DNA from: Bacillota bacterium
GTDB lineage: Bacteria > Bacillota > Clostridia > Saccharofermentanales > DTU023
DNA: 64,000 nt
Reading direction: 5' to 3'
Assembly: GCA_023622515.1 (NCBI GenBank)
Contig: JAMNZB010000007.1
Span: 1 to 64,000, forward strand
Positions 1 to 64,000 of the stretch are shown one piece after another. How positions within the stretch are numbered: the first letter of the stretch is position 1; each line of letters starts with the position of its first letter. A program made the position numbers and the translations under genes. Under the pieces are notes generated by a model. It was not told the origin of the DNA and made no database searches. It saw nothing but the letters and a program-made list of their open reading frames with translations.

Positions 1-229
1 TCGAATAATAGGCAAAATTTACCCCGTATAATTAGCTGTTTTCAGGAAAGAGGATATAATGGTACGGTGAGAAAAAAAGTGAGTAAAGTAAGTAAGATAA
101 GTAAGTTATCGCAAGAAAATATAATGTTTGAACGTGGTACACTGAGCATAACAGAAAGTATTCGGGAGAGTATACCAAAGGGGTTTGCAGAAAGAAAATA
201 ATTGCGGGTTTGATGGGAGTACGAGTGAG

Positions 230-1180
230 ATGAAAGAGAAAGAAGTAGAGCAGAAGGGGACAAAAGTAACAGAAACACCGGAGCAAAATCTGGCTAAGGG
301 TGTTTTTTATATGTTGCTCTCCACCTTTGGTTTTGCCCTGATGAACTTGTTTTCAAGGCTGGCCGGCCCTTTACCGGCAACTCAAAAAGTATTTGTGCGA
401 AACCTGATTATCTTTTTTATCACATTTTTCATTTTCCTTCGTGATTCCCAAAAATATGGGCGTGAAAAGCTCAGCCCCCTAAATTTCAGGACCCTTGTTG
501 TCCGTTCATTGGTAGGTGTTTTAGGAATTATCGGTAATTTCTATGCGGTAGACCACCTGCCCCTTTCTGATGCCACTATTTTGGGTAAACTATCCCCTTT
601 CTTTACCATTATTTTTTCCTACTTTCTCTTAAAGGAGCGAGTAAACAAAACACAGGCAGTTTGTCTTGCTATAGCCTTTGTTGGTGCCCTAATCGTGGTA
701 CAGCCCGGCTTTGATAATCCTCAACTTCTTGCCTATGCCGTTGCCTGTGGAGGGGGAATGTTTGCCGGTCTGGCCTATACCTTTGTCCGTATTTTAAGCA
801 TGCGGGGTGTAGGCAAAAATTTTATCGTTATGTTTTTTGCCGGCTTTACCGTTCTGTTGATGCTCCCTTTAATGGCCATAAAATTTGTTCCAATGACGAA
901 AGAACAATGGCTTTATATGAGCCTTGTAGGGGTATGCGGTTTCTTTGGACAAATCGGTATGACTTATGCCTATGCCTATGCGCCTGCCAGGTCAATCTCT
1001 ATCTTCGACTATTCACAAGTCATCTTTTCCGCTCTGCTCGGTATGCTCGTGGTTGATGAGTTCCCTGATATTCTCAGTATACTGGGCTATATTGTTATTT
1101 TCTCAGCTTCTTTTATCTTATTCCTCTCTAATTACAAAGCAGCAAAAAAATACAAGTCTGCTGCTTCAGCGGAAAAATAA
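230..1180 (+). CDS. DMT superfamily (EamA-type) transporter
   Basis: About 10 hydrophobic segments; EamA-like pattern (GFALMNLFSRLAG..., VGALIVVQPGF). The ORF can start at TTG 185; ATG at 230 is preferred. Confidence 0.85.
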   Translation: MKEKEVEQKGTKVTETPEQNLAKGVFYMLLSTFGFALMNLFSRLAGPLPATQKVFVRNLIIFFITFFIFLRDSQKYGREKLSPLNFRTLVVRSLVGVLGIIGNFYAVDHLPLSDATILGKLSPFFTIIFSYFLLKERVNKTQAVCLAIAFVGALIVVQPGFDNPQLLAYAVACGGGMFAGLAYTFVRILSMRGVGKNFIVMFFAGFTVLLMLPLMAIKFVPMTKEQWLYMSLVGVCGFFGQIGMTYAYAYAPARSISIFDYSQVIFSALLGMLVVDEFPDILSILGYIVIFSASFILFLSNYKAAKKYKSAASAEK

Positions 1181-1327
1181 ATGCCTTTGCAAGCAAAAGG
1201 CTTGGACAAGCGGCTTGGAAGTAATTATTTTTCTTTAAAGGCTTGCTTAATAAGTAGCCATAAAAAGTCACCAAAGCCGGAAAATAAAGAGAAACAAAAG
1301 GAAAATGCTGAAAAACATAAAGGGGAG

Positions 1328-1357
1328 TTGACATTTAGGAAATAACTCTGCTAATAT
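1328..1357 (+). promoter_or_regulatory. sigma70-type promoter for the tRNA-Asp/tRNA-Phe unit
   Basis: TTGACA (1328-1333), 18-bp spacer, TAATAT (1352-1357), 23 bp before the tRNA. Confidence 0.75.
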
Positions 1358-1380
1358 ATCGGGGCGTTGAAATTTTGCAC

Positions 1381-1457
1381 GGCGCAGTAGTTCAGTTGGT
1401 TAGAATGCCAGCCTGTCACGCTGGAGGTCGAGGGTTCGAGCCCCTTCTGCGTCGCCA
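1381..1457 (+). tRNA. tRNA-Asp (GTC), CCA encoded
   Basis: Acceptor GGCGCAG/CTGCGTC, T-loop GGTTCGAGCC, anticodon loop CTGTCAC, 3' CCA. Confidence 0.96.
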
Positions 1458-1486
1458 GAGACCGACCCGATAGAGGGTCGGCCTAC

Positions 1487-1561
<75 letters not shown>

Positions 1562-1562
<1 letters not shown>

Positions 1563-1596
1563 GACCCTGTAGTGTAGACTGCAGGGTCTTTTTTTA
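1562..1596 (+). terminator. Rho-independent terminator after the tRNAs
   Basis: AGACCCTG...CAGGGTCT followed by TTTTTT. Confidence 0.85.
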
Positions 1597-1628
1597 CAAA
1601 GCTTTCTTCAGTTCTTGAGAATTACATC

Positions 1629-2909
1629 TTAGACAAGCCCATCTTCACGTGCTTTTGCTGAAGTGACTACTTCACGTGTATTTAAGTGCCATTCGGTATC
1701 TTTAACAAAGAGGGCGATTCCTTGAATAACAGCCCAAATGATTCCGTAAAAAGGGAACATGAAGATGCCTTTAAAATAATCCTTTACCGGCTTTTTTTCC
1801 AAAATAACCAAGAGGAAAAGTAAGAGAACAAAGGCAAAATAAGTAAAAATTAACTTGGCAACTTCAGCTTGTATCATTTGTATTGTAAAAGTTTCTAAAG
1901 CAAAACGTGTAAGAAGACGAATAATAGAAAGTACACTGACAAAGGTTAGGCAGGGGATTTTGGCCAAAAACCAAAAGGGGTCAAAGTAGCGATTATCCAC
2001 ACGTATTGCCTTGCTGAACAGAGGAAGCAGATAAAGACGCATGGTCTGTGCTGTGCCGACTGACCAACGAAAACGCTGCTTTAGCATAGGGAAAAACTCA
2101 CTTGTTTGTATATCGTAAAAAATAGCTTCTCGGACAAAACAGATTCTTTGTCCCTTTAAGATCATTTGAATCCCAAACTCAACGTCCTCTGTTATCGTTT
2201 TTGTTTGCCAGCCCTTGGGGTATAAGAGATCAATATCAAAGCTGAAGCCGGTTCCGCTAATAGCCACAACCGATAGACCTAGACGATTTCTTGACTGGCG
2301 ATGGAAACGGGCTTGAATTAGACGAAATAGAGCATTGGCTCCGGTGAGGCCGTTCTCTCCGGGATTTTGAGTATCGTGATAACCAATGAGAACGCGTTCG
2401 CCGGATTGAATGCGCCTATCCATGGCCCGCAAAAATTGCTTATCAACAAGGCTATCTGCATCAAAGACGACCACGTGGTCATAATTTTTGTGCAGTATCT
2501 CAAGCATGTATGAAAAGAACCAAGTCAGGGCGTACCCTTTACTTCTTTTGTGGGGATTTGTCCGCTCATAAACAAAAGCCCCCAGCCTTCGCCCAACTGC
2601 AGCGGTATTATCCGTACAGTTATCGGCAATGAGGAAAATGTCAAATAGCTCACGAGGATAGGCCTGCTCTTTAAGGCAGGCAAAAAGTTGCGGTAATACT
2701 TTTTCTTCATTTCGAGCCGAAATAACAATGGCAAATCTTGTCTTCGCCGGTATAGCGGTGAGAAAAATTGTCCGCCCCTTCTTGTCCGGTGAAATTCCGC
2801 ATAGGACCAAGAAAAAATCGTAGGTCAAAGAGAGCAAGCAAAATATGATTGCTAAAATAGCAACATTGTCGAGTAGTTTAATAATTTGATGTATAGTAAT
2901 TCCTTGCAT
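1629..2909 (-). CDS. Membrane glycosyltransferase family 2 (cellulose synthase/N-acetylglucosaminyltransferase-like)
   Basis: N-terminal TM; GT2 pattern VISARNEE...LIADNCTDNT...VVFDADSLVD...TITEDVEFG...QRFRW; C-terminal TMs. Confidence 0.88.
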   Translation of the reverse strand: MQGITIHQIIKLLDNVAILAIIFCLLSLTYDFFLVLCGISPDKKGRTIFLTAIPAKTRFAIVISARNEEKVLPQLFACLKEQAYPRELFDIFLIADNCTDNTAAVGRRLGAFVYERTNPHKRSKGYALTWFFSYMLEILHKNYDHVVVFDADSLVDKQFLRAMDRRIQSGERVLIGYHDTQNPGENGLTGANALFRLIQARFHRQSRNRLGLSVVAISGTGFSFDIDLLYPKGWQTKTITEDVEFGIQMILKGQRICFVREAIFYDIQTSEFFPMLKQRFRWSVGTAQTMRLYLLPLFSKAIRVDNRYFDPFWFLAKIPCLTFVSVLSIIRLLTRFALETFTIQMIQAEVAKLIFTYFAFVLLLFLLVILEKKPVKDYFKGIFMFPFYGIIWAVIQGIALFVKDTEWHLNTREVVTSAKAREDGLV

Positions 2910-3114
2910 ATTTTCATTCTGACCTTATATGAGAGAAAAAGCAAGAGATAGACCTTATCTCTTTCTTGTGATTTATAAATTGTAGTTTATAAAAGCCTTA
3001 GCTTGCACTTGGTTCTTCAGCTAAGGAGCCGGGCAGTCATGCCCAAACGGACATGACCGCCTTGGCCTGTATATAGCTTGTATGATGAGTCCTGCGTCTA
3101 CACTTGTTTTATCC

Positions 3115-4773
3115 TTAAGGGAGATCCCTTGCTGTTTCAACCAGTTTGTACAATTCGACAACATAGGGGTCGTAGCTGTTGAGTACCTCAAGTCGTTCCA
3201 AGATAGCCTCAAAGCCGGCTTCTGCTCGGTATTCGGAATCCTTCAGCAAAAGACCGAATTCCGCTATGGAAGAAGCGAGGCTGATGTTTTCCCCAGCTTC
3301 CGGTATAGGCTTGGCTTCTTGGTTAGCGAGCGGGTAATTTTTTTCTACGGATGTGTCGCCGTCCGGTTCTTTATAGCGGACAAAAACGGTAAGCATTTCA
3401 TCGTTTTCGAGCCCTGTATTCTTATCTGTGTTTTCGTACTTACTGGAAACCGTCTTTAGCTCAAAGGGGGAATCCGGCCGAACAATTTCATAGAGGACCG
3501 TAACACTGTGCCCTGCACCGATTTCTCCGCCATCCTTGCTGTCATCACGGAAGTCTTGGGCTTCCATGACCCTGTTTTCATAGCCGATTAGCCGGTAGCC
3601 CTTAATATAGTAGGGGTTGAAGTCTACTTGAAATTTAACGTCTTTGGCGACAGTAAAGAGGGTTGCTCCGACTTCTTTGCCCAAAACGCGTCTGGCTTCT
3701 TCAATAGAGTCGATATAGTAGTATTCGCCATTTCCGCGATTGGCAAGGGCCTCTAGCCTGGTGTCCGATAAGTTACCGCTGCCAAAGCCAAGAACGGAAA
3801 GGAAAACGCCTTCTTCCTTTTTCTCGCTGACTAAGTCGCCCAGTTCACCCTCCGAGGTGATTCCAATGTTTAAGTCACCATCAGTGGCAAGAAGGATACG
3901 GTTGTTGCCTCCTTCGATATAGTGTTCTTTGGCAATTTCATAGGCTCTCAGGATTCCGCTTGAGCCATGCGTACCTCCGCCCGTGTCAAGACTTTCGATG
4001 GCGGACATGATTTCCGCCCGGTCATCGAGACTCTTGCCTTCAAGTAAAACCCGGTCTTCACCCGCATAGGTTACTATAGAGATTCTGTCGTAGGGGCTAA
4101 GGTTGTCCAGCAAGGTGAGATAGGCGCGTTTTACAAGGTCAATGCGGTCAGGTCCGTACATTGATCCCGATACGTCAATCAGGAAGACGAGATTTGATCC
4201 CTTGTCGCTGGTGATGATGGGTTCAGCTGTTTGAAAACCGAGAAGGAGTAATTCGGTATCCTTATTCCAAGGTGTTTCGGCCAATTCTACAGTGAGTGAA
4301 AAAGGGGTGTCCGAAGATTCCGGAGCAGGATAGTCATAAGTAAAATAGTTGAGCATTTCCTCAATGCGGACAGCGTCTTTGACCGGTTTTGTGCCCTGCT
4401 TCAGAAAACGTCTGATATTGGCGTAGGAAGCGGTGTCAACATCTGCGGCAAAGGTGGAAAGAGGGCTCTCTGCACTTATAAGGAAGGGGTTTTCCGGCAG
4501 ACGTTTGTATTCTTCGGTATTCCAATCCGGCTCCTCGCCCTCGGGATACCATGTGTCGGCAGAGGCCATATCACTCACGGGAACTTGGTGCATCTCCCTT
4601 GTATACAAACTACCGCTTACCTTAGAATCGTCGAACAGGCCTTCTTCCGGTTTAGAGGGGCTGCGGTCTCTTTTATAGACCAAACTTGATGTCAGACAGC
4701 CTGTAAGGCTGAAGAGCAAGCAGAGTATAAGGAAGAGTGAAAAACTATAGCGGTATATTATACGTGTATTCAT
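3115..4773 (-). CDS. VWA-domain lipoprotein (YfbK-like)
   Basis: Lipobox LFSLTGC; MIDAS FLIDVSGSMYGPDR; YfbK-like N-terminal region (STFAADVDTASYANIRRFL) and C-terminal region. Confidence 0.88.
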   Translation of the reverse strand: MNTRIIYRYSFSLFLILCLLFSLTGCLTSSLVYKRDRSPSKPEEGLFDDSKVSGSLYTREMHQVPVSDMASADTWYPEGEEPDWNTEEYKRLPENPFLISAESPLSTFAADVDTASYANIRRFLKQGTKPVKDAVRIEEMLNYFTYDYPAPESSDTPFSLTVELAETPWNKDTELLLLGFQTAEPIITSDKGSNLVFLIDVSGSMYGPDRIDLVKRAYLTLLDNLSPYDRISIVTYAGEDRVLLEGKSLDDRAEIMSAIESLDTGGGTHGSSGILRAYEIAKEHYIEGGNNRILLATDGDLNIGITSEGELGDLVSEKKEEGVFLSVLGFGSGNLSDTRLEALANRGNGEYYYIDSIEEARRVLGKEVGATLFTVAKDVKFQVDFNPYYIKGYRLIGYENRVMEAQDFRDDSKDGGEIGAGHSVTVLYEIVRPDSPFELKTVSSKYENTDKNTGLENDEMLTVFVRYKEPDGDTSVEKNYPLANQEAKPIPEAGENISLASSIAEFGLLLKDSEYRAEAGFEAILERLEVLNSYDPYVVELYKLVETARDLP

Positions 4774-4775
4774 GG

Positions 4776-5450
4776 TTATTCTCCTTTAATATTTTCTTGG
4801 ATATGCATGGTGATAATCCTGGTTAAAAATGCGCGTAATTCTTCTGTAGTAAGTTTTTCTGCATGTCCTCCGAGATAGTGGAGGCCGCTTTTGATGTAGA
4901 AAGCATGACGTTCTTCATCGGTTTTAAAATGCCAGGTATCTTCATTGTCATTTAAGGCGGGTAAGTTATCCCTTATTTTTTCCGGGAGAGGGGAGGTCGA
5001 AATATAGAGGTTAATGCTTTTGCTATCAAGTCTTGCATCAACGTATTGCACCTCTCTGATTGCCGGGTCATAGGTCTGATCTTTTACTTTTTTATAATGC
5101 TTTTCTTTGCTGACAACTTCCTCAGCAAGGTAAAAAGAATCCTCTGCTTCTTTAGTCATACCTTCTTCCCCTGCTTTTTTATTTTCTTCCGGGGCTTTGT
5201 CCGCTTGCTGCAGCATGGGGGCCCCGGCCATGTTATTCTCTTTCTCCGACTTGACGTCCGGTAGTGCTTTTTCTAAATAGGCCATATCTCTTTTGTTTTG
5301 ATTCAGCATGGGGGGGATGACAACAAAAAGAATGGCAGCAGCAACCAGACCGGAAGCAAGACCAAGCAGTTGCTTGTTCCTACGTGTCTTTTTTCTCGCT
5401 CGCTCATATTTGCTCAAAATACTTTGTTTTCTCTCTTCTGTTGTTTTCAT
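4776..5450 (-). CDS. Single-pass membrane protein, putative anti-sigma factor
   Basis: Starts one base after the ECF sigma stop codon; basic N-terminus, one TM (LLGLASGLVAAAILFVVIPPML), extracytoplasmic domain. Confidence 0.6.
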   Translation of the reverse strand: MKTTEERKQSILSKYERARKKTRRNKQLLGLASGLVAAAILFVVIPPMLNQNKRDMAYLEKALPDVKSEKENNMAGAPMLQQADKAPEENKKAGEEGMTKEAEDSFYLAEEVVSKEKHYKKVKDQTYDPAIREVQYVDARLDSKSINLYISTSPLPEKIRDNLPALNDNEDTWHFKTDEERHAFYIKSGLHYLGGHAEKLTTEELRAFLTRIITMHIQENIKGE

Positions 5451-6005
5451 CTACATCTCCTCCGTGCGATACAAGTCTTTTATTCGCTGCTTGGCCCGAT
5501 AGAGATAGTTGTCGACTTGTTTTACGTCTTTTTCCATGATGGCCGCAATTTCTTCATAGGTCATTTCTTCAAAATAGTAGAGGTGAATAGCCTGTTTGTA
5601 GTTTTCCGGAAGCTTCTGCAGTAAACGATACAGGGTGCGGTATTCCTCTTGTTTTACTAATTCATCCAAGCAGTTTTCTGTTTGACCTGGAAGTTCTTGC
5701 AAGGTATCTTCGCTGACAAATTGGATGCGTTTTCTCCTTTTCAGGTAGTTAAAGGCTTTAAATTTGGCTATTTGGTACAAATAAGTCTTAAAAGAACTGT
5801 CTTTGCGGAAACGCTTCTTATGTAGTAAGAGGTCTACAAAACAATCCTCCATAAGGTCTTCTGCTGTGTGATAGTTACTAACATATGTATTGATGAAAAG
5901 CGTAAGCTTATCTCCGTACTTCTCCAAGAGATAGGTAAAGGCGGAGTCACTGCCCTCAACAAATTCTTGATAGTAATGCAAATCTTCATTCATCATGCCC
6001 GGCAT
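5451..6005 (-). CDS. ECF-type RNA polymerase sigma factor
   Basis: Sigma70 region 2 (YHTAEDLMEDCFVDLLLHKKRFRKDSSFKTYLYQIAKFKAFNYLKRR) and region 4 (LPENYKQAIHLYYFEEMTYEEIAAIM). Confidence 0.93.
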   Translation of the reverse strand: MPGMMNEDLHYYQEFVEGSDSAFTYLLEKYGDKLTLFINTYVSNYHTAEDLMEDCFVDLLLHKKRFRKDSSFKTYLYQIAKFKAFNYLKRRKRIQFVSEDTLQELPGQTENCLDELVKQEEYRTLYRLLQKLPENYKQAIHLYYFEEMTYEEIAAIMEKDVKQVDNYLYRAKQRIKDLYRTEEM

Positions 6006-6096
6006 TTTCCTTTCACTTACTTAGTCAATCAATAAAAAGAAAGTCCTCACTGGATAAAGCAAAAAATACAACTATTTTTCTGAAGGAGGAAGCCGG

Positions 6097-6243
6097 GTGC
6101 ACAAGCAGGTTTTTCACCAAACGGGACATCAGCTTCCCGGTCAATTAACTAACTTATATTTTAATCAAAAGACGGGTAAAGAGGAAGTGGGGATACCTCC
6201 ATCTCTTGCCAAAGTTGAATACTATGAACAAATAAAAAGATAA
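6097..6243 (+). CDS. Small ORF, 48 aa, unknown (MHKQVFHQTGHQLPGQLTNLYFNQKTGKEEVGIPPSLAKVEYYEQIKR)
   Basis: GTG start preceded by GAAGGAGGA RBS about 8 nt upstream; open to TAA at 6241; below the length cut-off of the supplied track. Confidence 0.5.
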   Translation: MHKQVFHQTGHQLPGQLTNLYFNQKTGKEEVGIPPSLAKVEYYEQIKR

Positions 6244-6421
6244 AATTTATTGTAAGCAGAACATTTTATCCATATAATGAGAAGGTAAATAAAAAAGAAG
6301 TATGCGAGAAATGAAGAGGTAAAAGATAAAGAACGGCTATTTTGCAGGGATTATGAAAAGATATAGTCCCCTTGTTTTGAGTGGCCATTGATTTTTACCA
6401 TCTACATGGCTAGGAGAAGGT

Positions 6422-8242
6422 ATGGATATTTTTAGTATTTTCACTCTTGCAGGGGGTGTGGCTGTCTTTTTATATGGCATGGATCTCATGGGCAGGGGCT
6501 TGCAACAAGCGGCCAGCGATAAAATGCAAAGCCTGCTTGCCAGACTCACCAGTAATATTTTTAAAGCTGTGCTTTTAGGAGCTACCGTAACAGCGGTTAT
6601 ACAGTCTTCATCAGCAACAACGGTCATGGTTGTCGGTCTTGTAAACTCCGGAATTATGGATCTCTATCAGGCCGTCGGGGTTATTATGGGGGCTAATATT
6701 GGAACGACCATTACAGCTTGGATACTCAGCCTTGCCGGTATTCAAGGAGATACCTTTCTCTTGCGTTTGCTGAACCCCTCAGGTTTTGCGCCAATCTTAG
6801 CTGTAATCGGTATAGTCTTCATGTTATTTTCAAAAAAGGAAAAACGTGTCAATGTAGGAATGATTTTCTTTGGCTTTGCTCTTCTCATGCTTGGCCTGAA
6901 TACGATGAGCGGAACGGTTGCCCCTTTGAAAAACGACCCCCAATTTGCAGAATTTTTCTTAATGTTTGAAAATCCTGTTTTGGGGGTTCTGGTTGGTGCT
7001 GCCCTGACGGCTATTATTCAAAGCTCCTCGGCCTCTGTTGGTATTATGCAAGCCTTGGCAGTGACGGGTAGCGTTACCTGGGGCTCAGCCATTCCTATCA
7101 TAATGGGGCAAAATATTGGTACTTGTGTAACAGCTATTATTTCTGCTATCGGAGCAAAGAGAAGCGCCAAACGAGCGGCCATCATCCACTTGCTTTTCAA
7201 TACGGTTGGGACGGTGATTTTCATTCTTGCTTTTTACACGCTCAATATGATTAAACCCTTGGCTTTTTTGACAGATGCGGTGTCCCCGGCGGGTATAGCT
7301 TCTGTGCATACTATATTTAACATTTCAGCCACGATTATTCTTCTGCCCTTCCATAAGTTCTTGGTAAAATTGTCAACGCTCGTACTTAAAGACATACCGG
7401 AAGAGAAAGAAGCGGTAGAATTGCTGGACATCGAGAAGAAACGCTTCTTACAAATTTTAGATCCGCGCTTTCTTGAAACCCCCGGCTTTGCTCTTTCCAA
7501 GGCAACAGAGGCGGTTCATGTTATGGCTAACATCAGTGTGGAAGCGGTTGTTCTTGCGACAGGTATGAACAACAATCCGACCCAAGAAATACTCGAGGCC
7601 GTTATCCATAAGGAAAATCTGGTGGATGCCTTTGAAGATGAGCTGCAAACCTACTTGCTTCGCTTAAGCCAAAGGCAGCTGGGCGACCAGGAAGCTATTG
7701 ACTTAAACATCATGATGCATGCCATTAATGACTTCGAGCGAATATCCGATCACGGTGTCAATATTGCTGAAGCCTTTTTAAAGCAGGCAGGAGGAGAAGA
7801 GTCATTCTCTGCTGAAGCTAAAGCAGAACTCAACACCCTTATCCACGCTGTTCAGGAAATTTTGGCTATCACCGGCAATTTCTTCGTCAACCGTAAAAAT
7901 GACCGTAGCGAAGAAATAGAAGCTCTTGAAGAGGTCATTGACAATCTCGCCCTTGAGTTGCAAAATCGCCATATTGAGCGACTGAAGGCAAGTAATTGCA
8001 GCGTCGAAGCAGGTTTTATCTTCTCGGATATTATTACCGCCCTGGAAAGAATCGGTGACCATTGTGCCAACATTTCCTTTTACATTCATGACCTTGTTGA
8101 CGGCGACTATGACCGCCATCAGTATAAAAGTCGAATCCAAGAGAATAATGCGGAATTTGTCCGTTATTATGAGACCTATCAAACAAAGTATGCTTTGCCT
8201 GCCAAAATGGTATATACTTCTGGGAGTTTGCTGACAAATTGA
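6422..8242 (+). CDS. Na/Pi cotransporter family protein with C-terminal PhoU-like domain
   Basis: Duplicated QSSSA motifs (VIQSSSATTVMVVG, IIQSSSASVGIMQAL), GANIGTT/GQNIGTC, PhoU-like helical tail. Confidence 0.93.
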   Translation: MDIFSIFTLAGGVAVFLYGMDLMGRGLQQAASDKMQSLLARLTSNIFKAVLLGATVTAVIQSSSATTVMVVGLVNSGIMDLYQAVGVIMGANIGTTITAWILSLAGIQGDTFLLRLLNPSGFAPILAVIGIVFMLFSKKEKRVNVGMIFFGFALLMLGLNTMSGTVAPLKNDPQFAEFFLMFENPVLGVLVGAALTAIIQSSSASVGIMQALAVTGSVTWGSAIPIIMGQNIGTCVTAIISAIGAKRSAKRAAIIHLLFNTVGTVIFILAFYTLNMIKPLAFLTDAVSPAGIASVHTIFNISATIILLPFHKFLVKLSTLVLKDIPEEKEAVELLDIEKKRFLQILDPRFLETPGFALSKATEAVHVMANISVEAVVLATGMNNNPTQEILEAVIHKENLVDAFEDELQTYLLRLSQRQLGDQEAIDLNIMMHAINDFERISDHGVNIAEAFLKQAGGEESFSAEAKAELNTLIHAVQEILAITGNFFVNRKNDRSEEIEALEEVIDNLALELQNRHIERLKASNCSVEAGFIFSDIITALERIGDHCANISFYIHDLVDGDYDRHQYKSRIQENNAEFVRYYETYQTKYALPAKMVYTSGSLLTN

Positions 8243-8357
8243 TGTAAATGAGGTCAATTCTGCAGCCTGCTTAAGGGACGATGAGACGGCTAAGGCTGAA
8301 GGCTGAAATCCAGCCGGTAAATACTCGCCGTAAAATTTGTTTTATTCGTGTAATAAT

Positions 8358-8403
8358 AAAAGGCTTCTTTAAAGGTATAATTTCAAGAAGCCTTTTGTTT
8401 TGG
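8358..8403 (+). terminator. Rho-independent terminator
   Basis: AAAAGGCTTCTT ... AAGAAGCCTTTT followed by GTTTT. Confidence 0.7.
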
Positions 8404-8469
8404 CTACTAATGACAGAATCTTTAAGAATAGTTTTGATAGATTGATTTCAGTGTAAAGGAGAGTTGACC

Positions 8470-10731
8470 ATGACAAAAACAGATTTAGATTTGCAAGCCC
8501 TACACCTTCAGTATGGAGATTGGTATAAAGATGAGGGCATGCTTGAACGGGCAAGGATGAGCGGAGATTTATACCCTTATTCAAGACTCTTTCGCCCCAT
8601 CAAAATCAACAACATTACGCTGAAGAACCGCCTTGTTATGGCCCCTATGGGAAATATCAACATGAACGAAGAAAACGGCCGGCCATCAAGCACCATGCTT
8701 GCCTATTTTGCAGAAAGGGCAAAAGGCGGGGTTGGCCTAATTACCTCAGGCCTTATTCCGGTCTCCCAAACCCTTGATCCAACCCTCTTGGAAAAGGGGG
8801 GTATTGGTTATTTTCCAAGACTTTCGGGAAGCCGCAGCTTCTTTTCCGGTTGGCGTGACCTTGCAGAAGCTTGCCATAACTACGGTAGCCACTTTTTTGT
8901 ACAATTGACAGCCGGCCTTGGTCGGGTGGGCAATCCGGAATGTTTGCTGACCCACAAGAAATTTCCGCGTTCTGCCTCCTTTAACCCTAATTTCTATGTG
9001 CCGGAGATTCCCTGTCTTAGGCTCTCGGATAGGAAATTAAAGAAAATAGTTAAAGCCATGGGGCAAGCTGCGGCTGATGCCAAGGCTTGCAAAATTGACG
9101 GTGTCTACCTGCATGCCCATGAAGGTTATCTTATGGAGCAATTAGCCAATCCGGCCTATAATCGCAGAAAATTGGGACGCTACAAAGATCCCAAACGCTT
9201 CGGCCTGGATATTGTAGAAGAAATTCGCCGCCGGGTAGGGAAAGATTATCCGATTATGTTCCGTATTAACCTGTCCTTAGCCTTACAGGCAACCTACAAG
9301 GAAGAGATGGAAACGGATAAGGTATTGAAAAAATTTAAAAATGAACGAAGTGTTGCCGACACACTTGCCTATATGGAGGACTTGGTTAAAGCCGGAGTTG
9401 ATCTTTTTGATGTTGATCTTGGTTCTTATGAAAACTGGTGGCTCCCCCACCCACCAAGCTATATGCCCCCGGGATGTTTTGAGTCTGTGGCCAAAGCTGC
9501 CAAAACACATTTTGCAGAAAAAAATGTCCGGAGTAATAAAGGTCTGGAAGTGCCTATTGTAGCCGTAGGCAAGCTGGGCTACCCTGACCTTGCCGAGAAA
9601 ATTTTACGTGATGAAAGCGCGGATATGATTATGTTGGGCAGGCCCTTGCTGGCCGACCCCGATTGGCCGAAAAAGGCTTATGCCGGCCGTGTGCATGATA
9701 TCCGACCCTGTATTGGCTGCCAGGAAGCTTGTGTCAATGAATTTGTTCATGGCGGCAAACCCCACTGTACTGTCAATCCCCGCTGCAGTTTTGAAGAGCA
9801 GTTCCCGAAAGAGCCCCTCTTTGCCCGTAGAAACAAACGAGTGGCCGTAGTTGGTGCCGGCCCTGCCGGCATGGAAGCGGCCCTGACACTTCATGAGCGT
9901 GGACACGATGTTACTTTATACGATGAAAAAGACAGTCCAGGCGGGATGATGCATACAGCGGCTTTTTTAGCGAATAAAGTCGACCTAAGAAATTTACTCA
10001 GCTGGTACCAAACACGTATCCGGCAAGCCATGTCCGGACTCGGTTTTTACTACTATCCGGGAACTGTTGCCAGTGTTAGCCTTTTAGAAGATGAGCGCTA
10101 TGATGTAATCATTTGCGCCACAGGGACAAGAGAAAGAAAGATCGATTTACCGGGCTTTGAACGTACGGTTTCCGCTACAGCTCTTTCTCATAATCCGGAT
10201 TTGGCTAAAGATAAGAAAAATATCGTTATTATCGGTGCCGGTCCTGTTGGCTCAGAACTAGCCTTTATCCTGGCTGATGACGGCGAAAAGAAGGTTACAT
10301 TGGTAGAACAATTGCCCTATGCAATGAAGGAATTATGCACGGCCAACAGGGGTTACCTTTTACACTACATGGAAAAGAAGAATGTTGAATTGCATGTAGC
10401 TTCTCAAATAACGGAAATCCTTGAAGACAAAGTCCGTATCCGCAAAAACATATCAAAAACACTAGCGAAGCCTTTTGTTACATGGACACCGGTCCTTCCT
10501 GATAATGTGAACAACCCCCTTGCCAAACCGGCTCAAGAGGAGTTTGCTGAACTGGCCATTGAATGTGACTTATGTGTTTCCGCTATTGGAAATGAGGCAA
10601 ATACAGACCTGTATGACGAGCTTGTCAGTAACTGGTGTGCACCGGAAATCTATAAGATAGGGGATGCCTTTGCCGGCAGGACGATAAAGGAGGCCATCCA
10701 TTCCGGCTACCGGCTGGCCTTGACGATATAA
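8470..10731 (+). CDS. NADH:flavin oxidoreductase / FAD-dependent oxidoreductase (2,4-dienoyl-CoA reductase-like, OYE family)
   Basis: N-terminal OYE barrel (LFRPIKINNITLKNRLVMAPMG), 4Fe-4S cysteines (RPCIGCQEAC...C), two dinucleotide-binding motifs (VAVVGAGPAGMEAA; NIVIIGAGPVGSELA). TTG start at 8464 also possible. Confidence 0.92.
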   Translation: MTKTDLDLQALHLQYGDWYKDEGMLERARMSGDLYPYSRLFRPIKINNITLKNRLVMAPMGNINMNEENGRPSSTMLAYFAERAKGGVGLITSGLIPVSQTLDPTLLEKGGIGYFPRLSGSRSFFSGWRDLAEACHNYGSHFFVQLTAGLGRVGNPECLLTHKKFPRSASFNPNFYVPEIPCLRLSDRKLKKIVKAMGQAAADAKACKIDGVYLHAHEGYLMEQLANPAYNRRKLGRYKDPKRFGLDIVEEIRRRVGKDYPIMFRINLSLALQATYKEEMETDKVLKKFKNERSVADTLAYMEDLVKAGVDLFDVDLGSYENWWLPHPPSYMPPGCFESVAKAAKTHFAEKNVRSNKGLEVPIVAVGKLGYPDLAEKILRDESADMIMLGRPLLADPDWPKKAYAGRVHDIRPCIGCQEACVNEFVHGGKPHCTVNPRCSFEEQFPKEPLFARRNKRVAVVGAGPAGMEAALTLHERGHDVTLYDEKDSPGGMMHTAAFLANKVDLRNLLSWYQTRIRQAMSGLGFYYYPGTVASVSLLEDERYDVIICATGTRERKIDLPGFERTVSATALSHNPDLAKDKKNIVIIGAGPVGSELAFILADDGEKKVTLVEQLPYAMKELCTANRGYLLHYMEKKNVELHVASQITEILEDKVRIRKNISKTLAKPFVTWTPVLPDNVNNPLAKPAQEEFAELAIECDLCVSAIGNEANTDLYDELVSNWCAPEIYKIGDAFAGRTIKEAIHSGYRLALTI

Positions 10732-10817
10732 TCTAATCAAGAAGCAGAAAGTAGCCTATAATGGTTTAAGTCTGTATGTAAGTACTTTTCAAACGCTGGA
10801 GAAAGGGGAAATACGCT

Positions 10818-11867
10818 TTGAACATCGCACTGATAGGTTGTGGCCGAGTGGCTGAAAAGCACCTGAAAGGGATTTTCTTCCAAGAAAAAAAAGGAAGAGG
10901 AAAGCTTGTCGCTGTGGCTGATTCACGGAAAGAAGCCGCAGAAAATTTACTGAGACAGTATAAAAGAGAAAACATTCCGATTTTTCAAAATCAAGATGAT
11001 TTACTCGCTGCACTTTCACCCGATATTATAGCAATTACGACACCTTCGGGCAGCCATAAGGAATTAGCACTTAAAGCTCTTGGAGCAGGGGCTCATTTGC
11101 TGATTGAGAAACCGCTGGCCATGACCTTGGAAGATGCTCTTGCCATTCGTGATATGGCGGAAAAAACCCGGCGCAAAGTTGCCCTTGGCCATATTTACCG
11201 CTATTTACCCACTGTTCAGCAACTTCATGAAGCCATTGGCTCCGGCCGTTATGGCCGGGTCTTATTTTCCAGTGTTGATGTACGTTGGGGGCATGGGCAA
11301 GACTATTATGATCTAGCCCCTTGGCGTGGAACACGAAAAGCGGATGGCGGCGTCATTATGAATCAGTCTGTCCATGCCTTGGACTTAATGCGCTGGCTTA
11401 TGCATAGTGAAAACAGTAGGATTGAAGAAGTGAAAGGCTTTGCCGATTTACAGAACCACGATATAGAGTCTGAGGATTTGGGTCTCGGTTTATTTGCTTT
11501 TACCAATGGTTCCTATCTGAATTACGAGGGGAGTACGTCTACAGAAGATGACTTACATGAAGCCCGTCTTTTTATCTGTTGTGAAAAGGCTGACATTCGC
11601 GCCGGATTGCTCGGGAAAAAATACCAGTTATCCGTACGGGCTTTTGGCCGGGAAGAGCGTAGGCAATATGTGAAAGCCTATGTTAAAGAGCTTGTAGCTA
11701 AAGAGGGCTTAATTGGTCTATCCACTATAACAAACCCTCATACCGCCATCTATTCCGACCTCATTGCCGCCATACAAGAAGATAAGACACCCCTTGCCTC
11801 AGTACATTCCGGAGTAAGCTCACTGGAAATGGTTGAAGCCCTATATAAGGCGAGCGGGATTATCTGA
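10818..11867 (+). CDS. Gfo/Idh/MocA family oxidoreductase
   Basis: TTG start with GAAAGGGG RBS; NIALIGCGRVAEKHLKG, IEKPLAMTLEDA (EKP motif), GGGVIMNQSVHALDL-like pattern. Confidence 0.92.
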   Translation: MNIALIGCGRVAEKHLKGIFFQEKKGRGKLVAVADSRKEAAENLLRQYKRENIPIFQNQDDLLAALSPDIIAITTPSGSHKELALKALGAGAHLLIEKPLAMTLEDALAIRDMAEKTRRKVALGHIYRYLPTVQQLHEAIGSGRYGRVLFSSVDVRWGHGQDYYDLAPWRGTRKADGGVIMNQSVHALDLMRWLMHSENSRIEEVKGFADLQNHDIESEDLGLGLFAFTNGSYLNYEGSTSTEDDLHEARLFICCEKADIRAGLLGKKYQLSVRAFGREERRQYVKAYVKELVAKEGLIGLSTITNPHTAIYSDLIAAIQEDKTPLASVHSGVSSLEMVEALYKASGII

Positions 11868-12011
11868 TGCAAACAAGAAAAGTTCCTTCAAATCAGGCTG
11901 AAGCGAGGTGCCGGATGTGATAGAAATTAGCTGAAAAGATGGCTTGCAAGTGGAATCGCTTGATGGTAAATACTTGATATTAAATAAAAGAGAAAGCGTA
12001 AGGACCGGACA

Positions 12012-13313
12012 ATGCATTTTATTGATTTGTTGAATAAAAAAAAGAGAGGCCTTGCCCTCTCTACAGAAGAAATTAATTGTTTTGTTGAGGGATATTGCCA
12101 AGGTCATATTCCCGACTATCAGGTGTCAGCCTTTTTAATGGCCATCTACTTCCAAGGGATGACTGTTCAGGAAACGGCTGATTTAACGCTAGCTATGGCT
12201 AATTCCGGCGACCGGGTAGACCTCAGTTCCATTCCCGGTGTAAAGGTTGACAAACACTCCACCGGAGGGGTAGGGGACAAAACAAGTCTGATTATTTCAC
12301 CTATCCTTGCTGCTCTCGGCATTAAGCTGGCTAAAATGTCCGGCCGGGGACTTGGTCATACGGGGGGAACAGTGGATAAACTGGAGTCAATCCCCGGACT
12401 GAAAACAGACTTATCCTTAGAGGAATTTTTTGGGCAGGTAAAAGATATAGGTCTTGCTATTGCCGGGCAAACAGCCAATCTGGCGCCGGCTGACAAAAAG
12501 CTGTATGCCTTACGCGATGTTACGGCAACAGTTGATAATATGTCTTTGATTGCTGCCAGCATTTTATCCAAAAAAATTGCTGCCGGCAGTGACCGTGTGG
12601 TTTTTGATGTGAAATGTGGTAGTGGTGCTTTCATGAAAACGGAAGAAGAAGCAAAAGAGCTCGCCATTCTTATGCGTGATATTGGAGCAAAATCAGGGCT
12701 TGCTGTTCACTCCATTGTCTCCGACATGAACCAACCGCTTGGCCGCATGGTAGGCAACCGCCTTGAAGTCTACGAATCCATCGAGACCTTGAAAGGGCGG
12801 GGTCCGGAAGACTTGAAGGAACTTTGCTTTGCCCTTGCCGGTGAAATGCTTGTTCTAAGCGGTATGTATACCGAGGTCCAGGCCGAAGAAAAGATCTCTG
12901 AGGTTATTGTTAATGGGGCAGCCCTGGAAAAATTCAGAGATATGGTCGCTGCCCAAGGAGGCGATGTGGCTTATATAGATGAGCCTGAGCGCCTCTTACA
13001 GGCCGGGGAGAAATATGAATTTTTAGCGGAAAAAGCAGGGTATGTGACTAAGATGGATAGTGAGGCCATCGGTACAGCCTCCTTGCTTCTTGGTGCCGGC
13101 AGGAGGACTCTGGATGATGTCATTGATTTTGATGCCGGCCTCATCTTTGAGAAGAAGCTGGGTGATCAAGTTGAAAAAGGCGACCTTATTTGCACTCTTT
13201 ATTCCAACGATAGGGCCTTATTTTCTGAGGCGATAGAAAGATTGAAAGGGGCTATTGAGCTAGGGGAGCTTGCTTATAGGAAGAAAAATATTGTTTTGGC
13301 AAGAATTTGCTAA
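12012..13313 (+). CDS. pdp: Pyrimidine-nucleoside (thymidine) phosphorylase
   Basis: VDKHSTGGVGDKTSL, MSGRGLGHTGGTVDKLESIPG, VKCGSGAFMK, typical of thymidine/pyrimidine phosphorylases. Confidence 0.95.
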   Translation: MHFIDLLNKKKRGLALSTEEINCFVEGYCQGHIPDYQVSAFLMAIYFQGMTVQETADLTLAMANSGDRVDLSSIPGVKVDKHSTGGVGDKTSLIISPILAALGIKLAKMSGRGLGHTGGTVDKLESIPGLKTDLSLEEFFGQVKDIGLAIAGQTANLAPADKKLYALRDVTATVDNMSLIAASILSKKIAAGSDRVVFDVKCGSGAFMKTEEEAKELAILMRDIGAKSGLAVHSIVSDMNQPLGRMVGNRLEVYESIETLKGRGPEDLKELCFALAGEMLVLSGMYTEVQAEEKISEVIVNGAALEKFRDMVAAQGGDVAYIDEPERLLQAGEKYEFLAEKAGYVTKMDSEAIGTASLLLGAGRRTLDDVIDFDAGLIFEKKLGDQVEKGDLICTLYSNDRALFSEAIERLKGAIELGELAYRKKNIVLARIC

Positions 13314-13315
13314 AT

Positions 13316-13344
13316 TTGACATTTGCCCACTCTTCTGCTAGACT
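13316..13344 (+). promoter_or_regulatory. sigma70-type promoter for the second tRNA-Asp
   Basis: TTGACA (13316-13321), 17-bp spacer, TAGACT (13339-13344). Confidence 0.7.
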
Positions 13345-13367
13345 TCTGGAACACAATAAAAAAGTAT

Positions 13368-13444
13368 GGCGCAGTAGTTCAGTTGGTTAGAATGCCAGCC
13401 TGTCACGCTGGAGGTCGAGGGTTCGAGCCCCTTCTGCGTCGCCA
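13368..13444 (+). tRNA. tRNA-Asp (GTC), CCA encoded
   Basis: Identical by eye over 77 nt to the copy at 1381-1457. Confidence 0.96.
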
Positions 13445-13445
13445 G

Positions 13446-13470
13446 AGCCACCCTGTTCGGGTGGCTTCTT
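13446..13470 (+). terminator. Rho-independent terminator
   Basis: AGCCACCC-TGTTC-GGGTGGCT then TCTT. Confidence 0.7.
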
Positions 13471-13611
13471 ACTTTATGTCCCTATTCTTAACAATTCTCA
13501 TGTAAAATGGAGATGTTCTTGCACTTATTTGATAAGGTCTACACAAATGAAATAAGCTGTGTCGGCTTTTGTATCAAGTTTAATTTGGTGCAAGAAATGG
13601 AAAGGAAACAT

Positions 13612-14991
13612 ATGTTAAGTAAAACGCTTGTAGAAAAAATTCTTACTACGGCGCTTTCCGGCGGTGCTGAATTTGCCGAAGTGTTCGTGGAAGAGAAAGA
13701 TAATACACGCTTAAATTACGTCGCAGCAAAACTGGACCATGTAGGGGTCGGACGTGATTATGGCTTGGGTCTTCGGATTATTTCCGGCTTTGAAGTAGTC
13801 TATGGGTATACATCGGATCTTTCCGAAAGTAATCTCCTAGCTTTGGCAAGAACAACAGCTGCAGCCCTAAAAGGGACAGAGGACAGCAAGATTATTTCTT
13901 TTAAAGTCCGAGAGAATCGCGGCCTTGTGCCTATTAAAACCTATCCGCAAAATGTTAAGCTCAAAGAAAAACTTGTCCTCTGTAAGGAGGCTTATCATGC
14001 AGCAAAAGAGTATGACGATACCATAGTTCAAGCCTCTGTTAATTATATGGATGAAACACAGCAGGTTCTTATTGCTAATTCAGAGGGTCTTTGGGTTGAA
14101 GATTCAAGAATTCGTACCCGCTTCGTCGTCAATTCTGTTGCCTCCCTGAATGGTGAAATGCAGACCGGTTTCTATGGCCCGGGTGCCTCTATGGGCTTTG
14201 AGTTTTTTGAAACAATTGATGTAAAAGAGGTTGCGCGTGAGGCTAGCCGGATTGCGGCAACCATGATCCGTGCAGACTACGCCCCTTCCGGATCCATGCC
14301 CGTTATTATGGATAACGGCTTTGGCGGAGTTCTTTTCCACGAAGCCTGTGGCCACGGTTTAGAAGCAGCTTTTGTTTCTAAAGGAGCTTCCGTGTATGCC
14401 GGAAAACTTGGTGAATTAATCGCTTCACCCCTGGTTACTGCCTATGATGATGGGACAATTGCGAATGCTTGGGGTACGTCCAACTATGATGATGAGGGCA
14501 GCCTGACCCAAAAGAATCTGCTGATAGAAAATGGTGTCTTAAAATCCTATCTGGTTGATCGCTTTAACGGTAAGCGGATGGGTATGGAAAGCACAGGCTC
14601 TGCACGTCGTCAAAGTTATCGTTTTGCCCCGACCTCTCGTATGAACAATACCTATATTGCAGCCGGTGAATCAACAAGAGAAGAGATTATTGCTAATACG
14701 GAGTATGGCCTTTATGCACAGAAGCTGGGTGGAGGTTCCGTTGATGTTACAACAGGAGAATTTAACTTTGCTGTTGCGGAAGGCTACCTTATTGAGAACG
14801 GGAAAATTACAAAGCCTGTCCGAGGCGCTTCACTGATTGGAACAGGTCTTGAAGTCCTCCAGAAAATTGATATGGTGGCGGATGATTTTTCTCTTGCCGA
14901 GGGTATGTGTGGTGCCGGCAGCGGCATGATTCCGGCTGCTTTAGGGCAGCCTCCCTTACGTATTAGTAAATTGACCGTCGGTGGTAGATAG
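13612..14991 (+). CDS. tldD: TldD/PmbA family metalloprotease, TldD-type
   Basis: GFGGVLFHEACGHGLEA (HExxxH), VSKGASVYAGKLGE, C-terminal GAGSGMIPAALGQPPLRISKLTVGG. ATG at 13612 preferred over the upstream start at 13507. Confidence 0.93.
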   Translation: MLSKTLVEKILTTALSGGAEFAEVFVEEKDNTRLNYVAAKLDHVGVGRDYGLGLRIISGFEVVYGYTSDLSESNLLALARTTAAALKGTEDSKIISFKVRENRGLVPIKTYPQNVKLKEKLVLCKEAYHAAKEYDDTIVQASVNYMDETQQVLIANSEGLWVEDSRIRTRFVVNSVASLNGEMQTGFYGPGASMGFEFFETIDVKEVAREASRIAATMIRADYAPSGSMPVIMDNGFGGVLFHEACGHGLEAAFVSKGASVYAGKLGELIASPLVTAYDDGTIANAWGTSNYDDEGSLTQKNLLIENGVLKSYLVDRFNGKRMGMESTGSARRQSYRFAPTSRMNNTYIAAGESTREEIIANTEYGLYAQKLGGGSVDVTTGEFNFAVAEGYLIENGKITKPVRGASLIGTGLEVLQKIDMVADDFSLAEGMCGAGSGMIPAALGQPPLRISKLTVGGR

Positions 14992-14997
14992 GAGAGC

Positions 14998-16341
14998 ATG
15001 ATGGATAGACGAAACTTTGCTGAACTGTGCCTTACTCGCGCACAAGAAAAATATGATGAAGCGGAAGTATTTGTTCAAGCTTCCAATAGTTCTGCCATTA
15101 AGTTTTACAATGGCAATTTAGAAGAATTTAGTCTTGCTGATAGCAACGGGGCTCAACTCCTTGTCCGCTCCGGGAATAGGTGGGCCAATGCCTATACCGA
15201 GCAAATAGAAGAAGAGGCTATAGATTTTCTTTTGGAAAAAGTGGAGGCTTCTTTAGATGTTGCTGAAGAGAACGAGGACCAAAGCCTTTATGTACCGGGG
15301 GCAGAGGAAAAGTTATGTGACTTGCCTAAGAGGAAACACTTTGACTTCGATTCGGAGAAAATTATTCGTTTTTTACAGGATTTGAGTAATAAGGCCGGAG
15401 AATTAAGTGAAGAGATAAAAGTGACCATGACGAGTGTAGGCTTCCAGTCAGGTCATAAGATCCTCCTCAATAGCCAAGGTCTTGATAGAGAAGAAAAAGG
15501 TAGCGCCGCCTATGCCATGATTTACCTAGTCTTGGACCGGAATGGCGAGATGAAGTCAGACATGGCTTTCCGCTTTATAGATAATTTGGAAGAAGTAAAT
15601 CTGGAAGAACTTGCCCGAGAGGCTATAGAAAAAGCTGCCTCCGCCTATGGGGCCAAGAGCACGAAAGCCGGCATCTACCCTGTTGTTATTGAAAACAGGA
15701 CCTTCAGTTCTCTTTTTTCTGCAGCCCTCAGTGCCGCTTTCTCCTCAGAGATGGTACAGAAGGGTATGTCTCTTTTAGCCGGAAAGAAAGGCGAGCAGAT
15801 TGCTGCTGAAATTCTCAATGTATACGATGATCCGGCAAGTGAACATGCCCTAGTCCCTTCCAGTTTTGACGATGAAGGTGTAGCCCACCAAAACCTAGCC
15901 CTAATTGAAAAGGGAGTCTTGAAAAATTTCTTTTACAATCTTGAAACAGCAAAAAGAGATAAACTGGAAAGCACCGGGAACGCCTCTCGCTCTTATAAGT
16001 CAAAGAGCACACCCGGCCCCGGCTTTATCCGTTTTGTGCCGGGAGAAAAAGACTTCTCCGAGCTGTTAGAAGAGGTTGGAAATGGTCTCCTCATTACCAG
16101 TCTCCAAGGCCTCCACTCCGGTCTTAACCCGGTCAGTGGTGACTTTTCTCTGCCGGCAAACGGCTTTCTTATTGAAGACGGCAAGAAGGGCAGACCGGTT
16201 AATCAGATTACCATTGCCGGAAATATTCTCGACCTGCTCAAGAATATCCGTCAGCTGGGCTCCGATGTGGTCTTAACCTTGGATAACAGCTATGTTCCCT
16301 CGGTTATTGTAGACAATGTTGCCGTTTCCGGTGAGGAATAG
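14998..16341 (+). CDS. pmbA: TldD/PmbA family protein, PmbA/TldE-type (lacks HExxxH)
   Basis: Directly downstream of tldD; VVIENRTFSSLFSAALSAAFSSEMVQKGMSLLAGKKGEQIAAE; C-terminal PSVIVDNVAVSGEE. Confidence 0.88.
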   Translation: MMDRRNFAELCLTRAQEKYDEAEVFVQASNSSAIKFYNGNLEEFSLADSNGAQLLVRSGNRWANAYTEQIEEEAIDFLLEKVEASLDVAEENEDQSLYVPGAEEKLCDLPKRKHFDFDSEKIIRFLQDLSNKAGELSEEIKVTMTSVGFQSGHKILLNSQGLDREEKGSAAYAMIYLVLDRNGEMKSDMAFRFIDNLEEVNLEELAREAIEKAASAYGAKSTKAGIYPVVIENRTFSSLFSAALSAAFSSEMVQKGMSLLAGKKGEQIAAEILNVYDDPASEHALVPSSFDDEGVAHQNLALIEKGVLKNFFYNLETAKRDKLESTGNASRSYKSKSTPGPGFIRFVPGEKDFSELLEEVGNGLLITSLQGLHSGLNPVSGDFSLPANGFLIEDGKKGRPVNQITIAGNILDLLKNIRQLGSDVVLTLDNSYVPSVIVDNVAVSGEE

Positions 16342-16373
16342 TCTTGCACTCAGCTAGAAAACATAGAAATTAT

Positions 16374-16404
16374 AGTGGGCAAATCCTTGCCCACTTAATT
16401 TTTT
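16374..16404 (+). terminator. Rho-independent terminator
   Basis: Perfect 8-bp stem AGTGGGCA-AATCCT-TGCCCACT, then TAATTTTTT. Confidence 0.85.
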
Positions 16405-16646
16405 ACAATAGCCACGGTTTAATTAAAAGCCATGAGGGATTTGAACTTATAGGTTTTGACACGTGTTGTTATAGTAATAACAGTATCGGAGAATGAGATG
16501 TACGCATTAACTTAGGCTACTTTTTCCGCAGGCAATAAGGCATAATAATGCTAATAGGGAAAGTTCGAGTAATTGATACGGTTTCATAGCTATTGAAATA
16601 TATGATCTGAAATTATGTAGTCGTGATAAAATAGTGGGTTGAGACT

Positions 16647-17459
16647 ATGTTGTGGAGTGCAAAAAACGGAAGGGTTACACTTGGTCATACTGACATGGCC
16701 TATGTTTCTTTTGGCTATGGTGATAAGCCGTTGATTTTTCTGCCCGGCTTAAGTGACGGGCTGGCGACTGTAAAAGGGAAGGCCCTGTTATTAGCCAAGC
16801 CGTACAAAATATTTTTTGAAAAATACAAGGTATATATTTTTAGCAGAAAGAATGATTTGCCGGTGGATTACACAATCAGGGACATGGCGAAAGATCAGGC
16901 AGAGGCCCTGGGCAAACTTGGAATGAAAAAAGCAGCTGTCCTTGGCGTATCCCAGGGTGGTATGATTGCTCAGTATCTGGCCATTGACCACGCAGAACTT
17001 ATCGAAAAGCTGGTTATTGCCGTTTCCGCACCAAGGGCAAATGAGATAATACAGAAAGCTGTTAAAAAGTGGATTAGCCTTGCGAATCAGGGGAAACATA
17101 AGCAGCTCATGATTGATGTGACAGAAAAGAGTTATTCACAGGAATACCTCAAAAAATACAGAAAACTATATCCCATTATCGGCTTTGTCGCCAGGCCGTC
17201 TTCTTATAAAAGATTCCTAATTAACGCTAAGGCGATTCTAAGTTTTAATGCACTTGATGATTTAAAAAGCATTCGCTGTCCTACACTAATTATTGCTGGA
17301 GATGCAGATAAAATAGTTGGAATAGAAGCATCCTATGAAATGCATGAACATATTGGGGAAAGCAAGCTGCACGTGTATTCAGGTTTAGGTCACTCTGCCT
17401 TTGAGGAAGCAAAAGATTTCAATAAACGTGTTCTCGATTTTCTGGAAATGACACAATAA
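16647..17459 (+). CDS. Alpha/beta hydrolase
   Basis: VLGVSQGGMIAQYLA nucleophile elbow, LIIAGDADKIVG, GLGHSAFEE catalytic His. Confidence 0.88.
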   Translation: MLWSAKNGRVTLGHTDMAYVSFGYGDKPLIFLPGLSDGLATVKGKALLLAKPYKIFFEKYKVYIFSRKNDLPVDYTIRDMAKDQAEALGKLGMKKAAVLGVSQGGMIAQYLAIDHAELIEKLVIAVSAPRANEIIQKAVKKWISLANQGKHKQLMIDVTEKSYSQEYLKKYRKLYPIIGFVARPSSYKRFLINAKAILSFNALDDLKSIRCPTLIIAGDADKIVGIEASYEMHEHIGESKLHVYSGLGHSAFEEAKDFNKRVLDFLEMTQ

Positions 17460-17604
17460 ATTAAATGGGGAATATATAGGAAAAACTCTGCATGAAATAA
17501 ATGCTGAGGGAATATATCTAGAAAAGGTAAAAATTAACCGGAAGAACCCGGGGGAAAGGAGAATCTAATCACCAGCACCGATGATTGGATGATACGTGAG
17601 ACTT

Positions 17605-18405
17605 ATGAAAGAAAAAATGCTTCAAACAGATAAGGGCAAGGTTTATTATTGGCAATCTTATAATAATTGGAATGCCGGTTCAGATACACTTTTTTTCCTG
17701 CATGGGCTCAGCGCAGATCACAGCATGTTTGAGGAACAAATCGTTTATTTTAAAGACAGATATAATGTTTTGACTTGGGATGCCCCGGCACACGGAAAAT
17801 CCAGACCCTTTAAATCATTTAGTTTTAACGATGCCGCAGTATATATTAAGGAAATCTTGGACAAATGTGCCGTAAGTGAAGTTGTTCTTGTAGGACAATC
17901 TTTAGGTGGATATTTTGCTCAAGCCTTCATAAAACGATATCCGGACTATGTAAAAGCTTTTATTTCCATTGGGAGCACTCCTTATGGTGAATACTACTCC
18001 AAATTGGATAAATGGATTTTAAAGCAAGTAGAATGGATGGCTCATTTGTTTCCCTTCGAGTACATGAAAAGAGCGATGGCAAAACAAGTATCTACCACTC
18101 AAAAGGGGTACGACAATATGTTGCAAATGTTGGCTCCATATACTAAGCGTGAACTTTGTCATTTGCTGGGCCTTGGCTATGCATGCTTTCTGGATGATAA
18201 CTGCGACCTTGAAATTCCATGTCCGGTATTGTTGATTATAGGTGAAAAGGATAAGACCGGTAAGGTGATGCAATACAGTCGAGAGTGGGCAAGACAGACG
18301 GGTTACCCCTTAGAGCTAATAAGTGGTGCCGCTCATAATACTAATGTAGACAAGCCACAGGAAGTAAACGATTGTATTCAGAGTTTTTTATTAAAAGTAC
18401 TTTGA
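17605..18405 (+). CDS. Alpha/beta hydrolase
   Basis: FFLHGLSADHSMF, VLVGQSLGGYFAQAF, LLIIGEKDKTG, SGAAHNTN. Confidence 0.88.
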   Translation: MKEKMLQTDKGKVYYWQSYNNWNAGSDTLFFLHGLSADHSMFEEQIVYFKDRYNVLTWDAPAHGKSRPFKSFSFNDAAVYIKEILDKCAVSEVVLVGQSLGGYFAQAFIKRYPDYVKAFISIGSTPYGEYYSKLDKWILKQVEWMAHLFPFEYMKRAMAKQVSTTQKGYDNMLQMLAPYTKRELCHLLGLGYACFLDDNCDLEIPCPVLLIIGEKDKTGKVMQYSREWARQTGYPLELISGAAHNTNVDKPQEVNDCIQSFLLKVL

Positions 18406-18756
18406 TTATGGCCAAATTGTCGCACCGGAGGCCGCCAATAACTCCGCTCTTTTAAATAGTTAATGCAGCAGATAACAAAAACTTGTTTCAAGAGGTTAGA
18501 TTAGTTAAAAAGTTTCATTTACGCCTTCCCCTCCCTGGCACGAAAGGTCCTCTTTAGAACCGGTGTCAGCCTGGATGACCCCATCCGAAGCTAATAAACA
18601 CAATCCGGTTTACCTATAATCCTGCGACCAAGATTATATAAAATTTCTCAATTCTACGATTTTAGTTTAATTTAAGTTTCGCTAAAGCTTGTTTTCAGCT
18701 CCGCTTTATATACTCAATATAGGCTGAAGCTGAATACTTTATGCGAGGTGAATCGA

Positions 18757-19110
18757 GTGAAACAAAAGATTATGATTGTTGATGATGCAGCGGAATTGAG
18801 AGATGTTTTACGCCTTTATCTTGAAAATGCCGGTTATGAAGTATTGGAAGCTGAGGACGGTTTGAAAGCTTTGGAATGTCTGAAGTCACAGGATATTGAC
18901 ATGATGATTTTAGATATCATGATGCCGAATATGGACGGCTTTGAACTTTTGAAATATTTAGACAGAAATGAGAAAAACAGACAATTTCCTATTATCTTCT
19001 TGTCCGCACGAACCCAAGTCCATGATAAAATCCGTGGTCTGACTCTAGGTGCTGATGATTACATTGAAAAACCCTATAATCCCGATGAGTTTAGAATAAA
19101 GCTTAGCTGA
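18757..19110 (+). pseudogene. Truncated response regulator (receiver domain only), possible pseudogene
   Basis: Receiver IMIVDDAAELRDVL...LDIMMPNMDGFELL...SARTQV...GADDYIEKPYNPDEFRIKLS*; stops inside the expected last receiver helix with no DNA-binding domain. GTG 18757 has RBS GAGGTG. Confidence 0.55.
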
Positions 19111-19320
19111 TATTTCCGTTTTTCAATGACTTTTCCTCTTTTTGCTTCCATTAATATTTTCATTACTTAAAACTTTCCTCAATTTAAGCAGGGTCTCTTC
19201 TTTTTGTTCTATAATATTCTCATAACACATTTCATTTTATGTGTTGTACATTGATTTAGTTGCAGCATCACCTGTTTATGTTGCCTATGAGTCAAATAAA
19301 AATGTACAGGAGGAATGAAA

Positions 19321-20895
19321 ATGAAAAAAATTATTAGCCTTTCAACTCGTTTTTTGCTCGTCTTTGCCTTGCTCTTTGCCCTTATTCCGGCAGTTGTATC
19401 CGCAGAAGGTGAAGATGATGTAAAGCAAATCTATATTTTCCACACCAATGATGTTCATGGACGCGTTGTGGGTGACAGTGTGCCGGGTAAAGATGGCAAA
19501 CCTGTTTCAGCAGGTTTGATTGGTCTTGCTCGCTATAAGGGTGTTATCAATGTCTTCAAAGAACTTTATGAGGATTCCGTTTTAGTTCTTGATGCCGGAG
19601 ATACCATCCATGGCACAAACTTTGCCTCCTTATCCAAAGGGCAAAGTGTTATCCGCTTGTATAATGAATTGGGTGTCGATGCCATGGTTCTTGGTAACCA
19701 TGAATTTAACTATGATTCTGATGATTTAACAGCCGCCCTTCACGAAGCCGACTTCCCCGTCCTTGCGGCTAACGTCTTAAAGGAAGAAGATCAAAGCAAG
19801 GCCTTTGAGAGCAATGTTATTCTCGAAGCGAACGGATTAAAAATCGGTGTATTCGGTTTAGCCACTCCGGAAACCAAAGTAAAAGCCTCACCCCTTAATA
19901 CCGTAGGCCTTGACTTTGCTGATCCCGTGGCTGTAGCAGAAGAACAAGTCGCCGAGCTTAAAGCTCAAGAGGTTGATGCTGTTGTTCTGCTTAGCCACCT
20001 AGGTACTGATGCGGAATCTCCTGTCAATACTTATACTGTCTTAGATGCGGTAGAGGGCATAGACCTGGTTGTTGACGGCCATAGCCATACTTATTTGCCG
20101 GAAGGTGAAGTATATAACGATGTATTGATTGCCTCCACCGGGGAGCACCTGAAGAATATCGGCCTGGTCAGCTTAACCTTTACCAATGGTGAACTTACAG
20201 AAAGAAAAGCCGAACTGATCAGCTTTGTGGAAGCCATGCAATACACCCCCGATCAAGATATCGTTGACTATATTGCTGCCGTTGAGGAAGAAAATGAGCG
20301 GATTACCGGTGTAGAAATTGCCACATTACTCAATGAGCTTAATGGCGAAAGAGAAAATGTCCGTACCGGTGAGACCAATCTTAGCCAACTGATTTGTGAT
20401 GCACTTCTTTGGGCAACAGACGCCGACTGCGTCCTGTCTAACGGAGGTAATGTCCGTGCTTCCATTCCTGCCGGCACCGTTACCTACGGTGATTTCCTCA
20501 CCGTCTTACCTTTCGGCAACATGGTAACCGTCGTCGAAGTTAGCGGTCAGGATATTATTGATGCTTTGAACTTCGGTACAGATGCCTACCCGGCCACAGC
20601 CGGTAAATTCCCGCACGTTGCCGGAATGACCTTTGAATTAGTGGGAGCGGGTGAAGTCCAAAATGTTAAAGTTAAGGGTGAAGAGATTGACCCTGCCGCT
20701 ACTTACGCTCTTGCTACTAACGACTTCCTGGCCATTGGCGGGGACGGCTATGAAATGTTTGTTGACGCCCCTCAAATTCTCTTACACGGCCTGATGGTTG
20801 ACATCGTTATCGACTATGTACAAAGTGAATTAGTGAACGAAGCCGGCGAATTTTCCTATGAAATGGAAGAAGCCAGAATGGTTGTTGTTGAGTAA
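19321..20895 (+). CDS. Secreted bifunctional metallophosphatase/5'-nucleotidase
   Basis: Signal peptide; IFHTNDVHGRV, DAGDTIHGT, LGNHEFNY, GHSHT; C-terminal 5'-nucleotidase domain (SNGGNVRASIPAGTVTYGD). Confidence 0.95.
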   Translation: MKKIISLSTRFLLVFALLFALIPAVVSAEGEDDVKQIYIFHTNDVHGRVVGDSVPGKDGKPVSAGLIGLARYKGVINVFKELYEDSVLVLDAGDTIHGTNFASLSKGQSVIRLYNELGVDAMVLGNHEFNYDSDDLTAALHEADFPVLAANVLKEEDQSKAFESNVILEANGLKIGVFGLATPETKVKASPLNTVGLDFADPVAVAEEQVAELKAQEVDAVVLLSHLGTDAESPVNTYTVLDAVEGIDLVVDGHSHTYLPEGEVYNDVLIASTGEHLKNIGLVSLTFTNGELTERKAELISFVEAMQYTPDQDIVDYIAAVEEENERITGVEIATLLNELNGERENVRTGETNLSQLICDALLWATDADCVLSNGGNVRASIPAGTVTYGDFLTVLPFGNMVTVVEVSGQDIIDALNFGTDAYPATAGKFPHVAGMTFELVGAGEVQNVKVKGEEIDPAATYALATNDFLAIGGDGYEMFVDAPQILLHGLMVDIVIDYVQSELVNEAGEFSYEMEEARMVVVE

Positions 20896-21012
20896 TAATT
20901 CACACTAGACCATGGCAGCTAGCGCGCCCTACTTGAACAGAACATTTGTTTTTGCTGAAAGCGGAGTGCGCTAGACAAGCCTTCCATATCGGGAAGTAAC
21001 GGAATACGTTTA

Positions 21013-21049
21013 AGAGCCCCTACACTATGAATGTGAGGGGTTCTTTTTT
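21013..21049 (+). terminator. Rho-independent terminator
   Basis: AGAGCCCCTACAC...GTGAGGGGTTCT then TTTTT. Confidence 0.75.
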
Positions 21050-21134
21050 GCCTTATGATTGGTGGGCTTGCTGTTGCCTCTTTTCACAAAACAATGAGCG
21101 TTGCAGATAATATTGCAAAAAATTCTCCAAAGAC

Positions 21135-21163
21135 TTGAAAATATTTTTTTTTGGTGCTATTAT
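21135..21163 (+). promoter_or_regulatory. sigma70-type promoter for tRNA-Val(TAC)
   Basis: TTGAAA (21135-21140), 17-bp spacer, TATTAT (21158-21163). Confidence 0.65.
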
Positions 21164-21192
21164 GCTTAGGCTTCACAAGTGAGGCAGCATTC

Positions 21193-21268
21193 GGGAGTAT
21201 AGCTCAGCTGGGAGAGCGCTTGCCTTACAAGCAAGATGTCACAGGTTCGAGCCCTGTTACTCCCACCA
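21193..21268 (+). tRNA. tRNA-Val (TAC), CCA encoded
   Basis: Acceptor GGGAGTA/TACTCCC, anticodon loop CTTACAA, GGTTCGAGCC, ACCA. Confidence 0.95.
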
Positions 21269-21271
21269 GCT

Positions 21272-21310
21272 AAAACGCAGGAATAGAAGAGTTCCTGCGT
21301 TTTTTCTTTT
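21272..21310 (+). terminator. Rho-independent terminator
   Basis: AAACGCAGGAA...TTCCTGCGTTTTTTCTTTT. Confidence 0.85.
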
Positions 21311-21488
21311 AATATGACAGCCTATCTTTTATTGGGCGGATCTCGCAAGCTAAAGTCAGAGCTTCTAAAATGAAAAAACGTAGGAAGGGATAGTTTCCTA
21401 CGTTCTTTTGTAAAGCTTAGGCCGGTTATTTCATTAAGGCTAACTAGCGATTTTCTGCTGTCTTGTTTATCCTGCTGCCAAGTAAGAA

Positions 21489-22007
21489 TTATTGCCTTTT
21501 GAGTAGTCTCTGCTTTGTTTCTCTCATCTTCTCCAAACGATTTGTTGTATAAAGAAGACCGATAATCATGATGGCCAAAACAATCCCATCATTAAAACCT
21601 CGGATAAAGTCAGCCAGGTTGTACCAAAAACCTTCGCCTTGCAGGTCGAATCTTTCAATGAGGAAATTGGCAAGAGAAAGAATAAAACCAAGAATAAATA
21701 ATCTTTTCCCTCCCTTAATTAATTTTCTATTTTCCTCCTGACTATACTCCGCTACTTTGGCAATGGTTTCTTCTCTTTCCTTTTCCATGTTCTGCTCCTT
21801 TCTTTCACCATCAAGAATTTCCCTGATGTCTACGTCATAAAAATCAGCAAGTTCGATAAGGATGGCAATGTCCGGTAAATTTGTTCCTGTCTCCCAACGG
21901 GAAACAGTCCTGCCGGAGACGTACAAATGTTCGGCTAATTGTTCTTGAGTCATACTTTTTTCATTTCTTAACTCTTTCAAAAACTTACCAATTTTCTTTG
22001 TATCCAT
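21489..22007 (-). CDS. XRE-family HTH regulator with C-terminal TM segments
   Basis: LKELRNEKSMTQEQLAEHLYVSGRTVSRWETGTNLPDI; two hydrophobic segments in the C-terminal half. Confidence 0.88.
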   Translation of the reverse strand: MDTKKIGKFLKELRNEKSMTQEQLAEHLYVSGRTVSRWETGTNLPDIAILIELADFYDVDIREILDGERKEQNMEKEREETIAKVAEYSQEENRKLIKGGKRLFILGFILSLANFLIERFDLQGEGFWYNLADFIRGFNDGIVLAIMIIGLLYTTNRLEKMRETKQRLLKRQ

Positions 22008-22583
22008 TGCCTAACCTCCTGATGGTTCCAGAATAGAAGAAATTTGCTGCAAATAACACGACACAGAAAGAGAAAAACTGAGATAAATTGAAAGTAGACA
22101 TAGCTTGTCCAGCTTTTTAGACGCTCACCTCTTCCTTGCAAGGTAATTATACTATTAGCTGCTGACAAATGCTGGATAAAGATTAATTTCCATACAATTT
22201 TCCGGCCTAAATATTATTTTTACCATTTAGTATACAGGGAATACGTAATTTTTTTGAATTATCAATCGGACAATTATCTTCAAGGTGTGAGAGCAAATTG
22301 AATAGGCAAGCATTTTAATAGCAGAAACTTCTTGCTGTCTATTTGCTAATGCTTAAAAAATGTTAATAGGGATTAAAATTTGTTAAAAAGCACAATTATT
22401 AATTATTTAAATAAGTTCAAGTAAGATTATTTTTACATAATATAGAAAATTAAAGTAAATGTTGATAAATTGCTAAACGTTATTATTATTAAAATATGTT
22501 GTAACGCTATGCCTTGTAAGGCTTGTTAGCTAGGAATATAGCTGGTTGTGAATAGAGATTATGGTATTGAGGAGGTTAAGAAG

Positions 22584-25316
22584 ATGAGAAAATATAGCAA
22601 GCAAGGGAGCCTTATTTTTACCTTGCTCCTTATTGTGGGATTAGTTCTGCAAGTTTATTCCCCCGTTCTACTAGCTGAACAGAGCGACTCTCCGGGAGAT
22701 GTTGCTGAAGAATTAGTGGATGATAATGTTAATCAAGAAGAGTCTGCCGATTTAGAAGGTCAAAATGATGAGGCCAACGAGGAGACTTTTAATATTGAGG
22801 AAGAAGCTGCCGAACCTTTTTCGGAAGAACTTACGGGTTTTGAGGGAGGAAGCCAAGAGGAAGAACAAGAGCAGGAAGAGCAAGGGGAAGAGCAGGAAGG
22901 TGATGAGGATAATTCATTCCTTGATCTTATCGAAGAAGCTTCACCGAACACTGAATCAGAATGGCCTGTAGAACCTGTTGGTATGCAAAAATCGGGTTCC
23001 AGAGGTGGCCCAACAGTTACATATTCAGGTGCATTAACAGTAAAACGCAGTGAAGTTGTCGACAGAACATTTATGGACTATGACAAATGGAATTTGAATG
23101 ACGCTTGGGCTTCGTTTATGGACTATGCCCTCTGGCAGAAATCCGGTATTGTCGCCATGCTGTCCAAAGTTACCATTAACGGTCAGTCCATTGAGCCACA
23201 AAACGGTGATTATTGGGCATATACACAGATGTATCAGGCTATGGGGGGAAGCGGCACAACATCTTTTACCAACAAACTAAGTAAGGTTGCCGTCTTGTGT
23301 AATAAGGCGAGAAGCGTACCCGCTAACTTGCCGCTCAGTGCTCATCCACAGCTGATAGAAGAGAACACTTATACAGCACCTTTTACCTTCAAGACAGACT
23401 ATAGTGTCGATTATTCATCCTACTCGCCCCTTTTTAAAAATGACTTCATCTTAATTGATGACTACCGTCAGGTAAGCTTTGAGTTTGCCCCATCTGCCGA
23501 TGGAGAAACGCACGGCCGTTTTACAGACCCGATTGAGCTTCTATCCTTAGGTGGTTACCAAAATGTAAAAAAGCCCAATAATGCTGTAGGGCTTGTTCAA
23601 GGGCAAAGCATGAATGTCGCAGGACTTGGCATCCCCAACTACGAATTAGATGAAGGCTGGGAAATCAAAGAGATTAGCGACGGGACAAATGTCTACACGG
23701 AAAATCAAATTCTAAACAAAGAAGTAGATGAAAATATTACCTATACCATCAAACTGCATAAGCCTAGAATCAAAGTCGTTGTTCCTGCTATCTGGTATCC
23801 GGTAGACAAAGATAGCGGTGAAGTGATCTCCGGCTTACATCCTATTCCGACCTGTCTGGACATGTATCCCCGGTCGGAAATAGCTAAACTCAACGAAGAT
23901 ACGGACGTATATGACATTAACCTGGCGGCCATTCCTGAGCCATTACCCGGTAGCTATACAGAAAACAACTTTAATTTGACGGCAAGTATTTTGTTTACGG
24001 ACCGATTCCATCGAGTTTCTGCACAAGGCTACAATCATTTTACTATTAAGCCGGTCAGTTCCGTTGTTAAAGTTGAGTATGGCAATGAGGTGTTTGAAGA
24101 TGTCAGTAATGGTATCCAGGGTGCAACCGGAACCCCTTATCAGGAAGGTGAGACCATGCATATGTATCTTGCTGTTCGAACGCCTGCCACCCTTTCCGGA
24201 GCAACACTCAAAGACGGTGATGTTACCGTTACAAACCAAATGACTGCAGAGGAGATTCGTGCTGCCTTAATTGGTCATATAGAAAAAGTAGTCTATGTTG
24301 ATCTGGATCAGCTGCAACAGGTTGACCTTGATTTAAACAACTTAGATAAACTCTTCCTCTTCCGCTATGAAACGGGTGATGATGGTGCCTTTATCAAAGA
24401 TGCAGGCACCGGCGAGTATATTAACTATATGACGACTGGCTTTGACGGGCTGCCCGACGGCAAATACGAGGCTGTCTTCCCCATCTATTGGCAATATAAT
24501 ATTCCTACTGGCTTTGGTGCTGCTGATGAGTATGTGCGCAACCGTTATAAACTTGATGATACCTTCCACTTCTCCTTTACCAAGACCTCTCTGGTCGATG
24601 TCGAAGGAACAAAAAAATGGGAGGATAATAATAATCAAGCCGGTAAACGTCCGGCTAGTATAACCATTACTTTACTCGCTGATGATATAGAGCAAGCCTC
24701 AAAAACAGTAACTGCAGCAGATGATTGGACCTGGTCTTTTACGGATTTACCAAAGAATAATGAGAATGGAGAAAAAATTATTTACACCATCAAAGAAAAT
24801 CCGGTTGCAGGCTACGCTGCGCCTGTAATTACAGGTGATGCTGAGGAAGGCTTTGTCGTAACAAACCGCTACAAGTCTACACCGGAGCCCCCCATAGATC
24901 CAGCCGATCCCGATCCTCTAGTACCGGAAGAAGAAACGGAATGTGTTGTTATCTTTAAGTTAAATGGCGGGAACTTCAACGGGTCTACAGCGGATGTTGT
25001 AATAATCTGTGAATATGGCGAGGTGATCAGTATTCTAGAGGCCCCTATCCGTGAAGGTTATGAATTTATGTACTGGGAAGGCTCTGCCTACTATCCCGGG
25101 GAAAGCTACACGGTAACCGGTAGCCATACTTTTATTGCCCGCTGGGCAAAAAAGGCTGGTGGTATAGAAGGTTCGGGCAAGCTAGAAGAGACAGATTTCG
25201 GACCTCCGGTTTTCCAAAAAGCTGCATATCAATTACCAAAGACTGCTGCAGCTAGTGGTTTTAGCCCCGAAATGAGCATAACTGTTAGTCTCTTACTCAG
25301 CTTCTTAAGTAAATAA
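22584..25316 (+). CDS. Large secreted surface protein with Cna-B-type and InlB/Flg_new-type domains and atypical C-terminal sorting signal
   Basis: Signal peptide after RBS GGAGG; acidic Glu/Gln-rich stretch; Cna-B-like VEGTKKWEDNNNQAGKRPASITITLLADD...WTWSFTDLPK...YTIKENPVAGY; InlB-like VIFKLNGGNFNGS...YEFMYWEGSAYYPGESYTV...FIARWAKK; C-terminal QLPKTAAASGFSPEMSITVSLLLSFLSK. Confidence 0.82.
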   Translation: MRKYSKQGSLIFTLLLIVGLVLQVYSPVLLAEQSDSPGDVAEELVDDNVNQEESADLEGQNDEANEETFNIEEEAAEPFSEELTGFEGGSQEEEQEQEEQGEEQEGDEDNSFLDLIEEASPNTESEWPVEPVGMQKSGSRGGPTVTYSGALTVKRSEVVDRTFMDYDKWNLNDAWASFMDYALWQKSGIVAMLSKVTINGQSIEPQNGDYWAYTQMYQAMGGSGTTSFTNKLSKVAVLCNKARSVPANLPLSAHPQLIEENTYTAPFTFKTDYSVDYSSYSPLFKNDFILIDDYRQVSFEFAPSADGETHGRFTDPIELLSLGGYQNVKKPNNAVGLVQGQSMNVAGLGIPNYELDEGWEIKEISDGTNVYTENQILNKEVDENITYTIKLHKPRIKVVVPAIWYPVDKDSGEVISGLHPIPTCLDMYPRSEIAKLNEDTDVYDINLAAIPEPLPGSYTENNFNLTASILFTDRFHRVSAQGYNHFTIKPVSSVVKVEYGNEVFEDVSNGIQGATGTPYQEGETMHMYLAVRTPATLSGATLKDGDVTVTNQMTAEEIRAALIGHIEKVVYVDLDQLQQVDLDLNNLDKLFLFRYETGDDGAFIKDAGTGEYINYMTTGFDGLPDGKYEAVFPIYWQYNIPTGFGAADEYVRNRYKLDDTFHFSFTKTSLVDVEGTKKWEDNNNQAGKRPASITITLLADDIEQASKTVTAADDWTWSFTDLPKNNENGEKIIYTIKENPVAGYAAPVITGDAEEGFVVTNRYKSTPEPPIDPADPDPLVPEEETECVVIFKLNGGNFNGSTADVVIICEYGEVISILEAPIREGYEFMYWEGSAYYPGESYTVTGSHTFIARWAKKAGGIEGSGKLEETDFGPPVFQKAAYQLPKTAAASGFSPEMSITVSLLLSFLSK

Positions 25317-25364
25317 GGAAAGTCGGCTTGATGAGTTAGCAGAATAAAATTACTAAGTTGAAAG

Positions 25365-25391
25365 GGCCAGCTTTCGAGCTGGTCTCTTTTA
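25365..25391 (+). terminator. Rho-independent terminator with TTCG tetraloop
   Basis: GGCCAGCT-TTCG-AGCTGGTC then TCTTTT. Confidence 0.85.
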
Positions 25392-25491
25392 ATAGGTGGC
25401 CCTGCATGAATTGACTATACTCAAGGAATCTGGAAAGAAACCTGTCTCGATTCAGGAGCGGGAAATGTAGTAAACTGGATAGGCAAAAACA

Positions 25492-25519
25492 TTGACAGTT
25501 GCCGCAGAGAGTTTATAAT
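25492..25519 (+). promoter_or_regulatory. sigma70-type promoter for the NifU/NifX/Mrp locus
   Basis: TTGACA (25492-25497), 16-bp spacer, TATAAT (25514-25519). Confidence 0.7.
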
Positions 25520-25568
25520 ACGAATAGATGGCATATGTCAAAAACAATAAAATGGAGTGAGGTGATTT

Positions 25569-25943
25569 ATCATCTATTCAGACAAAGTCATTGAACATTT
25601 TATGTGTCCGCAAAATGCCCGCAGTATGCCGGATGCAGACGCAGAGGGGAGCTACGGAGATCCTTCTTGTGGCGACTCCATAACCGTTTACATAAAAGTA
25701 AAAGATAATCGCATAGAGGACATTAGTTATCTTGTGTTTGGCTGTGCTGCCTCAGTGGCAACATCCAGTATGACTTCGGTATTGGCAAAGGGCAAAAGCT
25801 TGGAAGAAGCATTGAATATTAGGGAAGAGGACATTGTTCGGGCTTTAGACGGACTTCCTGAAAGTAAGATTCATTGCTCAAATCTAGGAGTGAGCGGACT
25901 ACGTAAGGCCATCAAGAACTATTTAAGTAAACACAGTATGTAG
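25569..25943 (+). CDS. NifU-like iron-sulfur scaffold protein, probable non-canonical ATC start
   Basis: (M)IYSDKVIEHF...SCGDSITVYIKV...FGCAASVATSSM...GLPESKIHCSNLG; three conserved Cys. Tracked ATG at 25602 would delete the conserved N-terminus; in-frame TGA at 25563 and no ATG/GTG/TTG between. Confidence 0.75.
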   Translation: MIYSDKVIEHFMCPQNARSMPDADAEGSYGDPSCGDSITVYIKVKDNRIEDISYLVFGCAASVATSSMTSVLAKGKSLEEALNIREEDIVRALDGLPESKIHCSNLGVSGLRKAIKNYLSKHSM

Positions 25944-25956
25944 AAGGAGGAAGTTT

Positions 25957-26325
25957 ATGAAAATAGCAGTTCCTGTGGACCAAAAAACTTTAGATTCCGG
26001 TGTGTGTGCATCCTTTGGACGTGCCCCCTATTTCCTCATTTATGACTCGGAAAAGAAAGAAAGCAGCTTTATTGATAACAGTGCGGCAACCAGCGCCGGT
26101 GGGGCGGGAATTAGAGCAGCCCAAATAATTATCGATAGCGGGGCGGATGTCCTGCTTGCTCTGCGTCTGGGAGATAACGCTGCTGATGTGTTAAAACCGG
26201 CTGAGATAAAAATATATAAACCGACCCCGGTTTCTGCAAAAGAAAATATTGACGCTTTCCTTGCCGGCAATCTTTCATTGTTGGAAGATATTCATGCCGG
26301 CTTCCACAGACACGAGGGACGCTAA
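25957..26325 (+). CDS. NifB/NifX (dinitrogenase FeMo-cofactor biosynthesis) family small protein
   Basis: MKIAVPVDQKTLDSGVCASFGRAPYFLIYD...; family pattern SAGGAGIRAAQIIIDSGADVLLALRLGDNA. Confidence 0.85.
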   Translation: MKIAVPVDQKTLDSGVCASFGRAPYFLIYDSEKKESSFIDNSAATSAGGAGIRAAQIIIDSGADVLLALRLGDNAADVLKPAEIKIYKPTPVSAKENIDAFLAGNLSLLEDIHAGFHRHEGR

Positions 26326-26326
26326 A

Positions 26327-27187
26327 ATGAGAATAGCCGTGCTAAGCGGCAAGGGCGGTACAGGGAAAACACTGGTATCGGTAAATTTGGCAGCTGTGGC
26401 GAAAACAGCCATATATGTAGACTGTGATGTTGAAGAGCCGAATGGTCATCTTTTCTTCAAGCCCGAGGGGGTTCAAGAAGAAGATATAAGCGTTAAAATT
26501 CCCGAAGTGGATGAGGCCCTATGTAAGGGATGCCGTAAATGTGTTGATTTCTGTCAGTTTCATGCTCTTGCCTATGCCAAAAACAAACTAATTATTTTTG
26601 AAGAGGTTTGTCATTCCTGCGGAGGCTGTGTTTTGCTTTGTCCGGAAAAGGCTCTCTCGGAAAAAGATAAGGTCATTGGCAGAATTCAGCGGGGTACTTC
26701 AGAAGGTGTATCAGTACATACGGGAATTTTAAATACCGGTGAAGCCTCAGGTGTTCCCATCATTAATGAATTACTTGCCGAGACAAACTTAGAAGCCGGT
26801 AAAACAATTGTTATTGACTGCCCGCCCGGAAGTGCCTGCGTTGTCATGGAAAGCATTAAAGACGCAGACTACTGTATATTAGTGGCTGAGCCTACCCTCT
26901 TTGGTGCCCATAACCTCAAGATGGTGTATGACTTAGTAAGGCTGTTTAACAAACCCTTTGGAGTCGTTCTTAACAAGTGTTTAGGGGGGGATAATCCCTC
27001 GGAAAAATTTTGTGTAGAGAGAGAGATCAATATTTTAGACCGGATTCCTTTTGACCGTGAACTGGGAGTCTTGAACTCAAATGCGGAAATTGTCGTTCGT
27101 AAAAACGAAGACTATAGAAAAAAGTTTGGCTCTTTGTTTGAGGCAATTAAGAGGGAGGTGCAGAGTGAAGCAGTTATTAATTCTTAG
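26327..27187 (+). CDS. Mrp/MinD-type P-loop ATPase with inserted 2x[4Fe-4S] ferredoxin domain (copy 1)
   Basis: MRIAVLSGKGGTGKTLVS; CKGCRKCVDFC and CHSCGGCVLLC; VIDCPPGSAC. ATG at 26327. Confidence 0.92.
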   Translation: MRIAVLSGKGGTGKTLVSVNLAAVAKTAIYVDCDVEEPNGHLFFKPEGVQEEDISVKIPEVDEALCKGCRKCVDFCQFHALAYAKNKLIIFEEVCHSCGGCVLLCPEKALSEKDKVIGRIQRGTSEGVSVHTGILNTGEASGVPIINELLAETNLEAGKTIVIDCPPGSACVVMESIKDADYCILVAEPTLFGAHNLKMVYDLVRLFNKPFGVVLNKCLGGDNPSEKFCVEREINILDRIPFDRELGVLNSNAEIVVRKNEDYRKKFGSLFEAIKREVQSEAVINS

Positions 27188-28028
27188 CGGCAAAGGCGGC
27201 ACCGGTAAGACGACCATAGCCAGTGCCTTTATAAAGCTGGCTCAGGCTAAGACCTATGCCGACTGTGATGTAGATGCTCCTAACTTGCACCTGGTTACCA
27301 ATTGGGAAACTGAACCTGAAAAAAGCAACTTTTATGGCTTGCCGAAAGCGGAAATTAATAGCCAATTGTGCACGGAATGTGATCTATGCCGACAGCATTG
27401 TCGCTTTGCGGCTATTTCAGTGGATGAAAAATATCAGGTGAATCCCTTTGCCTGTGAAGGCTGTGGGGTTTGCGAGTATGTCTGCCCGGCAGGAGCGGTC
27501 ACTCTAGTGCCTGCTGCAGCCGGAGAATTAATGCTTTATTCCGCTGGTGAAAAAGTCTTCTCCACAGCCCAGCTCAAAATGGGTAGCGGTACCTCCGGCC
27601 TACTTGTTTCCGAAGTAAAAAAACAAATGAGCTTAGCAGCGGTTGATACTAGTTTCGCTATTATTGACGGCTCGCCCGGGATAGGCTGTCCGGTTATTGC
27701 CTCCCTTAGCGGGGTTGACATGGTCCTAATCGTAGCGGAGCCCTCTATATCCGGCATAAGCGACATGGAGCGTATCATCAACACAGCGGCAAAGTTTGGG
27801 GTGAAGATAGCCATATGCGTCAACAAGTACGACACGAATATTGAAAATACCGGCAAGATTGAAGAGTTTTGCTTAAAACACAAGTTAGCTTTTGTTGGCC
27901 GGGTTCCCTTTGATCCCGCTGCCGTAAGAGCTGTTAACGATGGTCAAACGATTGTAGATATAGACTGCCCCTCAGGAAGGGCGGTTGAAAATATTTACCG
28001 CGAGACAATAGATTTACTTTTTGCCTAA
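27165..28028 (+). CDS. Mrp/MinD-type P-loop ATPase with inserted 2x[4Fe-4S] ferredoxin domain (copy 2)
   Basis: GTG start at 27165 after GGGAGG RBS, overlapping copy 1; KQLLILSGKGGTGKTTIA; CTECDLCRQHC and CEGCGVCEYVC. Confidence 0.92.
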   Translation: MKQLLILSGKGGTGKTTIASAFIKLAQAKTYADCDVDAPNLHLVTNWETEPEKSNFYGLPKAEINSQLCTECDLCRQHCRFAAISVDEKYQVNPFACEGCGVCEYVCPAGAVTLVPAAAGELMLYSAGEKVFSTAQLKMGSGTSGLLVSEVKKQMSLAAVDTSFAIIDGSPGIGCPVIASLSGVDMVLIVAEPSISGISDMERIINTAAKFGVKIAICVNKYDTNIENTGKIEEFCLKHKLAFVGRVPFDPAAVRAVNDGQTIVDIDCPSGRAVENIYRETIDLLFA

Positions 28029-28042
28029 GGAGGCCGATTAAA

Positions 28043-28402
28043 ATGAAAAAAATTGCTGTAGCAAGTGACCAGGGAATGGTCACAGAACACTTTGGACATT
28101 GTGAAAATTTTATAATTTTCGATACTGAAAACGAACAAATTATTAAGCAAGAGATCCTTGCTAACCCCGGACACAAGCCGGGATTTCTACCTAATTTCCT
28201 TGCCGATTATGGGGTGGATTTGATTATTAGCGGAGGCATGGGCGGAGGTGCTATCGATATTTTTAATGAAAGAAACGTTGAGGTTCTCGTAGGTGCAAAA
28301 GGGAGTGCCGAAGAAGTAGTTGAAGCCTACCTGCAAGGTGCTCTTGAATCCACCGGTTCTGCTTGCCGGGAACACCTGTATCATGATGATTGCGAAAAAT
28401 AG
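28043..28402 (+). CDS. NifB/NifX family small protein (second copy)
   Basis: MKKIAVASDQGMVTEHFGHCENFIIFDTENEQI...DLIISGGMGGGAIDIFNE. Confidence 0.88.
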   Translation: MKKIAVASDQGMVTEHFGHCENFIIFDTENEQIIKQEILANPGHKPGFLPNFLADYGVDLIISGGMGGGAIDIFNERNVEVLVGAKGSAEEVVEAYLQGALESTGSACREHLYHDDCEK

Positions 28403-28468
28403 CTGAAGGGCTTGAATGCCGGTTTCGTTAAATTGCCGGCAATGGAGTAAAAGTATGCTACTTATCTA

Positions 28469-28500
28469 ACCGGAGTTTTTATTAACTCCGGTATTTTTTT
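28469..28500 (+). terminator. Rho-independent terminator
   Basis: Perfect 9-bp stem ACCGGAGTT...AACTCCGGT then ATTTTTTT. Confidence 0.85.
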
Positions 28501-28757
28501 GCGCATAGAATTTTGCGAATAGACTGATAAGTAGCTTTTTTAAATCTAGAGGAGTATTGGACAAATTGAAGAGAGGAAGCAACAGTGATATAAAGTAACT
28601 TTCCAAGTAAATTTTAGAGGCGATTTGTGCAAATGTCATAACTTTGGTAAAAAACAGTGCAAAAGACCAAAGAAGAATTGTAATTAGCCGGGAAATTTGG
28701 TATTATTGCTAGCAGTGTAAATCGAAGTATTTACAACAATTTCAAAGGAGAAACAAT

Positions 28758-30296
28758 ATGAAAAAGAAATTATCAGTATTTCTAAGCTTAGTGATGCTAC
28801 TCGGTTTGTTTGTTGGACTCGTTCCCCAAAACGTTTTAGCTGACGAAGAGGTAAAGTACAAAGAAGAGTTAATCGTTGCTCAAGGTGCTGACCCGGTAAG
28901 TCTTGACCCTCATGGTCAAAACGATCAAAGCTCATCCCGTGTCCGCGTTCAAATTTTTGACAACCTGTTAACTCAAGATAAGAACATGGAATTCCAGCCC
29001 GGCCTTGCCGTATCCTGGGAACAAATTGACGAATTGACCGTTGAGTTTAAATTAAGAGAAGGGGTTGTATTCCAAAATGGTGAGGAATTTACCGCCGATG
29101 ACGTCATTTTTTCGTTAAAAAGATCCATTAACTCTCCCAGCACAGGCCATATCGTTCAAATGATCGATGAAGACAAGCTTGAAAAAATTGATGATTACAC
29201 CGTCCGTGTTGTAACCAAAAATCCTTTTGGACCTTTGCTTGCTCACTTAAGCCACCCGGCAGCCGCTATTGCCAACGAAAAAGCCGTTGAAGAAGCCGGT
29301 GACGATGTAGACATCCAACCGGTCGGAACAGGCCCTTATAAGCTTGTTGAATGGGCACGTGGTGACTATGTTAAATTGGAAAGAAATGAAGATTACTGGG
29401 GCGAACCTGCAAAAACCAAGTATGTCATCTTCCGTAACGTTGCTGAAAATGCCAACCGTACTATCGAAGTTGAAACAGGTGGTGCAGACATTTCCTATGA
29501 CATTCCTCCCAATGATGTTGCCCGTGTAGAAGAAAACGAAGATTTGCAACTCTTCCGTGATAGAAACTTCTCCACAACCTATGTTGGCTTTAACTGTGCC
29601 AAAGAACCCTTTGACAATCCTTTAGTCCGCCGCGCCATCAACCATGCCGTAGATATGGACTCCATTGTTGAAGTTGTCTACTACGGAACAGGTAACAAGG
29701 CCAGTGGTCCTCTTTCCTCAAATGTTACTTACGCTAACCAAGATTTAGAACCCTACGAATACAATCCGGAATTAGCTAAAGAACTCTTGGCAGAAGCCGG
29801 CTATGCTGATGGTTTTGATCTGGTTATCTGGACCAATGACAATAAACAACGTATGGACATTGCGGAAATCTTCCAAAATCAATTGCGTCAAGTTGGTATC
29901 AATGCAACATCTGAAGTTCTTGAATGGGGTGCCTACCTTACCAATACAGCACAAGGTGAACACGATATGTTTATCCTCGGCTGGGTAACCGTAACCGGTG
30001 ATGCAGACTATGGTCTCTATGCCCTCTTCCATTCCAGCCAGCATGGTGATGCCGGTAACCGTACTTTCTACACCAACGAACGTGTAGACGAACTACTTGA
30101 TATCGGACGTAATGCTACATCGGAAGAAGAACGTGCAGAAGCCTACGAAGAAGTCCAAGTCATTATCCGTGACGACGCCCCCTGGATCTTTACCTGGAAC
30201 GGTGAAGACTTAACCGCGGCAAGCGCCAAAGTTGAAGGTTTCGAATTGCATCCGGCAGGCCACTACAGATTAAAGAATGTCACCGTTCAGGAGTAA
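28758..30296 (+). CDS. Peptide/nickel-type ABC transporter substrate-binding protein (SBP family 5)
   Basis: Signal peptide without lipobox Cys; SLDPHGQNDQSSSRVRVQIFDNLL, GTGPYKLVEWARGDYVKLERNEDYWG. Confidence 0.93.
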   Translation: MKKKLSVFLSLVMLLGLFVGLVPQNVLADEEVKYKEELIVAQGADPVSLDPHGQNDQSSSRVRVQIFDNLLTQDKNMEFQPGLAVSWEQIDELTVEFKLREGVVFQNGEEFTADDVIFSLKRSINSPSTGHIVQMIDEDKLEKIDDYTVRVVTKNPFGPLLAHLSHPAAAIANEKAVEEAGDDVDIQPVGTGPYKLVEWARGDYVKLERNEDYWGEPAKTKYVIFRNVAENANRTIEVETGGADISYDIPPNDVARVEENEDLQLFRDRNFSTTYVGFNCAKEPFDNPLVRRAINHAVDMDSIVEVVYYGTGNKASGPLSSNVTYANQDLEPYEYNPELAKELLAEAGYADGFDLVIWTNDNKQRMDIAEIFQNQLRQVGINATSEVLEWGAYLTNTAQGEHDMFILGWVTVTGDADYGLYALFHSSQHGDAGNRTFYTNERVDELLDIGRNATSEEERAEAYEEVQVIIRDDAPWIFTWNGEDLTAASAKVEGFELHPAGHYRLKNVTVQE

Positions 30297-30351
30297 TAGA
30301 TAATAGATTAAATTCCTGATCTAGGACAAAGACAATTTAGTTTAAGAAGAC

Positions 30352-30381
30352 AAAAGGGGGAGTGCCACACTCCCGCCTTTT
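30352..30381 (+). other. Intercistronic hairpin between SBP and permease genes
   Basis: AAAAGGGGGAGTG-CCA-CACTCCCGCCTTTT; strong stem inside the operon. Confidence 0.75.
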
Positions 30382-30398
30382 GCTTATGAGGAGGAATA

Positions 30399-31328
30399 AT
30401 GATACGTTACATCTCGAAGAGGATTTTAATGATGCTTCCTGTTCTTCTAGGAGTTACATTAGTAGCCTTTACGATGCTGTATTTCACACCTGGAGATCCT
30501 GCAAGGCAAACCTTAGGTGAACAGGCAGGTGCTGAACAGCTGGAACAATTCCGCGAAATACATGGCTTAAATGACGGGTATTTTGTTCGTTTTGGTCGCT
30601 ATGTATACAATGCCGTCTTCAAACAGGACCTGGGTTTAAGTTACCGCAACAGGCAGCCGGTTTTTGCAGAGATTGCTACCCGCTTTCCCGCTACCTTAAA
30701 GCTTGCCGGCATGGGTGTCTTGCTGGCTGTATCAATTGGTATACCAGTGGGGATTATTTCAGCAATCAAGCAATACTCCCTGCTTGATAATGTGACCATG
30801 ATTTTAGCTTTGATTGGTGTCAGTATGCCAAACTTTTGGCAAGGGATGTTGCTGATTCTATTATTTTCTGTAAAATTAGGCTGGCTTCCTTCGTCCGGTT
30901 TTAATACATGGAAGCAGTTCATTTTGCCGGTTGTTACGCTCGGTACCTCAACAGCGGCCATTATTACCCGTATGACCCGCTCCAGTATGCTTGAGGTTAT
31001 TCGCGAGGACTACATTCGAACAGCTCGTGCGAAAGGGCAAAAGGAGTCCAAGGTTATTTTACGCCATGCACTAGGAAATGCCTTAATACCCATCATAACA
31101 ACCGTAGGCTTACAATTCGGTTACCTTCTTGGTGGTGCTGTTCTTACAGAGTCTATTTTCTCTGTGCCCGGGGTTGGTCGTTTAATCGTTGATTCCATCA
31201 AAATGAAAGACTTCCCTATTGTTCAAGGGGGTGTATTATTTATCGCCGTAACATTTAGTTTTGTTAACTTGTTTGTGGATATTTTATATGCCTTCGTAGA
31301 TCCGAGAATACGCTCACAGTATCGTTAG
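30399..31328 (+). CDS. Peptide ABC transporter permease (DppB-type)
   Basis: MIRYISKRILMMLPVLLGVTLVAF; EAA loop YIRTARAKGQKESKVILRHALGNALIP. Confidence 0.94.
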   Translation: MIRYISKRILMMLPVLLGVTLVAFTMLYFTPGDPARQTLGEQAGAEQLEQFREIHGLNDGYFVRFGRYVYNAVFKQDLGLSYRNRQPVFAEIATRFPATLKLAGMGVLLAVSIGIPVGIISAIKQYSLLDNVTMILALIGVSMPNFWQGMLLILLFSVKLGWLPSSGFNTWKQFILPVVTLGTSTAAIITRMTRSSMLEVIREDYIRTARAKGQKESKVILRHALGNALIPIITTVGLQFGYLLGGAVLTESIFSVPGVGRLIVDSIKMKDFPIVQGGVLFIAVTFSFVNLFVDILYAFVDPRIRSQYR

Positions 31329-31342
31329 AGGAAGGAGTCAAG

Positions 31343-32239
31343 ATGATAAATTTTGTTGTAAATGATACGCAAGAAAGTTCTGTAGTGGAATATAAAAAGC
31401 GTTCGCAGTTTAGAGAAGTTACACGTAGATTGAGCCACGACAAGATGGCCATGCTGGGTCTTGCTATTTTAGTTGCACTGATTTTGATGGCTATTTTTGC
31501 TGATGTCATCGCTCCTGAAGGCTATGACAACCAGAACTTTATGATTCGTCATCAGGGCCCGAGCAAGGAACATTGGTTTGGCACAGATCACTTAGGCCGC
31601 TGTATCTTCGACCGGATTGTCCATGGTTCCAGAATTTCTCTTTCTGTTGGTATCATCAGTGTCGGTATCGCGATCTTTTTCGGTGGTTCACTAGGGGCAA
31701 TTGCCGGATACTATGGGGGCGTAGTCGATAACGCCATCATGAGATTTATGGATATTTTACTGGCTATTCCCAGTATTCTGCTTGCCATTTCTATCGTTTC
31801 TGCACTTGGAGGCGGTTTGTTTAACGTTATGCTTGCGGTCGGAATATCATCCATTCCCGGCTTTTCAAGAATTACCCGAGCTTCCATTATTACCATCAAG
31901 GAGCAGGAATTTGTAGAGGCGGCTAGGGCAGTAGGAGCCAGTGATGCGAGAATTATCCGCAGACACCTGCTTCCCAACGCCTTAGCCCCCATTATTGTTC
32001 AGGGAACACTCGGTGTTGCCGGTGCGATTTTATCTGCAGCCGGTCTTAGCTTTCTTGGCTTAGGCTTGTCTCCGCCAACCCCGGAATGGGGCGCCATGCT
32101 TTCAGCAGGTAGAGACCACATCCGTGACCATACCTGGTCAACCCTTTTCCCCGGTTTATTCATCATGATTACCATCTTGTCCCTAAATCTCTTGGGCGAT
32201 GGTCTACGTGATGCCCTGGATCCAAAACTAAAGAATTAA
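31343..32239 (+). CDS. Peptide ABC transporter permease (DppC-type)
   Basis: HWFGTDHLGRCIFDRIVHGSRISL; EAA loop EFVEAARAVGASDARIIRRHLLPN. Confidence 0.94.
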   Translation: MINFVVNDTQESSVVEYKKRSQFREVTRRLSHDKMAMLGLAILVALILMAIFADVIAPEGYDNQNFMIRHQGPSKEHWFGTDHLGRCIFDRIVHGSRISLSVGIISVGIAIFFGGSLGAIAGYYGGVVDNAIMRFMDILLAIPSILLAISIVSALGGGLFNVMLAVGISSIPGFSRITRASIITIKEQEFVEAARAVGASDARIIRRHLLPNALAPIIVQGTLGVAGAILSAAGLSFLGLGLSPPTPEWGAMLSAGRDHIRDHTWSTLFPGLFIMITILSLNLLGDGLRDALDPKLKN

Positions 32240-32253
32240 GAGGTATATGAATA

Positions 32254-33237
32254 ATGAAAGAAAAACCAATTTTAGAAATTAAAAATTTAACCGTTCATTA
32301 CGTAACCTCGGATGGTACGACACACGCTATTAACGACCTGAATCTTGAGTTATACGGAGGGCAAACCTTAGGGCTTGTAGGGGAAACCGGCGCCGGAAAA
32401 ACAACCACGGCTTTAGCCATGATGCACCTTATTCCGGATCCGCCCGGAAGAATTATTTCGGGAGAAATTCTTTTCAAAGGACAGGATTTGACGAAAATGA
32501 GGGAGAGTGACCTTAGGCAGATTCGCGGAAATCAAATTTCTATGATTTTCCAAGATCCTATGACTTCCTTGAATCCGACCATGACAGTCGGTGAGCAAAT
32601 TCGTGAAGGTATTGAATTACACCAAAATGTTACTAAGGCCGAAGCTATGAAAAGAGCTTCGGATATGCTTGAGATTGTAGGCATCCCCAGTGAGCGTTAC
32701 CAGGACTATCCCCACCAGTTTTCCGGCGGCATGAAACAGCGGGTTGTTATTGCTATGAGCCTGGCCTGTAATCCGGAAATTCTCATTGCGGATGAGCCGA
32801 CAACAGCGCTTGACGTTACGATTCAAGCCCAGGTCCTCAAGCTGATGGAAAACTTGAAGGATGACTTCAACACCTCCATGCTTATGATTACCCATGACTT
32901 GGGGGTAGTAGCCAATGTTTGTGATACCGTTGCCATTATGTATGCCGGTAGTATTATCGAAAAAGCAAACCGTAATGAACTTTTCAGAAATCCCAGACAT
33001 CCCTATACCATTGGACTTTTTGGCTCTATTCCTAACGTCTATGACGATTCAGACCGCCTTAATCCCATTGAGGGTTTAATGCCTGATCCCACAAACTTAC
33101 CAAGTGGCTGTCGTTTCCATCCGCGCTGCCCTCATGCTATGGAAATTTGTAAAAAGGAATTTCCCGGTCGAACGGATATTGAAGAAGGACATTTTGTTTT
33201 ATGTCACTTGTATGGACAAAAGGAGGGCCAAGCATAA
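32254..33237 (+). CDS. Peptide ABC transporter ATP-binding protein (DppD-type)
   Basis: Walker [10 protein letters not shown], signature FSGGMKQRV, Walker [16 protein letters not shown]-terminal oligopeptide region [14 protein letters not shown]. Confidence 0.95.
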
Positions 33238-34208
33238 TGGAGAAAAAAGTCTTAGTCGAAGCAAAACAATTAAGCAAATACTTTAAAACTTCAGCAGGTA
33301 CCTTGCATGCTGTTGATCACATTGACTTTACGATTAACAGGGGGGAGACCTTGGGTTTGGTTGGTGAATCCGGTTGCGGTAAATCCACAACAGGAAGACT
33401 TCTTCTTCGTCTCCTTGAACCCACCACCGGTGAAGTTACCTATGATGGAGTAGATTTATTGGCCCTAGGTAAAAAAGAGATGAACGAGTATCGCAAGAAA
33501 ATGCAAATCGTTTTCCAAGATCCTTATTCTTCTCTAAATCCCAGGATGAGTTTGACAGAAATCATAGAGGAACCCTTGATTGTCAATAGTGACCTTACTA
33601 ATGCGCAAGAGCGTAGGAAGCGTGTGCGTCAATTGATGGATACGGTTGGCCTTGCCCAGCGCTTAGTTAATGCCTATCCCCACGAGCTGGATGGTGGCCG
33701 TCGTCAAAGAATCGGTATCGCCAGAGCCTTGGCTCTAAAGCCGGAGTTTATTGTTCAAGATGAGCCGGTTTCCTCTCTTGACGTATCTATTCAGGCCCAA
33801 ATTCTAAATCTCATGGCGGACTTGCAGGATGAACTGGGCTTAACCTACCTCTTCATTTCCCATGACCTTAGTGTAGTTAAGCATATCAGTGATCGTATTG
33901 CCGTTATGTATCTGGGCGTTATTGTGGAAAGTGCCGATGCCAAAGAGTTGTTTAAAAAGCAGGAGCATCCTTACACTCAAGCCTTGCTCTCTGCCTTACC
34001 GGTTCCCTCGGTGGATGTTGAACTGAACCCCATCATTTTAAAGGGGGAAATAACCTCGCCGATTGAGCCAAAAGATGCCTGCCGCTTTGCCGCACGTTGC
34101 AATTATAGGCAAGATATCTGTGACCAAAAGGCTCCGGAATTAAAAGAAATACGTCCCGGTCACAAAGTGGCTTGCCACTTTGCCGGACAACTGGAAGAAC
34201 AGATTTAA
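33237..34208 (+). CDS. Peptide ABC transporter ATP-binding protein (DppF-type)
   Basis: TAATG overlap with upstream gene; Walker [10 protein letters not shown], signature LDGGRRQRI, Walker [15 protein letters not shown]. Confidence 0.94.
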
Positions 34209-34235
34209 CCAAGCTTAGTTTGATATAATGTTTTG

Positions 34236-34268
34236 GCGTGGGCAGGTACATCTTGTACTTGCCTACGC
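34236..34268 (+). other. Long 15-bp hairpin with 3-nt loop downstream of the Dpp operon
   Basis: GCGTGGGCAGGTACA-TCT-TGTACTTGCCTACGC, fully paired with two GU pairs; TATAAT lies just upstream at 34224-34229. Confidence 0.75.
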
Positions 34269-34294
34269 TATTTTAGAAATATGGAGAGGCAAGA

Positions 34295-34618
34295 ATGGCA
34301 AAAATATATAAAGAAAACGAGCAAACGAAAGATAAAATTGATGGAGAAGAAGAGAAAAAGGACTTCAAAACAAGGTTTTTAGAAAAGCGAAGGACTCCTT
34401 TAATGGGTAAGGAGCGGGCTAAAAAATTGTTCACGAGAAGTCTTGTTTTTATTCCTCTTTTGGCTATCTTCGATTATTTTTATCGAATGGTATTTGCAAC
34501 AAATCAAGTTTTACGAATCATTTTTGCCCTATTAGTAATACTTTGTGTCCTCGGTCTCTTACTTGGACTAGTTGGTGCCTACTACTTACTCAAGCATTGG
34601 GCCAATAAGCTGGATTAG
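34295..34618 (+). CDS. Small membrane protein, unknown
   Basis: 107 aa; charged N-terminus and two hydrophobic segments. Confidence 0.6.
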   Translation: MAKIYKENEQTKDKIDGEEEKKDFKTRFLEKRRTPLMGKERAKKLFTRSLVFIPLLAIFDYFYRMVFATNQVLRIIFALLVILCVLGLLLGLVGAYYLLKHWANKLD

Positions 34619-34722
34619 GTTTTTGTTTTGAAAATAATCTTTAACGCTGCTTTGCTCAGAAACTTGCTTAGTCGCTCTTAAGCAACATGTCAAGAAGATT
34701 GTAAAAATTGATTTTGCAGCTT

Positions 34723-34763
34723 GTAAAAAGCCGGTATTTTTATTTAAAACAGCCGGCTTTTGT
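34723..34763 (+). terminator. Rho-independent terminator
   Basis: AAAAAGCCGG...CCGGCTTTT. Confidence 0.6.
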
Positions 34764-34800
34764 GTTACTCTTTCTAGGTAGGAAAGGAGCTTTTTATCGA

Positions 34801-36192
34801 ATGAAAGTTAAGCCCATGAAACCCGCGCAAAAGGTGGTAAAACAAATCTTTCAAGCTAGAAAGCTTGTGCTTCTTTTCAGTTTATTCGCTCTTATACTCC
34901 TAACCCTCCCTGCTTGTACAGGAAAAAATGGAAAGGGGCCGACTGAAGCAGAGCAAAATGATGGCCAAGGCCGGCAAGATGAAAAAATTCAAGCCGCTTT
35001 TGATAAAGAGGCTTTTTACGGGGCGGATGTGATGCAGCAAAACAGGACGGCCAGTATTTTAGCGGTCGGTGACGTCCTCATTCATGACTCACTTATTCAT
35101 GCTGCGGAAAGGGAGGATGGAGCTTATGACTTTTCCCCTTTGTTTCGTTACATTAGTCCTTTTGTGGCTGCCCACCATTTGGCTGCCTTTGACATGGAAG
35201 GCATATTAAAGGGGCCGCCCTATGCCGGCTATCCTGCCTTTAGTACGCCGGAAAGCGTAGCGGATGCTCTCCGGGATATTGGTTTTGACTATGCCATAAC
35301 CGCCAATAACCATGCCCTCGATTTTGATGTTCCCGGTATGAAAAAATCTGTTGAGTCACTAAGAGAAAAAGGTCTAAAGGTTATTGGCACTCGGGTTAAA
35401 CCGGAAGAAGAAAGTTTTTTTATTGTCGAAATTAACGGGATTAAAATTGGCCTAACAGCCTTCACATATGAATCTTCCAGAGTTGGAGCTGAAGAGTACC
35501 GTTCTTTGAATTCTGTTCCTTTTACTGAAGAAGCGGCAAAGCTTATTGATAGCGTCTATGTTTTGCAAGACCGGCCTGACTTAATTGAAAAGGATGGCAA
35601 ACGGGTAGAAGCCCGTATCCATGACATGAGGGAGGCCGGAGCAGAGGCCATTGTTGTTTTTTTTCATTGGGGAACGGAATATCGCCTGGCGGAAGATCAT
35701 GGTCAAATCTATTATTCCCAGCTTTTAGCCAATAACGGCGTGGATGTTGTTTTTGGTTCCGGCCCGCATATTATTCAACCTATTCGCAGTATCTCTGCGG
35801 AAGAAGGTAATCACGACATGTTGTGCTTTTACTCCATGGGGAATTTTGTCTCCAACCAACAATTTGAAACCGGCAATTCAAATGGCCATGCCCAAGATGG
35901 GCTCATGGCCTCGGTTACTTTTGAAAAAACTGACCAAGGTGAGGTTCAAGTTAAAGAAGGAAGGTACTTGCCTTGTACAGTCTATAAAGAATATCCTAAA
36001 GGAAAAGAGATTGCCTATACGGAGGCTGTTGTTGTCCCTATTTTTCAAGCCCTGGAAGATATAGAAGCCTATTCCTTGTCGCAAGAGGCTGTGGAGGAAA
36101 TAAAAGCAGCCTATGCCAGGGTCCAGGAAGTCATGGAGAAAAATAATTTAGAAGAGTTTCGAGTTGAAGAATACCAACGCAACTGGCATTAA
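34801..36192 (+). CDS. CapA family (poly-gamma-glutamate synthesis-type) lipoprotein
   Basis: Lipobox LTLPAC; SILAVGDVLIHDSL, ITANNHALDFDVPGM, VFFHWGTEY, GSGPHIIQPI. ATG 34801 preferred (RBS AGGAAAGGAG). Confidence 0.9.
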   Translation: MKVKPMKPAQKVVKQIFQARKLVLLFSLFALILLTLPACTGKNGKGPTEAEQNDGQGRQDEKIQAAFDKEAFYGADVMQQNRTASILAVGDVLIHDSLIHAAEREDGAYDFSPLFRYISPFVAAHHLAAFDMEGILKGPPYAGYPAFSTPESVADALRDIGFDYAITANNHALDFDVPGMKKSVESLREKGLKVIGTRVKPEEESFFIVEINGIKIGLTAFTYESSRVGAEEYRSLNSVPFTEEAAKLIDSVYVLQDRPDLIEKDGKRVEARIHDMREAGAEAIVVFFHWGTEYRLAEDHGQIYYSQLLANNGVDVVFGSGPHIIQPIRSISAEEGNHDMLCFYSMGNFVSNQQFETGNSNGHAQDGLMASVTFEKTDQGEVQVKEGRYLPCTVYKEYPKGKEIAYTEAVVVPIFQALEDIEAYSLSQEAVEEIKAAYARVQEVMEKNNLEEFRVEEYQRNWH

Positions 36193-36379
36193 GCGCAAGG
36201 CCGGCTCAGGCAAGGCAACTCTACTGACAGCAGTAAGTCGCGAGAAAATGAGAAACGGCGGCAGGAAATTACAGTATAATGAGGAATGTACTTCATAATA
36301 AGTTGTGAATATACAGCAAAATAGTGAAAAACATCGCCAAGCCGGCTGAAGCTGTGGGCGATACAGAAAGGAAGCATTG

Positions 36380-37354
36380 ATGAGCGAAAGAAAAATCCCT
36401 CAACTAAAACTTTCATTTAGGAGCATCGTGATAATCGGCCTAATTGTTTTTGTTTTATATATTATCTCAACCGGTGTTTACACGGTTAAGGAAACGGAAC
36501 AAGCCGTAATTCAAACCTTTGGTAAGCATACCGACACAACCGGGCCGGGTTTGCATGTAAAATTACCTTGGCCAATTCAAAGCGTAAGCATCTTACCTGT
36601 GCAAATTACGCAAAAAATGGAGCTTGGCTATTACCAAGATGTTGACGGAACCTACCATAGTGATGAAGAGGACAGCATTATGATTACCGGCGACATGAAT
36701 GTCGTTAATATTGACTTCTTTTTAGAATTTAAAATCAGCAATCCGGCAACCTATCTCTTTAGCAGTGAAGACCCGAACGAGGTATTAAAAAACCTGATGA
36801 TGAGTTCGGTTCGTTCGGTTGTTGGAACAAAAAATATTGATGATGTTTTAACGACAGGAAAATATGAAATTCAAAATGAAGTCCAAGAAATGCTCATGGA
36901 AAAACTTGATGAGAATGATATCGGAATCCAAATTATCGACGTTAAGGTCAATGATTCAGAACCGCCAACAGAAGAGGTTGCTAAGGCCTTCCGTGATGTA
37001 GAAACGGCAAAACAGGAAAAGGACATGCTTTTAAACCAGGCTGTTGAATATCGCAATCGTAAAATCCCGGAAGCCAAAGCCAAAGCTGACCAATTGATTA
37101 AAGATGCAGAGGCCAAGAAAGCAGCCCGCATTGCCGAAGCACAGGGGCTTTATGACCGCTATGCGGCCGTCTATGAAGAATATAAAAACTTCCCGGACCT
37201 TAGCCGTACCAGAATGTTCTTGGAAGTGCTTGAAAGCTCTTTCCCGAACATCAATGTCATCATTGATGAATCCGGCAGTGTCAGCAAGTATATGCCTCTT
37301 CAGCAGGGAAGCAATATAAGCGATGTGGTTGCGGATAAAGAATCTGGTCAGTAA
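36380..37354 (+). CDS. hflK: SPFH-domain protease modulator HflK
   Basis: N-terminal TM, TVKETEQAVIQTFGKHTDTTGPGLHVKLPWPIQSV; paired with hflC. Confidence 0.9.
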   Translation: MSERKIPQLKLSFRSIVIIGLIVFVLYIISTGVYTVKETEQAVIQTFGKHTDTTGPGLHVKLPWPIQSVSILPVQITQKMELGYYQDVDGTYHSDEEDSIMITGDMNVVNIDFFLEFKISNPATYLFSSEDPNEVLKNLMMSSVRSVVGTKNIDDVLTTGKYEIQNEVQEMLMEKLDENDIGIQIIDVKVNDSEPPTEEVAKAFRDVETAKQEKDMLLNQAVEYRNRKIPEAKAKADQLIKDAEAKKAARIAEAQGLYDRYAAVYEEYKNFPDLSRTRMFLEVLESSFPNINVIIDESGSVSKYMPLQQGSNISDVVADKESGQ

Positions 37355-37368
37355 GGGAGGATGTAGCG

Positions 37369-38475
37369 ATGAATACAAGATGGAATCCGGATGACTTCCA
37401 AAAAGATAAAGACAAAAAAGAAAAAATTAAGTGGAGTTTTGGCTTCATTAATAACAGAGATGAGCAAGAAGACCCCGTTGGCGGGGAAAAAGAGGTTAAG
37501 GAGGAAGCCGGAAAGGCTGGCGGACGGAAAAAGACAAAGAAATTAAGAGGGAAAAGTTTGATTATCCTGCTTTTGCTGGCAGCCCTCGCTTTCGTTTTAC
37601 TCAACAGCTTATATATTGTTCCTGAAGGCTACATTGCCTACGTCACTCAATTTGGCAGGATTATCAGCCATACCACAGAACCGGGCTTGAAAATGCATGT
37701 TCCCTTTGTCCATGATGTCAACTATTTGACGAATAAAATAATGGTCTATGACGTCAGCCCGTCAGAAGTCTTAACGGCAGATAAAAAGGCTATGGTTGTT
37801 GACTCCTATGCCCTTTGGAAAATTGAGGATGTTACCCGCTTTATGCGCACACTTGGAGGGAACATTGATGAAATGGAGCGTCGTATTGATGCCAGTGTTT
37901 ACTCAAACATTAAGAACATCATGGGCCGGATGATGCAAAGTGAGATCATATCGGATGAGGAGAGTTCGCGTGATAATCTGAATACCCAAGTAACTAAATA
38001 TGCCGGTGAGGAATTAGCCAACTACGGGGTCGAAGTAATCCGAGTAGAAATAAGACGTTTTGACTTGCCGACAGATAACCTTTCTGCCGTTTACAAACGG
38101 ATGATTTCAGAACGAAACCAAATGGCGGCGGCAATAAAAGCTGACGGTGAGTACGAAGCGGCAAAAATGCGGAACGAAACGGATAAGGAATATGGTATCT
38201 TAATCGGTGAGGCAGAAGCAGCAGCCAGAAGATTGCAGGGGGAAGCAGAAGCTGAATATATGGCCAAGCTGGAAGAGCTGTATGGGCAAACTGAGCAGGC
38301 AGAATTTTATGAGTTTATGCTCGAACTAGATGCCCTAAAAGCCAGCTTGCAGGGAGAAAAAACGGTAATCCTCGGTCCGGATTCGGTCCTGGGTAATATG
38401 CTCCGTGCCAAACCTATGACTGATCTTTCAGAAGAGCCCCTTCAAGAAAGTAAGCAAAAAACAAATAAAGAATAA
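37369..38475 (+). CDS. hflC: SPFH-domain protease modulator HflC
   Basis: IVPEGYIAYVTQFGRIISHTTEPGLKMHVPFVHDVNYL; C-terminal RxQGEAEAEY region. Confidence 0.9.
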   Translation: MNTRWNPDDFQKDKDKKEKIKWSFGFINNRDEQEDPVGGEKEVKEEAGKAGGRKKTKKLRGKSLIILLLLAALAFVLLNSLYIVPEGYIAYVTQFGRIISHTTEPGLKMHVPFVHDVNYLTNKIMVYDVSPSEVLTADKKAMVVDSYALWKIEDVTRFMRTLGGNIDEMERRIDASVYSNIKNIMGRMMQSEIISDEESSRDNLNTQVTKYAGEELANYGVEVIRVEIRRFDLPTDNLSAVYKRMISERNQMAAAIKADGEYEAAKMRNETDKEYGILIGEAEAAARRLQGEAEAEYMAKLEELYGQTEQAEFYEFMLELDALKASLQGEKTVILGPDSVLGNMLRAKPMTDLSEEPLQESKQKTNKE

Positions 38476-38546
38476 CACTGTAGGCGGGCTTGTCAGAAGC
38501 AAGCCTGATGTGGTAAGATGGTGAACAGTTTTGGAGGTAAGCCATA

Positions 38547-38795
38547 ATGACAGCTTTAACTATAATCGTTGCTATACTTGACGTTCTCGTCTGTATTGTT
38601 TTACTTGTCCTGATTGCCGTTCAAGAAGGAGGCAGTAAAGGGTTAGGAAGTCTTGCAGGGAACTTTGAAACCTTCCTGGATAAAACAAAAGGGGGAACTT
38701 TCGAAGAAAAATTACAGCGCTTTACGTCAATTGCCGCTATTTCTTTCGCGGTCTTGTCGGTCATTCTTTACTTATTAACCGGCCGTGTTGCATAA
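38547..38795 (+). CDS. secG: Preprotein translocase subunit SecG
   Basis: 82 aa, two TMs, LIAVQEGGSKGLGSLAG; immediately upstream of rnr. Confidence 0.9.
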   Translation: MTALTIIVAILDVLVCIVLLVLIAVQEGGSKGLGSLAGNFETFLDKTKGGTFEEKLQRFTSIAAISFAVLSVILYLLTGRVA

Positions 38796-38822
38796 AGCAG
38801 AAAGTTTTTTTGAACAAATCAG

Positions 38823-38853
38823 AAAGGCTGCCCCGGAGGGCGGCCTTTCTTAC
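38823..38853 (+). terminator. Terminator/attenuator between secG and rnr
   Basis: AAAGGCTGCCCCGGAGGGCGGCCTTTCTT hairpin. Confidence 0.55.
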
Positions 38854-38881
38854 TTTAGATGTGCTTTAGATAGGAGCAGAT

Positions 38882-40852
38882 ATGAAAAATATTGGAAACA
38901 GGCTTGCTGAGGGCTATGAGCTTCGCCAAGAGGGAGAAGGCGCATATGTCGGCCGACTGGAAATGCAGAATAATACTCATGTAGTCATTCTGGATAAAAG
39001 TGATCCCCGCTTTGGTCGAATAATAAAAATTGCCCGTAGGCATTTGAACGGTGCCCCCCTTGGAATGAAGGTCGTAGTGGAGCTTACCGCAGTGACCGGC
39101 CAAGATAATGCGCACGGGAAAATAGTTGAAGTTTTGGGTAATCCCGACTCTCCGGATGTAGCTATTACCGGTATTATCCGTAGTTATAATTTGCGGGAAA
39201 AATTTCCGGAAACCGTACTCGAAGAAGTGGAGGGCCTGCCGAATGATCCGACAGAAGAAATTATTACGGATGAACTTGCCAAAGGTCGCCTGGATTTGCG
39301 TACACAGCCTTGCTTTACCATAGACGGCCTTGATGCTCGTGACCTTGATGATGCCATCAGTATTGAACGTCTAGCTGAAGGCTATAGATTATGGGTGCAT
39401 ATTGCTGATGTGACCCACTATGTTATTCCCCACACAGAGCTTGATAAAGAAGCTTTCAGACGGGGCAACTCTGTCTACTTGGTGGACCGTGTCTTGCCCA
39501 TGCTGCCGCCAAAACTCTCCAATGGTCTCTGTAGTCTGAATCCGGATAAGGAAAGGCTTTGCTTATCATGCCGTATAGATTATGACGGAGAGGCCAATGT
39601 TGTAGATGGTGAACTTTGTGAAACAGTTATTCAGAGCAAACTGCGCAGTTCCTATGAGGAAGTCCGAGAATACATAGCCAAGGGATCTTTTGAAGATGAG
39701 ACTTTACCGGACTGGTTCAGCGAGAGCATTGATATTGCCCGTGAATTATCCTCAAAGCTAAGCAAAAAACGCCAAGACAGGGGCGCCCTGGTTTTCGATT
39801 TTCCGGAAACAAAAATTATCCTTGATGCTGATGGCAAGGTGCTTGATATTTATGGTGAAAAACAGGACGAGGCCAACCAGCTGATTGAGTCTTTTATGAT
39901 TGCGGCTAATGAATATGTTGCGGAGTACTGTGATGCAAGACGCCTTCCGGCAATATACCGGGTGCATGAAGACCCTAATGAAGAAAAAATAGAGGCTGTC
40001 TTTCAGTTTGCCCGTGAACTAGGCCTTAGCTACCGGATGTCGCACGACTTTTCGCCAGGTTCAGTCCAAGAGCTGCTTGAGAAATTCAAAAAAGAGGCTT
40101 ATGGGACAACCCTCTCGGAAATGCTCTTGCGTTCTCTGGCCAAGGCCCGCTATGATGCGCAAGATTTGGGGCACTTTGGTCTTGCTTCTACCCAATACTG
40201 TCATTTTACGGCGCCTATTCGGCGTTATTCAGATATTGTTGTCCACCGGGCAATTAAAAATAATCTGCAGGGCCAGCATGAAAAGAAAAAGAGACAAGGC
40301 TTGAAGATAGTAGCCAACCATATTTCCCTCATGGAACGGCTAGCCATAGATGCGGAGCGAGATACGACCGAACAGAAAATTGTTGAATACTATGCCGATA
40401 AGCTTGGTGAAATATATGAAGGGGTTATTTCCGGTTTTAGCCAGTCCAGCTTGTATGTTCGTTTACCAAACACGGTTGAAGGGTCGGTTTTTTATGCTGA
40501 CATGGAAACAGGCTATGTCCAATATGTAGAAGAACGCCTGATGGCCAAGAATACCCATAATGGCGAGAATTTTCATATCGGCGATCCGGTCAAGGTTCAA
40601 GTGGCTAAAGTAGATATGGAACGTCGTTTTCTGGATTTCAAACTTCTGGAACATACAGACCTCTACGGAGGAACAGATGTTCACCGAAAAAACTCAGAGG
40701 AAAAGAAGCAATCGAAATTTAGACGAAAAGATAAAGGGCAAGGTGTAGGGCGGAGTAATGCAAAGAAGAACTTGAAAGGCAAGCTTAATAGGAAGCCGAA
40801 AAAAGAGAAAAAAAGCAAGGGTAAAAAGGATAGAAGCAAAGGATTAAGATGA
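38882..40852 (+). CDS. rnr: Ribonuclease R
   Basis: RNB motif TIDGLDARDLDDAISIE, HIADVTHYV, HFTAPIRRYSDIVVHRAI; S1 domain; Lys/Arg-rich tail. Confidence 0.96.
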   Translation: MKNIGNRLAEGYELRQEGEGAYVGRLEMQNNTHVVILDKSDPRFGRIIKIARRHLNGAPLGMKVVVELTAVTGQDNAHGKIVEVLGNPDSPDVAITGIIRSYNLREKFPETVLEEVEGLPNDPTEEIITDELAKGRLDLRTQPCFTIDGLDARDLDDAISIERLAEGYRLWVHIADVTHYVIPHTELDKEAFRRGNSVYLVDRVLPMLPPKLSNGLCSLNPDKERLCLSCRIDYDGEANVVDGELCETVIQSKLRSSYEEVREYIAKGSFEDETLPDWFSESIDIARELSSKLSKKRQDRGALVFDFPETKIILDADGKVLDIYGEKQDEANQLIESFMIAANEYVAEYCDARRLPAIYRVHEDPNEEKIEAVFQFARELGLSYRMSHDFSPGSVQELLEKFKKEAYGTTLSEMLLRSLAKARYDAQDLGHFGLASTQYCHFTAPIRRYSDIVVHRAIKNNLQGQHEKKKRQGLKIVANHISLMERLAIDAERDTTEQKIVEYYADKLGEIYEGVISGFSQSSLYVRLPNTVEGSVFYADMETGYVQYVEERLMAKNTHNGENFHIGDPVKVQVAKVDMERRFLDFKLLEHTDLYGGTDVHRKNSEEKKQSKFRRKDKGQGVGRSNAKKNLKGKLNRKPKKEKKSKGKKDRSKGLR

Positions 40853-40880
40853 GTTCGACTATTGATTTTGCCTTGATTTC

Positions 40881-41117
40881 TCAGCTGTCTTCAGCGATGA
40901 GGTGAGAAATATCCTGAATAAAATCATCTGCTTCCTCACTGATAATGCGGACTTCGATGGGTTGTCGCAAATCAAAGCTGAAAATGCCCATGATGGATTT
41001 TCCGTCAACGACATACCGGCCGGAAGACAAATCTATGTCAAAAGGATAGCGTGAACTAATTTGGACAAAGTTTTTAACCTTATCAACAGTATCGAGTAAA
41101 ACATAAAGTGTTATCAT
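40881..41117 (-). CDS. HPr-like protein lacking the active-site His
   Basis: 78 aa; DKVKNFVQISSRYPFDIDLSSGRYVVDGKSIMGIFSFDLRQPIEVRII resembles HPr around Ser46, but no GLHARP box. Confidence 0.7.
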   Translation of the reverse strand: MITLYVLLDTVDKVKNFVQISSRYPFDIDLSSGRYVVDGKSIMGIFSFDLRQPIEVRIISEEADDFIQDISHLIAEDS

Positions 41118-41245
41118 ACGTCCCTCCCTATTTGCAAATTATTGTAGCATGAAGTCTTGAATCTTTCAGTATGAAGGGGTATTTTATTCGCAGAATTATA
41201 ATAGAAGGGGTTGACCTTGCAGCCCGGCAGGACATTTTGCTTCCG

Positions 41246-41281
41246 GGAGGAAGAGCCGGTCCTGGAGGAAGGGCCGGTCCG
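41246..41281 (+). repeat. Tandem duplication of an 18-bp unit
   Basis: GGAGGAAGAGCCGGTCCT followed by GGAGGAAGGGCCGGTCCG (two mismatches). Confidence 0.8.
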
Positions 41282-41303
41282 GCAGAAAGGAAAACGATTG
41301 ACT

Positions 41304-42737
41304 ATGCAGAAAAATAACAAGGGGACTAATTTTGCCTTGCAAAAGGGACAAACTTTTTCTTTTCACATCCATAACTTTGGCTGCAAGTTAAACAGCTATG
41401 AATCCGATGCCCTTGCCCAATTCTTTGTCCGGTGTGGCGGAAAAGAAGTTTTTGCCTATAAAGAGGCGGAGCTGATTTTGTTTAATAGCTGCACGGTCAC
41501 TCGTGAAGCAGGGAGAAAGGCCGGACAAGCCTTGCGCAAGGCCCGCAAAGAAAATAAAGAAGCCCTCCTTGTTGTCATGGGTTGTCATTCGCAGCTGGAA
41601 GACATGAGCGGTACAGCAGATTTGTGTGGTGGAACATCACAGCGCTTAGAACTGGCAAAAGAAGCTTTACGGTTAATGTTTGAGCGAAGAGAAAAGAAAC
41701 ATTATGATGGGGTAAAAGGAAAGCAAAAATGCCGGGAAAAAGAGCCTTGTTTTCGCAAGCGTATTCCCACCTATGAAGAATTAGGGCCGGTCCTTCGTCA
41801 AAGTGAAATACGGGCGAAAGTAAAAATAGCCGATGGCTGTGAAGAATTTTGCAGCTATTGTGCTATCTGCCTGGCCAGAGGCAAGGTGCGCAGCCGGGCT
41901 AGAGAAGATATTTTACATGAGGCTAAGAGCCTTGCGGAACGTGGGCATAAAGAAATTATTCTTACTGCAACCAATATTACTGCTTTTGAATCTGACCTCG
42001 GGCATTCTGTCCTTGCCCTGGCGGAACTAATCGAAGCGCTAAGTGCGATAAAAGAACTTAAACGAATCCGTCTCGGCTCTCTGGAGCCGCAAGCCCTGAC
42101 TTTTGAATTTATTGAGCGTATCAGCAAAATAGAGAAGCTTTGCCCTCACTTCCATATTTCCCTGCAAAGTGCCAGCGATGCAGTCCTCCGAAAAATGGGG
42201 CGAAACTACACGGCAGCCCACTACCGCAACTTGCTGGAAGCCCTAAAGGCAGGTATTCCGCGTGCCACGATTACAACCGATATAATGGTCGGTTTTCCGG
42301 AAGAAAGTGAAGAAGACTTTAAAGCGACCTATGAATTTGCCGAGGAGATGGCCTTTGCTCGAATTCATGTCTTTCGCTTTTCGCCGAGGAAAGATACAAA
42401 AGCAGCAAAAATGCCTCAAATTGCTTCAGATGTGAGCCGCAGACGTAGCGAAATAATGCAAGGACTTGCTGCGGAACTTGCTGGCCAAAATAATGCGAAA
42501 GTCTTGGGACAGGAGGTCGAAATTATCCTGGAGACAGAGCGGATGGGCTTAGCACCGGCTGCATTCCATATAGATAAAGCCGGTCCTTGTTATACCGGCT
42601 ATAGCGCAGAATATTTACCGGCCCTCATCTTTTTTTCAGAGGGGGCTATGGCCAAAAGTGGTGATTTGTGGAAGGCAAGGGTGGAGTATACTGATGGGGA
42701 ATATCTTTACTTGCTGCCGATTGAGAGGATAGACTAA
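41304..42737 (+). CDS. mtaB: tRNA N6-threonylcarbamoyladenosine methylthiotransferase, MtaB-like (radical SAM)
   Basis: FHIHNFGCKLNSYESD, NSCTVTREAGRKAGQALRKA, radical SAM CEEFCSYC, HISLQSASDAVLRKMGRNY, TTDIMVGFPEESEEDF. Start 41304 preferred. Confidence 0.92.
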   Translation: MQKNNKGTNFALQKGQTFSFHIHNFGCKLNSYESDALAQFFVRCGGKEVFAYKEAELILFNSCTVTREAGRKAGQALRKARKENKEALLVVMGCHSQLEDMSGTADLCGGTSQRLELAKEALRLMFERREKKHYDGVKGKQKCREKEPCFRKRIPTYEELGPVLRQSEIRAKVKIADGCEEFCSYCAICLARGKVRSRAREDILHEAKSLAERGHKEIILTATNITAFESDLGHSVLALAELIEALSAIKELKRIRLGSLEPQALTFEFIERISKIEKLCPHFHISLQSASDAVLRKMGRNYTAAHYRNLLEALKAGIPRATITTDIMVGFPEESEEDFKATYEFAEEMAFARIHVFRFSPRKDTKAAKMPQIASDVSRRRSEIMQGLAAELAGQNNAKVLGQEVEIILETERMGLAPAAFHIDKAGPCYTGYSAEYLPALIFFSEGAMAKSGDLWKARVEYTDGEYLYLLPIERID

Positions 42738-42750
42738 GACCGGGGAAAGC

Positions 42751-43182
42751 TTAGTGTGAATTGACATTCAAATAATCTTGCAAGATTATTTCTGCAGCAA
42801 TTTGGTCAACAATAGCCTTACGTCTTTTTTCCTTAACTGCTGTCTTAGACATGATTTCTTCAGCAATAATTGTCGTGTAGCGCTCATCTTGTAAAATAGG
42901 TGTTATACCCAGCATATCTTCTATCTGTGCAGCAAAAGCGCGGGTCGCCAACTCACGCTCCCCGGGCAAATCATCAGTACGTAGGGGTAGTCCCAGGATG
43001 ATGGTGTCTACCTGATATTCTTGAACAAGTTCTTTTATTCTTAAAATGACCCCTTCGTCATCTCCCTTACGGTCAATTGTCTCTAAGCCGCGCGCAATAA
43101 TACGAAGAGGATCGGAAATTGCAATGCCAACCCTCACTGTTCCGTAATCTATAGCCAACACTCTTTTGTAGCTGTTACTCAC
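42751..43182 (-). CDS. ruvX: Putative pre-16S rRNA nuclease / Holliday junction resolvase-like RuvX (YqgF)
   Basis: VLAIDYGTVRVGIAISDPLRIIA, IILGLPLRTD, DERYTTIIAEE. Confidence 0.94.
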   Translation of the reverse strand: MSNSYKRVLAIDYGTVRVGIAISDPLRIIARGLETIDRKGDDEGVILRIKELVQEYQVDTIILGLPLRTDDLPGERELATRAFAAQIEDMLGITPILQDERYTTIIAEEIMSKTAVKEKRRKAIVDQIAAEIILQDYLNVNSH

Positions 43183-43435
43183 GATCTAATTGCTCGAAAA
43201 AATCAGTCAAAATGACTTCTAAAAGCTCGTCTCGTTCGAGTTTGCGTATGGTTGCACGAGCACCACGGTGATTTGTTATATATGTCGGATCGCCGGAGAC
43301 AAAGTAACCCACAAGCTGATTAATGGGGTTATAACCCTTTTCCTTCAAGGCAGCCATAACTTCTGCCATAATCTCCTTTGCTTGCGCCTTGCGCTCTTGA
43401 CCCAAAACAAAGCGGTTTGTTTCACCGTTAACCAT
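43175..43435 (-). CDS. IreB family regulatory phosphoprotein
   Basis: NPINQLVGYFVSGDPTYITNHRGARATIRKLERDELLEVIL, UPF0297/IreB signature; adjacent to ruvX. Confidence 0.94.
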   Translation of the reverse strand: MVNGETNRFVLGQERKAQAKEIMAEVMAALKEKGYNPINQLVGYFVSGDPTYITNHRGARATIRKLERDELLEVILTDFFEQLDRE

Positions 43436-43599
43436 ATCTCTACCTCCCGGATTTTTCTTAGATTCAGTTTACCATAAAAGACCCTTCAGAGTGAGTTTTT
43501 TATTAAAAGAGCTATGCTATAATTAATAGGACTTTGCTGTCTAAACAGCTTAATACATGAAAAAGTCAATTTATGCAGATATGCACAATGGAGGTCAAT

Positions 43600-43962
43600 A
43601 TGCTAGTTTGGGATTTTCCCTATTACAATCAGGACGATATAGAGGGTGGTCATGACCATTTAAATGAAGAAGAGTCGCTTGTTGAAATTGAGGATGTAGA
43701 GACGGGTGAAAAGTTTTCTTTTATCATCGCCGATGATTTTGAATTCAATGGTGAAAGCTTTGCGGTATTGGTAGAAAACTCGGAAGAGGCTGATGTCTTC
43801 TTTATCGTCCGTGTTGTTGAAGACGAAGATGACGAAGTCTTCTTTGAAACCTTAGAAGAAGATGAAGCTGACGCTATCTACGATGCTTATGATGAACTCC
43901 TCGAAAATTTCTTTGAGGATGAAGAAGACGATGATGGCGACTATGAAGAAGACGAAGAATAA
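43600..43962 (+). CDS. DUF1292-type acidic protein
   Basis: VEIEDVETGEKFSFIIADDFEFNGESFAVLV...FVRVV-like pattern; very acidic C-terminus; downstream of ireB/ruvX locus. Confidence 0.75.
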   Translation: MLVWDFPYYNQDDIEGGHDHLNEEESLVEIEDVETGEKFSFIIADDFEFNGESFAVLVENSEEADVFFIVRVVEDEDDEVFFETLEEDEADAIYDAYDELLENFFEDEEDDDGDYEEDEE

Positions 43963-43964
43963 TC

Positions 43965-44288
43965 ATGGCGAAAAGAAAGGCAAAGAGAAAAGAGCCTAGA
44001 GCAATAAAAAAGGAAGATAATGTCCTGGCTGTTATTACCGATGAGGCGAACGGCCAGGAGTATTATGTTTCCATTATTGATGTCTTTGAGTTTCGTAATC
44101 AAGAGTATAGTGTGATGTACCACTATCGCCCCGATTCGGCCAAGGGCCATGAACCGGAAATTGTTTTGATGCGCAGTTATAGTGGAGAAGATGGGAACCG
44201 TTACTTTAGCTCTATCCGTAATCCGAAGGAGGTAGAGCTGGTTTTTGAACTCTTTTATCAGCGCTATCAAGAGGCTCAGCGCAGGTAG
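43965..44288 (+). CDS. DUF1292-like protein, second copy
   Basis: VLAVITDEANGQEYYVSIIDVFEFRNQEYSVMYHY similar layout to preceding protein. Confidence 0.65.
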   Translation: MAKRKAKRKEPRAIKKEDNVLAVITDEANGQEYYVSIIDVFEFRNQEYSVMYHYRPDSAKGHEPEIVLMRSYSGEDGNRYFSSIRNPKEVELVFELFYQRYQEAQRR

Positions 44289-44294
44289 ATTGCT

Positions 44295-45137
44295 ATGAAG
44301 AAAAAGAAGACAATAAGCGTCTATCCCTTGCTTTTTATTTTTTTACACCTTATTGGGCTTATCGTAGCTAGCTTGCTTGCGGCTTTTCTTTTGGCCGGCG
44401 AGACGAAAACACAAGAGGCCGTGCATAATGCCCTGATGAGTTCAGATGCAAATAATCTGGGGTCCATCCTCGGAACACTCATTTTAGTCCCTCTTTTTTA
44501 CTTGTTTCTGCGTTGGCGGAAGAGGGAGAATCCTCAAATTTTTTTAAATAATAAACCTACGAAAAGGCAGTTTTTTACCTCAATGTTTTGGGTTTTTGCC
44601 GCCCAGGGCTTGGCCCTCTGCTGGCTCCTCTTCTTGGAATATGCCCAAGATTATTCAGAATATATTCGCTTACGTCTTGAACAATATAATCTTTTAATTA
44701 GTGGGATTGTCTCGGAGAATCAAAACATCTTGCTCATGGTGCTGGCCACTTCCGTTTTTGTTCCTTTGCTTGAGGAACTCCTATACCGGGGGATTGTTTT
44801 AGGCGAACTTAGAAGAACTTTTTCCGACCGTGTTTCCTTGATTATTCAAGCCGCTATCTTCGGCCTGGTTCACGGAAATTTTGTTCAGTCGGTATACGCC
44901 TTTGTTTTGGCTCTGGTAATCGGCTATATTTACCTTAAATGGGAGAGTTTCATACTCTGCTTCTCGGTTCATGCTGTTTTTAATTTTTTAGGTGGTGCCC
45001 TGCCTCAGATTTTGCCGGAGCAGTCGATTCTGCTTCAGTTCATCAATGCTTTGCAATTCATCTCACTTGTTTTAGTCGGGTTATATCTTCTCTTTTCCCT
45101 GGCAAAGGATAAAGGTGGGCAAGATTATGTTCCGTAG
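44295..45137 (+). CDS. CPBP family intramembrane glutamic endopeptidase
   Basis: PLLEELLYRGIVLGELRR, FGLVHGNFVQSVYAF, HAVFNFLGG motifs; multiple TMs. Confidence 0.92.
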   Translation: MKKKKTISVYPLLFIFLHLIGLIVASLLAAFLLAGETKTQEAVHNALMSSDANNLGSILGTLILVPLFYLFLRWRKRENPQIFLNNKPTKRQFFTSMFWVFAAQGLALCWLLFLEYAQDYSEYIRLRLEQYNLLISGIVSENQNILLMVLATSVFVPLLEELLYRGIVLGELRRTFSDRVSLIIQAAIFGLVHGNFVQSVYAFVLALVIGYIYLKWESFILCFSVHAVFNFLGGALPQILPEQSILLQFINALQFISLVLVGLYLLFSLAKDKGGQDYVP

Positions 45138-48100
45138 GATTTTTGGTGTACGCTTTAAAAAGACTTCGCTTCTTGTCCTTGCCTTGTGCCTTATTTTTAT
45201 ATCCATCCCGGTTTTGTTTATCCTTCGTGCAGCACAAAAACAATTAGCCGAGGAAGATGTTTTAGATATTTCATTTGGTGCAAGCAATGAGCGGCAAGTC
45301 GTATCAGGTACAGGCATAAACCTGACTTCCCTGGGGAGCGAAAACTTGCTCCTTAACGGGAGCTTTGAGCCACTTGTCTATCGAAAAGAATATACGGTCT
45401 ATTCCGGAGATAATAAAACCCTGCTCCTTGCTGAAAATGATGAGCGAAACGGGAAAAACAAACAGATCCCTTTAGATGATTTTTTTACAGGGGCAAAAGT
45501 TGAAATATCAACCAGCCAGCAAGGGGAGAGGAGGGTAAAAAAGGTTAGCGAAATTGAGCAAATTGTTCCGGAGATTATTTCCGGCCTCCACCCCTACTCC
45601 TTCCCCCCGGATAGCCCGAAGGCATATAAATGGACGGCTGTCTTTGAACAGCAAAGAGAGTCGGGATCGCAAATATTTCTTGGTGCCAGTGATGGTTATA
45701 TCCTAAGTAATGCTACAGGCTCAATGTTTTTCTTGCGCCTGCCCTCGAGAAAAGATGTAAAAGACATTATGTCCTGGGGGGATGATATTCTTGTTTTAGA
45801 TGAACAAGGAGGGCTTTTTCTCTATTCCCCGGATACAGCAATGTTTTTACCTCTGTTTACAGAGTGGGGGGAGAAAATTACAAACATAGCCAGTAGCCAA
45901 TCTGCCGCTGACAGCAATAAACTTTTCCTCCTGACAGATAAGGGAGACCTGTATCTTACGAGAGACTTGGAGACAAGAGAGCGTATTCGACCCTCGCGGA
46001 CCACAAAAGGGGAGGCTGTATACAATAGACAAGGGCAAATTTTCTTGCTGTCAAAAGAGAATGCTCTTTTTCAAATTACAGACGAAACAAACTGGAAAGA
46101 GATCTTTGTTTTCCCGGAAAATTTTCATCTTCGAGATTTAGACTTATGGCAAAATACAGCCCTCTTTCTAAGTAAAAGAGGAGAACTAATTTTTTACGAT
46201 TTGACGAGTAAAATTGCTTCTCCACTTCCTCTTTCCTCTGAGAAAGCAGAAGCTGATAACCCTGATAAGGCTGAAAAGAGGCATAAGAGTGAACCGGCAG
46301 ATTATGTTTCATCCCCAACTTCACCCCTGGCTCGGAATAAAGTAAAGACCCTGCCGGAAGGGATTCTCAGTTTAGAAGAAGCAGCAAGTATTCCCTTTAA
46401 AGACATCTCCTTGGTTTCTGACCGGCATCTTTTTGTTATTAATGAGCCGGGCCAGCTTCTCGAAAGTAAAGATGCCGGAAAGACCTGGCTTGTCCATGGA
46501 GGTGAGAACTTTTTTGAGAAACTTTCCTTTGTCTATATCACGGAAGATAAGAGCTTGCTCTTGGGCAATGAAAATGGCCTCTTAGCTAGTGCCCTTTTAG
46601 GGGCTAGCCTTACCCTGTCTTCCCCCTTAGAGGAAGATATTTTTGAAGCCGGAGATACTGTTCGCTTGGAAAAGCATTCTCCCTTGCCCTGGCAGAGGAT
46701 GAGAGATTTGGATGAAAATATGGCCTGGCAGGGTCACCGCAATCTCGCGGGCGAGGCTATTGTAGGTGACTGGTATGTGGCGCAGAACACCCTTGCTTTT
46801 CCACGTATAGAAAGTCCGGGTTCCCCCTCCGGTAAAGCCGCTTTGTTTTTGCAAAAAAATCTTTATTCAGGCAGGGATGCTCCCCAGCTCTTGCGTGGAA
46901 TCTACGGGAATACTCTTCTGGAAAATACTCTGCCGGCTGCAAAGGAGAGTTTGCGTCTAGTCCATAAATTAAGTGATGAATCGCTCAATTTAATGCAAGG
47001 AAATTCCGCTTTCGAATTAATCTTCTGGGCAAAAGCCGATTGCGATGAAGCCCAAGTAGATCTTGCACTGACCGCCCCTAATATGCCCAATGACCCGGTA
47101 AAACGCTATCTCAGTAAAGAGTGGAAAGAATATTCTGTTGTTTTTATCATCCCTTGGTCAGTAGCGGAACGCAGTGACCTACGGGTTATATTTGATTTTC
47201 TGGATTGCGAAGAAGCTTCTGTTGACCGTGTTCGCTTAAGAAAAATCGAAGAGGAAAGCCCCTATAAGGTTGATTTGGAGAAGATTCAAACCCTTTCTCC
47301 TTTAGTTATTCGGCTGGCCTATTTACAAATCGGTGAAAGTCTCTTGCCGAGTGAGTTTTATTTTGAAGAGGAAAGCCAATATATTTTTGGTGATGATGGC
47401 AGCCTGCACAATATATATTCCGGGACCCTGAATGATACCGTAAAACTATTACAACAGGCAGGAGCCCAGCCCTGGTTGTGTATCGGCTCCAGTGTAAGAG
47501 AGGCAGAACTGCGGCATATCATGCAATATCTTTTTGGTTCCAGGCAATCTGAATATGGCTTGCTTCGCGTACAAGGCGGTACCTTGTCACGCTGGAATGA
47601 GCTTTTTGATACGATTTATATTGAGTTTTCGGAACTGGATACAGCTTATTTCAATTCCGATAGTGAGCGCCAGCTTTTTGTTGACTGGGCTATCAGTATA
47701 ATATCCTCTACACCGGAATATGCTCAGGTACGCAATCAAGTTGTTTTTGTTGACGGTATGCAGTATCAAGATGGAGTTATGCTTTCTTCCGCAGATACGC
47801 ATGCCAGTGATTTTGGCCTGCCTGTCAAAGTAAGTTCAAAGCGTAACTTAGATTATGCTATGAGCCAAAAATATGATAATTTCTTGCGTGACCCGATGCG
47901 TGCCCTTTCCTTGCGGCCTGAAATTTTCCGCAGCTTCCCGGCCGGCGAGAATAACTTGCGCTTGGCCGACTATATGGCACAAATGCTTCACGGATTGGGA
48001 AAAGAGGTGAGCTTTACCTTGCTGAATGTGGGCCGGTCAAGTCATCCTTTTTCTTTTGACTTATTAACCGGCATCTTTTATTCCTTGGATAATATTTCCG

Positions 48101-48381
48101 GCATGGCCCCTTATACAATACGTGTTGAAGGCACTGCGGAGACAGAGGAGTGCCCGGTCGTTGCCTTCGCTTATGGCAGTCGAGAAGAAAAGCGTCTTTT
48201 TATCCTTAATCTAGGTGATGAGGTAAGCCTTGTACGGATTTATGAGGCCGTGAATGATAAAACCCGCCTGCGCGAGTATGATGCGGCAGGCATCCTTTTA
48301 ACCGAACGTAAGATGACCAGAAGAGATGGGACTTTAGCTCTTTTGCCGGGAGCGATGATGGTTATAGAGTATAATGAATGA
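45127..48381 (+). CDS. Large membrane-anchored protein: N-terminal TM, beta-propeller/YCF48-like region, carbohydrate-binding-like region, C-terminal TIM-barrel-like domain
   Basis: TM LLVLALCLIFISIPVLFIL; repeats such as DKGDLYLTRDLETRE and NEPGQLLESKDAGKTWLVHGG; WxKEYSVVFIIP jelly-roll-like region; WNELFDTIYIEFSELDTAYFNSD and NQVVFVDGMQYQDG. Confidence 0.55.
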   Translation: MFRRIFGVRFKKTSLLVLALCLIFISIPVLFILRAAQKQLAEEDVLDISFGASNERQVVSGTGINLTSLGSENLLLNGSFEPLVYRKEYTVYSGDNKTLLLAENDERNGKNKQIPLDDFFTGAKVEISTSQQGERRVKKVSEIEQIVPEIISGLHPYSFPPDSPKAYKWTAVFEQQRESGSQIFLGASDGYILSNATGSMFFLRLPSRKDVKDIMSWGDDILVLDEQGGLFLYSPDTAMFLPLFTEWGEKITNIASSQSAADSNKLFLLTDKGDLYLTRDLETRERIRPSRTTKGEAVYNRQGQIFLLSKENALFQITDETNWKEIFVFPENFHLRDLDLWQNTALFLSKRGELIFYDLTSKIASPLPLSSEKAEADNPDKAEKRHKSEPADYVSSPTSPLARNKVKTLPEGILSLEEAASIPFKDISLVSDRHLFVINEPGQLLESKDAGKTWLVHGGENFFEKLSFVYITEDKSLLLGNENGLLASALLGASLTLSSPLEEDIFEAGDTVRLEKHSPLPWQRMRDLDENMAWQGHRNLAGEAIVGDWYVAQNTLAFPRIESPGSPSGKAALFLQKNLYSGRDAPQLLRGIYGNTLLENTLPAAKESLRLVHKLSDESLNLMQGNSAFELIFWAKADCDEAQVDLALTAPNMPNDPVKRYLSKEWKEYSVVFIIPWSVAERSDLRVIFDFLDCEEASVDRVRLRKIEEESPYKVDLEKIQTLSPLVIRLAYLQIGESLLPSEFYFEEESQYIFGDDGSLHNIYSGTLNDTVKLLQQAGAQPWLCIGSSVREAELRHIMQYLFGSRQSEYGLLRVQGGTLSRWNELFDTIYIEFSELDTAYFNSDSERQLFVDWAISIISSTPEYAQVRNQVVFVDGMQYQDGVMLSSADTHASDFGLPVKVSSKRNLDYAMSQKYDNFLRDPMRALSLRPEIFRSFPAGENNLRLADYMAQMLHGLGKEVSFTLLNVGRSSHPFSFDLLTGIFYSLDNISGMAPYTIRVEGTAETEECPVVAFAYGSREEKRLFILNLGDEVSLVRIYEAVNDKTRLREYDAAGILLTERKMTRRDGTLALLPGAMMVIEYNE

Positions 48382-48470
48382 AAAATGGCCTGAATTTTGA
48401 AGAATGCAAGGCTATGATATCGTTTAGGAACGAGAGCTAAGAAGCAAATTGAGGGGAAAGAGAGGAATAA

Positions 48471-49676
48471 ATGGCAATTAATTTTACCAGCTTATATTAC
48501 CGTAATCCTTATTGCTCGGAGTTTGAGGCGGAAGTTCTCCGCTGCGAGGGACCAAATAAAAAAGGTGAATACCAGATCATCCTTTCTGACTCGGCCTTTT
48601 ATCCTGAAGGCGGAGGGCAGCCCGGAGATCGTGGACGCCTTGGCCATGTGCGGGTCTTGGACACTCGATTTATTTATGATGAGCATGTACATATTTGTGA
48701 TGGCTCCCTTAGCCCCGGTCAAAAGGTCCGGGGGCGGCTTGATTTTGAGCGGCGCTTCGATTTTATGCAACAACATTCCGGTGAGCACCTTTTATCCGGC
48801 CTGGCAAAAGAACACTATGGGGCAACAAATGTCGGCTTTCATATTAATGAATTTGAAATGACCCTTGATTTTGATAAGGAAATTAGTGAGCAAGATGCCC
48901 TCTTTCTGGAGGATAGAGCGAATGAGATTGTTTTTAAAAATCTTGATATTGATATTCTTTTTCCGGAAGAGAAGCTGTTAATAGACCTGGATTACCGCAG
49001 TAAAATTGACTTATCGGGCCCCGTCCGTATCGTTCATATTGCCGGTGTCGATGACTGTGCCTGTTGTGGAACCCATGTTAAAAAAACAGGGGAAATCGGT
49101 CTTGTTAAACTCGTTGATATGATTAAATATAAGGGCGGAGTCCGCATTACTTGCCTTTGCGGGAGGAGGGCGCTCAAAGACTATCGCCGGCTTGCCGAAC
49201 AAGCCGCCGGTATTTCGCAGGCTTTTTCTCTTAATTCCCGCGAACTCATGCCTGATCTAGCCCGCAGCTTGGACAAAATCTCCGCCTTGGAGGAAAGTCT
49301 GAAAAAACGTAATGAGGAGCTGGTGGACATTCTTTCTGGTCTGGCCAAAGGGCAGTACCTTCTCTGGTTTGACCCTACTTTAGATAAGAAAACACAAAAA
49401 GTAGTTGCCAAGTATGCTGCAGAAGCGGGGCTGGCTGCCTGCTTTTCTTTTATTCCCTTAGATCAGGATGGGGCAGAAAATCAATTTCGCTATGTATTTT
49501 ACTCCCCTGAAGCCCCCTTAGATTCTGTGCAAAAAGCTTTGAGTAAAGCCTTCCCTGTACGCGGGGGAGGGCGAGGCGGATTTTTCCAGGGACAGGTTGA
49601 AGCCGCTTATGACGAACTCTGTGCTTTCTTTGTGCAAGAATTTGGCCCTGAACTTTTCATTTGGCCCAAGAACTAA
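48471..49676 (+). CDS. Alanyl-tRNA editing protein (AlaX-like)
   Basis: ILSDSAFYPEGGGQPGDRG, MQQHSGEHLLSGL, DDCACCGTHVKKTGEIGLVKL. Confidence 0.92.
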   Translation: MAINFTSLYYRNPYCSEFEAEVLRCEGPNKKGEYQIILSDSAFYPEGGGQPGDRGRLGHVRVLDTRFIYDEHVHICDGSLSPGQKVRGRLDFERRFDFMQQHSGEHLLSGLAKEHYGATNVGFHINEFEMTLDFDKEISEQDALFLEDRANEIVFKNLDIDILFPEEKLLIDLDYRSKIDLSGPVRIVHIAGVDDCACCGTHVKKTGEIGLVKLVDMIKYKGGVRITCLCGRRALKDYRRLAEQAAGISQAFSLNSRELMPDLARSLDKISALEESLKKRNEELVDILSGLAKGQYLLWFDPTLDKKTQKVVAKYAAEAGLAACFSFIPLDQDGAENQFRYVFYSPEAPLDSVQKALSKAFPVRGGGRGGFFQGQVEAAYDELCAFFVQEFGPELFIWPKN

Positions 49677-49764
49677 GAAGTCACACAAGGGGCTTGACGG
49701 CGACCGGTGGTTAGCGAAGGAATAAGACAATATAGATTTTACTCGATAGTGCACGAACTATAGG

Positions 49765-50559
49765 ATGGCAAAAAACAAGGAGAAACTGATGAAAGATAAA
49801 CGAAAAATTATTAGCGATATTATCCAGCAAGGGCTGATTTTATTTGCTTTGGGCCTGGCCCTGCTTTTCCTCTTTAAAGAAAGAGCGGCTCTTGACAATT
49901 TAGGCCCCTTTTCTTTTATGAAAATCGTCTTGTGGCTGGCGATTCTTCTTTTTCTTTTAGTTTTTATCGAGACAATTAGAAATCTGAGCTCCTCTTACCT
50001 GTTCCGGCGCTTTGATCCGGCTGATCCAGCTAGCTTGGAAGAATTGGCAAAAATAAAACGCTATCGTACATTTCGCCCTGTGAAAATCGATAAGGCCGGT
50101 GAAACTGCTGTTTTGCGCTATCTGCATGCTGTGCAGGCGAAGGGGTTTAAAGAAGTAGCAAGGCAAAGTTTCGGTATTGTTTTAGAGAAGGGGAAAAGTG
50201 CAGAACGTTTCATTATCATTTACAAGCCGATGCTTAATGTTATTATTGCTGACCGACATCTGAAAGAGGCATCAGAATATATTTTACGTACAAGAAATAC
50301 GCCTCGGAGGAATGCTATTCTCTTTGTTAGTGATATGGAGTCGGATACGGAAATGCTTTCCTCGGCTGTTTGCGCTGTTAATTTTGTCCCTAAATTAAGT
50401 CCCGGCCTTATTCTTATGCCTTATGTCTTGGATTTACGCCATGGCCGCCTCTTTTACCCGCAAGATCGTAGTGGGCAAAGTATCATGGATCTTCTCTATT
50501 TTCGTGAGCAGAGAAGAGAAATTATCGGCCATAGCAATTTTGCAGACCGTCGCAAATAG
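49765..50559 (+). CDS. Unknown protein with two N-terminal TMs and a soluble C-terminal domain
   Basis: Two hydrophobic segments then charged ~170-aa domain; no recognised motif. Confidence 0.6.
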   Translation: MAKNKEKLMKDKRKIISDIIQQGLILFALGLALLFLFKERAALDNLGPFSFMKIVLWLAILLFLLVFIETIRNLSSSYLFRRFDPADPASLEELAKIKRYRTFRPVKIDKAGETAVLRYLHAVQAKGFKEVARQSFGIVLEKGKSAERFIIIYKPMLNVIIADRHLKEASEYILRTRNTPRRNAILFVSDMESDTEMLSSAVCAVNFVPKLSPGLILMPYVLDLRHGRLFYPQDRSGQSIMDLLYFREQRREIIGHSNFADRRK

Positions 50560-50580
50560 CCCGGGCCCTCTCCTAGCTTA

Positions 50581-51579
50581 ATGCTGGCGAAGTGTTTTGA
50601 GAGCCCTTTTCCGGCTAAAAGTTTTTGCTCATTGAAGGTAAGGAATATGCTAAGAAAAAGCAAACAAGTCCCGGTTAGGATTGACTATGCTGAGAATAAT
50701 CTTCTTTTTCAGGTGCATTGGCTTGTTCAAACTAAAACAACGGATAGGCAAGAAATAGACTTATATATTCGCCTCATGGAAGAAGGCATTCGTAAATCTT
50801 GGGGCCCCACCCTGGACTTGACGGAAGACCTTTATCTTGCCCTTTGCCAACTTTTACAAAAAAGAGCCCCCCAAAGCCTTGAGGACTTTAAAAGAGATGT
50901 CCGGCGCAAGAGGGCAGAGGACCTCAGGCGTAGGCAAGAGCGGGCATATGGGTATTTAAATTCCGCCCTCCGCCAGCTTAAGGATAAGCGGAAGGCAGGG
51001 CCGCTCCCCCGGGTCAATTTTAATAATCCAACTATCAAGATAGGTATCCGCTTTATTTTCACAAGAGAATCTTTTGCAGGCAAGTATCCCCTATGGCGGT
51101 TTTTCAGGCGCTCTTTAGAGGGGGCAAGGCGCCCCCTGCTCATCTATATAAAATCTATGCGAATTGCTCCGGCCCATGTAAAAAGCAGTATTTTCCGAAG
51201 AGTTTGGGGCTTTTTTCGCGATGGGAAAATCATTAGTATAGGTTTTAACTGGCATCCCTTATACCCGGGTTTAATGTTTTTGCCTGCTAATCGTTCATCT
51301 AGTTACTTTAAAAAGCTTACTGCCCATGAATTTGGTCATATTATGGGCCTTTCTGATGCCTACAGCGCATGGTACAGGGCCTATGATGAATATGCCGGCT
51401 CGGAAAATTATTTGATGAACAGCAATGGTCATATTCAGGCGGAAGAGTGGCTATTGCTATTCAAAGCACAGAGCTGCGGTAAATTGAGCCACTTTCCCTA
51501 TCGTTTTGAAGGAAAAGGTTTTTGGCAAGGCCTGAAAAAAGAGTTGCGCTACTATATGAAAAAGATATTTCAGAAATAA
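50581..51579 (+). CDS. Predicted metzincin-like zinc metalloprotease, no signal peptide
   Basis: AHEFGHIMGLSDAY (HExxHxxGxxD) followed about 30 residues later by NYLMNS; shorter start ATG 50647 possible. Confidence 0.6.
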   Translation: MLAKCFESPFPAKSFCSLKVRNMLRKSKQVPVRIDYAENNLLFQVHWLVQTKTTDRQEIDLYIRLMEEGIRKSWGPTLDLTEDLYLALCQLLQKRAPQSLEDFKRDVRRKRAEDLRRRQERAYGYLNSALRQLKDKRKAGPLPRVNFNNPTIKIGIRFIFTRESFAGKYPLWRFFRRSLEGARRPLLIYIKSMRIAPAHVKSSIFRRVWGFFRDGKIISIGFNWHPLYPGLMFLPANRSSSYFKKLTAHEFGHIMGLSDAYSAWYRAYDEYAGSENYLMNSNGHIQAEEWLLLFKAQSCGKLSHFPYRFEGKGFWQGLKKELRYYMKKIFQK

Positions 51580-51922
51580 CTTTCGCCTGTGAAGTTATTG
51601 TCTGATAGCATGAGAAAATTGGAGAAATTGTGTTTTGGAATTCATTCATAGTTAAAACAACCAATAGTTTACAACTGACTCAACTACAGGTAGGGCGAGA
51701 GCCGGGAATTCAACGAGTGACCTATTCTCTTGGCAGCCGGAAAAATTTATTATCTAGTTGAGTAGTTTAGTAACCGGAGCTGAATAAGAGCAAAAAAAGC
51801 TATATCAGCTAAGAAGGATTTGGGGAAAGATTAAAATGATATACATTATAAGTTTGTTTCCCGGCCTATTACTAAAATACATACTGAGTGGAAAACAACG
51901 AAATCTAGGAGGAATTAAGCAC

Positions 51923-52423
51923 ATGAACTATGAAGCATTAGGAAATAATATCAGCCGATACCGCAAGGCCAAAGGCATGACTCAAGAGAACTTGGCGGAA
52001 AAACTGGGTGTGTCGGCCCAGGCTGTTTCAAAATGGGAAAACGGACAGTCCTATCCCGATATCTCCCTTTTACCTGAACTAGCAAAGATTTTTCAGGTCA
52101 GTATGGATGACCTCTTCTCCTATGAACAAAAAAGTGAGGTCTTTCTTGTCCCGGAAAGTGAAAGAAAATCATTGGATGAGATGTTTCTGCGGGTCCGCGT
52201 ACATTCAAGTTCCGGTGATAAAGTTCAGGTTAATATGCCTGCCCCTCTTTTTAAGTTGGCCAGTCAAAGTGGAATGATTTCTTTCGGTTCAGAGGAGCAA
52301 AAAATAAATTTTTCTCAGATTGATTTTGACCAACTTTTTAAACTTATGGACCAGGGGGTTATGGGTAAGCTTGTAGAAGTTGAAACCGCGGACGGTGATA
52401 CTGTGGAAGTATATGTGGAGTAA
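51923..52423 (+). CDS. XRE-family HTH regulator
   Basis: ISRYRKAKGMTQENLAEKLGVSAQAVSKWENGQSYPDISLLPELAKIFQVSMDDLF; RBS AGGAGG before ATG 51923. Confidence 0.92.
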   Translation: MNYEALGNNISRYRKAKGMTQENLAEKLGVSAQAVSKWENGQSYPDISLLPELAKIFQVSMDDLFSYEQKSEVFLVPESERKSLDEMFLRVRVHSSSGDKVQVNMPAPLFKLASQSGMISFGSEEQKINFSQIDFDQLFKLMDQGVMGKLVEVETADGDTVEVYVE

Positions 52424-52468
52424 TGGAGTAAGGCTTAGTGGGGTTGCAAGCTAAATAAGGGAGGAAAT

Positions 52469-52744
52469 ATGAAGATAAAAATTCGGTCTGCAAATAAAAA
52501 TTTGACCCTGTTTTTACCAAACCGGCTCATTTTAAGTAATAATCTTTGGCGACTTGTTGGAAGATTCAATAAAGAGGCAGAGAGCAAAGAACAATTACCG
52601 GGCGGACAGGCCTTAGCTGCGCTTTCCGGTGAAGATATAAAGCTGGTCCGTTCCTGCCTTAAGCAAATGAAAAAGAAGTATCCGGGTTTAGCCTTGGTCG
52701 AAGTTTCCAGTCTGGACGGAACCGAAATAAAGGTATATCCTTAG
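52469..52744 (+). CDS. Small conserved-looking protein of unknown function
   Basis: 91 aa with RBS GGGAGG; probably co-transcribed with the XRE regulator. Confidence 0.5.
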   Translation: MKIKIRSANKNLTLFLPNRLILSNNLWRLVGRFNKEAESKEQLPGGQALAALSGEDIKLVRSCLKQMKKKYPGLALVEVSSLDGTEIKVYP

Positions 52745-52791
52745 CGAGGAAATTCTTTTGAGGATGGATAACATGATTTTAAGGAGGTCCC

Positions 52792-53670
52792 ATGTCCGAT
52801 TCAATGTTCAATGAAAGCTTTATTATTCCGCGAGTAGCCGCAATACATGACCTATGTGGTTATGGCAATTGTTCTTTAGGTGTTGCCATGCCCGTTCTAT
52901 CTGCGGCCGGTATTGAGGTTTGTCCCGTGCCGACGTCGGCTCTTGCCGCTCATACGGCTTTTCCCCACTATAGTTTTGCTGACTTTACCCCACATCTGGA
53001 GGAGTATCTTGCTGTATGGGAAAAAATACATATTCCTCTTTGTGGTGCCTATTCAGGATTTTTAGGTTCAGCGGAACAAATCACAATTTTTTCCCGGCTC
53101 TTTGACCAACATCCTGACTGGAAACTTGTGGTTGATCCTTGTATGGCGGACCACGGAAAGCGCTATAAAACCTATACGGATGAGATGTGTGAAAAAATGA
53201 CGGAGCTTTGTCAACGGGCTGATGTCATTTTGCCCAATCTCACGGAAGCGTCAATTTTGCTGGATAAAGAATATAGAGGGCAGAATTATAGTGTTGAAGA
53301 GGCAGAAAAGCTTGTTGATGAGCTTCTTGCTATTGGGGCGAAAGCGGTTATTTTAAAAGGTATTGAGCGTGGTGATGGCCGGATTGTCAATGCCATCAAA
53401 GGAGAAGATATCCCTTATGAAGAACATAGCCATGAATTGCTGCCCTATAAACTGCATGGCACCGGTGACCTTTTTGCCTCAATCGTTTCGGCCTGCTATT
53501 TTCGCCATATTCCTTTAAGTAAGGCAACGTATATTGCCGGCGAGTTTCTGGTAAGAGCGCTTCGTATTTCAGCCTACCAGGAAGGTTTTGAGGAACGGGG
53601 CGTTTCCTATGAGCCTCTTTTGCATGATATTGCAAAAATGATTGAAAGTGAACTTGACAAGACTAGGTAA
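52792..53670 (+). CDS. Pyridoxamine/pyridoxal kinase
   Basis: AAIHDLCGYGNCSLGVAMPVLSAAGIEVCPVPTSALAAHT, VDPCMADHGKRY, LPNLTEASILL, HGTGDLFASI. Confidence 0.92.
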   Translation: MSDSMFNESFIIPRVAAIHDLCGYGNCSLGVAMPVLSAAGIEVCPVPTSALAAHTAFPHYSFADFTPHLEEYLAVWEKIHIPLCGAYSGFLGSAEQITIFSRLFDQHPDWKLVVDPCMADHGKRYKTYTDEMCEKMTELCQRADVILPNLTEASILLDKEYRGQNYSVEEAEKLVDELLAIGAKAVILKGIERGDGRIVNAIKGEDIPYEEHSHELLPYKLHGTGDLFASIVSACYFRHIPLSKATYIAGEFLVRALRISAYQEGFEERGVSYEPLLHDIAKMIESELDKTR

Positions 53671-53683
53671 ACTAGTGTAAATT
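53654..53683 (+). promoter_or_regulatory. sigma70-type promoter for tRNA-Val(GAC), overlapping the kinase 3' end
   Basis: TTGACA (53654-53659), 18-bp spacer, TAAATT (53678-53683). Confidence 0.6.
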
Positions 53684-53695
53684 AGGTGGGCACTC

Positions 53696-53772
53696 GGGTT
53701 CTTAGCTCAGCTGGTTAGAGTGCCTGCGTGACATGCAGGAAGTCGATGGTTCAAATCCATTAGAACCCACCA
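53696..53772 (+). tRNA. tRNA-Val (GAC), CCA encoded
   Basis: Acceptor GGGTTCT/AGAACCC; anticodon stem CCTGC/GCAGG with loop GTGACAT; GGTTCAAATCC; ACCA. Confidence 0.93.
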
Positions 53773-53774
53773 AA

Positions 53775-53808
53775 GAAGCTCACAAAGAAATTTGTGGGCT
53801 TTTTCTTT
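53775..53808 (+). terminator. Rho-independent terminator
   Basis: AGCTCACAAAG...TTTGTGGGCT then TTTTC. Confidence 0.75.
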
Positions 53809-53983
53809 TTGTTAAAGCAAAGTAAATTATTCTCGGGACAAGCAAATTAGATCGGGTATTGCTATATAATTTTTGTGAGATAGCTTGGGCATAGGTCAAG
53901 ATAGACCGGTGAAAGCTGTATAATAAAACTGTATAAAAAGTATATAATGAAAGTTATGAATCAAAGAACATAAGGAGAAATTT

Positions 53984-55882
53984 ATGAGTATTGATGTGAC
54001 GAAAGTAAAAGATGATCTCTATCAAGCGGTTAATGCAAAGACACTTGAAGAAATGGTTATTCCTGCAGACAAGCCTTCTACAGGCGGTTTTATGGTACTT
54101 GCAGAGGCCATGGAAAAACTTTTGCGCAAAGATTTAGACGCCATGCTGGAGGGTGAAATTTCCTGCGAGAATGCCGAAGAAGAGGAAATGCTTGCCTTCT
54201 ATAAGAAGAGCCGAAACTTCGCCGAGCGGGATGAAGCAGGGGCTGCCCCGGCCCTGCCCTTACTTGAGCAAATTAGGGCTGTTGCCAGCTTGGAGGACCT
54301 GGCTTCCCTGACGAAAGAGTGGATTAACAAAGGCCTCCCCTCTCTTTTTCATCTGGGCGTAATGGCCGATATGATGCAGGCAACAAAAAACGCCTTGTAT
54401 CTTGTCCCGCCGCAAATTATTCTGCCGGACAAAGCTTATTATGAGAATGAAGCAGGTGAACAGTTGTTGGAGATTTACCGCATGATGAGCCATGATGTGC
54501 TGGGTGAAGCGGGCATCCCGGAGGCTGACATTGCCAGGCTGGTCGAGGATACGCTCAGCTTTGATAAGAGTCTGGCTCCCTTAACGAGAAGCGCAGAAGA
54601 AAAGGCGGACTACACAAAAATGTATAATCCTCGCAGTATCGAGGAGATTCGGAGCTACCATCCGAACTTTGATCTGGCCACTCTTTTGCAAGAGCTTGTT
54701 CACCCTGAATTGAAGCAAGTTATTGTCACAGAACCTGAATTTTTTGAACATTTTGCTGAGCTTATTACTGAAGAAAAGTTAGAAGAAATCAAATCCTGGC
54801 TTATTGTAAGAAGCCTCAATTTTGCCACCCCCTATTTATCTGAGCGCTTACGCCAAAAGGGTAGTTTATTCGCTTTACAGTTGATGGGAATCCCGGAACT
54901 TGAAGATAAGGAAAAACATGCTTTCAATCTGACAAGGAACACGTATGACCAAGTCCTAGGCCAATACTATGCCAAAAAATATTTTGGAGAAGAAGCCCGG
55001 GCTGATGTTGAAGATATGGTTAAAAGCATGATTGATGTCTATAAGGAAAGGCTAGCTGAAAACACCTGGCTGAGTAAAGAAACAATAGAAAAGGCTATTG
55101 TAAAATTGGATGCCATTGACCCCTTAATCGGTTTTCCCGACTCTTATCCCGACCACTATAAAAAATTAAAAGTGGATTCTGAGAAGAGCCTCCTGGAAAC
55201 AGTACTTGCCTTTAACCAAATTGTCTCTGCCGTACAGAGGGATAAGTGGGCTAAGGATGTTGACCGGAAAGAATGGCATATGAGTGCGGATACTGTTAAT
55301 GCCTATTACTCGCCCACCAGCAATGTTATCTGCTTCCCGGCGGCGATTTTACAAGAACCCTTTTATAGTTTGAAGCAATCCAGAAGTGCCAACTATGGTG
55401 GCATCGGGGCGGTTATTGCCCACGAGATCAGCCATGCCTTTGATAATAACGGGGCCAAGGTAGATGCGGAAGGCAATTTATTTAATTGGTGGAAAGAAGA
55501 GGATTATGAAAACTTTTCGGCCAGGGCAGAGGAGATGGTCAAACTTTGGGACGGCATAGAAATTTATGGAGGCAAGGTAAACGGCAGGTTGACCGTAAGC
55601 GAAAACATTGCCGATGCAGGCGGACTGACCTGCGCCCTCCAGGCCTTGCAGCGTGAAGAAAGCTATGACTTGAAAGACTTTTTCTACAACTGGGCAAGAG
55701 TATGGTGCCAAAAGGGTCGCGAAGAATATTTGCAACTTCTACTTACCGTAGATGTCCACTCGCCGAATCCCTTACGGGCTAATATGCCTGTCCGCAGCAT
55801 AGATGAATTCTATAGCACTTTCGACGTAAAAGAGGGAGACCGCATGTTCTTAAAAGAAGAAGAGCGGATTACGATTTGGTAG
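53984..55882 (+). CDS. M13 family (PepO-type) metallopeptidase
   Basis: VIAHEISHAFDNNGA (HExxH) and ENIADAGGLTCAL; no signal peptide. Confidence 0.94.
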   Translation: MSIDVTKVKDDLYQAVNAKTLEEMVIPADKPSTGGFMVLAEAMEKLLRKDLDAMLEGEISCENAEEEEMLAFYKKSRNFAERDEAGAAPALPLLEQIRAVASLEDLASLTKEWINKGLPSLFHLGVMADMMQATKNALYLVPPQIILPDKAYYENEAGEQLLEIYRMMSHDVLGEAGIPEADIARLVEDTLSFDKSLAPLTRSAEEKADYTKMYNPRSIEEIRSYHPNFDLATLLQELVHPELKQVIVTEPEFFEHFAELITEEKLEEIKSWLIVRSLNFATPYLSERLRQKGSLFALQLMGIPELEDKEKHAFNLTRNTYDQVLGQYYAKKYFGEEARADVEDMVKSMIDVYKERLAENTWLSKETIEKAIVKLDAIDPLIGFPDSYPDHYKKLKVDSEKSLLETVLAFNQIVSAVQRDKWAKDVDRKEWHMSADTVNAYYSPTSNVICFPAAILQEPFYSLKQSRSANYGGIGAVIAHEISHAFDNNGAKVDAEGNLFNWWKEEDYENFSARAEEMVKLWDGIEIYGGKVNGRLTVSENIADAGGLTCALQALQREESYDLKDFFYNWARVWCQKGREEYLQLLLTVDVHSPNPLRANMPVRSIDEFYSTFDVKEGDRMFLKEEERITIW

Positions 55883-55938
55883 GCAAGCCTATTAAATTCC
55901 CTTTAAAAGAGGATATTAGAAGCAAGACAAATCAATGA

Positions 55939-55976
55939 AAAAAGAACCTCCCAGATTACCGGGAGGTTCTTTCACT
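55939..55976. terminator. Bidirectional terminator between convergent genes
   Basis: AAAAGAACCTCCC-AGATTAC-CGGGAGGTTCTTT, A-run and T-run on both sides. Confidence 0.8.
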
Positions 55977-56018
55977 TAATGTGCAAAGATATGTATTATC
56001 TTTTTTTAGCCTCTATCC

Positions 56019-57500
56019 CTATACGACACGATTTTCAATAGACATACCGTGTTTGTTTGCATAGCGTACGGTGGCAGCGGCATAAAGTGCAGTAAGTATG
56101 GCAGCAACAACATAGCTGGCCGCGAAGCTTCCTTCGGCGAGGCCGAGTAAGTGGTCAAGATTGAAGCCGATTTTTGCATTGAGGATAAAGCTCATGGTGA
56201 CAAAGGCATAGAACATGCCGGGGATTAAAGAAATGTATTTATTCTTATTCCTGATGGCAAGGTAGACTGTAATCATGGCCATGGCAAAGACCGCAATGAA
56301 TTGGTTGGTAAAGGCAAAGTAGCGCCAGAGGATCATAAAGCCGCCGGTTGATGTTTTAGCCCAGGCCAGGATAGCAGCAACAAGAACAAAGATAGGTATG
56401 GAGACACTCAAACGTTTCTTCGTCTCTCTTTGGTCAATGTTAAACTGTTCGGCAATCATTAAACGTAAGGAGCGTAAGGCTGTATCGCCTGAAGTGATCG
56501 GCAAGACGATAACCCCTAGGATAGCGAAGATGGCTCCGACACCTCCAAGGAATTCACGGCTGATTTCCCCAATCATGAGGGTGGCCCCTTTTTGAATGCC
56601 TTTGTTGTAGAGGATCATGGCACCGGCGGCCCAGCACATAGCGATGAAGCCTTCGAGGAGCATCATGTTGAAGAAGGTGGTACGACCTTCTCTCTCATCG
56701 GTCACAGAACGTGAGATGAGGGTAGCCTGTGTGGCATGGAAGCCCGATAAGATACCGCAGGCTACGGTAATAAAGAAGGTGGGGATCCAGGGGGCCCCCA
56801 TTTTATTATGTTCGGCTAATTGGGCGAAACTAAAATTAGTCAAGCCGTTCTCGCCCCAACCATTGATTAAGACACCGATGAAGATACCGACAGCGGAGAT
56901 GACCAAGATGCCACCGAAAATCGGGTAGACCCGGCCAATGATCTTGTCAATGGGGAAGAGTGTAGCCACGATATAATAGGCAAAAATAGCCGCATAAACA
57001 ATCCAGGTCAAGGCATTGCTGGGGGAAGCTTCTTTGTTGAAAAGATCCGTCACAATCAAGTCACCGGGAGTGTAAATGAAAACAGCGCCGACCAAAAGCA
57101 TGAGAACCATAACAACGATGTTGTAAAAGGCTTTTGTTTTATTCCCTAAATACTTGGAAATTAAACGAGGCATCTGTGCCCCTCCGTTACGCATGGAAAT
57201 CATGCCTGAGAAATAGTCATGCATAGAGCCTGCAAGAATACAGCCGATAGGGATTGTAATAAAGGCTAACGGTCCGAATAAAATACCTTGAATAGGCCCA
57301 AGGATTGGCCCTGTTCCGGCAATGTTCAGTAGTTCGATGAGGGAGTTTTTCCATTTTTTCATCCCAACATAGTCAACACCGTCTGCCATGGTTGTGGCCG
57401 GGGTAGGACGGTCATCAGGTCCAAAGACCTTTTCGCAATACTTTCCGTAGGCGAAGCCACCACCGACTAGAATTAGAATACCAATTAAAAAAGTAATCAT
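56019..57500 (-). CDS. Carbon starvation protein CstA family (pyruvate/peptide transporter)
   Basis: ADGVDYVGMKKWKNSLIELLNIAGTGPILGPIQGILFGPLAFITIPIGCILAG; many TMs. Confidence 0.94.
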   Translation of the reverse strand: MITFLIGILILVGGGFAYGKYCEKVFGPDDRPTPATTMADGVDYVGMKKWKNSLIELLNIAGTGPILGPIQGILFGPLAFITIPIGCILAGSMHDYFSGMISMRNGGAQMPRLISKYLGNKTKAFYNIVVMVLMLLVGAVFIYTPGDLIVTDLFNKEASPSNALTWIVYAAIFAYYIVATLFPIDKIIGRVYPIFGGILVISAVGIFIGVLINGWGENGLTNFSFAQLAEHNKMGAPWIPTFFITVACGILSGFHATQATLISRSVTDEREGRTTFFNMMLLEGFIAMCWAAGAMILYNKGIQKGATLMIGEISREFLGGVGAIFAILGVIVLPITSGDTALRSLRLMIAEQFNIDQRETKKRLSVSIPIFVLVAAILAWAKTSTGGFMILWRYFAFTNQFIAVFAMAMITVYLAIRNKNKYISLIPGMFYAFVTMSFILNAKIGFNLDHLLGLAEGSFAASYVVAAILTALYAAATVRYANKHGMSIENRVV

Positions 57501-57528
57501 AGTATCTACCTCTTTCCTTTCCTTTCTC

Positions 57529-57572
57529 TTAATCGGACAATTGGCTGAGAATATATTCTCTTATCCGATTAA
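57529..57572. promoter_or_regulatory. Nested inverted repeats upstream of the CstA-family gene
   Basis: Outer TTAATCGGA (57529-57537) / TCCGATTAA (57564-57572); inner perfect palindrome GAGAATATATTCTC (57547-57560). Confidence 0.6.
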
Positions 57573-57884
57573 TTGTGACCATTGTATATTTATTTGCAAA
57601 AATAAGCAATCATAGGCTATCTGCTTTATGCGAATTGTAGCAATATATGGAGAATAGAGTGAAGTAAAAGAGAAATCTGAGGTGAAAAAACAAGAGAAAG
57701 ATTCTATAATATTAAATTAATTTGACTTTTTATATAATTAATCGGCTCTTTTGCTGAGAAAATTTGCTTATTTACACATCCTTTCAACTTCCGGAAATGG
57801 CTAAGGAAGGCTCTCTTGTTTCTTTGGAAATTAGAGGTAAAATACAATGAACACTCGTTAACGTACTTAGATAAGGAAAATCCT

Positions 57885-59276
57885 ATGAAAGAAATTTTTT
57901 GTGACTTGCTAACAAATATTCCGGACTATGACGTATTTTTGACAGCGGATGAACTGGATGCCAGCTCAATAGACTTAGCAAGGCGCTTTCCGGAAACAGT
58001 GAAACTTTTCAGCATAGGGCAAACACGACAAGGGAAAGACCTCTTGTGTCTGCAAATTGGTGAGGGTGAGAGAAATGCCCTGATGTTCGGTTGCCCCCAT
58101 CCGAATGAACCCATAGGCACCATGATGCTGGAATATTTCAGTGAGGAACTGGCTAAAAGCCGAGCCTTGCGGAAGGAACTGGGTTATAGCTGGTATATTG
58201 TGAAAGCTTGGGACAGAGATGGCCTGACTTTAAATGAGCCTTGGCTCAAGGGTCCCTTTACCCTCTATAACTATTCGCGAAATTTCTTTAGGCCGGCAGG
58301 TCACCGGCAGGTGGACTGGACCTTCCCTGTCCACTATAAAGATTTTGAATTTAAAGAATCTATTCCGGAAACACGAGCCATGATGCGACTTATTGATGAA
58401 ATCCGGCCGGAGTTTATATATTCTCTTCATAACTCCGGTTTTGGCGGTGTTTACTGGTATATTACTCATCCGCTTAAGAAATCTTCCTATGTGAAAATGC
58501 GTAGGGCAGCAGAGAGGGTAAATATTCCTTTGCATTTAGGCGAGCCGGAATTGCCTTATCTGAATGAGCTGGCACAAGCGACTTACTCCAACTTGAGCCT
58601 TAAAGCGGAATATGACTACCTGGAAAAATATGGGGCGGAAAATATCGGCAATCTCATCCGAATAGGGGATTGCAGTGCCTCCTATGCCAAGGAGCGCCAC
58701 AACTCCTTTACCCTCTTAACGGAATTACCCTATTTTTATGATGAACGAATTAAAGACCAAAGTGTAACAGACCGCCTGCGCAAAGATGTCGTCCTGGATA
58801 GCATGGAATACGGGGCGAAGAGTAGGGCCTACATTCAGTCTATTCTTCGGGAAACAAGATTGTTAACCGGTGAGGAAAATCCTTTCCGCGTGGCCCTGGA
58901 GGCTTTTTCCGGGAACGGACGGGAAGAAAGCACAAAGCGGATGCTTGCCCAAAATCCGGACTATAATCGCCCGGCAAGCCTCGCTGAATGTTTTGACAAT
59001 TTGCATTTATCCAAGTTTTATAGCAGCCTGTCCTATGGTATGGCGATCCGCCTTTGCGAGTATGAATTGGACAGGGAAAATTTAGCTGAAGAGGCAAGAC
59101 AAGCTCTTGAGGGCATACGACTGAAAGCTATGGAAGCGCACCGGGCTTTACTGGACGAATTAGAGCAAGAATTGAATTATGAGGCCATTCCTATTCGACA
59201 ACTTATTTCCATTCAACTAGAATGTGGTCTGGTGGTTTGTGAAGAATTAAAAGAAAGGCAAGGGGAACAACGATGA
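57885..59276 (+). CDS. M14 family zinc carboxypeptidase
   Basis: GCPHPNEPIGTMMLEYF (HPNE), YSLHNSGFGG (third ligand His), LLTELPYFYD (catalytic Glu). Confidence 0.88.
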   Translation: MKEIFCDLLTNIPDYDVFLTADELDASSIDLARRFPETVKLFSIGQTRQGKDLLCLQIGEGERNALMFGCPHPNEPIGTMMLEYFSEELAKSRALRKELGYSWYIVKAWDRDGLTLNEPWLKGPFTLYNYSRNFFRPAGHRQVDWTFPVHYKDFEFKESIPETRAMMRLIDEIRPEFIYSLHNSGFGGVYWYITHPLKKSSYVKMRRAAERVNIPLHLGEPELPYLNELAQATYSNLSLKAEYDYLEKYGAENIGNLIRIGDCSASYAKERHNSFTLLTELPYFYDERIKDQSVTDRLRKDVVLDSMEYGAKSRAYIQSILRETRLLTGEENPFRVALEAFSGNGREESTKRMLAQNPDYNRPASLAECFDNLHLSKFYSSLSYGMAIRLCEYELDRENLAEEARQALEGIRLKAMEAHRALLDELEQELNYEAIPIRQLISIQLECGLVVCEELKERQGEQR

Positions 59277-61081
59277 GTATGGAAAGATTAACCGCTCTCT
59301 TAGACCTGCCTCAGGAAAGTAGTCCTGTTTGGCTGGATGGGGGCGAGAAAATAGCCTATATTCGGCGAGATAAGCAAGGAACGCATATTTGGACCTACCA
59401 TAAAGAAAGTGGCGAGCGGAGAAGAATAACTGAAGAAGACAGGCGGGTTTGGAAGCTGGACAGTAATCCCCATACAGGGAGCTTGTTGCTTACCTACGAT
59501 GCTGACGGCGATGAATGCGAACAGATTTATCTCTGGGAGAAAGATTCGCCGAGGCCTGTAAATGTTAGCAAAACTCCGGGTGTCCGCCACCTTTTCGGGG
59601 GTACGAACAAGGATGATTCAGTAATTGCCTTCGCCTCGAATAAGCGTACAGCGGAGACTTTTGATATTTGGAAGTATGAGCGTGGACCTGATAGGATGAC
59701 TCTGGTTACTCAGTTCACCGATCACTATAATTGGCCAATCCAAAACGCCTTATCCCCCAACGGGAAATATCTCTTGTATAACAAATTGAAAAGTCAAGCT
59801 GACAATTCTCTATGGATGAGCGACTTGGACAGCGGGGAAGCTGTTCGTATCCCTAATGACACACGACTATCCGCAGAACCGAAAGCGGTATTTACGTCAG
59901 ATAGTCAACATGTCTATCTGGTGAGCGATAGGCAGGGAGAATTCTTTTCCCTGTACAAATATTCTTTAGCTGATGAAAGCCTGGATTTGCTCTATAGTTT
60001 TGAATGGGATATAGAAGGAATTGCTTTGAGTGGAGATGATAAATACCTGGCGGTATTCTTAAATGAGGAGGGATACACGCGATTCAGCCTATACGACATG
60101 GAGGAAAATGGCCGGGAAATAAAAGTACAGGCCCTTCCCCCGGGAGTGGTCTCATCAGCTAGCTGGTCGCCAAAGGAAGCGCTGCTTTTATTTAGCTTTA
60201 CATCCGGGGCAAAGCCGCAGGCGATATATACCTACGATGTAGAAACTGATACATTTGAGAGAGTCAGTGCGGATGACGAGTCTGAAGCAGCTGAGGAAAA
60301 AATGGTCGAACCGGAGCTTTACCGGTATGATTCATTTGACGGCTTGTCTGTTCCCTTTTGGTTATATAGGCCCGGTCAAGTTGATACTGATAAACTTCCC
60401 CCTCTAGTGATTGATATTCACGGAGGGCCGGAAGGACAGAAAAGACCGACCTTTGATTTTTTTATCCAATATTTAGTCAGCGAGGGTATACAAGTAGTTG
60501 CGCCTAATGTTCGGGGCAGCACCGGCTATGGCAAAACATACCACCATTTGGATGACGTCGAAAAACGTTTAGACAGTGTTAAAGATATTGAGGCCTTAGT
60601 CCGATACTTGGTCAAAAACAAACTTGCCGATCCTGATAAGATTGCGGTTAGCGGGGCCAGCTACGGCGGTTTTATGACCTTGTCCTGTGCCGCCCGCTAT
60701 CCGGATTTGTTTGCTTGTGCTGTTGATACGGTTGGTATGTATAACCTGGTCACCTTCCTTGAAAATACTTCAGATTATAGGCGCCTGCATAGAGAGAATG
60801 AGTATGGGTCACTTGCAGAGCACAGGGACCTCCTCTACGAGGTATCACCGGTAGCTGTGATCCACCGGATTAAAGCACCGCTTATGGTTATCCAGGGGCG
60901 GAATGACCCGAGAGTACCTGCTAGTGAATCCGAACAGCTGGTTGAGAAATTACGCTCAAGCGGAAAAGAAGTGGAATACCTCTGCTATGAAGATGAGGGG
61001 CACGGCATTGTGAAACGCAAAAACCGCCTGGACTGCTATCCGAGGATTGTAGCCTTTTTAGCAAAACATTTACTAAATTAA
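59273..61081 (+). CDS. S9 family (prolyl oligopeptidase-type) peptidase
   Basis: N-terminal propeller; GASYGGFMTL nucleophile, QGRNDPRVP, EDEGHGI; ATGA overlap with the M14 gene. Confidence 0.94.
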   Translation: MSMERLTALLDLPQESSPVWLDGGEKIAYIRRDKQGTHIWTYHKESGERRRITEEDRRVWKLDSNPHTGSLLLTYDADGDECEQIYLWEKDSPRPVNVSKTPGVRHLFGGTNKDDSVIAFASNKRTAETFDIWKYERGPDRMTLVTQFTDHYNWPIQNALSPNGKYLLYNKLKSQADNSLWMSDLDSGEAVRIPNDTRLSAEPKAVFTSDSQHVYLVSDRQGEFFSLYKYSLADESLDLLYSFEWDIEGIALSGDDKYLAVFLNEEGYTRFSLYDMEENGREIKVQALPPGVVSSASWSPKEALLLFSFTSGAKPQAIYTYDVETDTFERVSADDESEAAEEKMVEPELYRYDSFDGLSVPFWLYRPGQVDTDKLPPLVIDIHGGPEGQKRPTFDFFIQYLVSEGIQVVAPNVRGSTGYGKTYHHLDDVEKRLDSVKDIEALVRYLVKNKLADPDKIAVSGASYGGFMTLSCAARYPDLFACAVDTVGMYNLVTFLENTSDYRRLHRENEYGSLAEHRDLLYEVSPVAVIHRIKAPLMVIQGRNDPRVPASESEQLVEKLRSSGKEVEYLCYEDEGHGIVKRKNRLDCYPRIVAFLAKHLLN

Positions 61082-62068
61082 GCCGGAGTCATAACTGGGC
61101 AAGTCGATGTCGGCTTGCCCCTCGGCGGTGAAGAGGCTGTAGCCGATAGTGGCCGCCAGGACATGTTCTTTTGCAGTATGGGTGCGGACAAGCTCTATTC
61201 CTTTGGCGGCGGCAATGGCTGTCAGATGAGTGGAGGAGGCGTCTCTATTGTGGAAGCCTTCTTCTGTTTCCGGATCTAAATTAAAGCCGGCCTCACTGAG
61301 GATGTTAACCAAGAAACGTTTTCGTGAAACGCCAAGAAAGATACAGGACTCATACTTGTAAAACTCCTCAATATGTTTAATAAGGAGGAGGTTCTCCCGC
61401 TTGCTTAAGGCAAAGCCTATACCGGGATCAATCATCAGTCTGGTCTTGTCAAGTCCTGCCTTCCGGGCAACCTGCAAGGCACGATTTATGAAGAGGTCAG
61501 CTACTGAAAAAATATCGGCCTCTTCCATAAGTTGGTACTCCTCCCGGCTAAAGGCATCGCCGTAACCGAAGCGGGGGAATTTTCGTGAAGCTTCCCGATT
61601 CGGCCTTGCCATAGCAGGATTAAACATGAGGACAGCACCGGCTTCCGAGTCGGCAATTACACGGGCCATATCAGGGTCCCCTAAGAGTCCGGTAATATCA
61701 TTAATAATATCTGCCCCGGCTTCGATAGCGGCCTTGGCAACTTTGGCTTTCCAGGTATCCACGGAAATAGGCAGGTCGGTATGTTGGCGTATTTCTTTAA
61801 TTACAGGAATAATACGGGCTATTTCCTCCTCGGCCTCGACCAGGGTGCTGCCGGGTCTTGTTGATTCACCGCCTATATCAAGCATGCCTGCCCCTTCTTC
61901 AATTAGGCGGAGGGCGTGCTGAACAGCCTTTTCTTTACTAAACCACTTACCCCCATCCGAAAATGAGTCGGGGGTAACATTAACAATTGCGGCAACCAGG
62001 CAAGGGTCGCCGTGCCTGATGAGATGTTCATTAGCTTTGAAATAAATGTTTTTAGATTGTAGTTTCAT
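61073..62068 (-). CDS. folP: Dihydropteroate synthase
   Basis: AAIVNVTPDSFSDGG, LDIGGESTRPGS, ISVDTWKAKVA, INDITGL, LMIDPGIGF; 3' end overlaps convergent S9 gene by 9 bp. Confidence 0.95.
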   Translation of the reverse strand: MKLQSKNIYFKANEHLIRHGDPCLVAAIVNVTPDSFSDGGKWFSKEKAVQHALRLIEEGAGMLDIGGESTRPGSTLVEAEEEIARIIPVIKEIRQHTDLPISVDTWKAKVAKAAIEAGADIINDITGLLGDPDMARVIADSEAGAVLMFNPAMARPNREASRKFPRFGYGDAFSREEYQLMEEADIFSVADLFINRALQVARKAGLDKTRLMIDPGIGFALSKRENLLLIKHIEEFYKYESCIFLGVSRKRFLVNILSEAGFNLDPETEEGFHNRDASSTHLTAIAAAKGIELVRTHTAKEHVLAATIGYSLFTAEGQADIDLPSYDSGLI

Positions 62069-62192
62069 GTATTCTCCTGATTAATTCTTCTTATTTTTTG
62101 ACGGAAAAGTAAACTAAGGCCTTAGAATTAAGACCTTAGTGGATTACTTTTACAGATACAGAGTTGAAACAGATTTGCATATAGAGATTTAT

Positions 62193-63404
62193 TTAACGAT
62201 ATTCCAGTTCTTCGACCAGGACAATAGCGTCATTCTCAATGGTGATGATATAGACACTATCCAGAAAATCTCTGTTTTCTGTTGCGGTCATATTGCCTAG
62301 GACAGCAGGGTAATCACTGATTTTAGCCAGCCCTTCATTAATAGACCTGCGGCATAGCTTGTCTCCTGCATGCTGCATGGCTTCATAAAAGAGATAGACA
62401 GCATCGTAGCTAAAAGCAGATACCCGCGACGGCATAGTATCAAAACGCTCGAGGTAATTCTCTAAAAAGAATTCCGCCTTACCATTTTCCAGTCCGGGAT
62501 ACCAGTCAGAAACGGCATACCAACCATTTGCGGAAGAACCCGCTCCCTTCAAGAAATCAGGTGAAGAAACAAAAGAGTTGCCGAAATGCGGTAAATCTAT
62601 TTGGGCTTCTTCCAAGGTTTTACTGATGAGGATTTGCTGCTTGTCATAGGAGATGGAAATTAAACCGTCTGCCCCCGTAGCCACTGCTTCGGCAATAATG
62701 CGCGGTAGATTTTCCTCCTCCGGTGAATAGGGGAAAATCATCCTGTCGGGAATGTAAATGTTAAATAGCTCCCCGTAGAATTTACGGACAACAGAAACAC
62801 TGAAATCGTTCGGATCCGATTTTGTATAAAGAATGGCCGGATTTTTCATGTCTAATTTATCATGTGTGGTGTGAACTAAAGCCTTGGCAAACTCACTATC
62901 CTTATTCCGGTGTTGCCAGAGATAGGTATAGTCCGGATTGGCAATGGCATCGGCCGAACCACAGGTGATAAAAGGTATTTTTGCCCCTAGTGTTGTATCC
63001 ATGAGGGCTAATGTGTTATTCGAAGTAATCGAGCCCACAACGCCGAGAATGTTATTATTGTCAAATAACCTTAAAGCCGCCTCCATGGCCACCTTGATAT
63101 CATCAGACTCATCTTCGACAACAAGTTCCAGTTCTCGCCCGTTGACTCCACCTTTTGCGTTAATTTCCTCGACAGCTAGTTTAGCGCCGTTGAGAAAGCT
63201 TGTGCCGAGTTCTGTCTCATACCCGGTAAGGCTGGCCACAATACCAAGTTGAATGGTTTCCCCTTCGGGTACAAATTCTTCGCGGGGAAGAGTGTTTTCT
63301 GCCACATTCTCGCTGGGAACCTCTTCTTTAGGCTTTTCGCCGCAAGCCAAGAGGCTAAAACATAAGGAGAGTATAAGAAAAATAAGTATTGTTTTTTGTT
63401 TCAT
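62193..63404 (-). CDS. Branched-chain amino acid-type ABC transporter substrate-binding lipoprotein
   Basis: Lipobox SLLAC; IQLGIVASLTGYETELGTSFLNGAKLAVEEINAKGGVNGRELELVVEDE. Confidence 0.92.
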   Translation of the reverse strand: MKQKTILIFLILSLCFSLLACGEKPKEEVPSENVAENTLPREEFVPEGETIQLGIVASLTGYETELGTSFLNGAKLAVEEINAKGGVNGRELELVVEDESDDIKVAMEAALRLFDNNNILGVVGSITSNNTLALMDTTLGAKIPFITCGSADAIANPDYTYLWQHRNKDSEFAKALVHTTHDKLDMKNPAILYTKSDPNDFSVSVVRKFYGELFNIYIPDRMIFPYSPEEENLPRIIAEAVATGADGLISISYDKQQILISKTLEEAQIDLPHFGNSFVSSPDFLKGAGSSANGWYAVSDWYPGLENGKAEFFLENYLERFDTMPSRVSAFSYDAVYLFYEAMQHAGDKLCRRSINEGLAKISDYPAVLGNMTATENRDFLDSVYIITIENDAIVLVEELEYR

Positions 63405-63562
63405 AAGTACCACCCTCTGCTATTCTATTAAATCTACTATGTCGGTCAATCTCTGAAATAAGGCTGCTTGATCTAATTTTGATACAAGCCGGCCTTGGCG
63501 GAAGATTATTTATCATAGTTTATATAAATAATAAAGCTTTATCGGTTTTAAGACAATCTTTT

Positions 63563-64000
63563 TTATAATTTCGGCCTCCATTCTTTCAGTATGAGGGCAA
63601 TTCTTTCCATATCTTCCAGACTGCAATACTGGTCGCAAGGCAGTGAAAGCACTCTTTGGGTAACAATCTCTGCACTTTTCCGGAGTTCAGGGGGTAAGCC
63701 CGGCAAAGTTGGCCAGAAAATTTTTGTATGTATTTTCTTTGTTTCAAAATAGTCTTTCAGCTCTTGTTGATAATCCGTGAGAATGGTGAAATGGCTGGGA
63801 CAAGTAGCTTTTTCTAATGCAGGAAAAGCAATTTGCCAGAGGAGTGAATCTTCCGTGCTTCTGCTCATGGGTAAATGCTCAAGAAGATAGCTATAGTTCT
63901 CTCTTCTTTTCTTAATAATGGCATTAAAATCAGTGCTTTCCACAATCATGATGGAAGTAAGGTCGCTGGCGTTATTGTTAAAGGAATCACGCAAGGCGTA
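63563..64000 (-). CDS. C-terminal part of a DegT/DnrJ/EryC1-like aminotransferase-family protein (runs off window)
   Basis: RRENYSYLLEHL...FHTILTDYQQELKDYFETKKIHTKIFWPTLPG...LSLPCDQYCSLEDMERIALIL; frame open to the window edge. Confidence 0.6.
   Translation of the reverse strand, partial: YALRDSFNNNASDLTSIMIVESTDFNAIIKKRRENYSYLLEHLPMSRSTEDSLLWQIAFPALEKATCPSHFTILTDYQQELKDYFETKKIHTKIFWPTLPGLPPELRKSAEIVTQRVLSLPCDQYCSLEDMERIALILKEWRPKL

Follow-up and report, generated by a model that had tools for sequence, protein, structure and literature searches.

Some glycoside hydrolases of family GH51 carry an internal carbohydrate-binding module of family CBM4/9; clostridial proteins of this type are known, and the plant ASD1 type is a further example. 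CBM4/9 domains start with an N-x-SFE strand. The β-propeller of Ycf48/HCF136, a photosystem II assembly factor, is represented by PDB entries 2xbg, 5ojp and 8am5. In S. aureus, the CAAX-protease homologue SpdC scaffolds the membrane glucosaminidase SagB (PMC10581084).

Here we describe a gene encoding a 1084-aa protein in which a Ycf48-like propeller most likely lies within a CBM4/9 domain of a GH51-like protein, an arrangement of nested domains that escapes recognition in family databases. The gene lies in the window, by which we mean the whole stretch of 64,000 nucleotides analysed (contig JAMNZB010000007.1, assembly GCA_023622515.1); the features are listed in Table 1. The same window holds two tRNA-Asp (gtc) genes of equal Rfam score, 12 kb apart (1381-1457 and 13368-13444).

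Table 1. Positions in the window of the nested protein gene, its parts and its upstream neighbours.
Feature	Position	Strand	Basis
Two DUF1292 genes, upstream, in conserved block	43573..44288	+	Pfam, synteny
CPBP (Rce1-like) membrane protease gene, conserved upstream partner	44295..45137	+	Pfam PF02517, E 6e-20
Whole gene, 1084-aa membrane-anchored nested GH51-like protein	45127..48381	+	ORF, order-wide homologues, structure model
N-terminal transmembrane anchor, aa 12-40	45160..45246	+	Helix 12-40 in model; hydrophobic peak aa 15-33
Barrel strand 1 (probable), aa 61-66, GTGINL	45307..45324	+	Invariant glycines, seven-strand model, weak register match
CBM4/9 first strand, aa 72-82, ENLLLNGSFEP	45340..45372	+	Split-CBM joining test
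Insert carried by CBM: β-rich bracket (aa 83-160, 486-518) round propeller	45373..46752	+	Model secondary structure, split-CBM test
Ycf48-like β-propeller, aa 169-481	45631..46569	+	Profile match to PDB Ycf48, Foldseek
Remainder of CBM4/9 jelly roll, aa 543-706	46753..47244	+	Pfam CBM_4_9, hhalign
Barrel strands 2-8, GH51-like, aa 727-968	47305..48030	+	hhalign against GH51 (probability 95-98), Foldseek
E833, aligned to GH51 acid/base Glu	47623..47625	+	hhalign register; 77/77
D876, strand 5 end, not a GH51 feature	47752..47754	+	Invariant
D890 and H892, pocket candidates beside strand 6	47794..47802	+	76/77 each
C-terminal β-sandwich, aa 990-1083	48094..48375	+	Model; GH51 matches run end to end

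The open reading frame starts with ATG, contains no internal stops and is intact; the initial annotation, which gave its product as about 1085 aa, was confirmed in its statement that it overlaps the CPBP gene by 11 bp. A AAAGGTGGG-like sequence 7 bases 5′ of the ATG, within the CPBP gene, is a plausible ribosome-binding site. The N-terminal anchor proposed in the same annotation was borne out by a helix in the AlphaFold model with positive charges at its cytoplasmic side and by a terminal hydrophobic segment with a positive-inside charge pattern in 72 of 77 homologues.

By sequence, the window protein gave only sub-threshold matches to Pfam and a fragmentary match to the PDB. The AlphaFold model of the whole protein, built from a 20-member alignment (the A1 set), had a mean pLDDT of 78.5 and a pTM of 0.73, and in a Foldseek search of the PDB with this model the GH51 arabinofuranosidases and Ycf48 ranked top. 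The YCF48/sortilin-like repeats suggested earlier correspond to a Ycf48-like propeller in both fold and repeat profile: it matched PDB Ycf48 in a profile search with E 2.8e-9 and Ycf48 structures in Foldseek with E 4.6e-11 (TMt 0.67-0.71), although its Pfam score itself was under the cut-off. The jelly-roll-like segment, placed earlier at about aa 590-710, is probably the remainder of a CBM4/9 domain; Pfam CBM_4_9 matched 4 of the 20 members (best E 1e-5), and hhalign aligned the jelly roll, in the same linear order, with the CBM that clostridial GH51 proteins carry internally. The initial annotation had thus named the right three domains, all of which are supported by profiles and model, but they are nested rather than arranged in a row. 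Its statement that the architecture is not a standard one also held, with no end-to-end match to any family, and the papers retrieved on GH51 and propellers mention no fusion of the two in their titles and abstracts.

The Pfam CBM_4_9 model that was matched here starts at the N-x-SFE strand, and in this protein that strand occurs more than 450 residues ahead of the remaining CBM. The relationship of the two pieces was evaluated by joining aa 66-83 to aa 543-712 in ten homologues and scoring the product against CBM_4_9, with the second piece alone as the control for L042 and L067, and with a shuffled first piece as the control for L103, L105 and L068. In 5 of the 10 homologues the joined sequence scored higher and its match reached back to model position 1-2. 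Relative to the second piece alone, the score rose from 13.6 to 25.6 bits for L067 and from 18.6 to 22.2 bits for L042, and the joined sequences scored 30.9, 30.5 and 21.3 bits for L105, L068 and L103, respectively, against 15.5, 23.3 and 15.9 bits when the first piece was shuffled. The gain was small for L040 (15.9 to 16.8 bits), there was no CBM_4_9 match either way for L038, L055 and L057, and the window protein gained 0.9 bits with the start of the CBM model not reached. Against the PF02018 cut-off of 25.9 bits, the rejoined L105 and L068 lie above and the window protein below, as does L067 with its 25.6 bits. The most likely reading of these scores for the family is that the CBM is split after its first strand and carries the propeller and its β-rich bracket as an insert; for the window protein this reading would follow by homology.

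The barrel was modelled separately (aa 706-1084) with a mean pLDDT of 85.1 and a pTM of 0.84, and the first 44 Foldseek matches of this model were all to GH51, with E values as low as 1.3e-12 and a query-based TM-score of about 0.65. Sequence profiles agree: a profile search of the PDB matched GH51 with E 0.006, and hhalign against clostridial GH51 proteins gave probabilities of 94-98. Once the propeller had been taken out of the profile, L154, a GH51 protein with an internal CBM, matched more strongly, at a probability of 98 and E 1.2e-13 over 210 columns, the alignment passing co-linearly through the CBM and then the barrel. Outside the order, the protein closest in architecture among the genomes searched is likewise clostridial, a GH51 member whose CBM is internal (L153:1406-3547). 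The predicted model thus shows the (β/α)8 barrel and C-terminal β-sandwich of GH51, with strand 1 supplied by assignment. Because the barrel-only model has seven strands and GTGINL falls in the same hhalign register as GH51 strand 1 (FGTNLEH), a weak match that is not significant (E about 0.1), we infer that GTGINL is probably strand 1; its G61 and G63 are invariant in the A1 set. On this assignment the CBM4/9 domain would lie between barrel strands 1 and 2, as it does in L153 and L154.

Homologues of about 980-1180 aa were found in 49 of 59 related genomes searched. Of the order's 188 genomes, 171 have one (97 of the 106 of good quality), mostly as one copy per genome. The gene is therefore order-core and usually single-copy, without a named function. 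The order name is our reading of genome groups; NCBI has an order Saccharofermentanales, and Mageeibacillus stands there under Eubacteriales/Oscillospiraceae. Saccharofermentans, Mageeibacillus and unclassified Clostridiales are among the named records with homologues, and the titles of many point to rumen, faeces or digester-type samples; the isolate Ruminococcaceae KHP2 (locus L102) also has a homologue. A single-protein pattern search of named genomes returned none of these homologues, and a query with the alignment recovered them. No full-length relatives were found in 391 genomes of the class, where only propeller, CBM or GH51 pieces matched, and 300 genomes of the phylum gave no matches at E 1e-20 except in the window's own genome. 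Since homologues at 18-45% identity retain the whole architecture, its conservation is far beyond chance.

The neighbourhood is conserved as well. A block of genes for RNase R, MTTase, IreB and RuvX, two DUF1292 genes, the CPBP gene and the large gene recurs nearly throughout, and the next gene 3′ of the large gene in the window is AlaX. Conservation of the CPBP linkage, which the initial annotation had singled out as a check, was seen at 70 of 75 distinct resolvable loci (79 loci, of which 4 were cut off upstream), where the CPBP gene is directly upstream of the large gene; the two overlap by exactly 4 bp in 26 of the 70 when the first possible start codon is taken. In 4 of the 75 loci an asnA gene (aspartate-ammonia ligase) is inserted between them (for example, L039:7018-8040, L055 and L057), and in 1 of the 75 the CPBP gene is absent, the large gene following straight after DUF1292 (L109:6210-6279). 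The CPBP protease motifs EExxxR, FxxxH and HxxxN are complete (E160, E161, R165, F189, H193, H226 and N230 in 75/75). A DUF2156/LPG_synthase_C-like gene stands between DUF1292 and CPBP in several lineages (L033:6437-7357, L216:4661-5635 and L050:4826-5914), hinting at an envelope theme. MltG is encoded on another contig and is therefore unlinked.

In genomes without the large gene, the CPBP gene still follows DUF1292 in all 8 readable loci that have that part of the block, with a DUF2156 gene between them in 2 of the 8. The link is therefore one-sided, and the protease does not serve the 1084-aa protein solely. In a ninth such genome (L207:3944-6850), DUF1292 and CPBP are also gone and a uvrA-like gene follows ruvX. 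The absence of the large gene from one family (f1, genera g5 and g7) looks like loss, because in g7 the CPBP gene directly precedes AlaX, the follower of the large gene in the window.

One alternative is that CPBP and the large gene are adjacent only through inherited synteny, in a block of housekeeping genes that rearranges slowly, and that the two proteins do not cooperate. The block is mostly one of housekeeping genes and is largely conserved with or without the large gene, and this alternative is a serious one, if short of even odds. The frequent overlap of a translational type speaks against it, and so does the distribution of intervening genes, which are commoner in the interval from DUF1292 to CPBP than in that from CPBP to the large gene.

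The initial annotation had also described the C-terminal domain as glycosidase-like. The fold part of that description stands, but two of the catalytic features of GH51 are absent. The glutamate aligned to the GH51 acid/base residue at the end of strand 4, E833, is retained in 77 of 77 sequences, and R729 (the Arg of RxPGG), Y801, R814 and G818 are further GH51 hallmark positions retained by alignment. However, position 832, where clan GH-A has an Asn just ahead of the acid/base Glu, holds I, L, F or V in the 77 sequences, and no acid is conserved at the strand-7 nucleophile position, where 935 is S, R, G or N and 936 is mostly S (a register taken from the model strands, as the profile alignment there is of low confidence). 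New invariants relative to GH51 among the 77 distinct sequences are D845, D876, M878 and Y880, the invariance of the last three being inflated by the pattern containing them with which the contig-derived sequences were gathered; D876, M878 and Y880 are also invariant in the A1 set, which was gathered without a motif pattern. The best pocket candidates, E833 in WNELFDTIYIE and D876 in NQVVFVDGMQY, lie in the two motifs that had been picked out beforehand. With the acid/base Glu kept, the nucleophile and Asn lost and new invariants present, the protein is GH51-derived and not a standard GH51 enzyme.

The same losses would suit a pseudoenzyme with a dead barrel and a lectin-like role, in which the protein, as scaffold or sensor, attaches to a surface glycan and uses its propeller to bind a partner; the propeller and CBM are indeed binding domains. 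We consider this somewhat unlikely, since the invariance of E833, D845, D876, M878 and Y880, and the near invariance of D890 and H892, at 18-45% identity exceeds the needs of a simple scaffold.

We favour, with a probability of roughly 0.55, the reading that the protein is a putative membrane-tethered envelope-glycan protein, GH51-derived and with a remodelled active site. Order-wide retention together with the anchor suggests an envelope role. Its ancestor would have been one of the GH51 glycoside hydrolases with an internal CBM4/9, a domain into which the propeller was inserted; the active site would have been rebuilt, with the E833 position kept, the strand-7 nucleophile and the Asn ahead of the acid/base lost, and D876, M878, Y880 and, nearly, D890/H892 gained. 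The protein, presumably extracytoplasmic, would most likely bind and process a glycan of the envelope on the outer side of the membrane: the CBM and barrel may hold this glycan while the propeller docks a partner, E833 with D876 may carry out the chemistry, and the CPBP protein may position the 1084-aa protein, as SpdC does SagB, or cleave its anchor. Against this reading stand the possible inheritance of the CPBP adjacency, the lost nucleophile position, which would fit a non-catalytic lectin, the weak strand-1 match, and the loci at which CPBP and the large gene are not neighbours: CPBP without the large gene in 8 genomes, L109 without adjacent CPBP, and the four with asnA between.

A stronger version of the envelope reading, a new glycoside-active family whose barrel works without the strand-7 nucleophile, using E833 and D876 on strands 4 and 5 in order-core envelope glycan remodelling with CPBP, is doubtful at present. 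It is likewise improbable that the protein is a putative substrate of the adjacent CPBP protease, its anchor cut and its ectodomain released: the conserved adjacency, the frequent 4-bp overlap, the intact protease motifs and the single N-terminal anchor are in favour, but 8 genomes retain CPBP without the large gene and asnA intervenes at some loci. A working GH51 α-L-arabinofuranosidase on plant polysaccharide, with ornamental extra domains, is very improbable, for although the fold and acid/base position agree with GH51, the nucleophile and Asn are not kept, the gene is single-copy and order-core in a housekeeping block and not in an accessory sugar-utilisation locus, Pfam Alpha-L-AF_C does not detect the protein, and some relatives have separate ordinary GH51 genes. 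In the window's own genome no ordinary GH51 gene was detected. Galactofuranose was considered as a substrate and rejected, because UDP-galactopyranose mutase (PF03275), which the window's genome lacks, does not track the large gene.

Genes of glycosidase fold are usually accessory, whereas here about nine in ten good-quality genomes of the order keep one, at a constant position within a block of housekeeping genes. Should the protein work on a glycan of the envelope, it would represent an unknown step in how Saccharofermentanales-type Clostridia build their cell surface, as well as a natural relocation of the active site in a GH51-like barrel.

Among known systems, the F510_1955 family glycosylhydrolases (NCBIfam NF045728) match 10 of the 20 members (best E 1.9e-6), a match that does not run end to end and whose region is taken to be the repeat propeller. 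The propeller shares its fold and DxGxxW-type repeats with Ycf48/HCF136, but here it is only a nested domain of a larger protein in a non-photosynthetic anaerobe, and a role in photosystem II assembly is not expected. SagB is a glucosaminidase of a family different from that of the GH51-like protein. The likeness to SagB-SpdC (PMC10581084) is that a membrane-associated, putatively glycan-acting protein goes together with a membrane protein of CPBP fold, a pairing known here from the genes; by contrast, the CPBP protein here keeps all protease motifs, and the two genes do not strictly co-occur, CPBP being alone in 8 genomes, so that SpdC-SagB may serve as a precedent for CPBP paired with a glycan-acting protein and no more. 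The closest likeness is to the GH51 proteins with an internal CBM4/9, such as clostridial L153 and L154, with which the 1084-aa protein shares the barrel, the C-terminal sandwich and a probable CBM4/9 between barrel strands, whereas it differs from GH51 in lacking the strand-7 nucleophile Glu and the Asn before the acid/base, and in having a propeller most likely inside its CBM, a transmembrane anchor and order-core status.
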